From Candidatus Avelusimicrobium vaccinum (GTDB taxonomy: Bacteria; Elusimicrobiota; Elusimicrobia; Elusimicrobiales; Elusimicrobiaceae), in contig CADBIY010000002.1 of the NCBI GenBank assembly GCA_902794895.1, positions 13,660-77,659 of the forward strand: 64,000 nucleotides of DNA. Direction: 5' to 3'. A program made the position numbers and the translations under genes. Under the pieces are notes generated by a model. It was not told where the DNA came from, did no database searches, and worked only from the letters and a program-made list of their open reading frames with translations. Positions 1 to 64,000 of this stretch are shown in pieces. Positions within the stretch are counted from its first letter, which is position 1. Every line of letters starts with the position of its first letter.

Positions 1-1
1 C

Positions 2-703
2 CAATTACGGCAACCCACCGAGCAAGTCTCCTGGCTTTTGGAAAATATCCCTGTGCAAACAAAACAATTATTTATCGGGGAAAAACATGAAGAACCGCTC
101 ATCCTGTCCACTATATCCAAATTAATTGTGCAATTAAAACAAAAATATCCAAACCGGGAGATTATCCTATTTACCGAATTCTTACCCTCCTCTTTTAAAA
201 GGATTCCCACTACGCCGCACCCAGCCGATCCTTACTTTCCCATGTTGGATCCCTATGATCTGGTATGGGAAACGGCGCTACGCAATAATATCCCGGTAAT
301 CGGGCTGGAAAATCCGGAGATCTTCCTGGATTTTTCCAAAACGAAAGATATTCTAACGGATGCAGAAGTAGATTTATGGGCTACATTAGAAGGCGGGCGC
401 ATACGCAATGAATACTGGATTCAAATTTTAAAGAAATACCGCGAACAACACCCGGATGCTTTGTTTATCATCTATACAGGGGCATGGCATTGTTATTATA
501 ACCAATTTTTTTCACTTCCCCATGCGTTTGAACAAGAGACGTCCTGGGTCGTTGAACTTCTCCCAGACAGTAAGGGAATGCGCCTCTTAGAGTCCTTGAC
601 GAATGAGGCAGTTTTTTCAAAGCCTGCTTTAAAATGGGATAGCCGGGAATTAGGTAACATTACCGGATTTGATATTTCATTAAAGGTACGGCCTGAAAAT
701 TAA
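2..703 (+). CDS. ChaN/Tiki-fold-like protein, 5' end outside window
   Basis: The reading frame is open from base 2, so the true start lies upstream; the first internal start codon is a TTG at 38. The visible part is about 233 residues. It has a GEKHEEP motif near the beginning, an acidic TEFLP segment about 30 residues later and a TGAWHC motif about 100 residues further on. GExH plus a later G-x-x-H is the signature layout of the ChaN/TraB/EreA (Tiki) fold, which in ChaN binds haem. The family call is an inference from these motifs only, and the substrate is unknown. It stands alone before tRNA-Ser. Confidence 0.45.
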   Translation, partial: QLRQPTEQVSWLLENIPVQTKQLFIGEKHEEPLILSTISKLIVQLKQKYPNREIILFTEFLPSSFKRIPTTPHPADPYFPMLDPYDLVWETALRNNIPVIGLENPEIFLDFSKTKDILTDAEVDLWATLEGGRIRNEYWIQILKKYREQHPDALFIIYTGAWHCYYNQFFSLPHAFEQETSWVVELLPDSKGMRLLESLTNEAVFSKPALKWDSRELGNITGFDISLKVRPEN

Positions 704-745
704 TCTCTGCAAGAATTCTTCAAAATTAATAAAATAAAAATATCG

Positions 746-832
746 GGAAGGGTGGCCGAGTGGTTTAAGGCGTCAGTCTTGAAAACTGATGTAGGGGCAA
801 CTCTACCGAGGGTTCGAATCCCTCCCCTTCCG
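746..832 (+). tRNA. tRNA-Ser(TGA)
   Basis: An 87-nt class II tRNA. The acceptor stem GGAAGGG (746-752) pairs with CCCTTCC (825-831). The anticodon loop carries TGA, there is an extended variable arm, and a T arm GAGGG-TTCGAAT-CCCTC. The 3' CCA is not encoded. It is a single tRNA between the ChaN-like gene and asnA. Confidence 0.97.
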
Positions 833-900
833 AAAAATTTAAAAGACGTGCCAGCGTAGGTTGCTAACACAAATTTATAATCTATCTTTCCTAAAAAACT

Positions 901-1908
901 ATGACTAAACTTATTTTACCGCCCGGTTACCATAGTTCGACCGATTTGCGGCAAACGCAAAAAGCCATTAAACTGATTAAAGATACTTTTCAGTGTAAAT
1001 TGGCCGCTGCGCTTAATTTGCAACGGGTTTCCGCACCTTTATTTGTAGAAGAAAACAGCGGACTGAATGATGATCTAAACGGCGTAGAACGCCCGGTTTC
1101 TTTTGATATCAAACAAACCGGTGTGCAAGCCGTGATTGTTCATTCGCTCGCCAAATGGAAACGCATGGCACTTAAACTATACCGCTTTGAACCGGGTACC
1201 GGATTATATACGGATATGAATGCTATACGGCGGGATGAAGAAACAGATAACCTGCATTCTATCTATGTAGACCAATGGGATTGGGAACTCATTATCCGTC
1301 CGGAACAACGCACAACCGATTTTTTGCAACAAACGGTTCGTAAAATCGGGCAAGTTCTAACGGATACTTTAGCAGAATTAAAAAAAACATATCCCCAAAT
1401 TAAAACTGAAATTAATCCCGAAATTTATTTTATTTCTACCCAAGAGTTAGAAGACAAATATCCGTCACTTTCCCCCAAAGAGCGCGAGCGCGCTATTACC
1501 AAAGAATATGGAACGGTTTTTATTAGTCAAATCGGAGGACCATTAAAAAACGGGTTGCCGCATGACGGACGTGCGCCCGATTATGATGATTGGTCGTTAA
1601 ACGGAGATTTACTCGTCTACAATCCGGTCCTACAAGATGCCTTTGAAATTTCTTCCATGGGGATCCGTGTGAATGCGGTAAGTTTAAAGAACCAACTGCG
1701 CCAGGCCCATTGTGTGCAACGTGAAAAGTATCCCTATCATCAACAAATTTTATCTAACCAATTGCCGCTAACCATTGGAGGCGGAATTGGGCAAAGCCGG
1801 TTGTGCATGTTACTGTTAGGGAAAGCCCATATCGGCGAAGTACAGTCTTCCTTATGGCCTCAGGGCATGCGGGAAACCTGCGCCAAAAACGGAATCTACC
1901 TGTTATAA
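901..1908 (+). CDS. asnA: aspartate-ammonia ligase AsnA
   Basis: This cytosolic enzyme makes asparagine from aspartate, ammonia and ATP. The 335-residue length is normal for the AsnA family, which is related to class II aminoacyl-tRNA synthetases. Recognisable blocks include VSAPLFVEENSGLNDDLNG, the VHSLAKWKRMAL segment, TDMNAIRRDEE and, near the C terminus, the GGGIGQSRLCMLLL motif 3. A TATAAT box at 876-881 would give a 5' leader of only about a dozen bases with no clear Shine-Dalgarno sequence. The gene is convergent with the TSCPD gene. Because the tRNA-dependent or glutamine-dependent routes would not need it, ammonia is the likely nitrogen donor. Confidence 0.95.
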   Translation: MTKLILPPGYHSSTDLRQTQKAIKLIKDTFQCKLAAALNLQRVSAPLFVEENSGLNDDLNGVERPVSFDIKQTGVQAVIVHSLAKWKRMALKLYRFEPGTGLYTDMNAIRRDEETDNLHSIYVDQWDWELIIRPEQRTTDFLQQTVRKIGQVLTDTLAELKKTYPQIKTEINPEIYFISTQELEDKYPSLSPKERERAITKEYGTVFISQIGGPLKNGLPHDGRAPDYDDWSLNGDLLVYNPVLQDAFEISSMGIRVNAVSLKNQLRQAHCVQREKYPYHQQILSNQLPLTIGGGIGQSRLCMLLLGKAHIGEVQSSLWPQGMRETCAKNGIYLL

Positions 1909-1911
1909 TAA

Positions 1912-2175
1912 TTATTTATCGGTCGGTTGTTCCAACGCCGCACGTAAAGCCAGTGCCAACTGATCTGCGCAAGAGGTTCCTCTCCCGCCGCAGTCATTTC
2001 CAATCAATAAATTTGCGATTTGACCGGCATCAGCCCCTTCTACCAATTTGCTAATAGCCTGTAAATTACCGGGACATCCCCCTATAAAACGGACCTGATG
2101 AATTTTACCGTCTTTCAACTCAAATTGAATTTCCTGTGAACAAACCCCACTGGTTTTATAACTAAAAAACGGCAT
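1912..2175 (-). CDS. TSCPD domain protein (TIGR03905-type)
   Basis: An 87-residue protein with the start taken at 2175, directly after the stop of the upstream gene and behind a GAGGAGGAG ribosome site; the longer reading from 2193 overlaps that gene. It contains GVCSQE, GGCPGN and GNDCGGRGTSCADQ blocks, so four conserved cysteines (about residues 12, 34, 62 and 69). This is the small stand-alone TSCPD family related to the C terminus of B12-dependent ribonucleotide reductases. The cysteines suggest metal binding, but the function is not established. It is translationally coupled to the 2177-2677 gene. Confidence 0.8.
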   Translation of the reverse strand: MPFFSYKTSGVCSQEIQFELKDGKIHQVRFIGGCPGNLQAISKLVEGADAGQIANLLIGNDCGGRGTSCADQLALALRAALEQPTDK

Positions 2176-2176
2176 A

Positions 2177-2677
2177 CTACTCCTCCTCGTCAAAGTCTTC
2201 TTCTTCCGTGCGTAAGTCAGCGGCTAATTTTGCCCAGGCGGATCCCTCCGCCTCAAAATTAATTGTAATCCCCGTATTGGAATAAGGGCCAAATACTTTA
2301 TCTTCCCCGGCAAAAATATTCTGCTCTAGCGTAAGTTGCATCATAAACATATCTTTGGGATTGTAAGAAGAGCAACATCCCAAACTGTTTTGAACAGGAT
2401 ACATATAAATAGATACTTTGGGCTCTAACATCATCCAATTATTTTCTTTATGTTCCTGCAAGGTCTGCAAAATAAAATCGGACAAATAAATCATTTCTTC
2501 ATCTTTTACAGCCACTAAACGGTCAGAAAAATGAGGATCAAAAACAGATTTTCCTTCACAATATAATCCTAACTGATACTCCATAAATTCCCCCTCACTG
2601 CCCGGATTAGACCAAATAGAAAGCGGGGAAATTTCTAACGCCAAATGTGCTTCTTTCCCAAATTTAATTTTTGCCAT
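2177..2677 (-). CDS. hypothetical protein, 166 aa
   Basis: I do not recognise a family. The start at 2677 is supported by a GGGAG ribosome site just upstream. The product is soluble, with no signal peptide or membrane segment, an LGCCSSYNP cysteine pair near residue 100 and a strongly acidic tail ending EEEDFDEEE. A TATAAT-like box lies in the 80-bp divergent gap shared with the 2757 gene. It overlaps nothing and is followed within 1 bp by the TSCPD gene, so the two are probably one transcript. Confidence 0.6.
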   Translation of the reverse strand: MAKIKFGKEAHLALEISPLSIWSNPGSEGEFMEYQLGLYCEGKSVFDPHFSDRLVAVKDEEMIYLSDFILQTLQEHKENNWMMLEPKVSIYMYPVQNSLGCCSSYNPKDMFMMQLTLEQNIFAGEDKVFGPYSNTGITINFEAEGSAWAKLAADLRTEEEDFDEEE

Positions 2678-2756
2678 ATTACTCCCTGTAACGGACTATC
2701 TAATTTCTTTTATTATAGTAAATAACTTTTTGCTAGAATATACAAAAGAGGTTTCT

Positions 2757-3266
2757 ATGCGTTATATCTTATATCTGTTTACTATGTTATTACTGTTTGC
2801 CGGCGGAGTGCTGGTAGGTAATATATTTTTACCCCAACGGGATGCCTCCCTGGCATCGGCAGTTTCAGTTCCCACACTCAATACGGACAATCCGGTTTTG
2901 GAACAAACATCCCGCGAACAGGCCCAACGCAACTTGGAAATTTTAAACCAGGCTCTTTCGGCGTGCCCGGTTGTTGTAAATGAAGAAAAAGACCGTCTGC
3001 TCAACCAAATTAAATTACGCCTGGCATTGGAAAATTTTGAACTTAAAAAATTGAAGTTGGAACTAGAAATTGCGAAAAATCAAACTGTCAATCGTCCGAC
3101 AGCGGAATTTACCCAAGCCAGCGTAGAATATAAGCAAGCCAAGGAACGCGCGGAAAAATTAGCCGATGAACTCTTTCCAGTAATTCAAACTGCACCTGCT
3201 CCCGCAACCGACACACCCAATACGGAAGAAAAAACCGCTACCGAATCAACAGTAGCGGCCAAATAA
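2757..3266 (+). CDS. membrane-anchored coiled-coil protein, hypothetical
   Basis: The start is set at 2757 (MRYILYLF) behind an AGAGG ribosome site, nine codons inside the longest frame. Residues 1-22 form one hydrophobic segment that serves as a signal anchor. Residues about 50-135 are rich in charged residues, Leu and Gln and should be helical or coiled coil (NFELKKLKLELEIAKNQ). The last 30 residues are Pro/Ala/Thr-rich and probably disordered. The gene is divergent from the 2677 gene and convergent with malQ. No function can be assigned; a periplasmic spacer or scaffold is possible. Confidence 0.6.
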   Translation: MRYILYLFTMLLLFAGGVLVGNIFLPQRDASLASAVSVPTLNTDNPVLEQTSREQAQRNLEILNQALSACPVVVNEEKDRLLNQIKLRLALENFELKKLKLELEIAKNQTVNRPTAEFTQASVEYKQAKERAEKLADELFPVIQTAPAPATDTPNTEEKTATESTVAAK

Positions 3267-3291
3267 TTTATTTCCCCAGGAAATAATACCG

Positions 3292-4863
3292 CTAACTACG
3301 GCCGGTTTCTTTTAATAATTGCTGATACATTTTCAACATATCCGCATATTTTTGGACCGCTTCCAGCGGAGTACAATCGCTGCGGTAGGTCCAATTATTT
3401 TCACCCACCGTTCCGGGGGTATTTACTCGGTCTGTCGAACCGATAATATCTTGCCACGAAAACATAGTGAGTGCAGAGGCACTGTCCAATACGCGCTTTA
3501 AAATTGCCCGTTGCGTATCCAGGCACCAAGGCGCACCTTCCAACGTTTTTTGGGCAGAAATCATCTCCCAAATATGTGCGCGTTCGGTACGGTTTTCAGT
3601 TTCCCACCAACCTCGGAGTGTTTCGGTATCATGTGTAGAAGTAGTGGCTAATGAAATGACCGGATAGTTCCGGGGCTCCCGGTAGTAACCGTTATCTTCC
3701 CGTTCCCAGCGCAACACTTTATAACCCGGAATGCGCATTTCAACCAACAGTTGCCTTACATAGTTCGGGATGACCCCCAAATCTTCCCCCACCGCCAAAC
3801 ATGCACCGGCTTGCTCTTGAACCATCGTCAAAAAAGCACGTCCACGGGCCAGTTGATTTTCCTCTCCCTGCACATCAAAAAAACCTTGCTCTTGCTGGGG
3901 AGCAAAAATATAAGTCCGGAAAAAACCCACCAAATGATCTAATCGGAAAATATCATACAGTTCTGTGGCACGGCGAATTTTGCGGCGCCATAAATCGAGT
4001 CCATGCGTATGTTGGTATTCCCAATCGTAGGCTGGCAATCCCCAACGTTGTCCGCCTTTAGAGAATTGGTCCGCCGGAGCCCCTGTTTCATAACCTAAAC
4101 GGAAGTTTTCTCTTTCTGCCCACACTTCCGCGCTATCTAAATTAGTTGCAAAAGGAATATCCCCAAATAACCATACATTTTTTTCTTGCGCATGCGCTTT
4201 AGCCAAACGTAGTTGCTGGTCTAAAATCCATTGTACATACGCAAAGAAGTCGACATATTCCTGATATTGGACTTCAAAGGCATGCACGGCTGTTGGTTCG
4301 TGATTGCGCAAATTTTCGGGCCACTCCAGCCAACTTTGCCAATTATAAAATTCTTTAAGCGCGCGGAATACTTTGTAGGATTTTAACCAACCCGCCTGTG
4401 CTGATTCATAGGCTTCAAAGGCCTGATAACGCGCAGAATGCACACTTTTTTCTGCGGTTAAAAAATACTGATACCCCAGCCACAAGGTTTTTAACTTGGC
4501 TTGTTTAACCGGGAAGAACGGAGCCTTTTTAGCCCCGTGCCATTCACTAATTTTATCTGATAACGAAACTAAATAATCTTGCGCCTCGCGGCTTTTTTGC
4601 ACTTCGGGCACGGCAGTTACATCTGCATATACCGGATCGGTAGCAAAAGCAGTTAGCGCGGAATAGGGGCAATTAATCCCTGGGGCCGTTTCCTGAAGTG
4701 GCAAAATTTGAAGAATTTTTGTTCCCTGCACGGACACCAAATCAATCCACTCGGTTAAGGAACTAAAATCACCGACACCCCAATCGTGCGCTGTTTTCAT
4801 AGCCGCCAGCGGGATTAAAATTCCATTTACCCGGGAAGATAAAATTTGATCCTTCAGTAACAT
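3292..4863 (-). CDS. malQ: 4-alpha-glucanotransferase (amylomaltase, GH77)
   Basis: The enzyme transfers alpha-1,4-glucan segments between maltodextrins in the cytosol, in glycogen or maltose use. The start at 4863 (MLLKDQ) has an AGGAG site overlapping the ridA stop; the 20 residues before it in the open frame would overlap ridA. GH77 landmarks are present: WGVGDF near the N terminus, GDIPFATNLDSAEVWA, the FRLDHLVGFF block with the nucleophile Asp, GEDLGVIP with the acid/base Glu, and TSTHDTETLRGWW. At 523 residues it is of normal short-form length. Confidence 0.95.
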   Translation of the reverse strand: MLLKDQILSSRVNGILIPLAAMKTAHDWGVGDFSSLTEWIDLVSVQGTKILQILPLQETAPGINCPYSALTAFATDPVYADVTAVPEVQKSREAQDYLVSLSDKISEWHGAKKAPFFPVKQAKLKTLWLGYQYFLTAEKSVHSARYQAFEAYESAQAGWLKSYKVFRALKEFYNWQSWLEWPENLRNHEPTAVHAFEVQYQEYVDFFAYVQWILDQQLRLAKAHAQEKNVWLFGDIPFATNLDSAEVWAERENFRLGYETGAPADQFSKGGQRWGLPAYDWEYQHTHGLDLWRRKIRRATELYDIFRLDHLVGFFRTYIFAPQQEQGFFDVQGEENQLARGRAFLTMVQEQAGACLAVGEDLGVIPNYVRQLLVEMRIPGYKVLRWEREDNGYYREPRNYPVISLATTSTHDTETLRGWWETENRTERAHIWEMISAQKTLEGAPWCLDTQRAILKRVLDSASALTMFSWQDIIGSTDRVNTPGTVGENNWTYRSDCTPLEAVQKYADMLKMYQQLLKETGRS

Positions 4864-4870
4864 AAATCTC

Positions 4871-5248
4871 CTATTTTTTTGCAATGGCTTCAATTTGCAC
4901 GGCACTGCCTTTTGGCAAGGCATTTACTTGAAGAGTCGTTCTTGCGGGAGGGTTGTCTTTAAAAAAGGAACTGTACACTTCATTCATTTCGGCAAATTGT
5001 GTTAAATCTGTCATAAAAACGGATATCTTTACCACCTGTTTTAATGAACAACCGGCTTCCTTTAAAATATTTTCCAAATTTTTTAAAATAATTTCCGTTT
5101 GAACGCGCACATCTCCGGTAAAAATTTCACTGGTTACCGGGTCAATGGGTAACAAACCGGAAGTAAACACAAAACCGCCGTCCTCCGTGGCTTGCGAATA
5201 ACAACCAATCGCTTTTGGAGCACTGCTGGCGTTAATAATCTTTTTCAT
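4871..5248 (-). CDS. ridA: RidA-family reactive enamine/imine deaminase
   Basis: This 125-residue protein belongs to the Rid/YER057c/UK114 family, which hydrolyses reactive 2-iminobutanoate/2-aminoacrylate released by PLP enzymes. Diagnostic parts are KAIGCYSQA near the start, FTSGLLPIDP, the central NLENILKEAGCSLKQVVKISVFMTDL region and PPARTT, whose Arg binds the substrate carboxylate. A GGGG-containing ribosome site precedes the start. It is the first gene of a two-gene unit with malQ. A TATAAT box in reverse orientation at 5284-5289 lies 35 bp upstream. Confidence 0.93.
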   Translation of the reverse strand: MKKIINASSAPKAIGCYSQATEDGGFVFTSGLLPIDPVTSEIFTGDVRVQTEIILKNLENILKEAGCSLKQVVKISVFMTDLTQFAEMNEVYSSFFKDNPPARTTLQVNALPKGSAVQIEAIAKK

Positions 5249-5405
5249 AAACAGATTCCCCTTTTATAGACGTAATGTCTTTTATTATATAGTAGCAATG
5301 GCAATGCCGAACTGTCAAACTCTTTTAAAAATTTTGACTGAACTGATAAAAATTGATAAAATAAAGTATAGAAAAATAAGAGCCGTCAAAGATTTGGAAA
5401 AAAAT

Positions 5406-5434
5406 TTGTCAGCGGCCTACTTTTTTAGTATAAT
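5406..5434 (+). promoter_or_regulatory. sigma-70 promoter of the tRNA-Lys/tRNA-Glu unit
   Basis: TTGTCA at 5406-5411 and TATAAT at 5429-5434 are separated by exactly 17 bp. This is a near-consensus promoter about 60 bp before the first tRNA, and it is the best promoter in the window. Confidence 0.85.
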
Positions 5435-5492
5435 AATTAAGTCGGGTTTAACCGGACATGATTAAACCCAAAAGATATTTGACTGATTTTTT

Positions 5493-5567
5493 GCGCTCGT
5501 AGCTCAGTGGTAGAGCATCCGCCTTTTAAGCGGGGGGCCGTGAGTTCAAGTCTCACCGGGCGCACCA
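5493..5567 (+). tRNA. tRNA-Lys(TTT)
   Basis: The acceptor stem GCGCTCG pairs with CGGGCGC (5557-5563) with one G-T pair. The anticodon loop CTTTTAA carries TTT, and the T arm is GTGAG-TTCAAGT-CTCAC. The 3' ACCA is encoded in the gene. It is first of a pair with tRNA-Glu. Confidence 0.96.
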
Positions 5568-5573
5568 TTTAAT

Positions 5574-5645
5574 GCCTTCTTCGTCTATCGGTTAGGACGT
5601 CGGATTTTCAATCCGAAAAGAGGAGTTCGATTCTCCTAGAGGGCG
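5574..5645 (+). tRNA. tRNA-Glu(TTC)
   Basis: The acceptor stem GCCTTCT pairs with AGAGGGC. The anticodon loop TTTTCAA carries TTC, and the T arm is GGAG-TTCGATT-CTCC. CCA is not encoded, unlike in the tRNA-Lys six bases upstream. The two tRNAs share the promoter at 5406 and the terminator at 5671. Confidence 0.96.
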
Positions 5646-5670
5646 TTTTTTTATTTCATACTTTTCCTTG

Positions 5671-5700
5671 AACTCTTGCTTAACGGCAAGAGTTTTTTGT
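5671..5700 (+). terminator. Rho-independent terminator after tRNA-Glu
   Basis: A perfect 9-bp stem (AACTCTTGC with GCAAGAGTT, 6-nt loop) is followed by a T-rich run. It lies 25 bp after tRNA-Glu. Confidence 0.85.
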
Positions 5701-5754
5701 TAAATACTCCCTCTAGGCGGGAGCAAATCCCTAACCTGGGGATAAACCCGGGAT

Positions 5755-6234
5755 TCAAAAACGTTTTATCCGACGGTGACAATACGGTTGCGCCCCGTTA
5801 CGCTCGTAATAGGCCCAGTGATATTCTTCTGCCGGCCAAAACGTCGTAGCAGCCGTAACACGGGTAACTACTTTTAAGCCCTGTTTCTTTAAAATACCGA
5901 TTAAGCGTTCTGCAATGTTTTTTTGTTCCGCAGTAGTGTAAAAAATTTCCGAGCGGTACTGTGGCCCCAAGTCCGGTCCTTGCCCGCCTATTTGAGTAGG
6001 ATCGTGAATTTCAAAAAATCCTTTGGCTAATGTTTCGTAAGATACCTCCGACGGATTAAAAACAATACGAACGGCTTCGGCATGACCGGTCGTGTGTGTA
6101 CATACTTGTTCATAGGAAGGGTGCTCAACCGTACCTCCAATATATCCCGGAAGAATTTCAATAATACCGGGAAAATTTTTCATTAAATGTTCCACTCCCC
6201 AAAAACACCCTCCGGCAAAAATGGCTGTTTCCAT
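5755..6234 (-). CDS. msrA: peptide-methionine (S)-S-oxide reductase MsrA
   Basis: MsrA repairs methionine-S-sulfoxide in proteins with thioredoxin. The active-site motif GGCFWGVEH is at residues 8-16 with the catalytic Cys at about residue 10. GYIGGTVEHPSYEQV, HDPTQ and PQYRSEIFY are typical, and the C terminus YCHRRIKRF keeps a possible recycling Cys. The 159-residue length fits the short single-domain form without a fused MsrB. An AGGAGA ribosome site supports the start. It is transcribed alone, divergent from the lipoprotein gene. Confidence 0.95.
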   Translation of the reverse strand: METAIFAGGCFWGVEHLMKNFPGIIEILPGYIGGTVEHPSYEQVCTHTTGHAEAVRIVFNPSEVSYETLAKGFFEIHDPTQIGGQGPDLGPQYRSEIFYTTAEQKNIAERLIGILKKQGLKVVTRVTAATTFWPAEEYHWAYYERNGAQPYCHRRIKRF

Positions 6235-6304
6235 AAAATCTCCTTTTTTTGTTTATATTAATTGTTTTACAAAGAAGGGTCAAGTATATTTTCTCCTGAA
6301 AAGT

Positions 6305-6310
6305 TATAAT
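6305..6310 (+). promoter_or_regulatory. -10 box predicting a leaderless transcript
   Basis: TATAAT is followed by only 6 nt (AAATAT) before the ATG at 6317, and no Shine-Dalgarno sequence fits. Transcription would begin at or next to the start codon. Confidence 0.6.
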
Positions 6311-6316
6311 AAATAT

Positions 6317-6985
6317 ATGAGACGCTTCTTGCTACTGATACTTTGCGGGACCTGTTGCGCCTGCAATTCACTATTTCCCTATAAAAGCCAATCACTTAAC
6401 GATCTGCACCAATTAATAAAAAATCCACAAAATTATCAAGGGCAAATTGTGTCTTTTTCCGGGACCCTGCGAGGAATCACCGAAGATATACACCGCATTA
6501 AATTAGTTTTACGGGTGGAAGTGCCGCTTTATTATTATGCAACCGGGCAGGATCCTTTATCCTATCAATTATTATTGGTTACTTTTAAAAAAGATACTCC
6601 TGGTATCAGCAGTTTACAACCTAAAAATAATGTCAAAATTTTAGCCCGTATCCGGCAGTTTGAAACCCGGAAAAACTCGTTGGATAAGCCCGTGGGTGTT
6701 TTGCATCTGGAAGCATTGGCTCTGGCAGACCGCACCCATAAAAAGGATTTTTTTCATCACGCCGCGCCGGATTTTCAACTCTACCAATCCTGGAAAACCG
6801 GCCGATTATTTTTTAAGGAAACACCGCTGCAAATTCTATCGGAATTTCCGCAGGAACCGTTATTAACAGAATCTGTCCCTAAACAAAAAGAAGCAGTTTC
6901 TATTACACAGAATAACCTCTCCCAACAACCCGAACACGAACTTATTTTTGAGGAAGAAGAAACTTTTCTCCTTAAGCAAAACTAA
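6317..6985 (+). CDS. putative lipoprotein, unknown function
   Basis: The start is placed at 6317 (MRRFLLLILCGTCCAC), because upstream codons in the same frame lie before the TATAAT box. The N terminus is a short charged-hydrophobic signal with several Cys at residues 10-16, which fits a lipobox. The mature part (about 205 residues) begins with a LIKNPQNYQGQIVSFSGTL segment, resembling OB-fold lipoproteins in which a compound is 'given up' over a small beta barrel (Slp/YeaY-like or DUF-type); this is only a resemblance. The C-terminal 50 residues are Glu/Gln-rich and probably disordered. It stands alone. Confidence 0.6.
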   Translation: MRRFLLLILCGTCCACNSLFPYKSQSLNDLHQLIKNPQNYQGQIVSFSGTLRGITEDIHRIKLVLRVEVPLYYYATGQDPLSYQLLLVTFKKDTPGISSLQPKNNVKILARIRQFETRKNSLDKPVGVLHLEALALADRTHKKDFFHHAAPDFQLYQSWKTGRLFFKETPLQILSEFPQEPLLTESVPKQKEAVSITQNNLSQQPEHELIFEEEETFLLKQN

Positions 6986-7041
6986 AAGAGCCACCCACAC
7001 GCGACTTTCCACGCTTTGTACTTGCTGTTTTTAAATAAAGC

Positions 7042-7139
7042 ATCATTCCCAACTTGATTTGGAATCTTCCGCTTTTGTCGTTACTGTTTCGTAACTACTA
7101 CAACCTACATTGAAGATCCTGAATCAAGTTCAGGATGAC
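7042..7139. repeat. double-hairpin palindromic repeat, copy 1
   Basis: Two 27-bp arms (7042-7068 and 7113-7139) are in inverted orientation around 44 bp. Each arm is itself a hairpin with an ACTTGAT-type loop; the right arm has stem AGATCCTGAA over TTCAGGAT. Copies 2 and 3 are at 28638-28708 and 52677-52747. It lies between the convergent lipoprotein and pilin genes. Confidence 0.75.
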
Positions 7140-7185
7140 TTTATGATTTATCTTAACAACCGGTTCATCGCTCAAACCTTAACAG

Positions 7186-7210
7186 AACCCCGCGCCTAGC
7201 GCGGGGTTTT
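7186..7210 (+). terminator. terminator downstream of the 6317 lipoprotein gene
   Basis: The stem CCCCGCGC-CTA-GCGCGGGG is followed by TTTT on the plus strand, with A bases on the other side. It lies 200 bp past the gene and beyond the repeat element. Confidence 0.7.
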
Positions 7211-7220
7211 CTCTCACACA

Positions 7221-7256
7221 AAAACACCGGCAGTTTATTCAACCGCCGGTGTTTTT
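7221..7256. terminator. bidirectional terminator of the 7278 pilin gene
   Basis: AAAACACCGGC (7221-7231) pairs perfectly with GCCGGTGTTTT (7245-7255). The A and T tracts on both sides allow function in either direction. It sits 22 bp after the pilin stop. Confidence 0.8.
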
Positions 7257-7277
7257 CTAGAATTCTATCTACTTAAA

Positions 7278-7880
7278 CTACGGATTAGACGACGGAATAT
7301 CATTGGAAGTCGGCTTCGTGCAAGCACCTGCTAAGGAGTCAAAGTCTGCACCACCGTTGGCTGTGCTACCATCACTGCAGCACCATTTTCCCGAATCTAA
7401 GTAATCAATACCGCAGAAGTCTGCACACAAGGCAGCACCGTTACCGGCCGTATCTAAACCCGTGCAAGACGTACCTGTTTGCGCATAGTAGCGTTTCAAT
7501 TGGTAGTCATATTGCAAGGTTCCGTTAGAAGAGTGGCGGTCCGCCGTACCGATACCAGCCGTAAAGTCCGTACCGGCCAACGTAATCCCAAAGCCGTTTC
7601 CGTTGGTTCCGGCCACCGGATCTCCTTTGGTATAATACAACGGACCGGTAGCACCTTTCGGGGCTACGTCTAAACCACGGTAATCTTCCGTGTATTTGTT
7701 GATTTGCAAGTATTTGCGTTGTTGCGCTTGGGCAATGTTAGCGAGCAAGGTCACAGCTTCGCCCATGCGGCTGCGTTCTACCGCTTTGAAGTATTGCGGT
7801 AAGGCCATGGCGGCCAAGATGCCGATAATCAATACGACTACCAGCAATTCGATCAGGGTAAAACCCTTCTTATTATTCAT
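7278..7880 (-). CDS. type IV pilin / pseudopilin
   Basis: A 200-residue prepilin with a 6-residue leader ending KKG before FTLIELLVVVLIIGILAAMA. This gives a prepilin-peptidase site with Phe+1 and Glu+5, followed by the hydrophobic N-terminal helix. It belongs to the PilA/PulG family. The rest is a secreted globular head with a Cys-rich C-terminal third (TSCTG, CADFCG, KWCCSDG) that could form disulfides. An AGGAGG-type ribosome site precedes the ATG, and a 17-bp-spaced promoter is at 7940-7968. It is one of seven such genes in the window, monocistronic, with its own terminator. Whether it is the major or a minor pilin cannot be told. Confidence 0.9.
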   Translation of the reverse strand: MNNKKGFTLIELLVVVLIIGILAAMALPQYFKAVERSRMGEAVTLLANIAQAQQRKYLQINKYTEDYRGLDVAPKGATGPLYYTKGDPVAGTNGNGFGITLAGTDFTAGIGTADRHSSNGTLQYDYQLKRYYAQTGTSCTGLDTAGNGAALCADFCGIDYLDSGKWCCSDGSTANGGADFDSLAGACTKPTSNDIPSSNP

Positions 7881-7916
7881 AAAACCTCCTACAGTTTTAT
7901 AATTAAGATGTGCTAC

Positions 7917-7933
7917 GTAACCCTAGGGGTTAC
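7917..7933 (-). promoter_or_regulatory. 5'-end hairpin of the 7278 pilin mRNA
   Basis: GTAACCC and GGGTTAC (3-nt loop) form a 7-bp hairpin that would lie at the very 5' end of the transcript from the 7940 promoter. This is a typical mRNA-stabilising position. It lies 37 nt before the start codon. Confidence 0.5.
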
Positions 7934-7939
7934 CCTTAA

Positions 7940-7968
7940 AGTGTACCACTAATAGTTTAAAAAATCAA
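7940..7968 (-). promoter_or_regulatory. sigma-70 promoter of the 7278 pilin gene
   Basis: On the minus strand, TTGATT (7968-7963) and TACACT (7945-7940) are spaced by exactly 17 bp. They lie about 60 bp before the pilin start. Confidence 0.7.
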
Positions 7969-7982
7969 GACCTATTTTAAAC

Positions 7983-8114
7983 CTATACTTTGAAGAATAG
8001 CAGCAACAGAAATTTGATTGCAAAAGGAAAAAGCCGTTTTAGTTCCCGGTAGAAGAACGTTTCTATGACACTATCTCCTATTTTACCGTTCATCCGTATA
8101 AATAGAATCTTCAT
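7983..8114 (-). pseudogene. truncated glycosyltransferase family 9 (heptosyltransferase-like) remnant
   Basis: A 43-codon frame starts at ATG 8114, 9 bp after the stop of the GT2 gene, with an AGGA ribosome site. It begins MKILFIRMNGKIGDSV and continues to FFYRELKRLFP, which is the N-terminal beta-strand/loop/helix of GT9 heptosyltransferases (KILxIRxxxxGDxxxxxxxxRxLKxxxP). After Pro-30 it loses the family pattern (FAIKFLLLLFFKV) and stops. The GT9 family is normally over 300 residues, so this is a remnant. The pilin promoter begins 15 bp after its stop, which suggests the pilin unit replaced the rest of the gene. Confidence 0.55.
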
Positions 8115-8123
8115 AAGAACGTC

Positions 8124-9071
8124 CTATTTATCAAAATTAATCCGCTCTTTTTCCACCACCAGCGGGCGTTTTAATACTTGGGTCAAAATGGCTCCGATAT
8201 ACTCCCCTAAAATTCCTAAAAATAACAGTTGTACCGAAGCAAAAAATAATACGGCTAATAAGATGGGCGCCGTACCCATTGGGAAACTATTCCAAAAGAG
8301 CAGTTTTAATACAAGATATATACACCCCAGCAAAAAACTTACCGCACTGAGCACAAAACCGCCTAATGCCGCCAAACGAAGCGGCACTTTGGAATGGTTG
8401 GTAAAACCAATCATTGCGTTATCATAAAGCGTGTAGAAATTATTTTTAGTAAGTCCCCGTTTACGAGCCGGTTGGTCAAACGGAACCAGTGCTTTCGCAT
8501 ATCCCAATTCACATACTAATCCACGCACATACGGATACGGATCTTCCAATCGGCGCATTTGGTCAATCACTTTCTGATCAAATAGTCCAAATCCGGTACA
8601 ATTCGGCACTAATTCGGCCCCCGAATCGTTTACCAGATTCAGCAACCAATAGTAAAGTTTGCGTACGCAAGAAAATACAAAACCTTCTTTCGTTTGTTTT
8701 TTTTGTGCTAATACAACTTGATACCCCTCTTCCCATTTTTTAATAAATTCACTAATCAACGCAGGCGGATCTTGCAAATCAGATGCCATGTAAATAACAG
8801 CCTCCCCCGTGCCTTGGAGCATGCCGTAATAGGGGCTGCGGATATGGCCGAAATTGCGGACATTAGCAATGACTTTTACCCGCGGATCTTGAGCCGCTAA
8901 CTGACGGAGCACCGTCAAAGTATTATCCGTAGAGGCATTGTCCAAAATGATTTGTTCGTAATCGTATTGATCTTTCCATTTCATCATTTCGGATTTTACT
9001 TGTTCAACTAAAGCGGTTACATTGTCCTGTTCATTATAGGCACTGGAAACAATGGATATTTTTTTCTTCAT
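8124..9071 (-). CDS. family 2 glycosyltransferase with C-terminal membrane helices (GtrB/DPMS-like)
   Basis: It transfers a sugar from a nucleotide donor, probably to a lipid carrier at the inner face of the membrane. Residues 1-230 form a GT-A domain: SIVSSAYNEQDN at the start, LDNASTDNT, and ASDLQDPP, whose D-x-D-type acidic pair binds metal and nucleotide. Two hydrophobic helices follow at about 240-265 and 275-300, as in the polyisoprenyl-phosphate glycosyltransferases. Length 315 is standard. It follows the GT-C gene by 8 bp. Together they look like a lipid-linked sugar donor enzyme and its GT-C user, for surface glycan modification. Confidence 0.88.
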   Translation of the reverse strand: MKKKISIVSSAYNEQDNVTALVEQVKSEMMKWKDQYDYEQIILDNASTDNTLTVLRQLAAQDPRVKVIANVRNFGHIRSPYYGMLQGTGEAVIYMASDLQDPPALISEFIKKWEEGYQVVLAQKKQTKEGFVFSCVRKLYYWLLNLVNDSGAELVPNCTGFGLFDQKVIDQMRRLEDPYPYVRGLVCELGYAKALVPFDQPARKRGLTKNNFYTLYDNAMIGFTNHSKVPLRLAALGGFVLSAVSFLLGCIYLVLKLLFWNSFPMGTAPILLAVLFFASVQLLFLGILGEYIGAILTQVLKRPLVVEKERINFDK

Positions 9072-9079
9072 ATTTTCCC

Positions 9080-10567
9080 TTATTTTTTCTTATTTCTAGG
9101 CGGCATAGCATGTGCCGTAAACAGGCAGGTATCCGTACCAAATACACGGGGCCGACCATCTTCTTCAAGACGCATTTCTATAGAGGTATAAATTAAATGC
9201 ACTTGCGAGCATAACATCATTAAAATAGGTATTTTGGGAGAACTTTCCCACGCCATAGAAGCATTTTCCGGTGATAATGTCATTATTTTCAATGGAGAGT
9301 CTTTGGGAACATAGTACGCCAACATGACATCTAACGCTTTGGAAGGATATCCCACATTTTGGCGCTCCACCAATACTTGTTGCGGCCCCTGCGGACCGGT
9401 TAAATAATCAAAGGCTTCCTGCAAACCGGTATATTCCCGGGCACGCACATAATCCATATTCCAATAGAATTGAATCCAACCGAATAATAAAATAGGTAAT
9501 AATACCAAAAAGATTTTATGACGGCTTTGCAGGTGATATAACAAACTGGCCAACAAAATCAACATAGAGGGCAACAGCGGCAAAAAATACCGGTCCATCC
9601 ATAAATTAAATCGCATACCGACCAATGCCAACACCGCACATAACAAAACAACTTGCGCAAGCGGAAGAATAATTTCTGCTTGTTTAAATAGTTTCCATTT
9701 AAAAGTGGAAATCGCAGAAACCCCCGCAGTTGTAAAAAATATGACCAAGCCGTACAAAATCCAGGAGGGCCCAAACAAAAAGATAAAAATTCCCCAGGTA
9801 GCCAACATAAACGGCGTATGATACCACCAATCGGTCGCTCCGCTGGCAGTAGGATCCGCACCGCCCATGACCCCTAATGCAAACAATGCCCAAGGAAGCC
9901 ATAGTGCAAAAACAACAGCGGTTCCCCAAAAACTCCAGGCTCTCCCGCACCGGTAAAAGCAAGCATATAAGAAGACCACCAATGCCGCAATGAAAAATAC
10001 AGCAGCACAAAAATAGTGGCTATATGCACCCAAAAATCCCGCCACAAAAAAGACGAGCCAATTTTTCCAATTCGGGCAGTGATATTGCTGAATTTGTTCA
10101 ATTAACCGCAAAGCCAGCAACGTAAAACAAGTAGCCAACAATACTGAAAGTGAATAAGAGCGGACATTTGTTCCATAAGCCACTAAAATAAAATTGCCGG
10201 ACATCAATGCCGCCAAGATAAACACTTGAAGTTTAGGCCAACTTTTGGGTGCTAACTTAATTGCAACAAGCACCGCCAAAGCACCTAACAGGGCACTAAA
10301 TAAATGTGCATAAAACGGGGTAATCGGGAAAAGCAGGTTCCATCCATAAAATAAGATATTAAATAGCGGTAAATTAATATCTTGCAACAACATATCTTTC
10401 CAAATACTTGCCAAACCAACCGCCGGAGTCGCGGTAGCCACCGAATAGAGTTCATCATATTGGAACCCATTGGTCAAATGCAGAAAACGGCAAACAAACA
10501 TATACCCCCCCATCAGGGAAGAGGCTAAAATTACCGTTAAAATAAAAATATTGGAAATTTTTTTCAT
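9080..10567 (-). CDS. GT-C fold membrane glycosyltransferase (PMT/ArnT-like, GT39/83 type)
   Basis: A 495-residue polytopic protein with about ten to eleven hydrophobic segments. After the first helix it has GFQYDELYS, the Asp-Glu pair in the first periplasmic loop that is catalytic in PMT/ArnT-type enzymes. A soluble C-terminal part of about 120 residues follows the last helix. Such enzymes use polyprenyl-phosphate sugars, which the adjacent GT2 enzyme could supply. It begins just after the terminator of the 10634 pilin, and I see no clear Shine-Dalgarno sequence. The acceptor (lipid A, protein or glycan) cannot be inferred. Confidence 0.82.
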   Translation of the reverse strand: MKKISNIFILTVILASSLMGGYMFVCRFLHLTNGFQYDELYSVATATPAVGLASIWKDMLLQDINLPLFNILFYGWNLLFPITPFYAHLFSALLGALAVLVAIKLAPKSWPKLQVFILAALMSGNFILVAYGTNVRSYSLSVLLATCFTLLALRLIEQIQQYHCPNWKNWLVFFVAGFLGAYSHYFCAAVFFIAALVVFLYACFYRCGRAWSFWGTAVVFALWLPWALFALGVMGGADPTASGATDWWYHTPFMLATWGIFIFLFGPSWILYGLVIFFTTAGVSAISTFKWKLFKQAEIILPLAQVVLLCAVLALVGMRFNLWMDRYFLPLLPSMLILLASLLYHLQSRHKIFLVLLPILLFGWIQFYWNMDYVRAREYTGLQEAFDYLTGPQGPQQVLVERQNVGYPSKALDVMLAYYVPKDSPLKIMTLSPENASMAWESSPKIPILMMLCSQVHLIYTSIEMRLEEDGRPRVFGTDTCLFTAHAMPPRNKKK

Positions 10568-10573
10568 TGGATC

Positions 10574-10618
10574 ACAAAAAACCGGGGCAAAGACAGATTC
10601 GCTCTATCTCTGCCCCTG
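10574..10618 (-). terminator. terminator of the 10634 pilin gene
   Basis: On the minus strand a GGGGCA/TGCCCC stem, extended by an imperfect AGA/TCT-rich helix, is followed by GGTTTTTTG. It lies just past the pilin stop and just before the GT-C start. Confidence 0.7.
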
Positions 10619-10633
10619 TGCTTATGTATCTTT

Positions 10634-11191
10634 TTAAACAGCGGTACGCGGATCCGGAGGTAAATCTTCCGGTTTATCCACCCCCATATAGTCTGTGCAC
10701 AAAAGGGTACTGTCTTCATCTGCTAAATTCGGCAGACAGACAGTAACCGTATCGGCAAAATCGCGCACGAATTTGTAATCATACCCGCCCCAGCCAATCC
10801 GTTCGGCTACGATAAACCAGCGACCTGATGCGTCGTTTTCAAAATAAACTTTATAACTGGGTGAATATTTTTTTGATAAATATCCTCCGCGGGTATAAAA
10901 CTCGGTGCGATCTTCGTTGAAATAATCATTATCCGTACCAGGTGGAGTGATTTGCACGGGAACCGCATCCAAATAATGCCAGTACTTGGTGAAATGATGT
11001 TTCGTAAGCATATTCCGGTCTTGAGAGGCACGTACCGTCCCCATCAAAACAAGCACATCAGCAACCCGCATCCGCTCTATAGCACGGCTATAATACGGAA
11101 TTGCATAAGCCACTAATATACCGATGATAATCGTCACTACTAATATTTCAAGTAGGGTGAAACCTTTTTTATTATCTAAATACTTTTTCAT
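10634..11191 (-). CDS. type IV pilin-like protein, divergent
   Basis: The start at 11191 (MKKYLDNKKG) has a GAGG site 6 nt upstream; the ATG at 11203 has none. The 10-residue leader ends KKG before FTLLEILVVTIIIGILVAYA, with Phe+1 and Glu+5 kept. The mature protein is about 175 residues. The helix and head differ more from the other pilins (AIPYYSRAIERMRVADVL, head rich in aromatic residues, only two Cys), so it may be a minor pilin or pseudopilin. It has its own promoter at 11209-11237 and its own terminator, and lies upstream of the GT-C/GT2 pair. Confidence 0.85.
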   Translation of the reverse strand: MKKYLDNKKGFTLLEILVVTIIIGILVAYAIPYYSRAIERMRVADVLVLMGTVRASQDRNMLTKHHFTKYWHYLDAVPVQITPPGTDNDYFNEDRTEFYTRGGYLSKKYSPSYKVYFENDASGRWFIVAERIGWGGYDYKFVRDFADTVTVCLPNLADEDSTLLCTDYMGVDKPEDLPPDPRTAV

Positions 11192-11208
11192 ATATAACCT
11201 CATTTACT

Positions 11209-11237
11209 ATTTTAGACTTAAAAATAGTAATTTGCAA
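11209..11237 (-). promoter_or_regulatory. promoter of the 10634 pilin, -10 within an inverted repeat
   Basis: On the minus strand, TTGCAA (11237-11232) and TAAAAT (11214-11209) are 17 bp apart. ACTATTTT (11206-11213) and AAAATAGT (11221-11228) form an 8-bp inverted repeat overlapping the -10 box, a position typical for an operator. Confidence 0.6.
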
Positions 11238-11260
11238 GGTCTTTATAATGGAAAATGGAA

Positions 11261-11848
11261 TTAACGTCCTACAAAAATTTCGATTCCGCCCATGACCATA
11301 TCTACGGACATCAGTACCAAAATCATTCCGGTCAGCCTTTCAATAGCGATCAAACCGCGCTTTCCAAGCAGTTTACTTAGCGGAAATGAAGACATTAGAA
11401 TAATGGAGTTTATTAAAGAAGCCATCAGCACTGCTGCCAGGGTAATCCACTTATTGGACTGTTGCGCAGAGGTAATCATTACCATGGATAAGGCCGCCGG
11501 CCCCGCCACTAGCGGAATTGCTAACGGAACAATAAAAGGTTCGTCTTCCCGGGGATCATTTTTAGGTTCTTCTTCCGTGCTAAAAACCAAAGGAATAGAA
11601 ATCATAAATAAAATAATTCCGCCGGCAATAGCCAATGAATAATCATGGATACCAAACGCCTGTAAAAACCATTTCCCGGCAAATAGGAATCCAACCATAA
11701 TAAGTAAAGCAATCGATAATTCCCGGATCAACACCGTTTTGCGCCGTTCCGGAGCCACTTTTTTAAGGGCAGCGATAAAAAGCGGAATATTTCCAAAACC
11801 ATCCATGACTAGAGCGAGTGTAATAACTGAAGAAATAAAAGAATCCAT
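11261..11848 (-). CDS. MarC family integral membrane protein
   Basis: A 195-residue inner-membrane protein with about six hydrophobic segments. The N-terminal MDGFGNIPLFIAALK block and the central PLAIPLVAGPAALSMVMI block are characteristic of the MarC/UPF0056 (YhcE/YchE) family. Members were once linked to multiple antibiotic resistance, but their function is unknown. A GAGGG ribosome site supports the start at 11848. It is transcribed alone, divergent from the ClC gene across a 105-bp gap. Confidence 0.88.
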   Translation of the reverse strand: MDSFISSVITLALVMDGFGNIPLFIAALKKVAPERRKTVLIRELSIALLIMVGFLFAGKWFLQAFGIHDYSLAIAGGIILFMISIPLVFSTEEEPKNDPREDEPFIVPLAIPLVAGPAALSMVMITSAQQSNKWITLAAVLMASLINSIILMSSFPLSKLLGKRGLIAIERLTGMILVLMSVDMVMGGIEIFVGR

Positions 11849-11953
11849 AAAAACCCTCTTTAGTATAGTATAGCAAAAAAAGAGTTCTTATATGTTCCAA
11901 TATAATACTACATCCTGGTAACAGGATACTCACAATTTGATAAGATATTACAT

Positions 11954-13327
11954 ATGTTTAATGTTAGCAAGAACAGTGTACTGAATATTTTAAAATGGTT
12001 TATTTTGGCTACCGGCGTTGGAACTCTGGTTGGCATATTGGATGCGGCCTTTTTAAAAGCACTGGAATCTTCTTTGGCTCTACGCAACGAAATTCCCTAT
12101 TTTTACCTAGGTCTTCCTTTGGCCCTGTATCTTGTAGCGTTACTTTCCCGCCGGATTGCACCAAAACATAAAGATTTTTCTACGGATGCAGTCATACATA
12201 AAATCAATCTGTATGAACCTATTTCCTTTTGGTCGATTGTAAAGGGTTTTTTCTTGCCGATTGTAACCATGGTAACCGGCGGCTCTGCCGGGAAAGAAGC
12301 GCCTTGCGCAGATGTCGGAGCTGGGGTATCCTCCCTGATTGCTCGGTTTTGCCGTATGAGTTTAGAAGACCAGCGCAAAATGATGATTTGCGGTGTCAGC
12401 GCCGGATTTGCCGGCGTATTCGGGGTGCCTATATCCGGAGCCTTGTTTGGGCTGGAAGTATTATGGGTAGGCCATATTTTTTACGAAGTCATGTTCCCGG
12501 CTTTAGTTGCAGGAATTACGGCCTTTCAGGTAACGAGTTATTTAGGGGTAAACTATATTTATCATCCGCTACACTTTGTACCTGTTTTCTCCGAACAGTT
12601 TTTCTTAAAAGTACTTATTGCCGGTATGTTTTTCGGTTTAATTTCATTACTATTTATTGAAATTTCCAAATTTACCCGGGTTATTTTCCGCTACATAACA
12701 CGCAAGGTCTCTTTATTTGGGGCCTGTTTTATAGGAGGAATTCTACTAATCACAATTGCTGCGCTTACGTCCCCCCTCTATTTAGGATTAGGAATGCACG
12801 GCATTGAAAGTGCATTAAGTGGACAACCCATTGATTCTCCTTTTGGATTCTTATATAAAATAATCACCACCGCCATTACCTTTGCCGCCGGTGGAATTGG
12901 CGGAATCGTAACGCCTATTTTCTTTGTAGGTGCGCAAGCAGGTGCCATGTTATCCAACTTTTTGGGAGTGGACTCTGCCACTTTAGCAGCGTTAGGGTTG
13001 GTGGCGGTCCTTGCCGGAGCAGCTAACACGCCTTTAGCGGCCAGCATTATGGCTATTGAATTATTTGGGCCTGATATTGCCCCTTATGCTACGGTGGCCT
13101 GTGTGATTAGTTTTTTAATTACCGGACAACAAAGCGTCTATCCGAGCCAACGCATTTCGTGGGACAGCGGAAAAACTCCGAATGAACATCCGGCCGTTCC
13201 CATTTATTACGGACGCCGGGCCACGGATCGTCAAGTTCAAGTACGTGCGCGCAAAACTGCTTTCAAAAAAGCCTTTAAGGAACTGACCAAACATTTGGTT
13301 TTTCCTAACTCTACGGACAAAAAATAA
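11954..13327 (+). CDS. ClC-family chloride channel/transporter
   Basis: A 457-residue protein with the ClC layout of many hydrophobic helices. GGSAGKEAPCADVGAG corresponds to the G(K/R)ExP segment that carries the gating Glu, followed by GVPISGALFGLEVL and then GGIGGIVTPIFFVGAQAG, equivalent to the GxFxP region. No CBS domains follow; the tail of about 50 residues is basic. Ion preference cannot be told from this. The gap before it has a TATAAT at 11901 and a small ATCCTG-GTAA-CAGGAT hairpin (11912-11927), with no clear ribosome site, so the leader may be structured or the mRNA may start close to the ATG. A terminator follows. Confidence 0.88.
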   Translation: MFNVSKNSVLNILKWFILATGVGTLVGILDAAFLKALESSLALRNEIPYFYLGLPLALYLVALLSRRIAPKHKDFSTDAVIHKINLYEPISFWSIVKGFFLPIVTMVTGGSAGKEAPCADVGAGVSSLIARFCRMSLEDQRKMMICGVSAGFAGVFGVPISGALFGLEVLWVGHIFYEVMFPALVAGITAFQVTSYLGVNYIYHPLHFVPVFSEQFFLKVLIAGMFFGLISLLFIEISKFTRVIFRYITRKVSLFGACFIGGILLITIAALTSPLYLGLGMHGIESALSGQPIDSPFGFLYKIITTAITFAAGGIGGIVTPIFFVGAQAGAMLSNFLGVDSATLAALGLVAVLAGAANTPLAASIMAIELFGPDIAPYATVACVISFLITGQQSVYPSQRISWDSGKTPNEHPAVPIYYGRRATDRQVQVRARKTAFKKAFKELTKHLVFPNSTDKK

Positions 13328-13328
13328 A

Positions 13329-13354
13329 ACCGGAGAAAATCTCCGGCTTTTTTC
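13329..13354. terminator. bidirectional terminator between ClC and the 13370 pilin
   Basis: The CCGGAG-AAAAT-CTCCGG hairpin is followed by CTTTTTTC on the plus strand and by TTTTATTTT on the minus strand. It serves two convergent genes. Confidence 0.8.
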
Positions 13355-13369
13355 TGCTTATAAAATTAT

Positions 13370-13918
13370 CTATTCACTAAAACATGCTCCGCCGCTAATA
13401 CAACCCGTTGCAGAAATGGTGTTTCCCAATATCATTTTACACCAATCGGTAGTTTCCCCATAACTATTCGCACACATTTTCTTCCCGTTTTTGAAACTTA
13501 AGGTATAGTAAAATTTGCTGGAACCATACCACGCTTGATTTGTATGCGGTAAACGAACGGCCATTGCCGGTTCTGCTGTGTTGGCGGCAGGTATCCAATC
13601 GCCACCAATTCCATAACCAAAATTTTTGGTTGTAAATCCTGAGTTTACAGTATTCCCTGAATTAGTAGTCACATTATCAAAACCGATATCCAGTTCGTCT
13701 AAGTTATAGAGAACTCCGGACGTATCTTCCTCCAAATTCTTACGTTTTTCTGCCTCATTGATGGCTTGAAGCATCACCCACGCTTCGGCCGCGCGGCTTT
13801 TTTCTACCGCTTTTTGATATTGTGGCAAGGCAACACTTGCCAAAATACCAATAATTAAAACAACAACTAATAATTCTATGAGTGTAAAGCCTAATCGGCT
13901 TATATTTTGTTTTTTCAT
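13370..13918 (-). CDS. type IV pilin / pseudopilin
   Basis: The start at 13918 (MKKQNISRLG) lies 5 nt after an AAGGAG site; the GTG two codons earlier is too close to it. The 10-residue leader ends RLG before FTLIELLVVVLIIGILASVA. Residues 1-46, the ribosome site and part of the upstream DNA are almost identical to the pilin at 43764-44273, while the heads (about 136 and 124 residues) are unrelated in sequence. A stem pairing CTTATGTT with AACATAAG reaches into the ribosome site. It is monocistronic, with a terminator at 13329. Confidence 0.9.
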   Translation of the reverse strand: MKKQNISRLGFTLIELLVVVLIIGILASVALPQYQKAVEKSRAAEAWVMLQAINEAEKRKNLEEDTSGVLYNLDELDIGFDNVTTNSGNTVNSGFTTKNFGYGIGGDWIPAANTAEPAMAVRLPHTNQAWYGSSKFYYTLSFKNGKKMCANSYGETTDWCKMILGNTISATGCISGGACFSE

Positions 13919-13986
13919 AAACACTCCTTATGTTTTTTAATAGTAACAACATAAGCAGTATATCAAAAAAAACAAGTAAAGTCTTT

Positions 13987-15210
13987 CTAATAAAAAGGAA
14001 CTTGATATTCCCGGGCTAATTGTTCATATTGCAATTGAACCCGGTGCACAAAATTACGTTTTTCTAAGTAAGAACCCGGAAAGAATCCGTTTTTAAATCC
14101 CGCAATAATAATATTACGAAATTCCAACGGAGTTAAATCAACATAGTTTATTAAAAGTTGCAATTCCCGTGTAACGCTTGTGTGTGAAATTAAGCGGTTA
14201 TCCGTATTGATACAAACAGACAATCCGTGACGAATCATTTTTTTAATAGGATGAGCAGTTATATTTTTGATGTCCGGTCGCGTTTGCAAATTGCTCGTCA
14301 AACAAACTTCAATTCCAATGCGTTCTTGGGCCAAATAATTTGCAAGTTTTTCTACATATAATTTTTTATTTTTAACACTTTTATCCTGGATCAAATGCGT
14401 GTTAAATAAATTGGTTCCGTGACCGATTCGATTTGCGTGGCAATCCGTCAAAGCACTGAAAATAGACTCTGGCCCATAGGCCTCCCCGGCATGGACGGTT
14501 TTGCATAAAAAATGTTTATGGATATAATGGTAAGACAAAAAATGGTTGGAAGCCGGATACCCCGCTTCTTCTCCGGCAATATCAAATCCGACAATCGGCA
14601 AATGCTCCTGTTCGATTAGTTGCACCACGGTTTTGGCTAATTCCATGGAAGCAATCCCAATCACGCGGCTTTTATCCGTTTGGGATAAAACTTTTAACAT
14701 AGACGCGTAATAATAAGAACTGTCTGCACTGAAATTGCGCATAGCGCAAGCAATGATGCCAAAATAAAATGGAAGATCCTTCCTTTGCCGTACGGCCTTG
14801 GAAGTATTGTGTGCACGTTGGGCCCGAACTAAACCTTGAACAGCAGCACGTAATGCCTGTTGCACCGTCAGATGTTCGTTAGCATGTTGCTGGGGAGCAA
14901 ACCGTACTTCCATATAACGTACGCCTTCGCTAATTGCATCTTGTCCCAGTTCGTACGCAATCCGTTCAATGTTTTGGGCGGATTGCATGACGGCTTTGGT
15001 ATAGGAAAACCCACGCAAATATTCAACCAAAGAATGATATTTATCCTTAAAAACTTTTTGCCGGAGCCCTTTTTCCGTATAGGCAGGCAAAGCCACTCCT
15101 TCTTTCCGGGCAAGTTCAATTAAAGTAGCCAAACGTAAAGACCCGTCCAAATGCACATGCAAATCCGCTTTTGGAATTTTTTGCAAAAACGATTCAGGTA
15201 TTTTTTTCAT
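13987..15210 (-). CDS. add: adenosine deaminase family protein
   Basis: It deaminates adenosine to inosine in the cytosol (purine salvage). Metal ligands and catalytic residues are visible: ADLHVHLDGSL (HxH, residues about 17-19), HAGEAYGPESI (His and the catalytic Glu), IGHGTNL (catalytic His) and INTDNR (metal Asp). At 407 residues it is longer than typical (about 330-350); the extra length lies in the middle and C-terminal parts. The substrate could also be another purine in the wider family. Its ATG shares one base with the cysS stop (TAATG), so the two are coupled. Confidence 0.85.
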   Translation of the reverse strand: MKKIPESFLQKIPKADLHVHLDGSLRLATLIELARKEGVALPAYTEKGLRQKVFKDKYHSLVEYLRGFSYTKAVMQSAQNIERIAYELGQDAISEGVRYMEVRFAPQQHANEHLTVQQALRAAVQGLVRAQRAHNTSKAVRQRKDLPFYFGIIACAMRNFSADSSYYYASMLKVLSQTDKSRVIGIASMELAKTVVQLIEQEHLPIVGFDIAGEEAGYPASNHFLSYHYIHKHFLCKTVHAGEAYGPESIFSALTDCHANRIGHGTNLFNTHLIQDKSVKNKKLYVEKLANYLAQERIGIEVCLTSNLQTRPDIKNITAHPIKKMIRHGLSVCINTDNRLISHTSVTRELQLLINYVDLTPLEFRNIIIAGFKNGFFPGSYLEKRNFVHRVQLQYEQLAREYQVPFY

Positions 15211-16610
15211 TATTTTTTGGTTACTTCTTGCCCTTTAGGAGTATCTTTTACCTGGTAACCGGCCTGTGAAATGGCCTCACGCAATTCATCCGACTTTTTC
15301 CAATCCTTGGCCGTGCGGGCAGCAGCGCGGGCATCAACTAGGGCTTGCACTTCCGGCGGAATAGCAGTTACGGAATCCGCCTTTGGCTCTTTCCATAAAT
15401 CAAGTGCCAAAATGGTATCGGCAAATTGCAAAAAGAATAATTTTTCAGCCGCCGTTAATTCATCCGTACGGGCGGCTTCCCATGTAAGGGCAAGGGCTTT
15501 GGGCGCATTTAAGTCATCTTCCATAGCAGCCACAAATTTTTTCTTCCATTGTTGCGACTTGAAAGTCTCCTGCGCTGTCCCTGCTTGTTGTTTTATTTGC
15601 TGACACAACGCGCGCAAATTTTTTAAACTTTTTGCGGCACTGTCCATACTTTCGTAAGAAAATTCAAGTTGGGTACGGTAATGTGCCCCTAAACATAAGT
15701 AACGGTATGCAAGGGGCTCATAGCCCTTTTCCTTTAACACATCTACCGTTACAAACGTACCGCCGGATTTGGACATTTTACCCGAACGCAAAATTAAAAA
15801 TTCGCCGTGTACCCAATAGTTCACGTACTTTTGCCCGGTGGCGGCTTCGCTTTGGGCAATTTCATTGGTGTGGTGAATAGTAACGTGGTCAATTCCGCCG
15901 CAATGAATATCCAGCGTGTTGCCTAAATATTTCATGGCCATAGCGGAGCATTCCACGTGCCAACCAGGAAAGCCGACTCCCCAGGGGCTGTCCCACTCCA
16001 TTTGGCGTTTTTTATCTTTGGGAGAAAATTTCCACAAGGCAAAATCGGTGGGGTTGCGTTTTTCGTCACTCATCTCCACACGCGCCCCGCCTTGCAAACC
16101 GGTAATGCGTGCATGACCGACTAAAGCATCATAGCGGTCAAATTTAGAGGTGTCATAATAAATTCCGTCGGAAGTACGGTACGTATAGCCTTTTTCTTCC
16201 AGTGTTTTAACTAACGCAATCATTTCCCCAATGTGCGCCGTCGCGCGGCTGATGATGGTAGGGCGGGTGCAGTGCAGGGCATCATAATCCTGCCAAAATT
16301 TTTCTTCGTAAAATTTAGCAATTTCCCATGCTGTTTTCCCTTCCCGGGCAGCACCTAGTTCCATTTTATCTTCGCCGTCATCTGCATCAGACACTAAATG
16401 CCCCACATCCGTTACATTCATTACATGTTTAAGCGGATAATGCAAGCGAATCGTGCGGGAAAGTAAATCCTCAAAAATATAGGTACGCAAATTACCGATA
16501 TGTGCAAAATTATAAACGGTCGGACCGCAGCAATACATAGTAACTTGTTGTTTGTTTTGAGGAATAAATTCATCTTTATGATGGGTTGCCGTATTATAAA
16601 TTTTCATCAT
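15210..16610 (-). CDS. cysS: cysteinyl-tRNA synthetase
   Basis: Class I synthetase charging tRNA-Cys. CCGPTVYNFAHIGN holds the zinc Cys and the HIGH-type motif. HVECSAMAMKYLG and HHTNEIAQSEAATG are family blocks with further zinc ligands. KMSKSGG is the second ATP motif. Length 466 is normal. A GAGG sits 9 nt before the 16610 start; a second ATG follows at once. It is part of the yacL-ispDF-lipoprotein-cysS-add unit. Confidence 0.97.
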   Translation of the reverse strand: MMKIYNTATHHKDEFIPQNKQQVTMYCCGPTVYNFAHIGNLRTYIFEDLLSRTIRLHYPLKHVMNVTDVGHLVSDADDGEDKMELGAAREGKTAWEIAKFYEEKFWQDYDALHCTRPTIISRATAHIGEMIALVKTLEEKGYTYRTSDGIYYDTSKFDRYDALVGHARITGLQGGARVEMSDEKRNPTDFALWKFSPKDKKRQMEWDSPWGVGFPGWHVECSAMAMKYLGNTLDIHCGGIDHVTIHHTNEIAQSEAATGQKYVNYWVHGEFLILRSGKMSKSGGTFVTVDVLKEKGYEPLAYRYLCLGAHYRTQLEFSYESMDSAAKSLKNLRALCQQIKQQAGTAQETFKSQQWKKKFVAAMEDDLNAPKALALTWEAARTDELTAAEKLFFLQFADTILALDLWKEPKADSVTAIPPEVQALVDARAAARTAKDWKKSDELREAISQAGYQVKDTPKGQEVTKK

Positions 16611-16611
16611 A

Positions 16612-17178
16612 TTAGTTGGCCTCTTTCATGAGTTGCATATAGCGGACACGGATAGAATTGAAAAATTGTGTGCAAGAGGCTTGTCCCACCTGGTTGGCGG
16701 AATTTTCGCTCATTCGGCAATAAATTTCCACATCGGAAAGCGGATTAACGGCTCCTACACTGCTGACCGAATAGGTAAATCCGCTCGGCCGGTATGCATG
16801 TAACGCTTGGGTATAGGAGGATTCTACCGCCTTCATCAACACGGACATCTCTTTGCGGGAGGCCTGATCCCCCAATTTAAATTTGCGGGTAGCAACCGTC
16901 GTAACAACATCTCCATAATTCCGATACGAACTGGTTAAATTTTCGGAAGTAAAATCTTCGTCTTCGCTTAATGCTTCTTCCGTAGGGGCTGGCAATGTAT
17001 CTTCCGCCGGTGGCACAAAATTGCTTTCCGTAGGTACCGGGGAAGTAAATTCATAGTACACCCCCCGATAAGGAGAACGGGCATAATCAATCCCTTGAGT
17101 TACTTTTTTACGACCGCCGGTTCCGCAAGCAGTTAAACAAACACCAACCATTGCCAACAAAAATAAACGTATTTTCAT
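16612..17178 (-). CDS. putative lipoprotein
   Basis: The start at 17178 (MKIRLFLLAMVGVCLTACG) has an AGGAG site, and the longer frame would overlap ispDF. LTAC is a clear lipobox with the lipidated Cys at about residue 18. Then follow a short basic stretch, about 50 residues rich in Pro, Glu and Ser, and a C-terminal folded part of about 110 residues with two Cys (IYCRMS and ASCTQF). I recognise no domain. Its location between ispDF and cysS suggests only co-transcription. Confidence 0.65.
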   Translation of the reverse strand: MKIRLFLLAMVGVCLTACGTGGRKKVTQGIDYARSPYRGVYYEFTSPVPTESNFVPPAEDTLPAPTEEALSEDEDFTSENLTSSYRNYGDVVTTVATRKFKLGDQASRKEMSVLMKAVESSYTQALHAYRPSGFTYSVSSVGAVNPLSDVEIYCRMSENSANQVGQASCTQFFNSIRVRYMQLMKEAN

Positions 17179-17186
17179 AGTTTCTC

Positions 17187-18341
17187 CTAACGGGTTATTT
17201 TGACCGTAGCCACCGCATGGCACATGGCCGCTTCTCCGCGGCCTATTTCACCCACATGCTCGTGACTTTTCGACTTAAAACTAATCTTATCAATGGAAAT
17301 TTCAAAAATATCCGCCAAACTTTTTCGCACGGTTTCATAGTGCGGCTTAATTTTAGGTTCTTGCGTAATAAGAGTGGCATCCAAATGTACAATTTCTGCA
17401 TGATGGGCATGCACAATTTCCAAGACTTTCTTGGTAATCGTTACGCTGGAAATGCCTTTAATACTTTCATCCGTCGGCGGGAATAGAATCCCGATCTCTC
17501 CGGCACACAAAGCACCCAGCACCGCATCACAAAGGGCATGTAACACTAAATCCCCGTCACTATGTCCTAAAAAACCCTTCGTATGTGCAATTTCTACTCC
17601 GCCTACTATAAATTTACGCCCCGGTTCCAAACGGTGCAAATCAAAACCAAAACCGGTACGATAAAATGTTTCTTTGTTCACAATCGCCTCCGCAAAAACC
17701 AGATCTTCCGGCGTAGTAATTTTAAAGTTGGTATAATCCGAGGGAACCAGCCGCACTTTGACCCCTGTTTTTTCAACTAATTGGGATTCATCCGTGGCAT
17801 TTTTTTCGTCCCCGAATTCCGTCAGCGCACGGGCCAACAACTCTCTTCGGTAGGCTTGAGGGGTTTGTGCCGCCCACAAAATAGACCGGTCTAACGTTCG
17901 GGTCACAAATCCGTCTTGCCCGATTTTTGTAGTATCCTTCACCGGCACCGCCAACACCGCTGCCCCATCCGCTTGTGCAGCCTGTAAACAATCGGCAATA
18001 CGGGAAGGGCTCACAAGCGGGCGTGCTCCGTCATGTACCGCAACAACTTGGGCTTGTGAAGATACTTTTGCAAAACCATTTTTGACGGAATTTAACCGTG
18101 TGTCTCCCGGGTTTGCATAAATTAAATTTGGAAAATATTGTTCTAACACCGAACGGTTTTCGGGGGGAGTAACTACAATGATTTCTTGGACTACGGAAAG
18201 TTTTTTAAAGGCTTCAACCGTACGTACTAACACCGGTTTTCCCCCCAGCGGAAGCATCTGTTTAGGACGGCCCATCCGGCTGCCGCTTCCACCTGCAACA
18301 ATAACAACCGAAGCAAAACTGAGGGGTTGAGATTTCATCAT
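17187..18341 (-). CDS. ispDF: bifunctional IspD/IspF, MEP-pathway isoprenoid synthesis
   Basis: The N-terminal half (about 1-225) is the IspD cytidylyltransferase, with VAGGSGSRMGRPKQMLPLGG as nucleotide loop and VAVHDGARPLVSP. The C-terminal half (about 228-384) is the IspF cyclodiphosphate synthase, with GFGFDLHRLEPG (metal Asp and His), GHSDGDLVLHALCDA and EIGRGEAAM. The fused protein catalyses two non-consecutive steps of the MEP pathway to isoprenoid precursors. Such fusions are known in several phyla. The IspF part has KSHEHVGEIGRGE where many have a KATT-type sequence. Confidence 0.95.
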   Translation of the reverse strand: MMKSQPLSFASVVIVAGGSGSRMGRPKQMLPLGGKPVLVRTVEAFKKLSVVQEIIVVTPPENRSVLEQYFPNLIYANPGDTRLNSVKNGFAKVSSQAQVVAVHDGARPLVSPSRIADCLQAAQADGAAVLAVPVKDTTKIGQDGFVTRTLDRSILWAAQTPQAYRRELLARALTEFGDEKNATDESQLVEKTGVKVRLVPSDYTNFKITTPEDLVFAEAIVNKETFYRTGFGFDLHRLEPGRKFIVGGVEIAHTKGFLGHSDGDLVLHALCDAVLGALCAGEIGILFPPTDESIKGISSVTITKKVLEIVHAHHAEIVHLDATLITQEPKIKPHYETVRKSLADIFEISIDKISFKSKSHEHVGEIGRGEAAMCHAVATVKITR

Positions 18342-18350
18342 TTATTTCAC

Positions 18351-19295
18351 TTATTTTACTTTTGCAAAAATCATGCGGCCCGAAGAAGTTTGTAAAATGG
18401 AATAAACAGCCACTTCGGTTCGTTTTCCAATATGCTTACGACCTTCTTCCACTACCACCATGGTCCCGTCGTCCAGATAACCGATTCCTTGTTCTTTTTC
18501 TTTGCCGTCTTTCATGATAAATAAAGACATCGTTTCCCCGGGTAACACGACCGGTTTAAGCGCGGTCGCCAAATCGGCAATGTTAAGTGCGGTTACATTC
18601 GCAAGTAATGCGGCTTTACTCATATTGAAATCCAACGTGACCAGTTCTGCATCAAAATTTTTGGATAAAGCAACGGTTTTTGCTTCCAACGTATCGCCTT
18701 TCGGATTTTTATTGGTAATGCGTACAGCAATATCTTTGAGTTCTTGTAAGCGGGTGGCCACATCTAATCCGCGGCGGCCTTTGGCACGTTCCAACGGATC
18801 CTTAGATGCTACCATTTCGTTTAGTTTGTCTAACACAAAAACAGGTAAAACAATAATTCCGGACAAAAAGTTAATTTCGCAAAGGTCGACAATGCGTCCG
18901 TCAATTAAGGCCGACAAATCAGCCACTTTTAAGTGATGTCCCGTATACGAAAGGCCTTCCAAATCGCGGGATTTAAATAAACTGGCCAATACCCCAAACA
19001 CTAACAAGGTAATTTCCACATGTAAGCGGTGTTGTTCCCACCACATCAAATCCATTTGCAAAAAATGATCAATTCCGTAATCAAACAACACAAACAATAC
19101 ATAACCTAAAATCAGGCCGGTACAGGCAATCATAATTTTAATCAGGCGTAAGCGCTTAAAAATCACTTCACCGGCTACAACAATTGCACCGCACAACAGA
19201 CCGCCCAACAAGGTCATCCAGTCCGGTTTAATAAAGTTGTAGGTAAGAAATGGAAAGGCTACCAAGGTAGCAATACGAAAAATCCAAATCGGCAT
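18351..19295 (-). CDS. yacL: PIN-TRAM domain membrane protein (YacL-like)
   Basis: Four hydrophobic segments occupy about residues 1-112. A PIN-type nuclease-fold domain follows (about 125-235; DGRIVDLCE, with further acidic residues in VTLDFNMSKAALL), then a C-terminal TRAM RNA-binding domain (about 245-305; VEEGRKHIGKRTEVAV). This matches the YacL/YqfA-type family of predicted membrane-tethered ribonucleases. A GGAGGATG ribosome site precedes the start. It begins a unit after a 105-bp gap downstream of radA. Confidence 0.85.
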   Translation of the reverse strand: MPIWIFRIATLVAFPFLTYNFIKPDWMTLLGGLLCGAIVVAGEVIFKRLRLIKIMIACTGLILGYVLFVLFDYGIDHFLQMDLMWWEQHRLHVEITLLVFGVLASLFKSRDLEGLSYTGHHLKVADLSALIDGRIVDLCEINFLSGIIVLPVFVLDKLNEMVASKDPLERAKGRRGLDVATRLQELKDIAVRITNKNPKGDTLEAKTVALSKNFDAELVTLDFNMSKAALLANVTALNIADLATALKPVVLPGETMSLFIMKDGKEKEQGIGYLDDGTMVVVEEGRKHIGKRTEVAVYSILQTSSGRMIFAKVK

Positions 19296-19400
19296 ACATC
19301 CTCCAAAATAATACGGGAAAACTCCCTAAATAAAGTCTCTTATATTTTAGCACTTTGCAGGATGTTTTGCAGATTTTCTTAGAACACGCGCGCGGAAAAA

Positions 19401-20768
19401 TTATCGCAATTTAAGGGCAAGTTCATTAAGATCCGTCAATTCAAATAAAGTCATATCGCGAAGTTTTTGTTTTTCCGTTTTGGAAACTATAGCCGCATAT
19501 GCTTTTTTAAAACCCAACCGTTGAGCCTCATCTAACCGACGATCAATAAGCGGTACTTTGGCAACTTGACCTAAAATACCCACTTCGGCCATAAATACAC
19601 TATCATGTGGCAAGGGAACCTCTTTGCACGAACTGATTACTGCCGCGCAGACGGCTAAATCGAGCGCTGGATCTTTTAATTTAACACCGCCTGCTAAACT
19701 GACAAAAATATCTTTATTATCTAAATTCAGCCCGATATGTTTTTCCAGCGCGGCAAATAACATTAAGCACCGGTTCAAATCTATCCCCGTTGCCACGCGG
19801 CGCGGAAACGGATAGCGTGTCGGCGACACGAGGGCTTGCACTTCGGTTAAAATCGGGCGGGAGCCTTCCAGCGCTAAGGAATATGCGCGGCCTTTCAGGG
19901 CGCGTTCGCGAGACGTTTGTGCAAAATATTCGCTGGCATTTTCTACCGATTCCAGGCCGTGGGCGGTCATTTTAAACAGGCCGATTTCCCCCGTAGAGCC
20001 GAACCGGTTTTTATGCGGGCGCAACAAACGCAGTACGTTATCTTTTTCCGTATCAAAATAAAGCACGCAATCTACCATGTGTTCCAAAATTTTCGGGCCG
20101 GCCAGTTCGCCGTCTTTCGTTACGTGCCCCAGAACAAAAGTGATAATTCCCTTCGGTTTGCATAAACGCACCAATTCACTGGTACATTCGCGCACTTGGG
20201 CCACCGTCCCGGCCGAAGATGTAAACTCCGGGTGGTAAACGGTTTGAATAGAGTCCAAAATCAGCACTTCCGGTTTTTCATTTTCGACCGATTCCACTAT
20301 TTTTTGAATATCGGTTTCACATAAAAGAAAAATGTTTTTACCATCTATTTCCAACCGTTGGGCCCGTCCGGAAATCTGCCCGGTGCTTTCTTCTCCGGAG
20401 ATATAAAGGACCTTAAATTGTTTGGAAAGTTCCGCCGCTACTTGCAACATAAGCGTAGATTTACCAATTCCCGGGGCCCCGGCTAAGAGTGTCAACTGCC
20501 CTTTTACCAACCCTCCGCCAAGCAAACGGTCAAATTCAGGGATATGAGTTTCAATACGCGGCTCTTTGACGGCTTTGCTTTCGGAAAGTTTTACCACTTC
20601 GGAAGAAAAATCCGTAAAACTACGCGTGCGGGCAGGTGCTTTTTTGCTTTCCAGTTGCTTCACTTCTTCCACTAAACTGTTCCACTCGCCGCACTCGGGG
20701 CATTTGCCCGCCCATTTGGGGGCTTCAAAGCCGCATTTCTGGCAGACAAATACCGTTTTAAATTTCAT
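19401..20768 (-). CDS. radA: DNA repair protein RadA
   Basis: RadA is a RecA-like branch-migration helicase in homologous recombination. It has an N-terminal four-Cys zinc finger (CQKCGF...CPECGEW), Walker A GAPGIGKST, the RadA-specific HKNRFG motif and a C-terminal Lon-protease-like domain (residues about 290-455; DLAVCAAVISSCK). Length 455 is normal. Its ATG follows the mlaD stop by one base, so it belongs to the dnaB-alr-mla transcription unit. Confidence 0.96.
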   Translation of the reverse strand: MKFKTVFVCQKCGFEAPKWAGKCPECGEWNSLVEEVKQLESKKAPARTRSFTDFSSEVVKLSESKAVKEPRIETHIPEFDRLLGGGLVKGQLTLLAGAPGIGKSTLMLQVAAELSKQFKVLYISGEESTGQISGRAQRLEIDGKNIFLLCETDIQKIVESVENEKPEVLILDSIQTVYHPEFTSSAGTVAQVRECTSELVRLCKPKGIITFVLGHVTKDGELAGPKILEHMVDCVLYFDTEKDNVLRLLRPHKNRFGSTGEIGLFKMTAHGLESVENASEYFAQTSRERALKGRAYSLALEGSRPILTEVQALVSPTRYPFPRRVATGIDLNRCLMLFAALEKHIGLNLDNKDIFVSLAGGVKLKDPALDLAVCAAVISSCKEVPLPHDSVFMAEVGILGQVAKVPLIDRRLDEAQRLGFKKAYAAIVSKTEKQKLRDMTLFELTDLNELALKLR

Positions 20769-20769
20769 A

Positions 20770-22065
20770 CTATCTGGACCCCGCTACTGCCGCTAAGCCA
20801 AAGAAGGAGGAAATATCTTCGTCGTTAAACGACACATTGGCTTTGACGGCAAAATCTTTCGTTTCCAGCACGTCGCGCGCCCAGGCGCCCACTGAGAAAT
20901 AGCGGTTAAAGCGGAAATCAACCCCACCGCTGACGTTGGGCTTGTTGAAATTGTGTCCGTTGACGGTGCGGTCGCGGCCCCAATCGTAAAACTCACCGGC
21001 AAACGTAAAGCGGTTTAAGAATTCCCGGTTATAGAACGGTTTGAGTTCCAGCGCCACACCGCCCGAACCGCGAATCATACCCGCGGAGAATTTGGCCCAA
21101 TCATTATACAGACCGAACCGGACATCAATTTTGTTCTTTTCCAAATAGTCTTTTTCTTTTAAGCGGTCATCTTCGTTACCCAGGTTAGCCATACCCACCC
21201 GGTAGAAGGTGTATCCGCTGGAAGGGAAAATTTCCAACGCCAAATCGCTGGAGGTTAAGCGACCTTCCGGCATGTAGAAAAAGTCATAATCCCAATACAC
21301 TTTAAAGCGTTTCATTTTGCCTACAAAGGTCTTTACTTCGGCCATAGTATCTTTTAAATCGCTGACGCTTTCTTTCACGTCCGCCTTCATCTGCTCATCT
21401 TTAAGAAGTCCGCCGATAACACCTTCCCCTTCGTTAAGCCCGGTAATAAGCGCATCGGCCTTGGCCATTAAATCGTTTAACCTATCGGTAGCGGAATCTA
21501 AATTTTGCATAGTACGGTTTATATACGGGCGTAAAGAGGCCACCATTTGGTTTAAGTTCGTAGAAAGTTGGCGCACTTCTGACATGGTATCGTTTAACCG
21601 TTCGCCAAAGGCTCCTTGATTGTTTACGCTATCCACAAAACCTTTAATGCTGGCCATGGTTTGCGTAATCATAACGTCCATGGGAACTTCATCTGTTCCC
21701 AAAATATAATCTCCCGCTTGATAAGCCGCTTCACCGGAAGGGCCTTGCACAACGCGCAAGTATTTTGTGCCGATAATACCCGTCATCACCACCGAAAATT
21801 GAGCCCCGCGGCGGATTTCCTGCCCTTTTTGAATTTCGGCCACTACAATTACATCGCCGTTTTCAATTTTAATTTGTTTGACTTTCCCGATTTCCACCCC
21901 GGAAAGTTTTACCGGTGCTTTGACCGGCAAACCGGAAACGTCCGCAAATTTAACATTCAAATCATATGTGCGTGTAACTGAAATTCCACCTAAGAAATAG
22001 AGTGAATATCCAAAGATACACAATCCAAGAATCGTAAAAATACCTAATTTAATTTCTGGTTTCAT
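20770..22065 (-). CDS. mlaD: MCE/MlaD-family lipid transport protein with C-terminal beta-rich domain
   Basis: Residues about 6-28 form a signal-anchor helix, and 35-115 an MCE domain (VKFADVSGLPVKAPVKLSGVEIGKV). Residues 130-245 are a helical stretch (needle-type, DTMSEVRQLSTNLNQMV). Residues 255-431 are an unusual tail of alternating aromatic and polar strands (FKVYWDYDFFYMPEG, EFYDWGRDRTVNG, YFSVGAWARDVLE) that resembles an outer-membrane barrel. MlaD-type rings carry phospholipid between membranes with MlaE/MlaF. The tail suggests this protein could reach or insert into the outer membrane by itself. mlaF and mlaE lie directly upstream. Confidence 0.88.
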   Translation of the reverse strand: MKPEIKLGIFTILGLCIFGYSLYFLGGISVTRTYDLNVKFADVSGLPVKAPVKLSGVEIGKVKQIKIENGDVIVVAEIQKGQEIRRGAQFSVVMTGIIGTKYLRVVQGPSGEAAYQAGDYILGTDEVPMDVMITQTMASIKGFVDSVNNQGAFGERLNDTMSEVRQLSTNLNQMVASLRPYINRTMQNLDSATDRLNDLMAKADALITGLNEGEGVIGGLLKDEQMKADVKESVSDLKDTMAEVKTFVGKMKRFKVYWDYDFFYMPEGRLTSSDLALEIFPSSGYTFYRVGMANLGNEDDRLKEKDYLEKNKIDVRFGLYNDWAKFSAGMIRGSGGVALELKPFYNREFLNRFTFAGEFYDWGRDRTVNGHNFNKPNVSGGVDFRFNRYFSVGAWARDVLETKDFAVKANVSFNDEDISSFFGLAAVAGSR

Positions 22066-22085
22066 GCAACTCCCCTTTCGTGCAA

Positions 22086-22850
22086 TTATTCTTTCATTAA
22101 CTTCATTTGAATCGGTCCATGGCTCGATCCGCTGACAAATTGTTTTACATACGGATTATCCGTTTTGCGAAATTCTTCCGGCGTGCCATGAAGTAAAATT
22201 TTACCTTCGTACAGAAATGCAATATAGTCGGCAATTTTAAAAGCCGAGCGCATATCGTGCGTAATCACTACAGAAGTAACTTTTAATTTTGCTTTTAAGT
22301 CTAAAATCAAATCACTGATAATATCCGACATAATCGGATCCAACCCCGTGGTAGGTTCATCATACAAAATCGCCTTCGGATTCACCGCCAATACACGGGC
22401 TAACGATACACGTTTTTTCATACCGCCGGAAAGTTCACTGGGATTTAATTGAGCCACCTCTTCACGCAAGCCGACCAGTGCCAGTTTTTCTTTAATAATT
22501 TTAGGATATTCACTTTCCGGAACATGCGTCAAATATTTTAACCCAAAAGAAACATTTTCCCCCACCGTCATGGAATCAAACAAGGCTCCTTCCTGGAACA
22601 AATATCCAAAATGCCGGCGAATGGCTGCTAAACGGATTTCATTCTGTAAGTGCGTAATATCTTTTCCGTCTACTAAAATTTGGCCACTGGTCGGTTCTTC
22701 CAAACGGATCAAACACTTAATTAAGGTACTCTTACCGCAACCGGAACCGCCTAAAATACACGTTACTTTACCTTCGGGAATTTGTAAATTGATTCCCTTA
22801 AGAACTTCTTTATCCCCAAAACTTTTATGAAGATCTTTAATTTCTATCAT
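22086..22850 (-). CDS. mlaF: ABC transporter ATPase MlaF
   Basis: Cytosolic ATPase of the MCE lipid transporter. Walker A is GGSGCGKST, the Q loop FGYLFQEGALFDSMTV, the signature LSGGMKKRVSLARVL, Walker B ILYDEPTTGLDP, and the switch His is in VVITHDM. 254 residues is normal. It lies between mlaE (1-bp gap) and mlaD (20-bp gap). The MlaF-typical GALFDSMTV segment favours the lipid transporter over other ABC classes. Confidence 0.94.
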   Translation of the reverse strand: MIEIKDLHKSFGDKEVLKGINLQIPEGKVTCILGGSGCGKSTLIKCLIRLEEPTSGQILVDGKDITHLQNEIRLAAIRRHFGYLFQEGALFDSMTVGENVSFGLKYLTHVPESEYPKIIKEKLALVGLREEVAQLNPSELSGGMKKRVSLARVLAVNPKAILYDEPTTGLDPIMSDIISDLILDLKAKLKVTSVVITHDMRSAFKIADYIAFLYEGKILLHGTPEEFRKTDNPYVKQFVSGSSHGPIQMKLMKE

Positions 22851-22851
22851 C

Positions 22852-23628
22852 TTAAATTCCCAGTGCCGTCAAAATAGCCGTTAAGAAATAATCTAATACC
22901 AAAATCAGCACAATGGTAGTTACAACTGCTCCGGTGGTTGACTTACCTACACCTTCCGCCCCACCGCGCGTACTGATTCCTTTATAACAACATACCGTAC
23001 CAATCATAAAAGCAAAAATAAACGATTTAATAAATCCGTGTAAAAAATCCCGCACACCCATGAACGTGGTAATATCTGTAATATAAATCTCGCCGGGTAC
23101 ACCTAATGCAAATACCGCCACTAAATAACCGCCGATAATTCCAAAGACATTGGAAAATAACGTCAAAATCGGCATAGTCAGCACAAAACCAAACAGCCGC
23201 GGAATCACTAAATAGCGAATCGGGTTTGTACCAAGGGTATATAAAGCATCTATTTGTTCGGTAACAGCCATAGTACCGATTTGAGCCGTAACGGCAGCGC
23301 CGGCACGCCCTGATACCACCACCCCGGTAAGCACCGGCCCTAATTCACGTATTAAAGAAAAGGCAACAATCGTACCCACAAAAATCGGATCGCCAAAAAT
23401 ATTGTTAATCGTATTTCCGGCCTGTAAGGCTAATACCATTCCGGTAAATAAACTCGTCAGCGCCGTAACACCAAACGATTCCACCCCAATCGCAACGCCT
23501 TGATTCATGGCTTGGTGAAATTCAAATTTAGACCGAAAAAGCCAAAAAAACGAAGACCGTACCATTTCGGCAGCGCCACCCACTTGGGCCAAAAGTCCAC
23601 CTAAATATTTCCCGATTTGTTTCATCAT
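22852..23628 (-). CDS. mlaE: MCE-transport permease MlaE
   Basis: Inner-membrane permease of the MlaFED-type complex, 258 residues. It contains GVESFGVTALTSLFTGMVLALQ and LGPVLTGVVVSGRAGAAVTAQIG and about five hydrophobic helices. EQIDALYTLGTNPIRYLVIPR is the cytoplasmic coupling helix that binds MlaF and is diagnostic of the family. Its ATG overlaps the alr stop by four bases, so the genes are translationally coupled. Confidence 0.95.
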   Translation of the reverse strand: MMKQIGKYLGGLLAQVGGAAEMVRSSFFWLFRSKFEFHQAMNQGVAIGVESFGVTALTSLFTGMVLALQAGNTINNIFGDPIFVGTIVAFSLIRELGPVLTGVVVSGRAGAAVTAQIGTMAVTEQIDALYTLGTNPIRYLVIPRLFGFVLTMPILTLFSNVFGIIGGYLVAVFALGVPGEIYITDITTFMGVRDFLHGFIKSFIFAFMIGTVCCYKGISTRGGAEGVGKSTTGAVVTTIVLILVLDYFLTAILTALGI

Positions 23629-24731
23629 GGTTTATAAATCCTCGGAACTCTGGGCATTAAAAGGGTGCAAAGTTCATAATCAATCGTGCCGGCTTTTTGG
23701 GCAAGTTCAGCAAGTGTCACTTCTTCACTTCCTTGTTTACCTACTACTACCACTTCATCTCCTACGGAAGCACCCGGTACAGATGTAATATCAATCATCA
23801 GCATATCCATCGTGATATTCCCCAATACACGGCAACGTTGCCCGCGTACCAAAACTTCGGCTTTGTTAGACAATGAACGCAAATAACCGTCGCCATACCC
23901 TAACGGAAGGGTGGCTACTTTCATGGGTTTGGGGGCGATAAAACTTCGTCCGTAACTGATGCTGGCCCCCGCCGCTACATCTTTCACATATACAATGCGT
24001 GTTTTGAGAGATAAAATAGGTTCGTACCCTTTTTCCAGGCCATAGGCACTATGACCGGGACGCACCATATCGTAATGAACATCCGGCCGCGCACTAATGG
24101 CGGTACTGGCCGCCACGTGACAATGATTAATATGAATTCCCTTTAGCCCTAAATGGGTCAGCGTATCCCTGTAATAGCCAATTTGTTCTTCCGTAAAAGC
24201 CGCATCACTATCCACACTGGAAAGGTGCGTATATAATCCGTCCAGAATGGTATACGGATTATGGTGCAACGTTTCAATCACACCCACTACTTTTCCACGC
24301 CGCGTGCCGATACGCCCCATACCGGTGTCTTGTTTGACATGACACAGTGCTTTTTGGCCTAATTTTTCGGCTATTTTACATACAGCCTCGGCAGCGGCTT
24401 GGCTGGCAATCGTAATCGCTAAATTGTTTTTAATCGCATATTCAAAGGCTTCAAACGGATAGATACTGCCTAGCACTAAAATAGAATTTTGAATTCCGGC
24501 TTTCCGTAAATTCAAACCTTCTTCTACGGAAGCAACCCCGAAAAATTCGCAAAGATGCTCCGCTTCCAGATACCGGCTGATTTCCACTGCTCCATGCCCG
24601 TAAGCATTGGCCTTTACCAACGTTAACAATTTTACACCCGGTTTAACCAGTCCGCGTACTTTTTTTAAATTGCGGTTTAATTTGGTTAAATCAATTTCGG
24701 CAATAGTCGGCCTTAGAATTGGGCAATTCAT
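23625..24731 (-). CDS. alr: alanine racemase
   Basis: PLP enzyme making D-alanine for peptidoglycan. VKANAYGHG carries the PLP lysine (about residue 40), and SISYGRSF the second catalytic Tyr. GRIGTR and HYDMVRPGHSAYG are family blocks. 368 residues is normal. It follows the dnaB stop by two bases, the common dnaB-alr arrangement, and leads into the Mla genes. Confidence 0.96.
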   Translation of the reverse strand: MNCPILRPTIAEIDLTKLNRNLKKVRGLVKPGVKLLTLVKANAYGHGAVEISRYLEAEHLCEFFGVASVEEGLNLRKAGIQNSILVLGSIYPFEAFEYAIKNNLAITIASQAAAEAVCKIAEKLGQKALCHVKQDTGMGRIGTRRGKVVGVIETLHHNPYTILDGLYTHLSSVDSDAAFTEEQIGYYRDTLTHLGLKGIHINHCHVAASTAISARPDVHYDMVRPGHSAYGLEKGYEPILSLKTRIVYVKDVAAGASISYGRSFIAPKPMKVATLPLGYGDGYLRSLSNKAEVLVRGQRCRVLGNITMDMLMIDITSVPGASVGDEVVVVGKQGSEEVTLAELAQKAGTIDYELCTLLMPRVPRIYKP

Positions 24732-24733
24732 AG

Positions 24734-26152
24734 TTACTCCGGCAACGTCATTTGCGTATTACCGCCCATCTGCTGGGCCTCTTCCATTTGTTCGGGGGCC
24801 GGATTGGTAAACAATGCATATTCGCCAAAGAAAGCCAGGTCAATATCCCCCACCGGACCGTTACGTTGCTTAGCAATAATGAGCGTGGCTTTATTTTTGA
24901 GCGACTCATCTTCACGTTTGTAATACCAATCGCGGTGAATCAAAGCCACTACGTCCGCATCCTGTTCAATAGAACCGGATTCGCGCAAGTCGGAAAGTTG
25001 CGGCTTATTGTCCGCGCGGGTTTTGTCTTCGTTTTTACGGCTTAATTGGGAAAGAGCCAATACCGGAACATTCAACGTGCGGGCTAAATCTTTAAGCATA
25101 CGGGAAATTTCACTTACTTCTTGCTGACGGCTTTCTGCACGCCGTTCTCCGCCACGGATGAGTTGCAAATAGTCGATCACTATCAGTCCCAATTCCTTTC
25201 CTTGTTTTTTGAGTTCACTGGCTAAGCGGCGCGAGCGCATGCGCAGTTCCGTAATGGAAATACCGGATGTGTCATCAATATAAAAAGGAGCGGATGATAA
25301 ACGCCCTAATTCACGCGTTAAATCGGACCATTTACTCCGGTCAAACCACCCGGTGCGCAGTTTATGAATTTCCACCATCGCCGCTGCCCCAAGCATACGT
25401 TCAAAAATACTGTGCCGTCCCATTTCTAAAGAGAAAAAGGCTACCGGAATTCCACATTCTACACACGCATGGTGTGCAATATTCAGGGCAAGAGCCGTTT
25501 TTCCTTGGCTGGGGCGAGCCCCCAAAATAATTAAATCCGATTTTCGTAATCCACCCGTGCGGTGATCAAAAGCATCCAACCCCGTAGGAACTCCCTGAAT
25601 GGCATTTTTATTTTGGCTGGCTTTTTCCAGCAAATCCATGACTTCGGGGGCTAAGTCTTTAGAGGAAATAAATCCCGAAAGTTTTTGCTTTTGGCTCAGT
25701 TTATAAATTTGATCCGCCGCTTCATCAATAAGAACTTGCGGATTATCATCTTCTTCTTTATAGCAACGTTGCACCAGGCTGGTGGCGGTACGGATTAGAT
25801 CGCGCACAACATATTTTTTATAGACAATTTCCGCGTAATGTTTTACGTGTGCGGCGGTGGCTACTTTATCTACCAGTTGCGTTAAATATACTTCTCCACC
25901 CAGTTGTGCAAGTAAATTATTCTTTTTTAATTCTTCGCTTAATGTAACAATATCCACCGCTTGCCCGCGATCCACAAGCACCTTCATAGCGGCATAAATT
26001 TTTTGATGGGCCTCTTTATAAAAATGTTCCGGCTTTAAAATTTCTAACGCATCATTGACCGCATCTGAGGATAATAACATAGAACCTAACACGGCCATTT
26101 CCGCATCAAGGGCTTGCGGGGGAATACGTTCTTCTACACTATTACGAACCAT
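24734..26152 (-). CDS. dnaB: replicative DNA helicase DnaB
   Basis: Hexameric helicase at the replication fork. The N-terminal DnaB domain starts with RIPPQALDAEMAVLGSML; the RecA-like motor has Walker A GARPSQGKTA, Walker B LIVIDYLQLI and RESGSIEQDADVV near the C terminus. 472 residues, no intein. An AGAGG ribosome site precedes it. The 5' region has a TACAAT box and a small CCTTTTT/AAAAAGG hairpin, separating it from rplI by a terminator. Confidence 0.96.
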   Translation of the reverse strand: MVRNSVEERIPPQALDAEMAVLGSMLLSSDAVNDALEILKPEHFYKEAHQKIYAAMKVLVDRGQAVDIVTLSEELKKNNLLAQLGGEVYLTQLVDKVATAAHVKHYAEIVYKKYVVRDLIRTATSLVQRCYKEEDDNPQVLIDEAADQIYKLSQKQKLSGFISSKDLAPEVMDLLEKASQNKNAIQGVPTGLDAFDHRTGGLRKSDLIILGARPSQGKTALALNIAHHACVECGIPVAFFSLEMGRHSIFERMLGAAAMVEIHKLRTGWFDRSKWSDLTRELGRLSSAPFYIDDTSGISITELRMRSRRLASELKKQGKELGLIVIDYLQLIRGGERRAESRQQEVSEISRMLKDLARTLNVPVLALSQLSRKNEDKTRADNKPQLSDLRESGSIEQDADVVALIHRDWYYKREDESLKNKATLIIAKQRNGPVGDIDLAFFGEYALFTNPAPEQMEEAQQMGGNTQMTLPE

Positions 26153-26261
26153 ACAACAACCTCTTAAAGCAAAATCTGTCCTTTTTGGGATAAAAAGGGA
26201 TCTTTTTTATTGTAGCAATTTATGCTGGGAAAAAGTAGCCCTATACTACCTGTTTTTAACT

Positions 26262-26299
26262 ATAAAATATCCCCGGCTCTTTTCAGGAGCCGGGGATTT
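26262..26299 (-). terminator. terminator after rplI
   Basis: On the minus strand, ATCCCCGGCTC pairs with GAGCCGGGGAT (11 bp), then ATATTTTATA. The T run is weak but the stem is perfect. It ends the rpsF-ssb-rpsR-rplI unit. Confidence 0.7.
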
Positions 26300-26319
26300 A
26301 CAAAACGCAACGGATTTAT

Positions 26320-26820
26320 TTATTTGGCTTCAGCCGTTTCTGCCGGTTTAGCATCGGCAATTTTTTCTTCTACCGCGGTCAAGGGATTGATTTGTACCTT
26401 GATGGTGGCGGTAACAGTCGGCTTCAAATAAATGCCCACTTCGGTTTCACCCAAAGATTTAATCGGCATATTGAGTTCGATAGAATCTTTGGCAATGTTG
26501 TGACCTAAAGCCGTTAATGCTTTATAGATATCGGCTTTGTTTACAGAGCCGAACACTACGCCGTCGCTATTAACGGTTTTGGTAAACGGCAACACCACCC
26601 CGGTCAATTTTTCAGCAATGGCACGGGCTTCTGCAAGTTCCGCATCAATGCGTTTTTGGCGGCGCTGGGCACCTAATTGCCAATTCTTAATGGCACCCTC
26701 AGTGGCAATTTCTGCCAAGCGGTGCGGGACTAAAAAGTTACGGGCATAGCCGGGTTTTACATCTACCACGGTTCCTACCATACCCAAATTTTTGACGTTT
26801 TGTTTCAAGATTACTTTCAT
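26320..26820 (-). CDS. rplI: 50S ribosomal protein bL9
   Basis: Ribosomal protein with two globular domains joined by a long helix. It begins MKVILKQNVKNLG and contains the L9 signature GYARNFLVPHRLA. At 166 residues it is longer than the usual 148-150. The excess is an acidic Ala/Glu/Lys tail (EEKIADAKPAETAEAK), which is likely disordered. It is last in the rpsF operon, 13 bp after rpsR. Confidence 0.97.
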   Translation of the reverse strand: MKVILKQNVKNLGMVGTVVDVKPGYARNFLVPHRLAEIATEGAIKNWQLGAQRRQKRIDAELAEARAIAEKLTGVVLPFTKTVNSDGVVFGSVNKADIYKALTALGHNIAKDSIELNMPIKSLGETEVGIYLKPTVTATIKVQINPLTAVEEKIADAKPAETAEAK

Positions 26821-26833
26821 GGGTTACTCCGTC

Positions 26834-27145
26834 TTATTTTTTGGGCAAGGAATACGGCAAGATGGCCAAGTTGCGGTCACGTTTAATTGCTTTAGTGATT
26901 TGGCGTTGGTGCTTAGCGCAAGTGCCGGTGATTCTTCTGGAAAGAATTTTACCGCTTTCCATGGTAAAGGACTTTACAAACTGAAAGTTTTTATAGTCCA
27001 CGTTATCAATTTTTTCAGCGCATACTTTGCAGACTTTTCTTCTGCTTTCAAAGCGCTTTTTTCCAAACGGGCGGGCCGGTCTTTCGGCACGCGCAGCAGC
27101 CGGGGCCGCTGTTTCCGTGGAAGTTACTTTAGTTTCTTCGGACAT
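26834..27145 (-). CDS. rpsR: 30S ribosomal protein bS18
   Basis: The core (about residues 35-103) has the bS18 sequence, with KVCAEKIDNVDYKN and SGKILSRRITGTCAKHQRQ. The CKVCAE and TCAKH pairs indicate the zinc-binding (C+) form. Residues 1-30 are an Ala/Thr/Arg-rich extension. bS18 forms a dimer with bS6, encoded in the same operon. Confidence 0.96.
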   Translation of the reverse strand: MSEETKVTSTETAAPAAARAERPARPFGKKRFESRRKVCKVCAEKIDNVDYKNFQFVKSFTMESGKILSRRITGTCAKHQRQITKAIKRDRNLAILPYSLPKK

Positions 27146-27169
27146 TGGATTCCTCTTTTGTCTTATGGA

Positions 27170-27616
27170 TTAAAAAGGCACGTCGTCTTCCATCACGTCT
27201 GTGGTGGGGACGTCGTCCTTTGCAGCCGCTTGTGCGCCGTCATTGTAGGCGCCTCCGGCGGCACCGGATTCCAGAATTTGGATCCGCCGGGCCGTTACCT
27301 GCATCGATCTGCGGGTTTGGCCGGTTGTTTTGTCGGTATATTCGCTAGAGGTGAGGCGGCCTTCCACACTAATGGGAGTACCTTTCTTCACCCGGTCTTT
27401 ACACCGTTCGGCTGCCGCGCCCCAAACCACTACGGGTACGAAAACTGTGTCATCTTTCCACTCGTTTGTGGTAGCATCTAAATATCTGCGGTTGACCGCA
27501 ATATCACAACGGCACACTGCCTGACCTTTCTGCGTAAAAGTTACGTTAGGATCACGTGTTAACCGTCCGACTAGAAGGACAAGATTTTGTTCCGGTAATT
27601 TGATTTGTGCGGGCAT
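27170..27616 (-). CDS. ssb: single-stranded DNA-binding protein
   Basis: An N-terminal OB-fold (NLVLLVGRLTRDPNVTFTQKG, YTDKTTGQTRRSMQVTA) of about 110 residues is followed by a short Ala/Gly linker. The C-terminal tip is MEDDVPF, the acidic peptide that docks partner proteins. 148 residues. It lies between rpsF and rpsR, a widespread order. Confidence 0.96.
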   Translation of the reverse strand: MPAQIKLPEQNLVLLVGRLTRDPNVTFTQKGQAVCRCDIAVNRRYLDATTNEWKDDTVFVPVVVWGAAAERCKDRVKKGTPISVEGRLTSSEYTDKTTGQTRRSMQVTARRIQILESGAAGGAYNDGAQAAAKDDVPTTDVMEDDVPF

Positions 27617-27627
27617 ACGTTAACCTT

Positions 27628-27945
27628 TTATTTAGCGATCGGAGCCGGTTTGGCTTTCACTTCCATGGCGATCATGGTCATGGAGCGGAGCACTTGGTCG
27701 TTGAGTTTCAAAGCATTTTCAAATTCGCTGATGAATTTGGGTTCGGCTTTGAATTTCAAGTAGAGATAGAAACCATCGCGAACGTGATTGACTTCGTGGG
27801 TAAATTTGCGTCTACCCAATTTTTCTTCGCTGGTTACTTCTCCGCCTTTACCCGTGATAAGCGCTTTGGCTTTATTCACGAATTCACCCACTTCTCCGTC
27901 GGAGAGTTGGGGTTTAACGATAATTACACTTTCGTAGGTTCTCAT
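27628..27945 (-). CDS. rpsF: 30S ribosomal protein bS6
   Basis: The start is set at 27945 (MRTYESVIIVKP), where the bS6 family begins; the longer frame runs into the leader. 105 residues, with the S6 beta-alpha-beta pattern and EVNHVRDGFYLYLKF. It partners with bS18 on the small subunit platform. The ribosome site is weak. The leader carries a hairpin at 27974-28013 that may bind the S6:S18 dimer. Confidence 0.95.
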   Translation of the reverse strand: MRTYESVIIVKPQLSDGEVGEFVNKAKALITGKGGEVTSEEKLGRRKFTHEVNHVRDGFYLYLKFKAEPKFISEFENALKLNDQVLRSMTMIAMEVKAKPAPIAK

Positions 27946-27973
27946 AATACCAATTTCTTTCTTGCGTTTTGTA

Positions 27974-28013
27974 GGGCAAAAAAACCACCAGGCAATCCTT
28001 GCGGTTTTTACCC
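27974..28013 (-). promoter_or_regulatory. candidate S6:S18 autoregulatory leader of rpsF
   Basis: On the minus strand the rpsF leader folds into a stem GGG-TAAAAACC over GGTTTTTTT-GCCC. The top holds ACCGC on one side and TGGTGG on the other. A CCG opposite GGTGG is the core of the known S6:S18 binding site that mimics 16S helix 22. The assignment is by resemblance only. Confidence 0.45.
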
Positions 28014-28020
28014 TATTCTT

Positions 28021-28026
28021 ATTATA
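28021..28026 (-). promoter_or_regulatory. extended -10 box of the rpsF operon
   Basis: TGTTATAAT on the minus strand combines a TATAAT box with an upstream TG (extended -10). It lies about 75 nt before the rpsF start. No good -35 box is seen. Confidence 0.55.
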
Positions 28027-28059
28027 ACAAATTTTAGTTCGTTTGGGGCGCGCCAAAAA

Positions 28060-28287
28060 TTAATCGCGCTTTAGGAAAATTTTAGCCGGGCTGGTAGCCC
28101 CTTTGATAAGAGAAAGTTTGTTTTCCGGCAAGTGCAAATATTCCGCTAGCACACACCGGACCGCTTCATTGGCGCGGCCTTGTTCCGCAGGCGCTTTGAC
28201 CCAAATTTCAAATGTGTCCGGAGTTTTTTGGACGATTTTATTTTTCTTTTCGTCCGCATGAACTTTTACTTTGAGGTATTGTTCCAT
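28060..28287 (-). CDS. DUF167 (YggU/UPF0235) protein
   Basis: The start is taken at 28287 (MEQYLKVKVHADEKKNK), giving 75 residues. The region with FEIWVKAPAEQGRANEAV is the hallmark of the YggU/UPF0235 family (a small alpha/beta protein, function unknown). KLSLIKGATSPAKIFL completes the domain. A TACAAT box ends 6 nt before the ATG and there is no ribosome site, so the transcript is probably leaderless. It is divergent from the structured pilin leader at 28351. Confidence 0.85.
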   Translation of the reverse strand: MEQYLKVKVHADEKKNKIVQKTPDTFEIWVKAPAEQGRANEAVRCVLAEYLHLPENKLSLIKGATSPAKIFLKRD

Positions 28288-28293
28288 ATGTAT

Positions 28294-28299
28294 ATTGTA
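28294..28299 (-). promoter_or_regulatory. -10 box of DUF167 gene, leaderless start predicted
   Basis: TACAAT on the minus strand is followed by 6 nt (ATACAT) and the ATG at 28287. No Shine-Dalgarno sequence is present. Confidence 0.5.
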
Positions 28300-28350
28300 C
28301 ATTATGCGATAAAAATTATGTAAAATGGGACTGTAGTAACTAAAATTTTT

Positions 28351-28596
28351 CTGTTTTTGGAGCCATACCAAAAAGGGTGTGGGTTTCTGCAAATGCAGTT
28401 TCGTGAAGGCCAAAAACAGTCGTTTAGGCATAAAATAAACGGAAGTCATGAGCCGTTTGTTTTATGCCGAGTGTTTGTTATCTTGGATAGCAAACCACGG
28501 CTGTTATTATATTGAGTAACCTTCACGAACTCAAGAGATACCAGCCGTTTTTATTGGCTCCCAAAATGGGAAATGTAGGTTGAGTGTAAACCCAAC
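28351..28596 (+). ncRNA. structured 5' leader RNA A of pilin gene (candidate riboswitch/attenuator)
   Basis: Helices: P1 28351-28360 with 28410-28419 (10 bp); a hairpin 28387-28398 inside P1; P3 28427-28442 with 28453-28468 (16 bp); P4 28473-28482 with 28486-28495. A long-range helix joins 28400-28409 to 28520-28529 (10 bp, perfect). ACGGCTG (28497-28503) can pair with CAGCCGT (28542-28548), which runs into TTTTT (28548-28552): a terminator-like form. The competing hairpin AGCC/GGCT uses 28543-28559. All main elements recur with changed but still paired bases in leader B (51836-52042). The transcript probably starts near 28333 from a TAAAAT box at 28321. Confidence 0.75.
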
Positions 28597-28615
28597 AAAA
28601 CAAGGAGACAATAAA

Positions 28616-29215
28616 ATGAAAAAACCACAAAACAAGAGTCATTTCGTACTTGATACGAAATCTCTCCTTAATAGTAACAACGAGATCCCAAATCAAGTGT
28701 GGGATCACATCAAAGGCAAATGCGGTTTTACACTCGTGGAACTATTAGTGGTCGTTTTAATTATCGGCATTTTAGCGGCAGTGGCACTACCGCAATATCA
28801 ATTGGCCGTAGCGAAAACACGATATAACTCGATGAAAAACCTGACACTCAGCGCCATCCGCGCCGTTGAACGCTACTATTTGGAAAACAGTATCACCCCG
28901 GAAAATTTTAATGAGTTGGATATCGAGATTCCCAACTTAACCAATCCCCTCACTGCGAAATTTGATAATTTTACTTGCATGTACAGCAGATCAGCTTCGG
29001 TAACATATGTTGAGTGTACACTGAATCTTTCTTCCGGTTATGCGGCTTTACGTTCTCATTTTTATACAGATGGGTCCAACCGTAGCGGCCGCATCATAAC
29101 CCGTTGTATTGCCAAGGCGGACAGTTCGATAGGAAATCAAATCTGCAAACAGGAAACGGAAGATTCCGGCACAGATTCTGCTAATGGACAAGAAAAAATA
29201 TACGTTTATGATTAA
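28616..29215 (+). CDS. type IV pilin / pseudopilin with repeat-extended leader peptide
   Basis: The ATG at 28616 is preceded by AAGGAG. The prepilin leader is 37 residues, ending KGKCG before FTLVELLVVVLIIGILAAVA; other pilins here have 6-10. About 24 of these residues (roughly residues 8-31) are encoded by the palindromic repeat at 28638-28708, which lies in frame. Phe+1 and Glu+5 are intact. The head (about 125 residues after the helix) includes two Cys pairs (FTCMYS, YVECTL, TRCIAK, NQICKQ). It is the only gene between leader RNA A and the terminator at 29261. Confidence 0.87.
   Translation: MKKPQNKSHFVLDTKSLLNSNNEIPNQVWDHIKGKCGFTLVELLVVVLIIGILAAVALPQYQLAVAKTRYNSMKNLTLSAIRAVERYYLENSITPENFNELDIEIPNLTNPLTAKFDNFTCMYSRSASVTYVECTLNLSSGYAALRSHFYTDGSNRSGRIITRCIAKADSSIGNQICKQETEDSGTDSANGQEKIYVYD
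28638..28708. repeat. double-hairpin palindromic repeat, copy 2 (inside pilin gene)
   Basis: The left arm 28638-28664 (stem TTTCGTA/TACGAAA around CTTGA) and the right arm 28682-28708 (stem GATCCCA/TGGGATC) are both 27 bp and in inverted orientation around 17 bp. The element lies in frame in the pilin leader-peptide coding region. Copies 1 and 3 lie in intergenic DNA. Confidence 0.8.
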
Positions 29216-29260
29216 ACGCACGCTGCAATAAGTAGTTTCGGTAAATCATTCATTCTTCCA

Positions 29261-29297
29261 AAAGAAAAACGGCAACTATCATTGCCGTTTTTCTTTA
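29261..29297. terminator. bidirectional terminator between pilin 28616 and gpmI
   Basis: AAAGAAAAACGGCAA pairs with TTGCCGTTTTTCTTT across 6 nt. The A and T tracts make it usable from both convergent sides. Confidence 0.85.
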
Positions 29298-29318
29298 GAT
29301 TACGAAACTTATCAGCCG

Positions 29319-30881
29319 TTATTTGCTGTGTTTGGCAATTAAGCTCCTAGCCGTCATATCCGCCGGCTTTTTAATCCCCATCACATCTAACACCGTTACG
29401 GCAATATCACCCAAGTTACCGGTGGGTTGCATCTGTGCGTGCAAGTCCTCTTTATTTAAGTAGATGAAGTCCACCAAGTTGGTCGTATGTGCCGTTTTGG
29501 GCATATTGATTTTTTCATCCCACATTTCTTCGGCATTACCGTGGTCGGCCGTGATAAACACCGCATAATCTTTGGCTAGCGCGGCTTCGGCTACCGCTCC
29601 GGTACATTCATCTACCACTTCTACCGCTTTAATAACGGATTTCAAATTGCCGGTGTGGCCCACCATATCGCAGTTGGCAAAGTTAATGACAATAAAATCA
29701 TACTTGCCGGAATTGATTTGGTTAATGGCTTCGTCCTTAACGATATAGGCTTCCATTTCCGGGTGGTCGGCAAAAGTGGCCGGATCAAATCGCCCTTTCT
29801 TTTCAATACGGTCTTCGCCCGGATACGGTTTAATAAGTTTACCGTTAAAGAAAGACGTTACGTGTTTAAATTTTTGCGTTTCGGCCAGGCGCAGTTGTTT
29901 GAGGCCGGCTTTGGAAATTACTTCGCCGAGCAAATTATCCATGCCGCCGCCATCGGTCATCGAAGGAAGTGCATTGAACGGGAACGAATCGTAATATTTC
30001 GTCAGCCCGCAGAACACACAAGGCACGCGCGTGCCGCGGTTTTTACCCGGATAATCATCGTCAATAAACGCGCGCGTTAATTGAATAGCGCGATCCTGGC
30101 GGAAGTTAAAGAAAATAACGGAAGAACCTTCTTCCATACCTTTATAATCGCCCAAAACTGTCGGCGGGATATATTCGTCCACCATCGGGCCGCCGTCCGG
30201 CGTTTTTAAGGTTTTGTAATCTTCGGCCACTACTTCTTCGGCAGTTGTTCCGTGTAAGCCTTGCGCGCGGACAATTAAATTGTAGGCTTTATCGGTCAAG
30301 TTCCAATCTTCGCCGCGGTCCATAGCGTAGTAACGGCCTTGGATGGTGGCAATTTTACCTACGCCGTATTCCTTCATTTTTTCTTCCAACGTGCGGATAT
30401 AACCGATAGAACTTTGCGGCGGCGTATCGCGGCCGTCTGCAAAAAAGTGCACATAAACTTGCTTAATTCCCTGTTCGGCAGCAAATTTGATAATAGCATG
30501 CAGGTGGTCTTGGTGCGCATGAACGCCTTCGTCTTGCACCAGGCCCATTACATGAAGCGGTTTGTTGTTATCCAAACAATTTTTGATACAGGCAGCAAAC
30601 GGGGCGGATTTAAATAAGGAACCGTCCTCAATGGTATCTTTTAAGCGTTTAAGTTCCTGGATAACAATACGACCCGCCCCCATATTGAGGTGCCCCACTT
30701 CGCTGGACCCCATGTATCCGGCCGGAAGGCCCACTTGTTCGCCGGAGGCTTCAATTTGGGTGTGCGGATATTCATTCAAATACTTCGTAATATTTGGAAT
30801 TTTAGCGTTGCTGACTGCATTGTACGGCCCCGCTTTCGCGTTCCCCCAGCCGTCACGGATGATTAAAACTACTTTTTTCAT
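29319..30881 (-). CDS. gpmI: 2,3-bisphosphoglycerate-independent phosphoglycerate mutase
   Basis: Glycolytic interconversion of 3- and 2-phosphoglycerate, manganese-dependent. RDGWG at the start holds a metal Asp, MGSSEVGHLNMG the phosphorylated Ser, and FFADGRDTPP and TADHGNAEEM further metal and substrate residues. The ATG at 30881 fits AAGGAG with 8-nt spacing better than the one at 30887. 520 residues is normal. It overlaps the end of the exonuclease gene and closes a four-gene unit. Confidence 0.96.
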   Translation of the reverse strand: MKKVVLIIRDGWGNAKAGPYNAVSNAKIPNITKYLNEYPHTQIEASGEQVGLPAGYMGSSEVGHLNMGAGRIVIQELKRLKDTIEDGSLFKSAPFAACIKNCLDNNKPLHVMGLVQDEGVHAHQDHLHAIIKFAAEQGIKQVYVHFFADGRDTPPQSSIGYIRTLEEKMKEYGVGKIATIQGRYYAMDRGEDWNLTDKAYNLIVRAQGLHGTTAEEVVAEDYKTLKTPDGGPMVDEYIPPTVLGDYKGMEEGSSVIFFNFRQDRAIQLTRAFIDDDYPGKNRGTRVPCVFCGLTKYYDSFPFNALPSMTDGGGMDNLLGEVISKAGLKQLRLAETQKFKHVTSFFNGKLIKPYPGEDRIEKKGRFDPATFADHPEMEAYIVKDEAINQINSGKYDFIVINFANCDMVGHTGNLKSVIKAVEVVDECTGAVAEAALAKDYAVFITADHGNAEEMWDEKINMPKTAHTTNLVDFIYLNKEDLHAQMQPTGNLGDIAVTVLDVMGIKKPADMTARSLIAKHSK

Positions 30882-31486
30882 AGACATTTCTCCTTGGTGT
30901 TTACCAGTAAATCTTTCCAGCGTTTACATTGAAACTCATTTAATTGTTCCAACGTACACACGCCGTGTTCCTTTAATGTATTAAGAAAATAATACAAAAT
31001 CTGTTCGGCCATTTTTGTATCGGCCATGGCCCGGTGCCACCCTTCGCAACTGATGCCCAGCGTGGTAGCAATATTGCCTAACCGGTTGCTTTCAAAGCGT
31101 CCGCTCTTGCGGGCTAATTTGAGCGTATCTATTACCGGATAATCCGGAAACCGGAGTCCGCAATTTTCAAATTCTGCTTTTAGAAAAGACAAATCAAAAT
31201 CTGCATTATGGGCTACCAACACACAGCCGTCTAATAAACTAACCACGCGCGGCAAAATATCGGCAAAGGTGGGGGCATTTTTGACCATTTCGTTAGTAAT
31301 GCCGTGAATAGCAATTACTTCCGGCAACATGGGCATTTGCGGATTTAACAGGGTAGAAAACTCCTCTATCACTTTCCCATTTTGCGAAACCGATACCGCC
31401 AGTTCGCAAATTTTACCGCCTTGGGTAGCATAAAGGCCAGTTGTTTCGGTATCTAAGCAAGCAAATTTAATAGAAGATAATTCCAT
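30878..31486 (-). CDS. DnaQ-like 3'-5' exonuclease (DEDDh)
   Basis: CLDTETTG (ExoI), VAHNADFDLSFL (ExoII) and HRAMADTKM (ExoIII, with His and Asp) form the DEDDh active site of the DnaQ/polC epsilon family. 202 residues, mostly the exonuclease domain, with a 30-residue tail. It could be the proofreading subunit or a stand-alone nuclease. The gene starts 2 bp after the membrane gene stop and its end overlaps gpmI. Confidence 0.88.
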   Translation of the reverse strand: MELSSIKFACLDTETTGLYATQGGKICELAVSVSQNGKVIEEFSTLLNPQMPMLPEVIAIHGITNEMVKNAPTFADILPRVVSLLDGCVLVAHNADFDLSFLKAEFENCGLRFPDYPVIDTLKLARKSGRFESNRLGNIATTLGISCEGWHRAMADTKMAEQILYYFLNTLKEHGVCTLEQLNEFQCKRWKDLLVNTKEKCL

Positions 31487-31487
31487 A

Positions 31488-32201
31488 TTACCACACCAAA
31501 TAAAAGCGAAGCCGCACTAAAAACCCAAAGAAAATAGCCGCAAATATGCCCCCGTAAAAGGCCAAATTGGATACATCAATTAAACGGATTTTACGCGCAT
31601 AGCCACACGCGGATGCCCAGACTAAAAGCAATACGATCCACCGCCAACCGGGCAGCATCATAATTAAAAAGAAAATAGCGCGCCCCATCATTAACAGCCA
31701 CCGTTCATCAAAGGTAGGATAATCACGGCCATAGCGGTCTTGCTCAATGGTAAAAATACACCAACCCACAACCCGTGTTGCTAACACTAAGCCCGCACAA
31801 AAAATAATCCAAGGTTCGGCAAAAAAATTACCCGTTTCATAGAGCACATACAAAGGCACGCATAAGAACAAAAACAGCATATTCACCAATGTCTTTAAAA
31901 AGAACGATAGGAAATATCCATGTCTAATTTTGCCACCGAAATCAAACAAACGTTCCGTAGACACATAAAACAAAGCAAATAAAATAATAACCAACCACCC
32001 GGGCAAATGGATAAGTTCCAAAAAAGGCCAAGACATGGTTAGATAGCCATAACAAAGCGTCATCGCCCATGCTAAAAAAATACCGCCGTGGAGCAGGGCC
32101 CGTTTTACCCGGTTTTGGGAACGCAACTTATCCGCCGGTTCAAAATAAAAAATAAAATCAGTCAAAAAATAAGATAAAAATAAACGCCAAAAAACAATCA
32201 T
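31488..32201 (-). CDS. integral membrane protein, unknown
   Basis: 237 residues with about six to seven hydrophobic segments and many Trp and Phe residues. I recognise no family motif. Its ATG overlaps the stop of the histidine kinase gene by four bases, so the two proteins are made together. That makes it a candidate partner of the kinase, but there is no direct evidence. Confidence 0.65.
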   Translation of the reverse strand: MIVFWRLFLSYFLTDFIFYFEPADKLRSQNRVKRALLHGGIFLAWAMTLCYGYLTMSWPFLELIHLPGWLVIILFALFYVSTERLFDFGGKIRHGYFLSFFLKTLVNMLFLFLCVPLYVLYETGNFFAEPWIIFCAGLVLATRVVGWCIFTIEQDRYGRDYPTFDERWLLMMGRAIFFLIMMLPGWRWIVLLLVWASACGYARKIRLIDVSNLAFYGGIFAAIFFGFLVRLRFYLVW

Positions 32202-33907
32202 TTATCCTCCCTAGGCAAACAAATCGTAAAAATACTTCCTCTTCCGGGTGTACTGGTTACTTCTAACGTACCGCCGTGTGCCTCCACAATTTGACGGCTG
32301 ATAAAAAGCCCCAGGCCATATCCCGGTTTATCGGCATGGACCTGATGAAATTTTTGAAAGAGGCCCTTTACTTCTTGTGCCGTCATGCCGATTCCGCTGT
32401 CTTCTATGGTAATACGGTAGCATTTTTCATCCTGATTTGCACAAATACGCACAAAGCCCTTTTCCGTAAACTTAATCGCGTTAGATACTAAATTCGTGAT
32501 AACCCGTTGCAATAATTTGGGATCAACCGATAAAGATTGGATATTTATTTCCTGTTGTAACGATAGATTTTTTTCTTGCGCCGTGGGTGCTAACGTGGAA
32601 ATTACCCGTTCAATCAATGCCGGCAGATCTACCTTTTCTTTTTGCGGGTTTTGCATACCCGCTTGTACGCGAGAAAGATCCAAAACATCTTCTAATAACG
32701 AAGATAAATTACGGGCGGCCTGGTTCATCAGTTCCAAGTAATTTTTTTCTTCCTCTTTAGAAATTTTTCCGCTTTGCAGGATATAAATATATCCTTGCAA
32801 GCCCAGCAAGGGTGCCCGCAAATCATGCGCTACCGAACGAAAAACCTGTTCTTTCATTTCGCTGATTTGTTGTTGCAGTTGTAATGCTTGATAATCTTTT
32901 AAATCAGCGGTCATTTGGTTAAAGGAATTAATCAATTCCTTAAATTCTCCCCAACCGATTTCCGGGTTTATTTTTTCATCCAAGTTTCCGCGGCTGACCT
33001 CATGCGCGGCCTGGGAAAGAGCCCCAATCGGCTCTCCTAACCGTTCGGCAAACGTCAAAGCGCCAAAGTAGGAAAGAGTAGCAATCGTCAATAGAAAAAG
33101 GGCGAGGATGACGTTCGTATAATAAATACTGCGGTAGGCTTCGCTTTTTTGTTGCAATACGGCTACATATGCCCCCAAAATAGGAGTAGGTGCATACGCA
33201 CCGACATAGGTTCCTTGCGGGGTTTTTAAGTTTTTGATCAGGCGGGATTTAGCCGTAAAAGCTTGTTTTAATGTTTGCTCATCAAATGCCGGTTTATACC
33301 AATAATCGTTCGCATATACTTCCCCGTTCCGGTCTACAAAATACACATGACCGGTAGTGCCGATGCGCTGTTCTTGCAAACGGGCCAAAAAACTGAAAAA
33401 ACTCAGAATTCCATATAAATAATCTCCATTCGGGAGCGGATAAATAAATTCGCTAATCGGACGGCCATCGGCTACTTCAAAACTACTTACGGAAATGCGG
33501 CCTTCTTTGGCTAATTCCGGCAAAGAGGCGTCCTCACTTAAATCCAACGGATCAATTTGGCGTAAAATTTGCGGTTCCCCGGCGCGGTAAATTTCTTTGC
33601 CGGAAGAATTCAAAACGGCTAACATTAAAAAATCGGGATTCGCGGCTAACGCATCTGCTAATAGAGAAGTCGGATTTTTTTGCTGTTGCAATGCCTCACT
33701 TATATTTTGGGCAAATGCCAACCGCCAGCCCAAGTCTTCGATATGCTGGTTTACAGAAGCGGAAACCATTTGCGCCAAGTTGGCGTGGGTTTCCAAAATG
33801 TTATCTTTCAAATGAATTTGGTAATAGGCCAGCAAGAGCATCATGGGTACAAACGGAATAAGCACCACAGCCAAAAACATTTTAAATAATTTAGAAAACA
33901 AAGACAT
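32198..33907 (-). CDS. sensor histidine kinase, orphan
   Basis: A signal-anchor helix (about 8-28), then a large extracytoplasmic sensor (about 30-270, probably dCache-type: NPDFLMLAVLNSSGKEIYR, GHVYFVDRNGEVYAND) and a second helix (about 265-290). A HAMP linker, a HisKA domain (FRSVAHDLRAPLLG; the phosphorylated His) and a HATPase follow (NLVSNAIKF, DSGIGM, GYGLGLFIS). 569 residues. No response regulator lies nearby, so it is an orphan. The start has a GAGGG site and a TATAAT at 33925-33930 on the minus strand. Confidence 0.92.
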   Translation of the reverse strand: MSLFSKLFKMFLAVVLIPFVPMMLLLAYYQIHLKDNILETHANLAQMVSASVNQHIEDLGWRLAFAQNISEALQQQKNPTSLLADALAANPDFLMLAVLNSSGKEIYRAGEPQILRQIDPLDLSEDASLPELAKEGRISVSSFEVADGRPISEFIYPLPNGDYLYGILSFFSFLARLQEQRIGTTGHVYFVDRNGEVYANDYWYKPAFDEQTLKQAFTAKSRLIKNLKTPQGTYVGAYAPTPILGAYVAVLQQKSEAYRSIYYTNVILALFLLTIATLSYFGALTFAERLGEPIGALSQAAHEVSRGNLDEKINPEIGWGEFKELINSFNQMTADLKDYQALQLQQQISEMKEQVFRSVAHDLRAPLLGLQGYIYILQSGKISKEEEKNYLELMNQAARNLSSLLEDVLDLSRVQAGMQNPQKEKVDLPALIERVISTLAPTAQEKNLSLQQEINIQSLSVDPKLLQRVITNLVSNAIKFTEKGFVRICANQDEKCYRITIEDSGIGMTAQEVKGLFQKFHQVHADKPGYGLGLFISRQIVEAHGGTLEVTSTPGRGSIFTICLPREDK

Positions 33908-33949
33908 AATCCCTCTTATTTTAAATTATACCAATTCACAGGGAAAACA

Positions 33950-33978
33950 AAAATCCCCCACCTGCGCGGGGGATTTTT
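33950..33978. terminator. terminator of the acyl-CoA dehydrogenase-etf unit
   Basis: AAAATCCCCC and GGGGGATTTTT form a perfect stem with an 8-nt loop. The T run is in the minus direction after etfA and an A/T run is on the other side. Confidence 0.8.
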
Positions 33979-33994
33979 AGATAAAAACTACTTT

Positions 33995-35188
33995 TTATTT
34001 TTTATTGGCTTTAATTTGCTCCACAATGCGCGGCAAAATTTGCGAAGCATCACCCACTAACCCATATTTGCACACGTTAAATATAGGAGCGTTGGCATCT
34101 TTATTAATGCCAATAATCACGTCGCTGTGTTCCATACCCACCACGTGTTGTACCGCGCCGGAAATACCGCACGCCACATATAGTTTAGCGGAAACAGTCA
34201 CACCGCTCTGGCCGACTTGTTGCTCTTTAGGTTTCAAACCCAAATCAATCGCCGCGCGGGAAGCCCCCACGGTGCCGCCTAATTCTTGGGCAAGCGTTTC
34301 AAGCAGGTCAAAACCGGCTTTGTTCTTCATACCGCGCCCACCGGCAATCACCACTTCGGCTTCATCCAGTTTCATCCCGCTGGCAGGCGGATCCATATGG
34401 GTGTTAACAATACGGACTTTAGCCGCTTGCGGCGGAACCGCAATACTTTCCGTTACAACCGCAGCCATACGTCCGGGCGTGGTAACCACTTTTTTAAAGA
34501 CGTTTGGGCGAACGGTGGACATTTGCGGACGGTAGTCCGGGCATTTAATGTCCGCCATAATGTTTCCGCCAAAAGCCGGGCGCGTTTGAATTAAATTGCC
34601 TTCTTTGACGGAGAGCCCCGTACAATCAGCCGTTAATCCCACAAAAAGTTGCGAGGAAATACGCGGAGATAAATCACGTCCTACATATGTAGACGGATAA
34701 AGCACCACGCTCGGTTTATACTTTTCAATCAAAGTTACCATGGCATGCGCATACGCAATCGTGTTATATTGCGCATAAGCAGGACCGTCTACCGAGTAAA
34801 TTTTATCCGTTCCGTATTGGGAAAGTTCCGCAAAAAACGGCTGTGTTCCATATCCAATTACCACCGCGCACAATTCTTCCCCCAGTTGTGTGGCAAGTTC
34901 GCGTCCTTTGGATAAAAGTTCAAAACCTACCGGGCGGACTTTTTGCGTGCGGCCGTCATTTGAAATTTCAATAAATACCCATACCCCTTTATAAGCGGAA
35001 AGGTCTTTTTTCGCCGCGCCGCTTTGCGGAAGGGATAACGCCCCGACCGGACATTGTTTTACACACGCTCCGCACATGGTACAGGCAGCAGAAGCGACGG
35101 CTTTACGGTTTACGAGCGAAAGTGCCCCAAACGGACACACCGTGGTGCATTTACCGCACCCAACACACTTTTCGGAAATCTGGATCAT
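33995..35188 (-). CDS. etfA: electron transfer flavoprotein alpha subunit with N-terminal ferredoxin domain
   Basis: Residues 1-60 carry two 4Fe-4S motifs (CVGCGKCTTVCPFGAL and CTMCGACVKQCPVGAL). The rest is EtfA, with VVLYPSTYVGRDLSPRIS and a FAD-binding C-terminal domain (VACGISGAVQH, INKDANAPIF). A ferredoxin-bearing EtfA is known from bifurcating complexes such as CarE of caffeyl-CoA reductase and lactate-dehydrogenase Etf. 397 residues, close to CarE. Its ATG overlaps the etfB stop. Confidence 0.94.
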   Translation of the reverse strand: MIQISEKCVGCGKCTTVCPFGALSLVNRKAVASAACTMCGACVKQCPVGALSLPQSGAAKKDLSAYKGVWVFIEISNDGRTQKVRPVGFELLSKGRELATQLGEELCAVVIGYGTQPFFAELSQYGTDKIYSVDGPAYAQYNTIAYAHAMVTLIEKYKPSVVLYPSTYVGRDLSPRISSQLFVGLTADCTGLSVKEGNLIQTRPAFGGNIMADIKCPDYRPQMSTVRPNVFKKVVTTPGRMAAVVTESIAVPPQAAKVRIVNTHMDPPASGMKLDEAEVVIAGGRGMKNKAGFDLLETLAQELGGTVGASRAAIDLGLKPKEQQVGQSGVTVSAKLYVACGISGAVQHVVGMEHSDVIIGINKDANAPIFNVCKYGLVGDASQILPRIVEQIKANKK

Positions 35189-35973
35189 TTGAGCACACTC
35201 TCCTTCTTCAAAATTTCTACAAATTTATCGGCTAATTCCACCGCTGAGCCGGAGAACATTTCCCCTTTGGCCCGGGCCGGCGGCGGGAAAATACGGTCTA
35301 CCCGGGTAGGAGAACCGTTAAGTCCCAATTTTTTCGGATCCGCGCCGATATCGGCAGCCGTCCAAACGTGGATGACTTTATCTTGCGCTTTATGCGCCGC
35401 CATAAAAGAAGGATATTTGGCTACATAATCATGCGGCATCGTCATCGTAACGAGTAACGGCAAATCAGCCTCTAAAATTTGATGTCCTCCGTCAATCAAT
35501 TTTTTAACTACTACCTGATTGCCGCTTGCATCAATAGATTCACAAAACGTAATTTGCGGAATATCCAAATGATACGCAATCCCCGGGCCGGTCTGCGCCG
35601 TATCACCATCGATCGCCATTTGACCGCAGAGAATTAAATCATACGCGCCGATTTTGCGTACCGCAGTCGCCAACGCATACGAAGTGGCCCACGTATCGGA
35701 CCCGGCAAAAGCGCGGTCGGACAACAGAACGCCTTCATCTGCTCCTAATGCAAGCCCGAGCCGCAAAACAGCCGTTGCTTGATTAGGTCCCATAGATAAG
35801 AGTGTAATTTTGGCCCCCGTTTTGGCTTTAATTTCCAACGCACGTTCCAAGGCAAAATGGTCATACGGGTTCAAAATACTGGGTACCCCTGCACGAATCA
35901 GTGTACCGGTTTTCGGATCTACTTTGACTTGGGTAGAATCAGGAACTTGTTTAATACATACAATAATGTTCAT
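35185..35973 (-). CDS. etfB: electron transfer flavoprotein beta subunit
   Basis: The 262-residue partner of EtfA. It begins MNIIVCIKQVPDSTQVKVD and contains ALERALEIK, GADEGVLLSD, CGQMAIDGDTAQTGPGIAYH and the C-terminal FPPPAR family segment. It binds the AMP or second flavin that allows bifurcation. It sits between the dehydrogenase gene (9-bp gap) and etfA (4-bp overlap). Confidence 0.95.
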   Translation of the reverse strand: MNIIVCIKQVPDSTQVKVDPKTGTLIRAGVPSILNPYDHFALERALEIKAKTGAKITLLSMGPNQATAVLRLGLALGADEGVLLSDRAFAGSDTWATSYALATAVRKIGAYDLILCGQMAIDGDTAQTGPGIAYHLDIPQITFCESIDASGNQVVVKKLIDGGHQILEADLPLLVTMTMPHDYVAKYPSFMAAHKAQDKVIHVWTAADIGADPKKLGLNGSPTRVDRIFPPPARAKGEMFSGSAVELADKFVEILKKESVLK

Positions 35974-35982
35974 GCAGGACTC

Positions 35983-37626
35983 CTATTTTTTGAAAATCTC
36001 TCTTAATTTGGCGGAAACCGTGTCCATATCGTCAATCAGTCCGCGCATTTTGTCTTCAATGGCTATCAAATTGACGGCTTGGCTGACTTCTGCCGTATTA
36101 ATCGTTGGGCAAGTACCTAAGATGAGGCGCAAGCCTTCGCTGGCTGTTTTGAACGCACTTTGGCGGGCGTTTACACGCGCCATGGTGCAAAGGGTGTTAA
36201 TATCAAAGCGGCTGCCTTCCGTAACGCGCTTGTTCGCACATTCGCGCGTAAACACGGCGGCCACTTCCATTTCACTGATTAAATCCCCCAGCATAAAGGT
36301 AACGTATTGGTGGCGGGTAAGTTTATTAGCCCGGCAATCATCTAACACCCGTGCTAAGGCTCTAAATCCTAACGCCACACTGTCCGCACCCACATTCGGG
36401 TTTTGGGCGTGAATAGCATCAAATTCCGCGGCTTGATTCAAATAATATTGACCGCGCGATTTTAAATGTTCCTGCCAGCGACCGCGGAAAATGGTCATTT
36501 CCAACACTTCGCTGGTACCTTCGTAAATGCAGGTAATTTTAACGTCGCGTTTGATTTTTTCCACGGCAAATTCTTTCGTATATCCAAAACCGCCCATGGC
36601 TTGGATGGAATCTTCGGCGGCTTTGTTTCCCGATTCGGTGGCATACAATTTAGCAATGGCACCTTCGGTCGCTAAACCGTGATTATTAACTTCCAATTGT
36701 TTAGCCGTCCAATCAATATACGCACGCGCTGCTTCAAAACGCACATAGTGCGGCGTGATGAGTTTTAACATAAAGCCTTGTTTTTCAGCCAGCGGACCTC
36801 CGGCTTGGATACGTTGTTGGGCATAGGTAAGCGCGGTTTCTACGGCTTCTTCCCCACCGCCTAAACCAAACGCGGCTACCATTAAACGCGTATAACCAAA
36901 AACGGCTTGCGCCTGCAGGAAACCTTGGCCTTCTTTTAAACCAATTAAATTTTCGGCCGGCACATACACTTCATCAAACGCCAACCCTGCGGTGTTGGAT
37001 AAACGAATACCGTGTTTATCTTCGTGTGCATCTTGCGTAAAACCGGGAGTTCCTTTTTCCACAATAAACCAACTCGGTCCGCCGGGAGCCAAGGCGAGTA
37101 CCGTGTAAATATCGGCTACGCCGCCGTTAGAAATCCACATTTTGCTGCCGGTAATTTTATAACCCACCACTTTACCGTCTTGAATCACGTGTTCGGCGCG
37201 GGTACGTAAAGACACTAAATCGGACCCGGCGTCCGCTTCCGTGGCACCATAGGCAACGAGTTTATTTTCATGTGCAATTTTTTTAAACCATTTGGCTTTT
37301 TGTTCCGGGGTACCGCCTACATTTAACGGGTCGCTACCCAAAAAGGTAGCAAATACACCGGTGGCGATACCTAAATCAATGCGGGCCAACTGCTCGCATA
37401 CGCGGTAGATTTCGGTCGTTTGACCGCCTAATCCGCCGTATTCTTCGGGAATAAGTAATAAATGTACACCCAGAATATTATGGTCGTACATCTCTTTTAA
37501 AATATCTAACGGAATTTCGTTTTTAGCGTCATGTTCACGGATAAGGTTAAACGAAATCCGGTTTTTCGCATATTGTTTCAAACTATCCAGCATTAAATTG
37601 CGGGTAGTGAGATCATTTTTAGCCAT
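35983..37626 (-). CDS. acyl-CoA dehydrogenase with C-terminal extension
   Basis: The start at 37626 (MAKNDLTTRN) has a GGGAG site; the frame before it is AT-rich upstream DNA. GATEADAGSD and KMWISNGG are the FAD and CoA loops, and the catalytic Glu sits in IYEGTSEVLE at about residue 400. A further 140 residues (from about 410) form the extra helical domain of long-form acyl-CoA dehydrogenases. With EtfAB it would form a reductase that couples acyl-CoA or enoyl-CoA reduction to ferredoxin. The substrate is unknown. Confidence 0.93.
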   Translation of the reverse strand: MAKNDLTTRNLMLDSLKQYAKNRISFNLIREHDAKNEIPLDILKEMYDHNILGVHLLLIPEEYGGLGGQTTEIYRVCEQLARIDLGIATGVFATFLGSDPLNVGGTPEQKAKWFKKIAHENKLVAYGATEADAGSDLVSLRTRAEHVIQDGKVVGYKITGSKMWISNGGVADIYTVLALAPGGPSWFIVEKGTPGFTQDAHEDKHGIRLSNTAGLAFDEVYVPAENLIGLKEGQGFLQAQAVFGYTRLMVAAFGLGGGEEAVETALTYAQQRIQAGGPLAEKQGFMLKLITPHYVRFEAARAYIDWTAKQLEVNNHGLATEGAIAKLYATESGNKAAEDSIQAMGGFGYTKEFAVEKIKRDVKITCIYEGTSEVLEMTIFRGRWQEHLKSRGQYYLNQAAEFDAIHAQNPNVGADSVALGFRALARVLDDCRANKLTRHQYVTFMLGDLISEMEVAAVFTRECANKRVTEGSRFDINTLCTMARVNARQSAFKTASEGLRLILGTCPTINTAEVSQAVNLIAIEDKMRGLIDDMDTVSAKLREIFKK

Positions 37627-37657
37627 GTTTTGGTCTCCCAAAATAGAGTATAGATAT

Positions 37658-37663
37658 ATTATA
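37658..37663 (-). promoter_or_regulatory. -10 box of the acyl-CoA dehydrogenase-etf unit
   Basis: TATAAT on the minus strand lies 31 nt before the ATG at 37626, leaving room for the GGGAG site, unlike the leaderless yejM start on the other strand. Confidence 0.5.
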
Positions 37664-37727
37664 CAAAATAAATCCGGCGTAAAACGCACCGGAGCACAAA
37701 ATCACACCATGATTCCCCCAAACAAGG

Positions 37728-37733
37728 TATAAT
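37728..37733 (+). promoter_or_regulatory. -10 box of yejM-like gene, leaderless start predicted
   Basis: TATAAT is followed by 6 nt (ATAAAT) before the ATG at 37740. No ribosome site. Confidence 0.6.
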
Positions 37734-37739
37734 ATAAAT

Positions 37740-39533
37740 ATGTCCCCCCGACAGTTGTTTTCCTTTTCCTTATTCCAAGGGCTGGTGTGGTGTTTAGCAG
37801 CCTTGGGATACTTTTACGTCAGCGGTTTTTATACCGACCCCTGGGGCTTGCTCTTTACCCTGCTGTTCGTTCCCGCCCACTTATTTATGTTTGCTTGGTT
37901 AATAGGGCTACTGTGCTTTCCTGTTAAGTGGGTGGGAAAACGCGCCCTAACAACGGCTTGCGTGGCCGCGGGCGGACTGTTTTCCTTTTTCCTGCTAGCG
38001 GATATGGTGGTATTTGCACAATATCGTTTTCACATTGGGCTGTCGCTACTGGAATTATTTTTCGGCCCGGCCGGGCGGGAAATTTTTATTTTTTCTTGGG
38101 GCATGTGGTTACTGATTGGGTTTCTGGCCCTACTGATTATTGCACTGGAAATAACCCTTGTACGTTTATCCAAAAAATTCACTTTTTCCAATAAAACACT
38201 TCTCATCCTCTTAGGTTTATGGACACTATTTTTTGTGGCCTATAACGCCACATACGCCTGGGGAAAATTTAAAATGATTCCCTCCGTGGTGGCGCAACAA
38301 GCGGTTTTGCCCTTGGCCTATCCGCTCTCAGCCAACCGCCGGTTAGAAAAATGGGGGTTTACCCCTTCTCAAAGGCCTTATCAACTTCCGCATAAGGGCT
38401 CTTTAACTTACCCGCTGCATCCGCTTACGTGTTCTTCTTCCGCACCGTCAAAAAATATACTCATTATTATGTTGGATTCTTGGCGGGCCGATACGTTCAC
38501 CCCGCAGGTAATGCCCAAACTATCGGCCTGGAGCCAACGCCCCGGCATGCAGGTATTTACCAACCATTTGTCCGGCGGGAACTCCACCATAGGCGGGGTT
38601 TTTTCCCTGTTTTACGCGGTGCCGCACTCGTACTGGGATGATTTTACCTCCCAACAAGAACCGCCTATTCTTATTACGGAAGCCCAGAAAAGAGGCTATG
38701 AGCCGGGAATTTTCGCCAGCAGCAGTCTATCTAGCCCGGCGTTTTACCGCAATGTTTTCTCGGCAATTCCCAATTTGCGTATGGGGTCTTCCGGCAAATC
38801 CAGTTGGGCGCGGGACATAAATGCGGTGGATGATTTTGAAAAGTTTCTGCAAACCCGAAACAAACAACACCCTTTCTTCGGCTTTATCTTTTTAGACGCT
38901 CCCCACGCCTACGAATACCCGGCCGAGTATGCCCATTTTACACCGGCTAAACCCATGAACTATTTGCTCCTTAATAACCGGACGGATCCGACCCCGTATG
39001 CAAACCAATATAAAAATGCAGTCTATTTTAACGACGCGCTGATTGACCGGGTTTTGACTTTATTGGAAAAGCAAAACTTGTTATCCAATACCCTGGTTAT
39101 TTTAACCGGGGATCACGGCCAGGAACTTAACGACTCGCACCAAAATTTTTGGGGGCACAACAGTAATTTTGCCGATTACCAAACCAAGGTTCCCTTTATT
39201 GTCTATGATGCGTCGCGCACGAAACAAACATCTTACAACTACCGCACTTCCCACCATGATGTCGTCCCCACCCTGTTGCAAGAAGTGTACGGTTGCACCA
39301 ATCCGCCGGCGGATTATGCGTTGGGAAGGTCCCTTTTTGACCCAACTCCCCGCCCGTTTACCGTACTAGCCGGGCACACCGAAAAAGTAATACGCTCCGG
39401 CGACGATATTACCGTATTAAATAAATTCGGCAGTTTAAATAGATACGACAATCGTTTAACGCCCATCCAAACTCCCCCGGACCCGGAAATTTTAAAAGAA
39501 GGGCTCAAGGCGTTTAGCCGTTTTTACAAATAA
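37740..39533 (+). CDS. YejM/PbgA-like inner-membrane protein with alkaline-phosphatase-fold domain
   Basis: Five hydrophobic helices (about residues 8-165) precede a periplasmic sulfatase-fold domain (about 240-570). It has IIMLDSWRAD, SGGNSTIGGVF (where the catalytic Thr/Ser sits in active members), LTGDHGQEL and a WGHNSNF region. The layout and the LDSWRAD sequence match YejM/PbgA, which senses LPS levels and controls its synthesis. The length of 597 is close to YejM. Other enzyme roles, such as phosphoethanolamine transfer, are possible. Confidence 0.85.
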   Translation: MSPRQLFSFSLFQGLVWCLAALGYFYVSGFYTDPWGLLFTLLFVPAHLFMFAWLIGLLCFPVKWVGKRALTTACVAAGGLFSFFLLADMVVFAQYRFHIGLSLLELFFGPAGREIFIFSWGMWLLIGFLALLIIALEITLVRLSKKFTFSNKTLLILLGLWTLFFVAYNATYAWGKFKMIPSVVAQQAVLPLAYPLSANRRLEKWGFTPSQRPYQLPHKGSLTYPLHPLTCSSSAPSKNILIIMLDSWRADTFTPQVMPKLSAWSQRPGMQVFTNHLSGGNSTIGGVFSLFYAVPHSYWDDFTSQQEPPILITEAQKRGYEPGIFASSSLSSPAFYRNVFSAIPNLRMGSSGKSSWARDINAVDDFEKFLQTRNKQHPFFGFIFLDAPHAYEYPAEYAHFTPAKPMNYLLLNNRTDPTPYANQYKNAVYFNDALIDRVLTLLEKQNLLSNTLVILTGDHGQELNDSHQNFWGHNSNFADYQTKVPFIVYDASRTKQTSYNYRTSHHDVVPTLLQEVYGCTNPPADYALGRSLFDPTPRPFTVLAGHTEKVIRSGDDITVLNKFGSLNRYDNRLTPIQTPPDPEILKEGLKAFSRFYK

Positions 39534-39539
39534 TATTGC

Positions 39540-39545
39540 TATAAT
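39540..39545 (+). promoter_or_regulatory. -10 box of HIT gene, leaderless start predicted
   Basis: TATAAT is followed by AGAGTT and the ATG at 39552. This lies 6 bp after the yejM stop, so the HIT gene has its own promoter within a convergent-free gap of 18 bp. Confidence 0.6.
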
Positions 39546-39551
39546 AGAGTT

Positions 39552-39887
39552 ATGAACTGTATATTTTGTGGTATAGCTGACGGTTCCGTCAACACGCAAC
39601 TTGTTTACGAAGATGAACAAGTGGTGGCGTTTAAAGATCTAAATCCGCAAGCGCCTACGCATTTATTGATTATCCCGCGCCAACATATCGCGCGGCTGAG
39701 CGAGGCAGACGAAAAAGATGCCGCGCTGTTGGGGCATTTGTTATTGGTAGCTAAAAAACTGGCCGACCAATTCGGTCTAAAAGATTTCCGCCTCGTTACC
39801 AACAACGGCAAAGGGGCCGGGCAAAGCGTGGACCACTTGCATTTTCATTTAATGGCCGGACGCCGTTTTTTGTGGCCGGCCGGATAA
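39552..39887 (+). CDS. HIT family hydrolase (HinT-like)
   Basis: A 111-residue protein of the histidine triad family, starting CIFCGIADGS. The catalytic triad is in VDHLHFHLMAGR (HxHxH). Family members hydrolyse AMP-lysine or adenosine phosphoramidates. CIFC in the N terminus suggests zinc binding. It follows yejM by 18 bp but has its own TATAAT box. Confidence 0.93.
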   Translation: MNCIFCGIADGSVNTQLVYEDEQVVAFKDLNPQAPTHLLIIPRQHIARLSEADEKDAALLGHLLLVAKKLADQFGLKDFRLVTNNGKGAGQSVDHLHFHLMAGRRFLWPAG

Positions 39888-39891
39888 ATGC

Positions 39892-39920
39892 TAGTCAAAA
39901 CAGTAAAAATAATCTATAAT
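39892..39920 (+). promoter_or_regulatory. promoter of rpsU-dnaG-rpoD
   Basis: TAGTCA at 39892-39897 and TATAAT at 39915-39920 are 17 bp apart. It lies about 50 nt before the AAGGTGGTGA ribosome site of rpsU. Confidence 0.65.
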
Positions 39921-39980
39921 ATATAGCGATAGATTTTTCATTATTTTTAACTACAGCCGTAGAAGGTGGTGAACAACGTA

Positions 39981-40175
39981 ATGGTTTTCGTGAAAGTAAG
40001 AGATGCCGAACACCTCGAAGAAGCCCTCAAACGCTTCAAACGCGAATGTGAAAAGAACGGTATCTTGCGTGAAATCAAAAGACGCGAAACGTATATGCCT
40101 CCGAGCGTAAAACGCAAAATCAAATCGCAGGAAGCCCAACGCCGCGCCAGACGTACCAAACGCAGACGTTTTTAA
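39981..40175 (+). CDS. rpsU: 30S ribosomal protein bS21
   Basis: The start is set at ATG 39981 ([16 protein letters not shown]), because AAGGTGGTGA lies 8-9 nt before it; the GTG at 39966 is inside the ribosome site. 64 residues, highly basic at the C terminus ([11 protein letters not shown]). First of the macromolecular synthesis operon with dnaG and rpoD. Confidence 0.95.
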
Positions 40176-40190
40176 TCAGTGAAGTTCAGT

Positions 40191-40238
40191 AGGCAATAGT
40201 CCTTTACGTAAGTATCGGGCTATTGCCTTATTTGCCTT
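40191..40238 (+). terminator. attenuator hairpin between rpsU and dnaG
   Basis: AGGCAATAG (40191-40199) pairs with CTATTGCCT (40220-40228). It is followed by TATTTGCCTTTT, so the stem is good but the T run is imperfect. An internal terminator here would set a higher level of rpsU than of dnaG and rpoD, as in the E. coli operon. Confidence 0.55.
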
Positions 40239-40258
40239 TTATTTACGTGAGCGGATTT

Positions 40259-41992
40259 GTGAATAACAATACCGTAGAACTAATCAAAGAACGGTTGGAT
40301 ATTGTAGAGTTTATCCGTCAATATGTGCCCGATTTAAAGCGCGCCGGAAAAACTTACAAGGCCTGTTGTCCGTTCCATAAAGAAAAAACCCCCTCGTTTA
40401 CCTGTAATAGCGAGAAGGGACTGTTTTATTGTTTTGGTTGTCAGGAAGGGGGCGACATCATTGCCTTCCTGATGAAAATTGAAAATTTATCTTTTAACGA
40501 GGCGTTGGAAAAATTAGCAACATTGGCCGGCGTGGAATATAAGCCACAACGGCCTCTAACAGCAGAGGAACAACGCCGGGCCGCTACACGTAAAGTATTG
40601 GATTTTGCCAAAGGATACTATCATAAAAATTTAATGTCTGCTGCCGGTTCACACGCGCGCGCATACGTAAAGAAACGGAATTTAACCAAAGAAACCTGTG
40701 AACATTTTGAACTCGGTCTATCTTTTAATGAATCGGCTGCGCTGGCAAATGCCGCCCGACAGGCAGGCTATACAGATCAGGATTTAAAAAATGGCGGCCT
40801 TTGCGCTTCCACTCCATACGGTTTACGGGACTATTTCCGCGGAAGACTGATGTTCCCCATCATTAACCAACGCGGTGATACCGTTGGTTTTGGCGGACGC
40901 ATTTTAGGAGAAGGGGAACCCAAATATTTAAACTCACCGGAAACGGTGTTATTTAGCAAATCGCACATTTTATACGGATTGAATTTTGCAGGGCCCGCTA
41001 TTCGTAAAACCGGGGTAGCCGTTTTGTTGGAAGGATATATGGATGTAATCGGCTGTCACCAGGCCGGCATTGAATATACCGTAGCCCCGTTGGGCACCAG
41101 TTTAACAGAAGATCATGCACGCTTGCTGAAACGTTACACGGATAATGTAATTATTCTTTTTGACCCGGATGCGGCCGGAATTAAAGCAGCGTTGCGAGGG
41201 GCACTCATTTTAATCGAACGGGGTCTATTTGTAAAAGTGGCCTCTCTGCCTGACGGATTAGATCCGGATGAATTTATCGCCCGGGACGGAAAAGAAGCCT
41301 TTGAAAATATCCTGAAGAACGCGCAGGATTTAATCGCGTTTCACACAAAACTCCAATTGGAGTCTGTTCCCCAGCCGATCAGCGCACAGGATAAAACGCG
41401 TATAGTCAGTGAACTGGTGGAAACTATTTTAAAACAACCGGACGAAATTGTCCGTAGAGAATGGGCCAAATATGTGGCTGAACATGTAGGTGTTGAGGAG
41501 CAATTGGTACTTGCCCGGCTTCAAAAACCGGCCATGCGACCTTTTGCAAAACGAACTTCCGTTTCGGAGATTGCCTCCAAAACAAACCCAGCAGAAACAG
41601 AACTCATTGCTTGGTTATTACGTGCACCGGAACATTGGACTCTTTGTAAAGAATTAACACCTGCCCATTTTTCGGCAGAACGTACGTGGAAAGTCTTTGA
41701 AGCCGTCCGTCAGGCGGCGGCCGAAAACTCGGATGCTCACACGATGGTCCAACGGGCGGAAAGAACCGTACCGCAATTTAAAAGCGAACTCGTCAAACTT
41801 ACCTTACAGGAACTTCCTGAAGATTTTGATGCAATTCGTGATATTACGGCGTGTGTAGCAAAACTAAAACAGTCCGGCCTACACAAACGCCTTAAAGAAG
41901 TGCAGGCCCACATGAAGCGCTTAGGTGCAGGAAATGTACCGCCGGAAATAATTCAAGAATATATGCAGTTGCAAACAAAACTAAAAAAATAA
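40259..41992 (+). CDS. dnaG: DNA primase
   Basis: Primer synthesis at the fork. The start is taken at GTG 40259, which begins just after the attenuator hairpin with a weak GAGCGG site; the TTG at 40223 lies within the hairpin. A zinc-finger domain ([12 protein letters not shown]...CFGCQEGGD) is followed by the TOPRIM core ([20 protein letters not shown]) and a C-terminal DnaB-binding domain from about residue 430. About 577 residues, normal. Confidence 0.94.
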
Positions 41993-42003
41993 TTGAGGGA
42001 AAC

Positions 42004-43710
42004 ATGGCATCTGGAAAAGCATTGAAAGATTTACTGGAAGAAGGAAAAGAAAGCGGTTTTTTATCGCTGGAAGAACTGAACCGTTCTATCGCGGCCGCTG
42101 ATATGAGTGCAGAAGATATTGATGGCGTGATGGGTACTTTGGATGATTTAGGAATCCAAGTAGTAGATCAGAAAAAATTTAAATCTGTTGCTGCGCAAGA
42201 AAAAGAAGCCTTGAGTGAAGATTGGTCCGGCGCACCGGATATTTCTAACTCGATCCGTATGTATTTGTCCGAAATGGGAAAAGTGCCGCTTCTTTCACGG
42301 GATGAAGAAATTACACTCGCCCGTAATATCCGCGAACGGGAAAAAGAACTGCGCAAACTGGTATTGGAATCCCCCATTACCATGCGTGAAATTTGTAACT
42401 GGGAAGAGTTGGTAGATCAAGAAGAAATGACTACAAAAGAACTTATGCCCCGTGGAAAACGCACTACACGCGAATTAAATAATATGCGCAAAAAACTCAA
42501 AGATGCCGCGGCATTTATCGGTAAGCGTGAACAGGAAATCACAAAACTCATGAAAGAATTGCGCGAAGGTGCCTTAAGTGATAAAAAGCGCAATAATTAT
42601 ATTGAAAAATTGGAAGCAAAACAAAAAGAAGTGGTTACCGTTATTAATAAATTAAATTTAAACCAAAATAAAATTAAACGCTTAACCAATAAAATTAAAA
42701 ACCTGGCCGACCGCTTAACCGAAACCAGCAACGACATGCAACGTTTTGATGAGTATTTCGGCCCGTATGCAAGTGTAAAAAAGTTGGTATCGCAATTCAA
42801 AAATAAAAAAATTACCGAAAAAGAATTTAAAAAGAAAACGAAGTTTTCTTTAGAAGAATTAGAACGCGCATTGGCAAATATTGAGGATATCCGCCGACGG
42901 CATGCCCAAATGGTAGATATGCTCCCCATGAGCGAAAAAGAATTTATCGCATTTAATGACCGGATTGTATTTTTTGAAAATATGATCTTACAAGATAAAT
43001 TAAAACTTATTAAAGCCAACTTGCGCTTAGTAGTTTCTATTGCAAAAAAACATGTAAATTCCAATTTGGAACTTTCCGATTTAATTCAGGAAGGTGGATT
43101 AGGACTCATGAAAGCCGTAGAAAAATTTGAGTATAAACGCGGATTTAAATTTTCCACCTATGCGACGTGGTGGATCCGCCAAAGCATTAACCGCGCGATT
43201 GCGGATCAAGCCAACACGATCCGTATTCCGGTTCATATGAAAGAGTTGGTTTCTAAACTAACAAAAGTGACGAATAAATTCCGGCAGGAACATGGCCGCG
43301 AGCCCACCTTGGAAGATTATTCAAAGACGTTACGTCTGTCTATGGAAAAAGTGAAAAGCGTTCTTAAAATTATGCAAGATCCTATTTCGCTATCCACTCC
43401 TATTGGAGAAGACGAGGATTCCAACTTGGAAGATTTTATCGAAGATAAGTCCGGCCCAAACCCGACGACGGCTGCCGTGGATTTCTTACGCAAGCAGGAA
43501 GTAGCCGACGTGCTGGCTACCCTTTCGGAACGCGAAGCCAAAATTATCAGTTTACGTTTCGGGATTGACTCGGGCTACCCGCGCACGTTAGAAGAAGTGG
43601 GCAAAATGTTTAACGTCACCCGCGAGCGCGTACGGCAGATCGAAGCCAAAGCCATCCGTAAATTACGTCACCCCAGCCGTACCAAGATGTTGAAAGATTA
43701 CCAAGAGTAG
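42004..43710 (+). CDS. rpoD: primary sigma factor RpoD (sigma-70)
   Basis: It contains the region 1.1-like N terminus, region 1.2 ([22 protein letters not shown]), the non-conserved insert (about 130-300), regions 2.1-2.4 ([49 protein letters not shown]), region 3 and region 4.2 ([24 protein letters not shown]). 568 residues. GAGGG precedes the start, and a strong terminator follows. It matches the TATAAT-type promoters in this window. Confidence 0.96.
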
Positions 43711-43715
43711 TAAAC

Positions 43716-43745
43716 AAAACCCCCCGGCAATGCCGGGGGGTTTTA
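43716..43745. terminator. terminator of rpsU-dnaG-rpoD, shared with pilin 43764
   Basis: CCCCCCGGC and GCCGGGGGG pair with a 3-nt loop, followed by TTTT, and preceded by AAAA for the opposite strand. Confidence 0.9.
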
Positions 43746-43763
43746 TAAAATCACACCGCCCTT

Positions 43764-44273
43764 CTAAATAGGGTTTCCTGCTCCTTTGAACATTTTGCAA
43801 TAATTAGAAACGCCTTCACAATACAACTTGCCATCATCATAGTACTTTAACTGATACATAAAGACATCGTCCCCTGAAAAATCACCCGACGTGTCAGAAC
43901 ATCGACGAGCCACCGGCTCAAGAGGGGAACTATTTCCATTTCCCCAATCTACCCCATTATTCGCGTAACACCAATACTTATCACAACAATACTCTGTATA
44001 ATCCTGAAATTCGCACTTCATTCCGGCGGGCATTTCAATACCGATTTCTTCATTGGAAAGATTGTTGCAACTTCCCGTACCTCTTTCCATCTCACAAAGT
44101 TCACCTTGCTGGCGCATGTAACGAAGTAACTGCACCGCTTCGGCTGCGCGTGATTTTTCTACCGCTTTTTGATACTGAGGCAAAGCGACACTTGCCAAAA
44201 TACCAATAATTAAAACAACAACTAATAATTCTATTAGTGTAAAGCCTAATCGGCTTATATTTTGTTTTTTCAT
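43764..44273 (-). CDS. type IV pilin / pseudopilin
   Basis: The start at 44273 (MKKQNISRLG) has AAGGAG upstream. Residues 1-46 equal those of the 13370 pilin (leader ending RLG before FTLIELLVVVLIIGILASVA), with only a few base differences over about 150 bp including the ribosome site. The head is different, with at least eight Cys (CEMERGTGSC, CEFQDYTEYCCDKYWC, YCKMF). It lies downstream of pilT but has its own promoter (44312-44340), so it may make a different subunit for the same pilus. Confidence 0.9.
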   Translation of the reverse strand: MKKQNISRLGFTLIELLVVVLIIGILASVALPQYQKAVEKSRAAEAVQLLRYMRQQGELCEMERGTGSCNNLSNEEIGIEMPAGMKCEFQDYTEYCCDKYWCYANNGVDWGNGNSSPLEPVARRCSDTSGDFSGDDVFMYQLKYYDDGKLYCEGVSNYCKMFKGAGNPI

Positions 44274-44311
44274 AAACACTCCTTGTGTTTTTTAAGTTTA
44301 GCAACATAAGC

Positions 44312-44340
44312 AGTGTATCAAAAAAAAAAAAATAAGTCAA
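44312..44340 (-). promoter_or_regulatory. promoter of the 43764 pilin
   Basis: On the minus strand TTGACT (44340-44335) and TACACT (44317-44312) are 17 bp apart. The spacer is an almost pure run of T on the coding strand (A12 on the other), which may make the promoter slip-prone or bent. Confidence 0.7.
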
Positions 44341-44351
44341 TGCTTTTTAAA

Positions 44352-44381
44352 GAAAAAGTCCCGGAGAAAATAACCGGGACT
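44352..44381 (-). terminator. terminator of the gltX-GYF-pilT unit
   Basis: On the minus strand AGTCCCGG pairs with CCGGGACT, followed by TTTTCTTT. It lies 28 bp past the pilT stop. Confidence 0.8.
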
Positions 44382-44408
44382 CTGTCAAGTTATACAATAT
44401 GCAATTTG

Positions 44409-45518
44409 TTATTTAAAATTGCTTGTTCCTAATTTTTGTTGCAGATACGTCTTAAGTCCGGAAGGATCTGCCGAGTGAGAAAGTGCTTGCTGATAGGTAA
44501 TCCGTTTTTGGATATACAAATCTCCTAATGCTTGGTTCATGGTAATCATCCCAATACCGGCATTGGTTTGCATGGTAGAAAGGATCTGTTCGGCTTTTCC
44601 GTCGCGGATTAAACTACGCACCGCCGAGTTGGCCAATAATACTTCCGCAGCCATAGCACGTCCGCCCGTAACGGTGGGAATTAACTGTTGGGAAATAATC
44701 GCTTCCAACACAAACGAAAGTTGTGTGCGGATTTGCGGTTGTTGGTTGGCCGGGAACACGTCAATAATACGGTTAATAGATTGTACGGCGTCATTTGTGT
44801 GCAAGGTAGCAAACACTAAGTGACCGGTTTCGGCCAGGGTTAAACAGGCTTCCATGGTTTCAATATCGCGCAACTCACCCACCAGAATAATATCCGGGTC
44901 TTCGCGTAAAAAGTGTTTTAACGCAGCCGCGAAAGAATGTGTATCATTCCCGACTTCACGCTGGTTAACAATACTGCGTTTATGAGGGTGTACGAATTCG
45001 ATAGGATCTTCTACCGTCATGATATGGTTACTTTCATTCATATTCAGGTAGTTAATCATACTGGCCAAAGAGGTAGATTTACCGGACCCGGTAGCCCCAG
45101 TAACCAGTACCAGCCCTTTGTTTAATTTCATAATATTATAAACAACCGGGGGCAAATTCAGTTCTTCAAACGATTTAAAATCATTGGGAATGGAACGTAA
45201 AGCACAAGCCACGCATCCTTTTTGTTTATACACGTTTACACGCAAACGCCCCAATTCGCGCAAACCGATAGAGCAGTCCAGTTCCAGTTCATCTTCAAAG
45301 CGTTGGCGTTGTTCGTCGTTTAAAATAGAATAGATTAAGGTTTGGGCGCTTTCTTTGGTAAGGACTTCAAAAGGCGTTTGATACAAACGTCCCTGAATAC
45401 GCAACACCGGGGGTACTCCTACCGTTAAGTGGATATCGGACGCATTTTTTGCTTTCATGAGTTTAAACAAATCGTCCATCGTTGCTTTCACTGCTTTTTG
45501 ATCAGTTTGTTCTGCCAT
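44409..45518 (-). CDS. pilT: type IV pilus retraction ATPase PilT
   Basis: Hexameric motor that depolymerises the pilus for twitching motility or DNA uptake. Walker A is GATGSGKSTSL, followed by the Asp box (VEDPIEF), Walker B ILVGELRD and the His box (TLHTNDA). The retraction-specific AIISQQLIP and the C-terminal AQ-type GMITM region are present. 369 residues. It is the third gene of a unit with gltX, and no other pilus assembly gene is adjacent. Confidence 0.96.
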   Translation of the reverse strand: MAEQTDQKAVKATMDDLFKLMKAKNASDIHLTVGVPPVLRIQGRLYQTPFEVLTKESAQTLIYSILNDEQRQRFEDELELDCSIGLRELGRLRVNVYKQKGCVACALRSIPNDFKSFEELNLPPVVYNIMKLNKGLVLVTGATGSGKSTSLASMINYLNMNESNHIMTVEDPIEFVHPHKRSIVNQREVGNDTHSFAAALKHFLREDPDIILVGELRDIETMEACLTLAETGHLVFATLHTNDAVQSINRIIDVFPANQQPQIRTQLSFVLEAIISQQLIPTVTGGRAMAAEVLLANSAVRSLIRDGKAEQILSTMQTNAGIGMITMNQALGDLYIQKRITYQQALSHSADPSGLKTYLQQKLGTSNFK

Positions 45519-45550
45519 AAAAAACCCTCTCTTAACCGATTTTTTCGGTA

Positions 45551-46828
45551 TTAAATTTTTCCTACCAAATCGAGCGTAATATTATTTAATGCTCCCGTTA
45601 ACTTCTTTTTAGAAACATCTGCTTGGAACACATAAACAATCGGTTCCGTCCGTGTTTTTGTCAGTCTGTATTTTACAATATATACACTTTTATGCAAAGG
45701 CTCTGCGGACCATTCTCCTGAATAGCCGGAACTTAGTTGGGATTTATAAATCCGGTCAAAATAAGACGAAATTGTTCCCTTATTGGCGGCTAAAGTATGA
45801 TTTTTGACAATATCAATTGCCTGGTCACTTAAGGAGGGCTCCCGCGGTTTTACGTCAACAGACGGCGTTTTGATTTCCGGTACAGGCATATGCATTGGCA
45901 CTTCCGTTACCGAAGGCTCTTTCTGCGTTGCAACCGGAGTGGAAATTGTTGAAACAGGCATATGATCCGCAGGCGAAGGATTCGGTACTGATGAACGCAA
46001 ATAAAAATGAATACCCCAAGCAATCATACCGGGTAATAGTAAAAGCAACAGTATCCATAACATTATTTTGGCTTTTTCACGGTTTGGGCGCGTTGCTTCT
46101 TTCTTTAAAAAAGCATCAATTTCCGGGGTAGATTCCAAATTCGGTTTTAACACTTCACGCACACTGATCTCTTCCGGTCCTTCGGCATCTTCCGGATAAG
46201 AATTAGTCTGGGTAGAGGGGTCTTCAATATCCGCAAAAATAGTTTGTGGATCTTCTTCCGGACTATCCGTATTTTCCGTTTGTCCAGAAAACTGATCTAC
46301 GATAGGTAAAGAGCTCTTTGTATTAGGAAGAGGTTCATCCGCCATAGGAAGCGTACACGTGGTTTGAGTTGTGGAAGATAGGTGTTGCACATCCGCTTGC
46401 GGTTTTTCAGCAAGAGGTTCTTCCGAGTCTTGTTTTTCTTGTGGAAGTGAAACTATATCCTCGGTTTCTTCTGTTAGCTTAATAGGGTCCGTCAATAAAA
46501 TTGGCTTTGGAGATTTGGCAAATTCATCTGAAGAACTGTCTATATCCACCGCAGGTTGACTTGCTGCAAAATTCGGCACAGGTATTTCTTGTACTGGCTC
46601 TGTATGAGGAGGCGTAATTACCTGAACAAAAGCAGAGCCATTTTTTTCATCAAATTGGAATTCCGGAAAGGAAGAAGCCATTTTCCATGATTGTTGGTTT
46701 TCACTTTCTGTTTCCGGGGCCAGCATACTGGTCGCGGAAAAGTCCGTCCGCGCCGCTAACTCTTGCGGCGAGAACGGACCGATTACATCATTTCCGTCAA
46801 AAAACCAGTATTTCACTTCGTTCCCCAT
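45551..46828 (-). CDS. GYF-like domain membrane protein, unknown function
   Basis: Residues about 5-50 (KYWFFDGNDVIGPFSPQEL) match the bacterial GYF_2 domain, which may bind peptide. Residues 60-250 are Pro/Glu/Thr-rich and disordered. A transmembrane helix (about 256-275, IMLWILLLLLLPG) follows and then a possible extracytoplasmic domain of about 110 residues at the C terminus. It lies between gltX and pilT with small gaps. A link to the pilus motor is conjecture based on this location. Confidence 0.7.
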   Translation of the reverse strand: MGNEVKYWFFDGNDVIGPFSPQELAARTDFSATSMLAPETESENQQSWKMASSFPEFQFDEKNGSAFVQVITPPHTEPVQEIPVPNFAASQPAVDIDSSSDEFAKSPKPILLTDPIKLTEETEDIVSLPQEKQDSEEPLAEKPQADVQHLSSTTQTTCTLPMADEPLPNTKSSLPIVDQFSGQTENTDSPEEDPQTIFADIEDPSTQTNSYPEDAEGPEEISVREVLKPNLESTPEIDAFLKKEATRPNREKAKIMLWILLLLLLPGMIAWGIHFYLRSSVPNPSPADHMPVSTISTPVATQKEPSVTEVPMHMPVPEIKTPSVDVKPREPSLSDQAIDIVKNHTLAANKGTISSYFDRIYKSQLSSGYSGEWSAEPLHKSVYIVKYRLTKTRTEPIVYVFQADVSKKKLTGALNNITLDLVGKI

Positions 46829-46838
46829 TGGGTACGGA

Positions 46839-48302
46839 CTATTTGCAATACGAAAGGGCTGCTTTTAAACGAGCCAGCACCGTTTCTTTTCCCATCAATT
46901 CCAGCATTTTAAACAACGTCGGTCCATGCGTACGGCCTGAAACAGCCACCCGAACCGGATGAAAAATTTGCCCGGCTTTAAGCCCATTTTCTTTGGCGGT
47001 TGTACGGGCCGTTGTTTCTAAATCGGTTTCGTGCCAATCCGTCAATTTTCCATAAGCATTGATCATTAACTCTAATGCTTGTTTTGCTTCCGGTTTTCCA
47101 AATACTTTTTCAATAGCCTCTGCTTCAAAAACCGGCTCTTCAAAGAAGAAGCGGATTAAGTCCGGAATTTCCGTTAACAGTTTATATTTTTCTTGTTCCA
47201 GCGAAATAATATGTTCTAACTGTGTACGGCTTACTTTAGAAACATCAATTCCGGCTTTCTCAATAAACGGCATAGCCAAATCAGTTAGACGGCTAATAGA
47301 AGTAGCCCGGATATATTCTCCGTTCATCCAATTTAATTTTTCCGGATCCATCACCGCCGGGCTGGGCTGACAACCGGAGATGTCAAATTTTTCTTCTAAT
47401 TCCCCGGGGGCAAACAATTGTTGCGAATCACTCGTGGCCCAACCTAACAGAGCCAAATAGTTTTTAAGTGCTTCCGGCAAATACCCCATATTACGAAATT
47501 CTACAACGTTGGTAGCACCATGACGTTTAGAAAGTTTTTTCCCGTCCGGGCCATGGATCATGGACAAGTGGGCAAAAATCGGTTCCTTCCAACCCAGCGC
47601 GCGGTAAATTTGAATTTGAGCCGGGGTATTGGAAATATGGTCATCGCCGCGGATGACGTGTGTCATGCGCATTAAGTGATCATCAACCACAACGGCAAAG
47701 TTATACGTCGGATACCCGCTTGTTTTTTGAATGACTAAATCATATAAATCTTTACTGGCGAATTTAACATGACCACGGATAAGATCGTCCCATTCCACAT
47801 CGCCTTCCGTCGGCATCCGGAAGCGGATTACGTATTTGCGGCCTTGCGCTTCCAATTCTTTTTGCTGCTCCTCGGTCAAATGCGCGCATTTGCCCGAATA
47901 TTTCGGCGGGCGGTGTTCGGCCAGACATTTTTGGCGGTTTTCTTCCAATTCTTCTTCCGTACAATAGCACTTATAGGCTTTACCTTGGGCAATTAATTGG
48001 TCAATGTATTTTTTGTAAATACCTTGGTCGGCGCGGATGGCCTGGTAGTACGGTGCATCCGGCCCTTTGTCAGTTCCATCCGGCATAGGGCCTTCATCCC
48101 ATAAAAGATTCATCCATTGCATCCCTTCAAAAATAGCATCCGTGGAAGCTTGGGTAGAACGTTCTTCATCCGTATCTTCAATACGGAGCAAAAAGGTTCC
48201 TTTATTTTTTTTAGCAAATAAATAGTTAAACAAGGCCGTGCGCACACCGCCGATATGTAAAAAACCGGTCGGGGAAGGCGCAAAACGAACACGTACAGTC
48301 AT
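46839..48302 (-). CDS. gltX: glutamyl-tRNA synthetase
   Basis: Class I enzyme charging tRNA-Glu. PSPTGFLHIGG holds the HIGH motif and KLSKRHGA the KMSKS motif. The CYCTEEELEENRQKC region around residue 110-130 has cysteines that may form a zinc site. 487 residues. An AGAGG ribosome site precedes the start. First gene of the unit that ends with pilT. Confidence 0.97.
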   Translation of the reverse strand: MTVRVRFAPSPTGFLHIGGVRTALFNYLFAKKNKGTFLLRIEDTDEERSTQASTDAIFEGMQWMNLLWDEGPMPDGTDKGPDAPYYQAIRADQGIYKKYIDQLIAQGKAYKCYCTEEELEENRQKCLAEHRPPKYSGKCAHLTEEQQKELEAQGRKYVIRFRMPTEGDVEWDDLIRGHVKFASKDLYDLVIQKTSGYPTYNFAVVVDDHLMRMTHVIRGDDHISNTPAQIQIYRALGWKEPIFAHLSMIHGPDGKKLSKRHGATNVVEFRNMGYLPEALKNYLALLGWATSDSQQLFAPGELEEKFDISGCQPSPAVMDPEKLNWMNGEYIRATSISRLTDLAMPFIEKAGIDVSKVSRTQLEHIISLEQEKYKLLTEIPDLIRFFFEEPVFEAEAIEKVFGKPEAKQALELMINAYGKLTDWHETDLETTARTTAKENGLKAGQIFHPVRVAVSGRTHGPTLFKMLELMGKETVLARLKAALSYCK

Positions 48303-48421
48303 ACTTTTTGATACCTCTGTTACTGAATATTAAAATTACCTATCTAGTTATATTATACTTATTTATAGTGTAAAATATAAGAAGCCCTCTTTGGGAGTTC
48401 ATTTGTTTGCATGAGGTATTT

Positions 48422-49498
48422 ATGGGACTTTTCTTCTTGTTTTCAACTTTAGTAATTTGGGGAATGGCAATTACCGTTTTCACATGGTTAACGGTGGCTT
48501 TTCCCACCCTATTAAATAAACTTACCCTGTTCTTAGGCCCTATTTTAATTACGGCATGTATTGTTGGAGGCATTTCCTACACACGGACCCACTATCACTG
48601 GGGAACGGATTTCCTTTATTATGCAGCGTATATTTTATTTGGTTTTTTATTCCTGGCATTTTGCACGACCGCCTTTTTTGCGGTGCTGTATTGGATCCTT
48701 AAATTCTTCCATGGTTTTGGACGTTCTTATATTGGGCCTATTAGTATTGTAACCACCCTCACTATTTGGGTGATGGCCCTTTGGGGTGGATTTTCCGCTC
48801 CGGCGATTAAACGTATTGCCGTGCAGTCCCCTGATCTACCCAAAATGAAACTGGCACTACTATCCGATTCTCATTTAGGACGAGGAGTTTCTTTAGCACG
48901 TTTTGATAAAGCCCTCAAGCGGTTAGAAGCCGAGAAACCGGATGCATTATTGGTGTTAGGGGATGTGTTCGAATATGGCGAAAATAGTGATGCCTATGCG
49001 GCCCGGTTAGCCGCTTTTAAAACACCGCAAGGCTCTTATGGGGTTTTGGGAAATCACGAATATTATGTAGGTTACGGAGACAGCAAAGAGTTTTTCCAAA
49101 AATCCAATATAGTCTTATTGGAAAACGCACTTACCCAACTGTCAAACGGAGTACAAGTAGCCGGGCTCAAAGATATTAAAACAGCCGGTGTAACCGCGCA
49201 AGAAACAGTCCAACTCATCCGGCAAGCCGATCCTCAAAAACCACTGATTTTACTCAGCCATACCCCCTTATATGCGCAGGAGGCTGCCATCCATGGAACC
49301 GATTTAATGTTCAGCGGGCACACCCATAACGGACAGATTTGGCCGTTCAATTATCTAGTACGTTTACAATTTCCGCGCGTATACGGGTTATTTGACGTAA
49401 ATGGGATGAAATTTTATATTACATCCGGTATGTTTTACTGGGGTATTCCCTTGCGGTTTTTAGCCCCGGCAGAACTACCTATTATTGAGGTAAATTAA
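48422..49498 (+). CDS. membrane metallophosphoesterase (YkuE/YaeI-like)
   Basis: The start at 48422 (MGLFFLFSTL) has GAGG with 6-nt spacing. Four hydrophobic segments (about 1-125) precede a calcineurin-like phosphoesterase domain: LLSDSHLGRG, VLGDVFEYG, LGNHEYY, LLSHTPLYA and FSGHTHNGQ. These are the metal ligands of the family. 358 residues. Relatives such as YkuE and LpxG/H-like proteins act on membrane phosphoesters. The nagZ-like gene overlaps its stop by one base. Confidence 0.87.
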   Translation: MGLFFLFSTLVIWGMAITVFTWLTVAFPTLLNKLTLFLGPILITACIVGGISYTRTHYHWGTDFLYYAAYILFGFLFLAFCTTAFFAVLYWILKFFHGFGRSYIGPISIVTTLTIWVMALWGGFSAPAIKRIAVQSPDLPKMKLALLSDSHLGRGVSLARFDKALKRLEAEKPDALLVLGDVFEYGENSDAYAARLAAFKTPQGSYGVLGNHEYYVGYGDSKEFFQKSNIVLLENALTQLSNGVQVAGLKDIKTAGVTAQETVQLIRQADPQKPLILLSHTPLYAQEAAIHGTDLMFSGHTHNGQIWPFNYLVRLQFPRVYGLFDVNGMKFYITSGMFYWGIPLRFLAPAELPIIEVN

Positions 49499-51120
49499 TG
49501 CGCCGCTTGCTGCTTTTTCTAACCGCTTTATGTTTTCCGCTTATACTCACCGCAACAACGTTTGAGGAATTATCGTTTGAAGAAAAACTCGGGCAGACAC
49601 TGGTGGTGTTTGTAGATATTGATAGTGCCGAACAGGTCCGTCCGCTGATTGAAGAAGGTAAATTAGGCGGCGTACTCATTCAATGGGGCAATTACTCCTT
49701 AAAACAAACAGAACAACTGACCCAAAAACTTCAAAAATGGGCCGCCAAAAGCCCACACAAAATTCCACTTTTAATCTCTATCGATTATGAAGGCGGAACG
49801 GTGTATACGCCCATTACGCTGGGCTTTGACTATTTACCTACGAATATGATGATGTCCGCCTCCGGTGATGAAGCCGCCGCCGCTACGATTGCTTATTTGG
49901 CCGGATTAGAACTGCGCCGGGCCGGCGTGCATATTAATTTTTCCCCGGTATTAGATGTAAACAGTAATCCCAATAACCCCATTATCGGAGTACGGTCGTT
50001 TGGCTCGGATCCTAAAAATGTGACACGGATGGGGATGTCGCTTATTAATGGTTTCCAAGCCGCCGGAATTTTAAGCATTGTAAAGCACTTCCCCGGTCAT
50101 GGAGACACTTCTCAAGATTCCCACTTTGATGTTCCCGTTGTGAAAGCATCTTATAGAGAGTTGTCTAAAATTCACCTGGCTCCGTTTCAACAGGCTGTAG
50201 AAAACGGAGTAGACGGCATTATGACCGGACACGTGATGTACCCGGCCTTAGATAATAAAAATATTGCCACTTTTTCTAAACCGATTTTACAAGATTTACT
50301 GCGAAACAAAATGAAATTTAAAGGGCTTTTGGTAACGGACAGTTTGGATATGAAAAGTGCGACTTCTTACTGCACCATTCCCAACTGCGCAGTACGCGCT
50401 ATCGAAAGCGGCGAAGAAATGATTTTACTCGGCCGGTATATAAAACCCCGAAACGTGTTTAACCAAGTGGAGCAGGGAGTGCGGGAACACAAACTGGAAA
50501 AAAAGGTAGAGGCCGCGGCTAAAAAGATTTTTGAAATCAAGCAAAAAATGGGGCTTTTAGATGAACCAACTTCTTTGCCGGAACCTTCTGAAAAAGCCTT
50601 CCAGGCGCAACTGTCTAAAATGAGCGACAAAGCCGTTACGTTAGTACGGGACCAACAGAATCAAATTCCCTTTAAACTGCAAAATACCAACAAACAGCCC
50701 ACTGTTTGTGCGGTCTTTTTTGCCCCCTCCCGCTTTGCCGATCAACTGATGAGTTTTTCTAAACCGTTTTTAGAAAAAGGATGGAAAATACGCAGTTATA
50801 ATGCCGCTTTAACGCCCCGAAAAAAAGACAGCCAACGGGCCGCCGCTTGCGCCAAAGGAGCCGACCTACTCATTGTAACCAGTTTACAATGGGCCGATAA
50901 AACCAACATCAACCAAAAAAACGCGATTAACGGACTCATTAAGGAAAACAAAAATGTGGTATTTATTTCCACAATGAGTCCTTATGACATTCCCAATTAT
51001 CCGGAAGCACCCACTATTTTGGCTACCTATGGATTAAACCGCTATGTGTTACAAACGGCGGCCAATATTATTTTGGGGAATTTAAAACCGCAGGGCAAAC
51101 TTCCGGTAACATTAAAATAA
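49498..51120 (+). CDS. nagZ: glycoside hydrolase family 3, beta-N-acetylhexosaminidase (NagZ-like), secreted
   Basis: An N-terminal signal (MRRLLLFLTALCFPLILTA) implies export. The (beta/alpha)8 domain (about 20-360) carries the family loop KHFPGHGDTSQDSH with the catalytic His/Asp pair and LVTDSLDM with the nucleophile Asp. A C-terminal alpha/beta domain occupies about 385-540. NagZ-type enzymes cleave N-acetylglucosamine from muropeptides; classical NagZ is cytosolic and single-domain, so a periplasmic two-domain form as in Bacillus is the closer model. Confidence 0.87.
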   Translation: MRRLLLFLTALCFPLILTATTFEELSFEEKLGQTLVVFVDIDSAEQVRPLIEEGKLGGVLIQWGNYSLKQTEQLTQKLQKWAAKSPHKIPLLISIDYEGGTVYTPITLGFDYLPTNMMMSASGDEAAAATIAYLAGLELRRAGVHINFSPVLDVNSNPNNPIIGVRSFGSDPKNVTRMGMSLINGFQAAGILSIVKHFPGHGDTSQDSHFDVPVVKASYRELSKIHLAPFQQAVENGVDGIMTGHVMYPALDNKNIATFSKPILQDLLRNKMKFKGLLVTDSLDMKSATSYCTIPNCAVRAIESGEEMILLGRYIKPRNVFNQVEQGVREHKLEKKVEAAAKKIFEIKQKMGLLDEPTSLPEPSEKAFQAQLSKMSDKAVTLVRDQQNQIPFKLQNTNKQPTVCAVFFAPSRFADQLMSFSKPFLEKGWKIRSYNAALTPRKKDSQRAAACAKGADLLIVTSLQWADKTNINQKNAINGLIKENKNVVFISTMSPYDIPNYPEAPTILATYGLNRYVLQTAANIILGNLKPQGKLPVTLK

Positions 51121-51771
51121 TTATTTTTTAGATTCGCGCCGCGCGGCAATAAACTCGTACACCGCCGGCAAAACGGATAAGATAATAATGGCTACAACCA
51201 CATAATGGAAGTGGTTTTGCACCATAGGCAAATCGGCAAAGAAGTAACCGCCTAATGTAAATAAGCACACCCACAACAAAGCACCGATTATATTGTACGA
51301 AGCAAAGTGAAAATACGTCATTTTCCCAATCCCTGCCACAAATGGGGCAAACGTGCGGATAATGGGAATAAACCGCGCTAAAATGATTGTTTTACCGCCG
51401 TATTTTTCGTAAAAGGCATGTGCTTTTAAAAGGTGATTTTTGTTCAAAAAAATACTGTCTTCCTTCGTAAACACTTTCGGCCCCAACCATTTGCCGATTT
51501 CGTAATTACAAAAATCGCCCAAAACAGCCGCCACCAGCACCACCGGAATAAGCACCCATAGGGAAATAGAACTTCCCGGCGCGGCCGCTAACGCCCCGCA
51601 CGCGAATAGAAGTGAATCCCCGGGTAAAAAAGGGGTAACCACTAATCCCGTTTCACAAAAAATAACGACAAAAATAACCACATAAAGCCATATCCCCATC
51701 CACGACGCCCAGGCGTTTAGATGGACGTCCAAATGTAAAAAAATATCTATGGCTTGCGAAAGAATTTCCAT
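51121..51771 (-). CDS. DedA family membrane protein
   Basis: The start at 51771 (MEILSQAIDIF) follows a TATAAT by 6 nt. The remaining 216 residues have the DedA/VTT features FCETGLVVTPFLPGDSLLF and GGKTIILARFIPIIRTFAPFVAG, with about five hydrophobic segments. Such proteins scramble phospholipids or undecaprenyl phosphate. It is convergent with the nagZ-like gene, whose stop touches its stop. Confidence 0.92.
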   Translation of the reverse strand: MEILSQAIDIFLHLDVHLNAWASWMGIWLYVVIFVVIFCETGLVVTPFLPGDSLLFACGALAAAPGSSISLWVLIPVVLVAAVLGDFCNYEIGKWLGPKVFTKEDSIFLNKNHLLKAHAFYEKYGGKTIILARFIPIIRTFAPFVAGIGKMTYFHFASYNIIGALLWVCLFTLGGYFFADLPMVQNHFHYVVVAIIILSVLPAVYEFIAARRESKK

Positions 51772-51777
51772 ACGTAT

Positions 51778-51783
51778 ATTATA
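51778..51783 (-). promoter_or_regulatory. -10 box of dedA, leaderless, in a bidirectional promoter region
   Basis: TATAAT on the minus strand is 6 nt from the ATG at 51771. It lies in an inverted repeat with the plus-strand TATAAT at 51808-51813 (TTATACAAAA/TTTTGTATAA), so back-to-back promoters serve dedA and leader RNA B. Confidence 0.6.
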
Positions 51784-51835
51784 CAAAACCAGCAAGCGGC
51801 AATTTTGTATAATAAAAACGTATTAAAATTTTTTG

Positions 51836-52042
51836 CTGTTTTTGGATAAAAGAAGTATGTACTCCCGCAAGGGAGATTGACAAGAGACCAAGAACAGTCG
51901 TTTTAGGCACAATTTGGCGGCCACCAAATTGCGCCGAATGTTTGCTTTTTAACCAAAAAGCAAACTACGGCTGTTGTGTTGGGTACACTCTTGTCAGCTC
52001 AATATAGCGGCCGTTTTTACTGCCGCTATGAGCCAACCCAAC
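51836..52042 (+). ncRNA. structured 5' leader RNA B of pilin gene (candidate riboswitch/attenuator)
   Basis: Helices: P1 51836-51845 with 51888-51897; GNRA-looped hairpin CTCCC-GCAA-GGGAG (51862-51875); P3 51906-51917 with 51924-51935; P4 51940-51950 with 51955-51965 (11 bp). A long-range helix joins 51878-51886 to 51988-51996 (9 bp, perfect). ACGGCTG (51967-51973) can pair with CGGCCGT (52008-52014), which runs into TTTTT (52014-52018). A competing hairpin uses 51997-52011 with 52022-52033. GTTGGGT (51978-51984) can pair with ACCCAAC (52036-52042) just before the ribosome site. It is homologous to leader A at 28351-28596. Confidence 0.75.
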
Positions 52043-52058
52043 AAAAGGAAAAAAAATT

Positions 52059-52565
52059 ATGACAAGAGAAAAAACCTTCACAAACGGTTTTACGCTTGTA
52101 GAACTACTCGTCGTTGTACTCATCATCGGCATATTAGCAGCGGTTGCGTTGCCACAATATCAAAAAGCGGTAGATAAAGCTCGCGCGTCCGAAGCGGTAC
52201 AACTTATCAGCACATTAGAAAAAGCAACAGAATTGTGGATATTGGAAAATGGCGTAAGGGATGCAACATTCTTGGGCACTGATAGCACAGATAAATTAGA
52301 TATAAATCTTCCTTGTCAATACACAGAAGGTGGTGTTGATTGTTATGTAAATGAGAATGTGTTTAGAACAGAGATCAATTCATCATCTCCATCTTATGTA
52401 TATGCTTACCTACGTCCAAAAACTTACGATTGGGTAACCATTGTAGCCGAGCGCGATACAAACGGCACATGGACGCATTGGTGCGGGTACAACGCGGATG
52501 AAAAACGCACAGAAGATATCTGCAAAAGTTTACAAGGTTACGAAGCCAGAGACGTGGACCTCTAA
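52059..52565 (+). CDS. type IV pilin / pseudopilin
   Basis: The ATG at 52059 follows an AAAGGAA site. The leader of 10 residues (MTREKTFTNG) precedes FTLVELLVVVLIIGILAAVA with Glu+5. The ALPQYQKAVDKARASEAVQL stretch is close to the 13370 and 43764 pilins. The head has four Cys (LPCQYTEGGVDCY, HWCGYN, EDICKS). 168 residues. It is the sole gene behind leader RNA B. Confidence 0.9.
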   Translation: MTREKTFTNGFTLVELLVVVLIIGILAAVALPQYQKAVDKARASEAVQLISTLEKATELWILENGVRDATFLGTDSTDKLDINLPCQYTEGGVDCYVNENVFRTEINSSSPSYVYAYLRPKTYDWVTIVAERDTNGTWTHWCGYNADEKRTEDICKSLQGYEARDVDL

Positions 52566-52645
52566 CTTACCGCATGAGCGTAAGCAAAATGCCGCTATAA
52601 AAAACTGTCTCTAGGGAAACAACGAGATACTGAGAGTCAATTTAC

Positions 52646-52674
52646 AGACCCCGGATAAAAACCTTCCGGGGTCT
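52646..52674 (+). terminator. hairpin downstream of the 52059 pilin
   Basis: AGACCCCGG pairs with CCGGGGTCT across 11 nt. No strong T run follows, so efficiency is uncertain. It is placed 80 bp past the pilin stop and directly before the repeat copy 3. Confidence 0.5.
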
Positions 52675-52676
52675 AT

Positions 52677-52747
52677 TCATTGCTTTTGGAATCTTTCCGC
52701 TTGCTTTGTTACATAAGGTGAGATCCTTAAGTCAAGTTCAGGATGAC
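52677..52747. repeat. double-hairpin palindromic repeat, copy 3 (left arm decayed)
   Basis: The right arm 52720-52747 closely matches copy 1 (stem GATCCT.. over TTCAGGAT, followed by GACTTTAT in both). The left arm (52677-52694) keeps TTTTGGAATCT but has an internal deletion. It lies between the convergent 52059 pilin and holA. Confidence 0.65.
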
Positions 52748-52791
52748 TTTATAGACGGTTCAGGGGGACTGTTTATTATCAAGTCCTTCGC

Positions 52792-53790
52792 TTACCTAAA
52801 TAGCATCATCAAAATGCCTTTTAGTAGGATTTTCGGGTCGCTTGTTTGGGAAGATTTAAAGGCCGCGTCCGCGTCAATAATTTTGTTCAGGGCGGCTAAA
52901 AATTGTTTTTGACTGGGGAAATTGCGTGCCTGCCCCACCAGACGGCTCTCCCATGGAAACAACCCCGCCGCACGCAAAATTTCCGCCGGAGCCAACCCGG
53001 CCTCGCTCATGCGTTTAATGCGGGCCATTTTCAAAATGGGATACGTCATTTTGGAAAGCACCGCCACCGGTTCTTCGTCGTCGTCTAACAACTTATCCAC
53101 CAATTGAACGGCTTTATTTTTATTGCACGCCAAAATAGCATTGGCCAGTTCAAAAGGGTTTTCTTCTTTACTAAAACCAATACAGTCAAGCACGTCTTCC
53201 TTGGTAATGGTTTTGTCTTCGCGCTCTAATGTATACAGGTATAGTTTTTCAATTTCGTTTTCCAACGCCGCCAGTTCACTCCCCACACTTTCGCACAGTA
53301 AATCGACAGCATCAAAATTTCCGTTCAGCCCGCGGTCCTTCATTTTACCGCGTACCCAAAGCGCCAACTCTTCCCGTTTGAGTTCGTCAAAATTAACCAC
53401 GCAGCCGCATGAGGCCGTGAGGGTTTTATCGGTCTTTAATTTTTTAGAATCGTTATGGGTTAAAACTAAAGTAGTAGTTTCCAACGGATTTTCCACATAG
53501 CGCACCAAGGCTTCTTTCGGTTCTTTGCGCAGTTTCTCTATTCCGGTCAGCACAATCAGGCGCATATTGGAAAATACCGGGGCCGTATTAGCCATGGCAA
53601 GCACTTCGCCCAAATCGGCCTTATCGGCCTGGTCTTGAAAAAAGTTAAAATCGTCCGGTTGCAGAATCTCCTTAATTTTGGCAATTACTAAATTTTTGCG
53701 GTAAACATCTTCTCCCGTCAATAAATAAACGGGGGACACGTTCCCTTTGGCAAGTGTTTCATTCAGTTTTTCCGCGGTGAGTTTTGCCAT
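52792..53790 (-). CDS. holA: DNA polymerase III delta subunit
   Basis: Clamp-loader subunit that opens the beta clamp. YLLTGEDVYRKN is the typical HolA beginning, followed by an NFFQDQADKADL region; the C-terminal helical domain includes KMTYPILKMARIKRM. 332 residues. It is third in leuS-lptE-holA, an order shared with E. coli, with a 5-bp gap after lptE. Confidence 0.92.
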   Translation of the reverse strand: MAKLTAEKLNETLAKGNVSPVYLLTGEDVYRKNLVIAKIKEILQPDDFNFFQDQADKADLGEVLAMANTAPVFSNMRLIVLTGIEKLRKEPKEALVRYVENPLETTTLVLTHNDSKKLKTDKTLTASCGCVVNFDELKREELALWVRGKMKDRGLNGNFDAVDLLCESVGSELAALENEIEKLYLYTLEREDKTITKEDVLDCIGFSKEENPFELANAILACNKNKAVQLVDKLLDDDEEPVAVLSKMTYPILKMARIKRMSEAGLAPAEILRAAGLFPWESRLVGQARNFPSQKQFLAALNKIIDADAAFKSSQTSDPKILLKGILMMLFR

Positions 53791-53795
53791 AAAAA

Positions 53796-54377
53796 TTACT
53801 GCGTAATCGTGGTATATTCCGGATTGTTCATGACCTTCTTTTTATTTTCGCTCATGACAGAGCCAAATCCGTCTACCGTGCGTTTAACAATATCGCGCGA
53901 TAATTTTTCAAATACCACGTCGCGCGCTTGTACTTCGGTCATGCCGCCGGGCATGGTGGAAGCCGCATAAATTTGGGTACCTAAAAAGGCCGGCTCGCGC
54001 CAAACAGGGGTGTTATTTGTTTTATCCATCAACACCACATCTAACCAAATATCCATACGGTATACGGTTGGGATCAGTTGGCTATCGTATTGAATCGGCA
54101 CATTTAAGTAACGGGAAATCGTGGTAACTACTACACCTTCGGCCCCGTTATTTTCCGCTACAATTTGATAGGTCCCGTTGCGCAAAAATTCATCATACAG
54201 TTCATTATAAAACTTATCTTCCAACGCAAATACTTCCGTTTTATTGAGAATCGGCCGCACCGCTACTTTTTTAATATGTTGCGGCATAATTTGTGCTTGC
54301 GGACGATACATCGCCCCTTCGCTTGCACAGGCGGCAAGCGCACAGGCCATGCCGAATAGTAACCAGATTTTTTTCAT
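53796..54377 (-). CDS. lptE: LPS-assembly lipoprotein LptE-like
   Basis: A signal sequence with lipobox ALAAC (Cys at about residue 17) is followed by about 175 residues with KKVAVRPILNKTE (residues 35-50) and helix-rich ends. The LptE family is poorly conserved. The call rests on the lipobox, the KxVAV...N start of the fold and the gene order leuS-lptE-holA. LptE would plug LptD in the outer membrane. Confidence 0.8.
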   Translation of the reverse strand: MKKIWLLFGMACALAACASEGAMYRPQAQIMPQHIKKVAVRPILNKTEVFALEDKFYNELYDEFLRNGTYQIVAENNGAEGVVVTTISRYLNVPIQYDSQLIPTVYRMDIWLDVVLMDKTNNTPVWREPAFLGTQIYAASTMPGGMTEVQARDVVFEKLSRDIVKRTVDGFGSVMSENKKKVMNNPEYTTITQ

Positions 54378-54388
54378 AAGTTCCTCGC

Positions 54389-56902
54389 TTATTTTTTAGG
54401 TGCACCGACCAAACTAACCATACGGCCCGGCACCACAATGACCTTTTTAATTTCCATTCCCGTCAAACTGCGTTGCACTTTTTCGCTGGCCAGTGCGGCT
54501 TTTTCCAATTCTTCTTTCGTGGCATTGGCCGGCACGGAAATGCGGTCGCGCACTTTGCCGTTCACTTGCACGCCAATTTCAATTGTGTCTTCCTGCATTT
54601 TTTGCGGGTCTGCTTGAGGCCATGTTTGTTTGACTAAAAATTCTTCATGCCCCTTTTCCTGCCAAATTTCCTCGGTGATGTGCGGCGCAAACGGATGCAA
54701 AATTTTTAAGAAATCTTCAAATGTCTGTTTGTTCACTTGAGGAAGTTTGCTTAAATCATTAAACAACACCATCAGGGAAGAAATTGCTGTATTGAAATGA
54801 AATTCTTCAATATCTTGCCCTACTTTGGCAACTGTTTTATGTTTTAAAATCTCGCTTTTTTGCGGATCTTTTTCATCCGTTAAAACCACATTTTGGCTCC
54901 AACCGTAGACGCGTTTTAAGAAACGGTTAATCCCTTCTATGCCTTTCATGTCCCACGGTTTGCTGGCTTCAAACGGGCCCATAAACATTTCATACATGCG
55001 AAAAGCATCGGCCCCGTAATCACGCAAAATATCGTCCGGATTGATGACATTCTTTTTAGACTTACTCATCTTTTCTACCATGGAAGAAAGTTCTTCCCCG
55101 GTAGTTTTTAGATAAGCCTTACCGTCTTTAAAATCAATTTCGTCATAACTGCGGTAGTTACCCATTTTATCCCGGTACGAAAACGCCAAAATCATCCCTT
55201 GGTGGCGCAATTTTTTAAAAGGCTCCTTATGATGCACCATCCCCAAATCGTAAAGCACCCGGTGCCAGAAGCGCGCGTATAACAAGTGCAATACCGCGTG
55301 TTCCGCTCCGCCGATATAACAATCCACCGGGCCGTATGCTTTTTCAATTTCCGGTGCTACCAGTGCTTGATCGTTTTTGGGGTCCATATAGCGCAAATAA
55401 TACCAGCACGAACCGGCCCATTGGGGCATGGTATTTGTTTCGCGCTTAGCCGGACCGCCGCAATGCGGACAGGTGGTATTGACCCAATCGGTTACATTGG
55501 CTAGCGGAGATTCTCCCGTGCCGGACGGTTCAAATTTTTCTACTTCGGGCAACCGTAGCGGAAGTTCACTTTCCGGTAGCGGTACTACCCCACAGGTGGG
55601 ACAATGCACAATCGGGATCGGTTCGCCCCAATAGCGTTGCCGGGCAAACACCCAATCGCGCAATTTATACGTTGTTTTGGCGTTACCGCAATGATGCTCT
55701 TCCAACCACTTAATCATAGCGGCTTTAGATTCTTTAACGTGAAGTCCGTTTAAAAATCCGGAATTGACGAGTTCCCCGTCTCCGGTAAACGCTTCTTGCT
55801 CAACGCCCTGTTCGCTTTTAATTACTTCAATAATTTCCAATCCGAATTTTTTGGCAAACGCATAGTCACGCTCGTCATGTGCGGGAACAGCCATAATGGC
55901 GCCTGTTCCATACCCCATCAGTACATAATCACTAGTCCAAACCGGGATTTTTTTACCGTTTAACGGGTTAATCGCATAAGCCCCGGTAAATACACCGGTT
56001 TTTTCTTTATTAAGTTCCCCGCGTTCCAAATCGCTTTTGGTGGCGGCCTGTTTTTGGTAAGCGGCTACCGCCGATTTTTGTTCGGGCGTAACAATTTTAT
56101 TTAAAATAGGATGTTCGGGAGAAACCACCATGTACGTGGCCCCAAAAAGTGTGTCGGGCCGGGTGGTAAATACGGTTAAGGTTTCGTCATGCCCGTCTAA
56201 TTTAAAAAGCACATTGGCGCCGTTGGATTTACCAATCCAGTTTTTTTGCATGGTTAGCGTGCTTTCCGGCCAATCGAGTTCATCCAATCCTTCTAATAAT
56301 TTTTCCGCATAGTCCGTAATTTTTAAAATCCATTGGCGAAGGGCTTTGCGTTCAATGGTACTGCCGCAGCGCTCACATTTTCCGTTAAAAACCTCTTCGT
56401 TGGCCAACCCTGTTTTACACGAAGGGCACCAATTGATCGGTACCGTAGATTCGTACGCAAGGCCTTTTTTAAACAGTTGTAAAAAAATCCATTGGGTCCA
56501 TTTATAATAGTTAGGATCGGTAGTATCTACCTCACGGTCCCAATCATACGCTAAACCCAGCGATTTAATTTGACGTCTAAAATTATCAATATTTTTTTGC
56601 GTGGTAATGCGCGGGTGTACCCCGGTCGCAATCGCATAGTTTTCCGCAGGCAAACCAAACGCATCCCAACCCATGGGGTGCAATACATCGAAACCGTTCA
56701 TCCGTTTATAACGCACCAAAATATCCGACGCAGTATATCCTTCCGGATGACCGACGTGAAGCCCCGCTCCGGACGGATACGGGAACATATCTAAGCAATA
56801 AAATTTTTTATTGCCGGGCATTTTAGGGCTGGAAAAAAGTTTTGCTTCTTCCCAGCGGGCTTGCTGCTTTTTATCAATTTGCGGAAAAGTGTCATTACTC
56901 AT
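54389..56902 (-). CDS. leuS: leucyl-tRNA synthetase
   Basis: 837 residues with [18 protein letters not shown] (HIGH), a zinc-binding region with [13 protein letters not shown], the editing domain around residues 230-430 and KMSKSKKN. It is normal in length. A TAAAAT box at 56911-56916 on the minus strand is 8 nt from the start and no ribosome site is seen, so the transcript may be leaderless. First of leuS-lptE-holA. Confidence 0.97.
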
Positions 56903-56974
56903 ATACTTTTATTTTAACATTTTACAGAATAAAAACGAGATTTTTACATATTCTCTAAAAGAACAAACTATTGA

Positions 56975-57862
56975 TTACCCCCGGGGGTGATATTTTTTGT
57001 GTTTATTTTTAAGGTCAGTTACATCTAAATGCGTATAGATTTGCGTAGTCGTTAAATTGGCGTGGCCCAGCATTTCCTGCAAACTGCGCAGGTCCGCCCC
57101 GCCCTGTAAGAGGTGGCTGGCAAACGTGTGGCGAAATAAATGCGGATGAAGCGGCTGGCGGATGTTGGCTTTTCGTCCTAAATCGGCCAAATCTTTCCAA
57201 ACGGAAATACGGCTGATTTTTTTCCCGTTTTTATTTAAAAAAACTTCACTGCCGACTTCTTTGCCTAAAAAATGCGCTTTGCGCAAGGCCAAGTATTGCT
57301 CTAATTTTTCGCAGGCCTCTTTGTGAATAGGCACAAAACGCTGTTTGCCCCCCTTTCCAAAGGCAAGTACCCAGCCTTGCTCGGTATCCACATTTTCCAA
57401 ACGCAAATTGATCAGTTCGCTCACGCGCAATCCCGCCGCATATAAAAGTTCCACAATCGTTACCGTACGTTTTTCAGCCAATGTTTTAGCCGGATAATTT
57501 AACAACCGGTCCATTTCTTCGCGCGTGAGTTGCGTGGGAATTTTGCGCGCCAACTTGGGCGATTTTAAAAACCGGGTAGGGTCTTCGGTAATCTTTTCTT
57601 CAATGAGTAAGAATTTATAGAAGCACTTAATGGCTTCCATTTTGCGAAATACGCTGGCCGGCTCTAATCCTTCAATACGGCGTAACTGATAGTTATACTG
57701 GTCCAATAATTGCGGAGTCGCTTTTTCGGCGGTGGTTTCGTGCGCGGCGCAGTACTCCAAAAAGGAGGCGACATCACTGCCATAAGCCATCACGGTATTT
57801 TTGGATAGTTGCCGTTCAAATGTTAGATGATTTTCAAAATCTTCGCGCAAAAGTTCATCCAT
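56975..57862 (-). CDS. xerC: tyrosine recombinase XerC/XerD
   Basis: Site-specific recombinase resolving chromosome dimers at dif. An N-terminal SAM-like domain (about 1-95) is followed by the catalytic domain, with Arg in YAAGLRVSELINL, HLFRHTFASHLL (HxxR), LGHANLTTTQIY (H/W and the Tyr nucleophile in YTHLD). 295 residues. The start at 57862 is 7 nt after a TATAAT and lacks a ribosome site. Being single here, XerC or XerD cannot be told apart. Confidence 0.92.
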   Translation of the reverse strand: MDELLREDFENHLTFERQLSKNTVMAYGSDVASFLEYCAAHETTAEKATPQLLDQYNYQLRRIEGLEPASVFRKMEAIKCFYKFLLIEEKITEDPTRFLKSPKLARKIPTQLTREEMDRLLNYPAKTLAEKRTVTIVELLYAAGLRVSELINLRLENVDTEQGWVLAFGKGGKQRFVPIHKEACEKLEQYLALRKAHFLGKEVGSEVFLNKNGKKISRISVWKDLADLGRKANIRQPLHPHLFRHTFASHLLQGGADLRSLQEMLGHANLTTTQIYTHLDVTDLKNKHKKYHPRG

Positions 57863-57869
57863 ATGGTTT

Positions 57870-57875
57870 ATTATA
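57870..57875 (-). promoter_or_regulatory. -10 box of xerC, leaderless start predicted
   Basis: TATAAT on the minus strand is followed by 7 nt and the ATG at 57862; TTGTCC lies 18 bp upstream as a possible -35. Confidence 0.6.
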
Positions 57876-57947
57876 CTTTAATTTATTTTTACTGGACAAA
57901 AACCTACTTTTTGCTATAATGAGAATGTAAACACGATAGGATACTAC

Positions 57948-58445
57948 ATGATACATTTAAAAGGTTTTACTCTTATTGAACTATTGGCGGTTATACTTAT
58001 TATTGGTATTTTGGCAGCGATGGCAATTCCTGCTTATGAAAATGCAGTCGCCAAAACGCGCCTCACACAAACATTAACAGCCGTCAAAAGCATTGTGGAT
58101 GCGGAAAACCGTTATTTTCTACAAGACGGAGAATATACGGACGACCCCACTAGTTTAGATATTTCATTTCCCATGAATCAAACACAAACGCAGTTTGTGC
58201 TTTCTCATGGGTATTGTGATTTTTCGCTCATTCACGATACAGTGCCGCGCGCCAAATGCGTGTTGGACTCTCCCTATATCGAACTGCACCACTATCTCAA
58301 TCAAAGCAGGCTGGATTGCTACACGTCTAGTGAGGACAACTTTAAAGGAGATTTTGCCTGCCAGGAATTAACCGCCGAAGAACAACCATATGATTCTTCT
58401 GCTACCAATCATATATTTTCAGCCCATATTCATGCGGCAGAATAA
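57948..58445 (+). CDS. type IV pilin / pseudopilin
   Basis: A 6-residue leader (MIHLKG) precedes FTLIELLAVILIIGILAAMA. The head has six Cys (YCDFS, KCVLDS, DCYTS, ACQEL) and the protein has 165 residues. The promoter is TATAAT about 30 nt upstream, with an AGGA site. Divergent from xerC, and convergent with recA across a shared terminator. Confidence 0.88.
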   Translation: MIHLKGFTLIELLAVILIIGILAAMAIPAYENAVAKTRLTQTLTAVKSIVDAENRYFLQDGEYTDDPTSLDISFPMNQTQTQFVLSHGYCDFSLIHDTVPRAKCVLDSPYIELHHYLNQSRLDCYTSSEDNFKGDFACQELTAEEQPYDSSATNHIFSAHIHAAE

Positions 58446-58460
58446 CCACAAAGATGGCTC

Positions 58461-58493
58461 CAAAAAAAGCGGACTTTTCAGTCCGCCTTTTTG
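58461..58493. terminator. bidirectional terminator between pilin 57948 and recA
   Basis: GCGGACT and AGTCCGC pair across 4 nt, followed by CTTTTTG; AAAAAAA lies on the other side for recA. Confidence 0.85.
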
Positions 58494-58507
58494 TCTGTTT
58501 CTATAAA

Positions 58508-59524
58508 TTACTTCTTGGTTGTTTTTTTATCCGCCGGAGTTTCCGCTTCCACAGGTTTTCCGTCATAGTGATGACCGAGATATTTTACATACAATTTATC
58601 TTCAATTTCGGCCGCCAATTCCGGATTGTCTTTTAAATACTGGCGCGCATTTTCGGCTCCTTGGCCCAGTTTTTCGTCGCCATAGAGGAACCAACTGCCG
58701 CTTTTTTCCAAAATGCCGGATTCTACCCCTTTATCTAAAATACATGCTTCGCGCGAAATTCCCTGGCCCAAAATCATGGTAAATTCGGCTTGACGGTAAG
58801 GCGGGGCCACTTTGTTTTTCGTCACTTTCGCACGTACCCGCGTACCGATTACTTCATCGCCTTTTTTCAAATTTTCAATGCGGCGCACATCAATACGCAC
58901 GGATGCATAAAATTTAAGAGCCAACCCACCGGGGGTTGTTTCCGGGTTGCCAAACATCACGCCGATTTTTTGACGCAACTGGTTAATAAAAATGATGCTT
59001 GTTTTGGTTTTATTGAGTAAACTGGTCAGTTTGCGTAAAGCCTGGCTCATAAGCCGGGCTTGTAAACCCACGTGGGAATCCCCCATTTCTCCTTCAATTT
59101 CGGCTTGTGGCACCAGGGCAGCCACCGAATCCACTACAATTAAGTCAATCGCTCCCGAACGAACGAGTTTTTCGGCAATTTCCAACGCCTGTTCGCCGGA
59201 ATCCGGCTGGGAAACGAGCAGTTCATCTACATTTACCCCTAAATTGGCTGCATAAACCGGATCCAATGCGTGTTCAGCATCAATAAAAGCCACTGTTCCG
59301 CCCATTTTTTGCGTTTGCGCGGCTACGTGCAATGATAACGTCGTTTTACCGCCGGCTTCCGGCCCGTAAATTTCAATCACACGTCCGCGGGGAAGCCCAC
59401 CCACACCTAATGCTAAATCCAATGACAGGGCGCCCGTGGGGATTGCCTCTACTTTTTGCACCGAACCACTGCCGAGTTTGCAAATGGCTTCTTTACCAAA
59501 TGCTTTTTGTTTATTTGCGTCCAT
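58508..59524 (-). CDS. recA: recombinase RecA
   Basis: 338 residues with Walker [33 protein letters not shown] (catalytic Glu and L1 loop), [18 protein letters not shown] (L2), and an acidic/basic C-terminal tail. A GGAGGAAATT site 20 bp after the clpC stop supports the start. It is co-transcribed with clpC, with a shared terminator at 58461. Confidence 0.97.
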
Positions 59525-59544
59525 AAATTTCCTCCAATAAAATA

Positions 59545-62070
59545 TTAAACTTGCGCCGGTTCCTTAGCGCCAATGCCCGAAAAAGTTAATTTTTCTGTTT
59601 CTTTATTTAAATCCACTTTAATTTTGGTTCCGGCTTCGTAGTGATTCCTAAGCATACTTTCAGCCAAAGGATCCTCTAGTTCGCGTTGCAGCGTACGCAA
59701 GAGCGGGCGTGCCCCGAATTTTGCATCAAATCCTTTTTCTATTAAAAAGTCTTTCGCCGCGTCCGTCAATTCCAGGGAAAGTTCTTTTTCGGCCAACTTG
59801 TCATCCACTTCTGCCAAGGATAAGTCCAAAATTTGGCGGATATGTTCTTTGCTAAGTGCGTGGAACACTACAATTTCATCAATACGGTTAATAAATTCCG
59901 GATTAAAGGTCTTTTTAACCTCTTCCATCACGTTTTGACGCATATCCTTATACTCTTCTTCTTCTGACTGTTTAGCGGCAAAACCCAATTGGTTTCCCTT
60001 GTTGGTAATTTCCCGGGCACCCACGTTAGAAGTCATAATCACCACACAGTTTTTGAAACTTACTTTATGACCTAAATTATCCGACAGGGCTCCTTCGTCC
60101 AACACCTGTAATAAAATGTTGTAAATATCCGGGTGGGCTTTTTCCAATTCATCCAACACGACTACGCTATACGGACGCCGGCGGACCGCTTCGGTTAGTT
60201 GCCCCCCTTCTTCGTAACCTACATATCCGGGCGGCGCGCCGATTAAGCGCGAAACAGCAAATTTCTCCATATATTCCGACATATCCAACCGGATCATCGC
60301 ATCTTCATCCCCAAATAGAAACATGGCTAAACTTTTCGCTAGTTCCGTTTTACCAACGCCGGTAGGTCCTAAGAACAAAAATCCACCTATCGGACGGTTT
60401 GGATTTCCTAATCCGGTCCGGTTACGCCGAATGGCTTGTGAAACTACCCGCACCGCATCCTCTTGCCCGATAATTCGCTCATGGAGGAGTTTTTCCATAT
60501 GCAAAATTTTATCGGTTTCGCTTTGGGTGAGCCGGGTAACCGGAATTCCCGTCCATTTAGAAGCCACTAACGCAATATCTTCTTCCGTCACTTCCGGAAT
60601 ATGTTTGGCGCGCTCTTCCTGCCATTTTTGTTTTTGCGCATCAATAAATTCTTTAAGACGGTTTTCCGTATCTTTGGCGGCAGCCGCTTTTTCAAATTCT
60701 TTCTTAGCCAGGAAATCTTCTTTTTCTTGAACGGCTTGGTTATATTCGGCTTGTTTTTGCTTAATTTCTGCCGGGAGCACTGCATTTTTCAACCGTGCCC
60801 GGGCACCGGCTTCATCAAATAAATCCAATGCTTTATCCGGCAAAGCACGGTCCGTAATATAACGGTCCGCAATGGTGGCTGCTGCGCGGATCGCCCCATC
60901 CGTATACGTTACTTTATGATGTTGTTCATATTTACCGCGCACCCCTTTTAAAATGGTGATTGTTTGTTCCACATCCGGCGGATCGGTAACCACCGGTTGG
61001 AAACGGCGCTCCAAGGCAGTATCCGCTTCAATATATTTACGGTATTCGTCAAACGTCGTCGCCCCGATACATTGTACTTCCCCCCGGGCAAGCGCCGGCT
61101 TTAACATATTGGAAGCATCAATAGAGCCTTCCGCAGCCCCTGCACCGATAATAGTGTGCAGTTCATCAATAAAAATAATGGCATCTTGCGAAGCCGCCAT
61201 TTCATCAATAATATTCTTAAGCCGCTGTTCAAATTCTCCCCGGTATTTGGTACCGGCAATCACAGAAGCCATATCTAGCGCCAAAAGCCGCTTTCCGGAT
61301 AACACATCCGAAATTTCTCCGCGGGCAATTTTTTGGGCAAGCCCTTCTACAATAGCCGTTTTACCAACGCCGGGCTCCCCAATCAGTACCGGGTTGTTTT
61401 TGGTACGTCGTGCCAAAATTTGCACCACCCGTTCAATTTCTTCTTCGCGCCCGATAACCGGGTCCAGTTTATGTTGGGCCGCGAGTTTGGTTAAATCGCG
61501 GGTATATTCATCCAGCGTCGGGGTTTTACTTTTTTTGCTGGTTTCGGGTGTTTTTTCCGGCTTTGTAAATGCGGGATTTAAATTGATTTCCGTATTTTCT
61601 GGCAAGCCGGTTTCTTTTAAATCATCTTCATCGGCATCTCCCAAAAAATTCAGCACCGTATCGCGGACCATGTCTAAATTAAGCCCTAAATTTTCCAAAA
61701 TTTTACTAGCCATGCCTTCTTCTTCATGCACCAAGCCCAGCAAAATATGCTCCGTACCGATATGTTCGGTACCAAGCATTTGGGATTCTTCTACGGAAAA
61801 TTCCAATACTTTTTTGGCGCGTGGTGTAAACGGAATTTCGCCTAGTAGCATGATGGTATCGCCAATACCCACCATTTTTTCAATTTCCTGGCGCACTTTG
61901 CGGAACGAAACGCCCAGTTGCGTTAAAATTTTGTGAGAAACCGTGCCATCAATAGCACTGAGTCCCAATAAAATATGTTCCGTACCAACGTAATCGTGAT
62001 TTAAACGTTTTGCTTCTTCCTGCGCAATCAAAATAATTTTTTGCGCATTTTCGGTAAATCTTTTAGCCAT
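59545..62070 (-). CDS. clpC: AAA+ protease ATPase ClpC
   Basis: The start at 62070 ([13 protein letters not shown]) is the family start; the longer frame is AT-rich promoter DNA. Two N-terminal Clp repeats (1-150) are followed by AAA module 1 (GEPGVGKTA), a UVR middle motif ([14 protein letters not shown]), and AAA module 2 (GPTGVGKTE). 841 residues. A TATAAT box sits at 62107-62112 on the minus strand. ClpC unfolds substrates for ClpP. Confidence 0.96.
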
Positions 62071-62135
62071 AAAAATCCAAAAACCCCTTAATAAACGATT
62101 ACCTCCATTATATAAAAATAACACCCGTTTGAGTG

Positions 62136-62149
62136 GCCTATGCATAGGC
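62136..62149. promoter_or_regulatory. 14-bp perfect palindrome between clpC and kdsC
   Basis: GCCTATGCATAGGC lies 25 bp upstream of the clpC -10 box and 25 bp upstream of the kdsC -10 box. Its placement in a divergent promoter region is typical for a dimeric regulator site. No match to CIRCE is seen. Confidence 0.4.
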
Positions 62150-62173
62150 ACGTACACGCAGAAAGGTTTTTGG

Positions 62174-62179
62174 TATAAT
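62174..62179 (+). promoter_or_regulatory. -10 box of kdsC, leaderless start predicted
   Basis: TATAAT is followed by 7 nt (ACTATAT) and the ATG at 62187; no ribosome site is present. Confidence 0.6.
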
Positions 62180-62186
62180 ACTATAT

Positions 62187-62783
62187 ATGGAAAACGCAAA
62201 ACAACGAGCCCAAAAAATTAAGGCCATTTTAACAGATGTAGACGGCATTTTAACCGATGGAAAAGTTAATTTCTTCCTCACGCAAGAAGGTAAAATAGAT
62301 GAATTTAAATCTTTTCATACACAGGACGGTGTAGCCGCGCTTTTGTGCCGCAAAGCCGGCCTTATTTTAGGAATTATTACCGGCCGCCGACACCCTACTA
62401 CCGTCAGACGCGCGGAAATTTTGGGATATACCTATATGTATCAAGGTTTTCTCACCAAACTGGGGCCATTAAACGATATTTTAAAACGTGAAAATTTAAC
62501 CGCTGAAGAAGTTGCTTATATCGGCGACGATATTACCGATTTACCGTTACTGAAACAAGTGGGTTTTGCCGCGACGGTAGCCGATGCTGTACCTTCGGTC
62601 AAGGCCGCTGCGCATTATATTACCCAACGTAAAGGTGGGCAAGGGGCTTACCGCGAAATTATTGATTTTATTTTAGATGCTCAGGGTAAATTAACTCCGC
62701 TTACGGAAAATATGGCCGGGGGCTGGAATTTTGAAAGCAAACCCGAAATGAAAATTGTAACTTCTCAGGAAGGGCTGGCGTAA
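62187..62783 (+). CDS. kdsC: 3-deoxy-D-manno-octulosonate 8-phosphate phosphatase (KdsC-like HAD)
   Basis: HAD-family phosphatase in Kdo synthesis for LPS. LTDVDGILTDG is the nucleophile Asp motif. SFHTQDGVA, IITGRRHPTTVRRA and YIGDDITDLPLL (motifs 2-4) match KdsC. 198 residues, with an extended C-terminal tail of about 25 residues. First of kdsC-tmk-holB, with spacing of 3 bp to tmk. Confidence 0.9.
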   Translation: MENAKQRAQKIKAILTDVDGILTDGKVNFFLTQEGKIDEFKSFHTQDGVAALLCRKAGLILGIITGRRHPTTVRRAEILGYTYMYQGFLTKLGPLNDILKRENLTAEEVAYIGDDITDLPLLKQVGFAATVADAVPSVKAAAHYITQRKGGQGAYREIIDFILDAQGKLTPLTENMAGGWNFESKPEMKIVTSQEGLA

Positions 62784-62786
62784 CGC

Positions 62787-63404
62787 ATGAAAAAAGGCAA
62801 ATTTATTGTATTGGAAGGGCCGGACCGTTGCGGCAAATCTACCCAAGCAAAAATGCTGGTCAATCATTTGATTGCACAGGGAAAAGATGTGATTTTAACC
62901 CGGGAGCCGGGCGGAACCGATACAGCCGAAAAAATCCGGCAGATTGTTTTGGAACCGGGGTTAGATATACGCCCCATGACGGAACTGCTTTTATACGAAT
63001 CTTCCCGTGCCCAACACACGCAGGAAAAAATTATTCCGGCCTTGGAACAAGGTAAAATTGTCATTTGTGAGCGTTATACCATGTCCACATGTGCCTACCA
63101 AGGCTACGGACGCGGTATTGATTTGAAAATTATTGATACCTTAAACAAAATTGCCACACTGGGCACCACGCCGGATTTAACTCTCGTTTTTTTAATGTCC
63201 GATAAATATTTTATTGAACGCGGCGAATATCTTTTTGATGACCGTTTGGAACAGGAAGACCGCGCCTTCCGCGAAAAAATGCGTAAGGGTTATTTGGAAA
63301 TGCTTACCCGCACTCCCAATGCCTATTTAATTGACGCAGACAAAAATATCCAAATGATTCAAGAAGAAGTTTTATCCTTAATCACAAAACACCGGATTAT
63401 TTAG
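62787..63404 (+). CDS. tmk: thymidylate kinase
   Basis: LEGPDRCGKSTQ is the P-loop, TREPGGTDTAEKIR the DR(E)PGGT motif, and ICERYTMSTCAYQGYGRG the lid/Arg region. 205 residues, normal. It phosphorylates dTMP. It is coupled to kdsC and precedes holB by two bases; tmk-holB is a common pair. Confidence 0.95.
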   Translation: MKKGKFIVLEGPDRCGKSTQAKMLVNHLIAQGKDVILTREPGGTDTAEKIRQIVLEPGLDIRPMTELLLYESSRAQHTQEKIIPALEQGKIVICERYTMSTCAYQGYGRGIDLKIIDTLNKIATLGTTPDLTLVFLMSDKYFIERGEYLFDDRLEQEDRAFREKMRKGYLEMLTRTPNAYLIDADKNIQMIQEEVLSLITKHRII

Positions 63405-63406
63405 TT

Positions 63407-64000
63407 ATGCCTTTTGATGCAATTTTAGGGCAATCTAAGGCCCATACTTATTTAAAGATGCTAGCCCGTACCCAGCAGGTTCCGGGGGCGTTTTTATTTT
63501 ACGGGCCGGACGGCGTTGGGAAAGCAAAAACGGCGCTGGAATTTGCCAAAGCGCTGAATTGCCAAGATCCGTTGTCCCGCCAACAAGGAGATAGTTGCGG
63601 GGTGTGCGCCTCCTGCAAAGCCATTGAACAAGGTACGCATCCGGATGTTACGTTTGCTGACTTTATTTATCAAGCGCGGTTAGAAGTAAAAAAAGATTTT
63701 TCCAGCAAAGGATACCAAGAAGAATTGGAAAAAGAAATTGCCAAGCAACAGCATATTAACGTAGACACGATTCGTGAAATTACGGCGAAATCCCAACAAA
63801 AACCGGTAGGGACCGGTTGGAAAGTGCTGATTATTGACCAAGCCCAAACCATGCAAACAGCCGCCGCAAATGCGCTACTCAAATTTATTGAAGAACCGCC
63901 GCAAAAAACGGTTTGGATTTTAATTACCAATAAACGAACGGCTATGCTTAAAACCATTTTATCGCGTTGCCAACCGCTCGGCTTTGCCCCTTTGCAGGAT
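63407..64000 (+). CDS. holB: DNA polymerase III delta-prime subunit, 3' end outside window
   Basis: The frame starts with ATG 63407 (MPFDAILGQ), two bases after tmk, and is open to the window end (198 codons). It contains GPDGVGKAKTALEFAKAL (P-loop-like), a zinc-finger with four Cys (NCQDP, SCGVCASCKA), VLIIDQAQTMQTAAANALLKFIEEPP and LSRCQPL (SRC motif). This is the clamp-loader delta-prime/HolB family. The C-terminal domain lies beyond the window. Confidence 0.92.
   Translation, partial: MPFDAILGQSKAHTYLKMLARTQQVPGAFLFYGPDGVGKAKTALEFAKALNCQDPLSRQQGDSCGVCASCKAIEQGTHPDVTFADFIYQARLEVKKDFSSKGYQEELEKEIAKQQHINVDTIREITAKSQQKPVGTGWKVLIIDQAQTMQTAAANALLKFIEEPPQKTVWILITNKRTAMLKTILSRCQPLGFAPLQD

Follow-up and report, generated by a model that had tools for sequence, protein, structure and literature searches.

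The window, by which we mean the whole 64,000-nt stretch of DNA that was analysed, carries prepilin genes A and B, each preceded by a structured leader (Table 1). Leader A, taken from helix P1 to the U-tract of a terminator, occupies 28351-28552, and leader B (51836-52018) shows the same arrangement of segments. The segments that the first-pass annotation had named in leader A, among them a 16-bp P3, P4 and the two strands of a long-range helix, were all found in place, as was the matching layout of leader B. The minimum free energy (MFE) fold of leader A (28330-28618, 289 nt) has an energy of -96.2 kcal/mol, corresponding to z = -6.8 relative to dinucleotide shuffles, and 0 of 200 shuffles were equally stable. 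The annotation had the structured RNA run up to the pilin gene; structured RNA does lie 5' of this gene, but the conserved element stops at 28552, and in the tail 3' of the U-tract no column is conserved above 66%. For copy A, no promoter stood out in a promoter scan. A terminator scan of A reported none, probably since the 13-nt loop exceeds the scanner limit of 8.

The gene 5' of leader A (28060-28287, minus strand) is divergently oriented, and its product is presumably a DUF167-type protein. An ORF at 28060-28449, which overlaps leader A, was probably called too long. Prepilin A has an N-terminal extension (NKSHFVLDTKSLLNSNNEIPNQVWDHIKG; 28634-28720) ahead of its GFTLVELL motif. An insert resembling this extension (HAELDSASRCYNREIPNQVWND) is present in the proteins of copies L016 and L083 and looks like an in-frame repeat insertion.

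Table 1. Features of leaders A and B and of the genes that follow them, in window coordinates.
Feature	Position	Strand	Remarks
Leader A, P1 5' strand CTGTTTTTGG	28351..28360	+	partner 28410-28419
Leader A, P1 internal region, hairpins P1a and P1b	28361..28399	+	fold
Leader A, PK5', 5' strand of the 10-bp long-range helix, TTCGTGAAGG	28400..28409	+	adjoins P1 3' strand
Leader A, P1 3' strand CCAAAAACAG	28410..28419	+	AACAG (28415-28419) doubles as start of P2
Leader A, P2 5' strand AACAGTCGT, antiterminator	28415..28423	+	
Leader A, P3 5' strand	28427..28442	+	P3 of 16 bp; covariation
Leader A, loop L3 AAGTCATGAG	28443..28452	+	putative kissing loop with palindrome TCATGA (28446-28451)
Leader A, P3 3' strand	28453..28468	+	covariation
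Leader A, P4 hairpin	28473..28495 (28473-28482/28486-28495)	+	covariation
Leader A, P2 3' strand ACGGCTGTT, also 5' base of terminator stem	28497..28505	+	
Leader A, P5, upper terminator stem	28512..28534 (28512-28516/28530-28534)	+	covariation
Leader A, PK3' strand CCTTCACGAA, within P5/terminator loop	28520..28529	+	
Leader A, terminator 3' half CAGCCGT and U-tract (28548-28552)	28542..28552	+	
Shine-Dalgarno AAGGAG of gene A	28602..28607	+	sequence
Prepilin gene A	28616..29215	+	Pfam N_methyl, E 1.1e-7
Leader B, P1 5' strand	51836..51845	+	leader B is copy L013
Leader B, PK5' TGACAAGAG	51878..51886	+	complement of 51988-51996
Leader B, P1 3' strand CCAAGAACAG	51888..51897	+	
Leader B, P3, loop CGGCCA (51918-51923)	51906..51935	+	palindrome GGCC
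Leader B, P4	51940..51965	+	
Leader B, P2 3' strand/terminator 5' base ACGGCTGTT	51967..51975	+	
Leader B, PK3' CTCTTGTCA	51988..51996	+	
Leader B, terminator 3' half CGGCCGT and U-tract	52008..52018	+	
Prepilin gene B	52059..52565	+	Pfam N_methyl, E 1.9e-6

Searches with Rfam 15 returned only three tRNAs for the window and no family over the leaders. With E up to 5, the segment 28200-28700 gave eight weak matches, far below the gathering score, none of them a bacterial leader or riboswitch, while 20 homologous loci gave tRNA, rRNA and tmRNA only. The GEMM (c-di-GMP/cGAMP) models were likewise unmatched in leader A and 20 homologous loci. The initial impression that the leader belongs to no known class is thus upheld for the window and these loci. 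Titles and abstract openings, in a coverage that mostly leaves aside subscription journals and preprints, contained no report of the leader RNA, and we found no paper joining Elusimicrobiota, riboswitch and pilin.

Comparison of leader A with its own genome gave six further partial copies. We built a covariance model, R1, on six sequences, namely A, B and four of the partial copies, spanning CCAAAAACAG to the terminator. As the first-pass annotation had proposed, such a model could be carried through the Elusimicrobiota, and it uncovered a large family, with matches in 90 of 340 genomes of the phylum and 6 of 100 genera (E <= 1e-6). The positive genomes include 61 of the 66 listed for the own genus, all 18 listed for a second genus of the family and 11 in another family; four other genera of the own family gave no match in six genomes, and neither did 230 further genomes of the phylum. 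In the relatives set, 32 of 61 genomes matched (own genus 32/37, sister family 0/24). The own genome has 15 copies (E <= 1e-5), and the congener G026 (1.1 Mb, 72% complete) has 91 (E <= 4e-7). An exact pattern recovered at least 116 stretches from genome_contigs (84,980 species); among the 80 loci listed, 79 were named Elusimicrobiota or Endomicrobium and one 'uncultured bacterium'. A phage origin was rejected because this one exact pattern had 0 matching stretches in viral_contigs.

From 153 matches 130 were kept, after removal of 11 that were antisense or short and then of three window rows, two end-cut and seven antisense matches. Without near-duplicates, 120 non-redundant copies remained, of which 117 were parsed and three were not. 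Part of the strand conservation in these sets is a product of selection, as the parsers demanded CGGC and GCCG and the exact pattern behind the 80 loci contained these strands. In L012, L013 and L066 the parser took the terminator for P2; these are presumably the three zero-length long-range helices among the 117, and they were compared with themselves in the terminator table; for the analysis of loops the assignment was put right. In G026, 82 of the 91 stretches were parsed and the other nine read by eye.

Several copies are of interest in themselves. Copy L007 (1441-1700) is decayed to a 5' half, and L022, in the same place as L004, to a 3' half, followed by a short prepilin-like gene with FTLVKLL instead of FTLVELL. 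L020 and L021, both in the own genome, are divergent (55 and 39 bits) and may represent an older sub-family; the proteins encoded behind them match TPR weakly in one case and IreB weakly in the other. In L041 (2205-2276), L042 (847-918) and L047 (2328-2414) the leader and prepilin unit ends within about 60-140 nt of a tRNA gene, as if tRNA sites had served as points of entry. A small transposable element with terminal inverted repeats was considered and rejected: the 13-bp repeat of copy E (L008) is absent in B and C and hence not general.

The family provides extensive evidence for the helices. In 108 aligned homologues, 93.0% of the pair cells are standard pairs, and G-U pairs are in wide use. 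Both sides have changed in 31 of 37 pairs, including every modelled pair of P3 (15/15), P4 (8/8) and P5 (5/5). The covariation score is 0.557, compared with 0.225 when shuffled and 0.062-0.103 for partners slid by 1-3 columns, in an alignment that was fitted to the structure by the model and favours it somewhat. These counts agree with the original proposal of a structured leader RNA under selection for pairing. In alignment A4, upper P2 is paired in 99.2% of cells and lower P2 in 60.1%, the lower figure being partly due to misalignment. P1 (CUGUUUUUGG/CCAAAAACAG) lies outside R1. P1 was counted in the 111 copies whose helix reaches 6 bp or more (6 of 117 were excluded for a shorter helix or an incomplete strand); 1058 of their 1110 cells pair, above all of 200 re-dealings of the partners (mean 1028, maximum 1039). 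We regard this evidence as modest, because the P1 strands are almost invariant. Clear coupled P1 changes exist, as in L014 (CUAUAUUUGA/UCAAAUAUAG), whose P2 partner strand is altered too. By eye, P1b of the homologues frequently has a GNRA cap.

The long-range helix has a modal length of 10 bp. Cognate strands pair over at least 8 bp in 105 of 117 copies, compared with 178 of 1394 non-cognate trials, and 67 of the 82 parsed G026 copies find their best partner among all 82 in the cognate strand. The 5' strand of the helix ends at most 2 nt from the P1 3' strand in 79 of 82 G026 copies; the arrangement suggests that P1 and the long-range helix stack in the terminated state. The first description of this helix as a pseudoknot needs qualification: the 10-bp helix is real and cognate-specific, but it is nested in the MFE fold, as in the P2 (antiterminator) fold, and becomes a true pseudoknot only in the terminator fold, if P1 or the terminator hairpin forms. 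A further helix, P0, may join the P1 5' strand to the stretch just after the terminator, with a cognate mean of 15.9 versus 15.2 for non-cognate partners and 13.1 for a shuffled tail. P0 reaches at least 10 bp in 27 of 166 copies (including L008, L044, L091 and L234), with both-side changes in one (L234), and is a possible helix of the read-through state.

Two strands of the leader have alternative partners. AACAG is common to P1 and P2, and ACGGCUGUU is both the P2 3' strand and the 5' base of a long terminator stem, which is followed by a conserved U-tract. The terminator hairpin has a median energy of -23.8 kcal/mol. CGGCT and [AG]GCCG with a U-tract (at least 4 T of the last 6) are present in 41 of the 43 copies found by the model alone, which come from the own-genome and relatives-set R1 searches and are independent of strand-based selection. 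Conservation in alignment A4 is 94-100% per column for the P2 3' strand, 100% for GCCG and 97-99% for the U-tract. The sequence thus places an intrinsic terminator between leader and gene, as in an attenuator, and the antiterminator P2 is mutually exclusive with it, as P2 takes the terminator 5' strand. In L014, L211, L229, L253 and L259 the shared strand has changed and, read by eye, its P2 and terminator partners both still pair; the last four are among the nine unparsed G026 copies. The first-pass annotation described the helices correctly but overlooked the terminator, the competition between P1, P2 and terminator, and the palindromic loop discussed below.

To complement the alignments, we calculated state energies (nearest-neighbour, with no pseudoknot term) for 103 copies. 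With the full leader, P1 plus terminator has a median advantage of 6.2 kcal/mol over the P2 fold (5th-95th percentile -1.4 to 13.4, so that some copies go the opposite way). With the terminator 3' half absent, the P2 fold is better by a median of 8.2 kcal/mol. Since each state is favoured at a different transcript length, the layout is that of a co-transcriptional attenuator. A TATAAT-like site lies upstream in 81 of the 86 copies with enough upstream sequence, against a shuffled mean of 48.4. We are highly confident, at the level of sequence, that the leaders form a structured, switch-like attenuator family.

The first-pass annotation tied the leader to pilin genes, and a pilin-specific leader had to be abandoned: among the 120 non-redundant copies 59 precede a prepilin, 50 precede another called ORF and 11 have no called ORF, nine of these 11 having at most 410 nt of downstream sequence. 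The ORF classes were called mechanically, and the 50 include at least L095 as an apparent prepilin fragment. A same-sense ORF is called within 420 nt in 109 of 120 copies, and the prepilin start codon lies a median of 38 nt past the end of the modelled element. In 45 non-pilin proteins picked by eye, Pfam detected glycosyltransferases (families 2, 8 and 9), outer-membrane beta-barrels, sulfatases, RgpF, an EcoRI-type methylase, the N-terminal domain of a type I restriction subunit and others, with one to four members per family. In G026, a prepilin motif lies downstream of 76 of the 82 parsed copies. Together, the Pfam families and the G026 counts indicate that accessory surface genes are the shared theme, prepilins forming the biggest group. 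Small proteins (59-86 aa) follow L014, L015, L017, L018, L052, L066, L073, L124 and L127; single scans of those behind L014, L015, L017 and L018 gave no Pfam match at E 0.01.

The apical loop of P3, L3, contains TCATGA in leader A and GGCC in leader B. In 189 distinct copies we found 54 distinct L3 loops of 4-12 nt, one copy giving a longer loop. Palindromes of at least 4 nt occur in 45 of the 54 (shuffle mean 18.6, maximum 29) and of at least 6 nt in 26 (mean 2.4, maximum 7; 500 shuffles each); these shuffles ignore kinship, and the loops draw repeatedly on a restricted set of strings whose flanks are fixed. Control loops behave as expected by chance: in P4, at least 6 nt in 0 of 77 (mean 0.1) and at least 4 nt in 7 of 77 (mean 6.6); in the P1 domain, at least 6 nt in 8 of 244 (mean 8.2). 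At 4 nt or more, P1-domain loops (58/244) exceed the shuffle mean of 47.0 and stay inside the range (maximum 64). The L3 palindromes comprise 20 strings and cover 12 of the 16 possible central 4-mers, and all 12 occur within G026 alone. The nine unparsed G026 copies all have a palindromic L3 by eye (TAATTA, TTATAA in four, CTCGAG in two, TCATGA and CTGCAG). Nine of the 54 distinct loops are without a palindrome of at least 4 nt, and three copies have a GACG tetraloop instead of a palindrome.

Palindromes are retained while their sequence changes. Among 145 nearest-neighbour pairs of copies, 88 have different loops that are both palindromic, 45 have the same loop, 11 have one palindromic loop and 1 neither; in some of the 88 the rest of the aligned leader is 85-92% identical. 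Such a self-complementary apical loop, kept through sequence change, is what a palindromic kissing-loop dimer would display. In 123 of 169 copies and 25 of 40 distinct loops, the palindrome is preceded by one more free loop base than follows it, an offset that speaks against hairpin-copying DNA repair. Pairing of L3 inside the same leader was rejected, as the palindrome recurs elsewhere in its own leader at background frequency (3/114 versus 2.9%). The simplest reading of these sequence patterns is that self-complementarity is selected while specificity changes, as would be expected of kissing homodimers with a diversified code. Dimerisation of L3 is on the whole probable, AU-only palindromes such as UAAUUA being ones that would kiss weakly. 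Dimerisation as the regulatory input is a more tentative proposal, for which we see somewhat less than an even chance.

Helices, competing pairings, terminator and L3 self-complementarity can all be read from the sequence, and we infer a switch that works in cells, with L3 dimerisation as its signal. Each leader would measure about 200 nt, follow a promoter-like site in most cases and end in an intrinsic terminator right before the gene. P1 would form first. When RNA polymerase is in P4-P5, AACAGYCGU would quit P1 and pair with ACGGCUGUU, forming the P2 antiterminator, around which the 10-bp long-range helix would close. Once the terminator 3' half is made, ACGGCUGUU may pair with CAGCCGU(UUUUU) instead and P1 may re-form, giving the terminated state, where docking by the long-range helix would bring the terminator loop beside P1. 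Transcription of the surface gene would depend on the choice between P2 and terminator. As the input, RNA itself would agree best with the sequence evidence: the L3 palindrome may kiss the identical loop on another leader molecule, and the amount of leader RNA, terminated leaders being one example, would then feed back on the same gene, with different palindromes keeping copies insulated from one another. Such a cis-acting transcription attenuator, with leader RNA as its input through L3 kissing, is in our view evenly balanced between being right and wrong.

A wider reading, which is possible and on present sequence evidence rather unlikely, is genome-wide RNA self-recognition in gut Elusimicrobiota. 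In a single genome, up to about 90 leaders of surface genes would carry palindromic barcodes, apparently under diversifying selection, through which a nascent leader could kiss RNA of its kind, and dimers would set the switch. Pilin genes might in this way sense their own transcript, leading to bistable or rationed expression of many different pilins without DNA rearrangement.

The same switch anatomy would serve a new class of riboswitch for a metabolite or second messenger, an unlikely reading by our estimate, in which a ligand binds at the P2/P3/P4 junction or in the P1 domain and kissing only stabilises a dimeric aptamer. Nucleotide-sensing riboswitches govern pilus genes elsewhere. A small-molecule riboswitch is not specially indicated here, because only two positions of the junction are both unpaired and at least 90% conserved (A4 columns 25 and 100) and the top conservation falls in the dual-pairing strands. 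The downstream genes are also without an evident shared metabolic pathway, and the diversity of L3 palindromes inside one genome would be left unexplained. In favour of a riboswitch, PMC7357161 discusses seven classes that have been crystallised in dimeric form.

A protein could also operate the attenuator. A dimeric RNA-binding protein or antitermination factor acting on the hairpins, with L3 as a half-site, would coordinate accessory surface genes, and the downstream genes are indeed mostly accessory surface and restriction genes. Such a loop-binding protein could also explain the recurrent L3 strings with fixed flanks. L3 has no common sequence, however, and 20 palindromic strings in loops of 4-11 nt are unlike one protein site, which makes this reading distinctly unlikely. 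We give still less credence to a constitutive 5' structure for stability or pausing with no switch, against which stand the terminator with its conserved U-tract ahead of the gene (in 41 of the 43 model-only copies) and the conservation of the competing helix. A DNA-level element (a mobile element or recombination site), whose inverted repeats mimic RNA structure and whose palindromes stem from hairpin DNA repair, would suit the high copy number, the decayed copies (L007 and L022) and the few copies beside tRNA genes, but is highly improbable given the same-sense ORF within 420 nt in 109 of 120 copies, the widespread G-U pairs, the alternative pairings and U-tract, and palindromes lying mostly off the stem axis, unlike the products of hairpin-copying repair.

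If attenuation by leader RNA through L3 kissing is correct, the leaders would constitute a large family of regulatory RNAs, absent from Rfam 15 as far as tested and with very many copies per genome. The surface repertoire of a little-studied gut phylum would be under leader-RNA control, and homodimerisation of bacterial mRNA leaders, with diversified palindromic codes, would emerge as a regulatory input.

Attenuating leaders of the riboswitch and T-box type are 5' leaders with an exclusive terminator and antiterminator and an early helix that shares the antiterminator strand. The same layout of terminator, antiterminator and early helix is present here. The leaders differ from them in having no Rfam match in the tested loci and no clear conserved ligand pocket, up to 91 copies per genome, and a self-complementary, diversified loop.

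The c-di-GMP and cGAMP (GEMM) riboswitches lie before pilus and surface genes, and control of such genes by a leader, predicted here from sequence, would be a shared trait. In contrast to them, leader A and 20 loci had no Rfam match to either class, and the architecture, compared on general knowledge, differs. Pilus mutants have been linked to the cGAMP level, and it is this link, not riboswitch placement, that the available text of PMC8835794 addresses.

The guanidine-II riboswitch is likewise a bacterial leader with loop-loop kissing, which here is predicted. In guanidine-II both kissing loops usually stand in tandem in one RNA, unlike the single L3 per leader here. Its kissing loops are two-base palindromes, as tabulated in PMC7357161.

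With the dimerisation loops of retroviruses, the HIV-1 DIS and the Moloney tetraloop, L3 shares an apical loop that carries either a 6-nt palindrome or GACG as a tetraloop. The HIV-1 DIS loop has a 2+6+1 geometry, with the extra free base 5' of the palindrome as in most L3 copies. In PMC7357161 and PMC516450, the retroviral dimerisation loops include the HIV-1 DIS and the Moloney GACG kissing tetraloop, the latter kissing by two base pairs. Unlike these retroviral loops, the loops described here belong to bacterial mRNA leaders, their dimer is predicted, and they display 20 palindromic strings, many of them in one genome.
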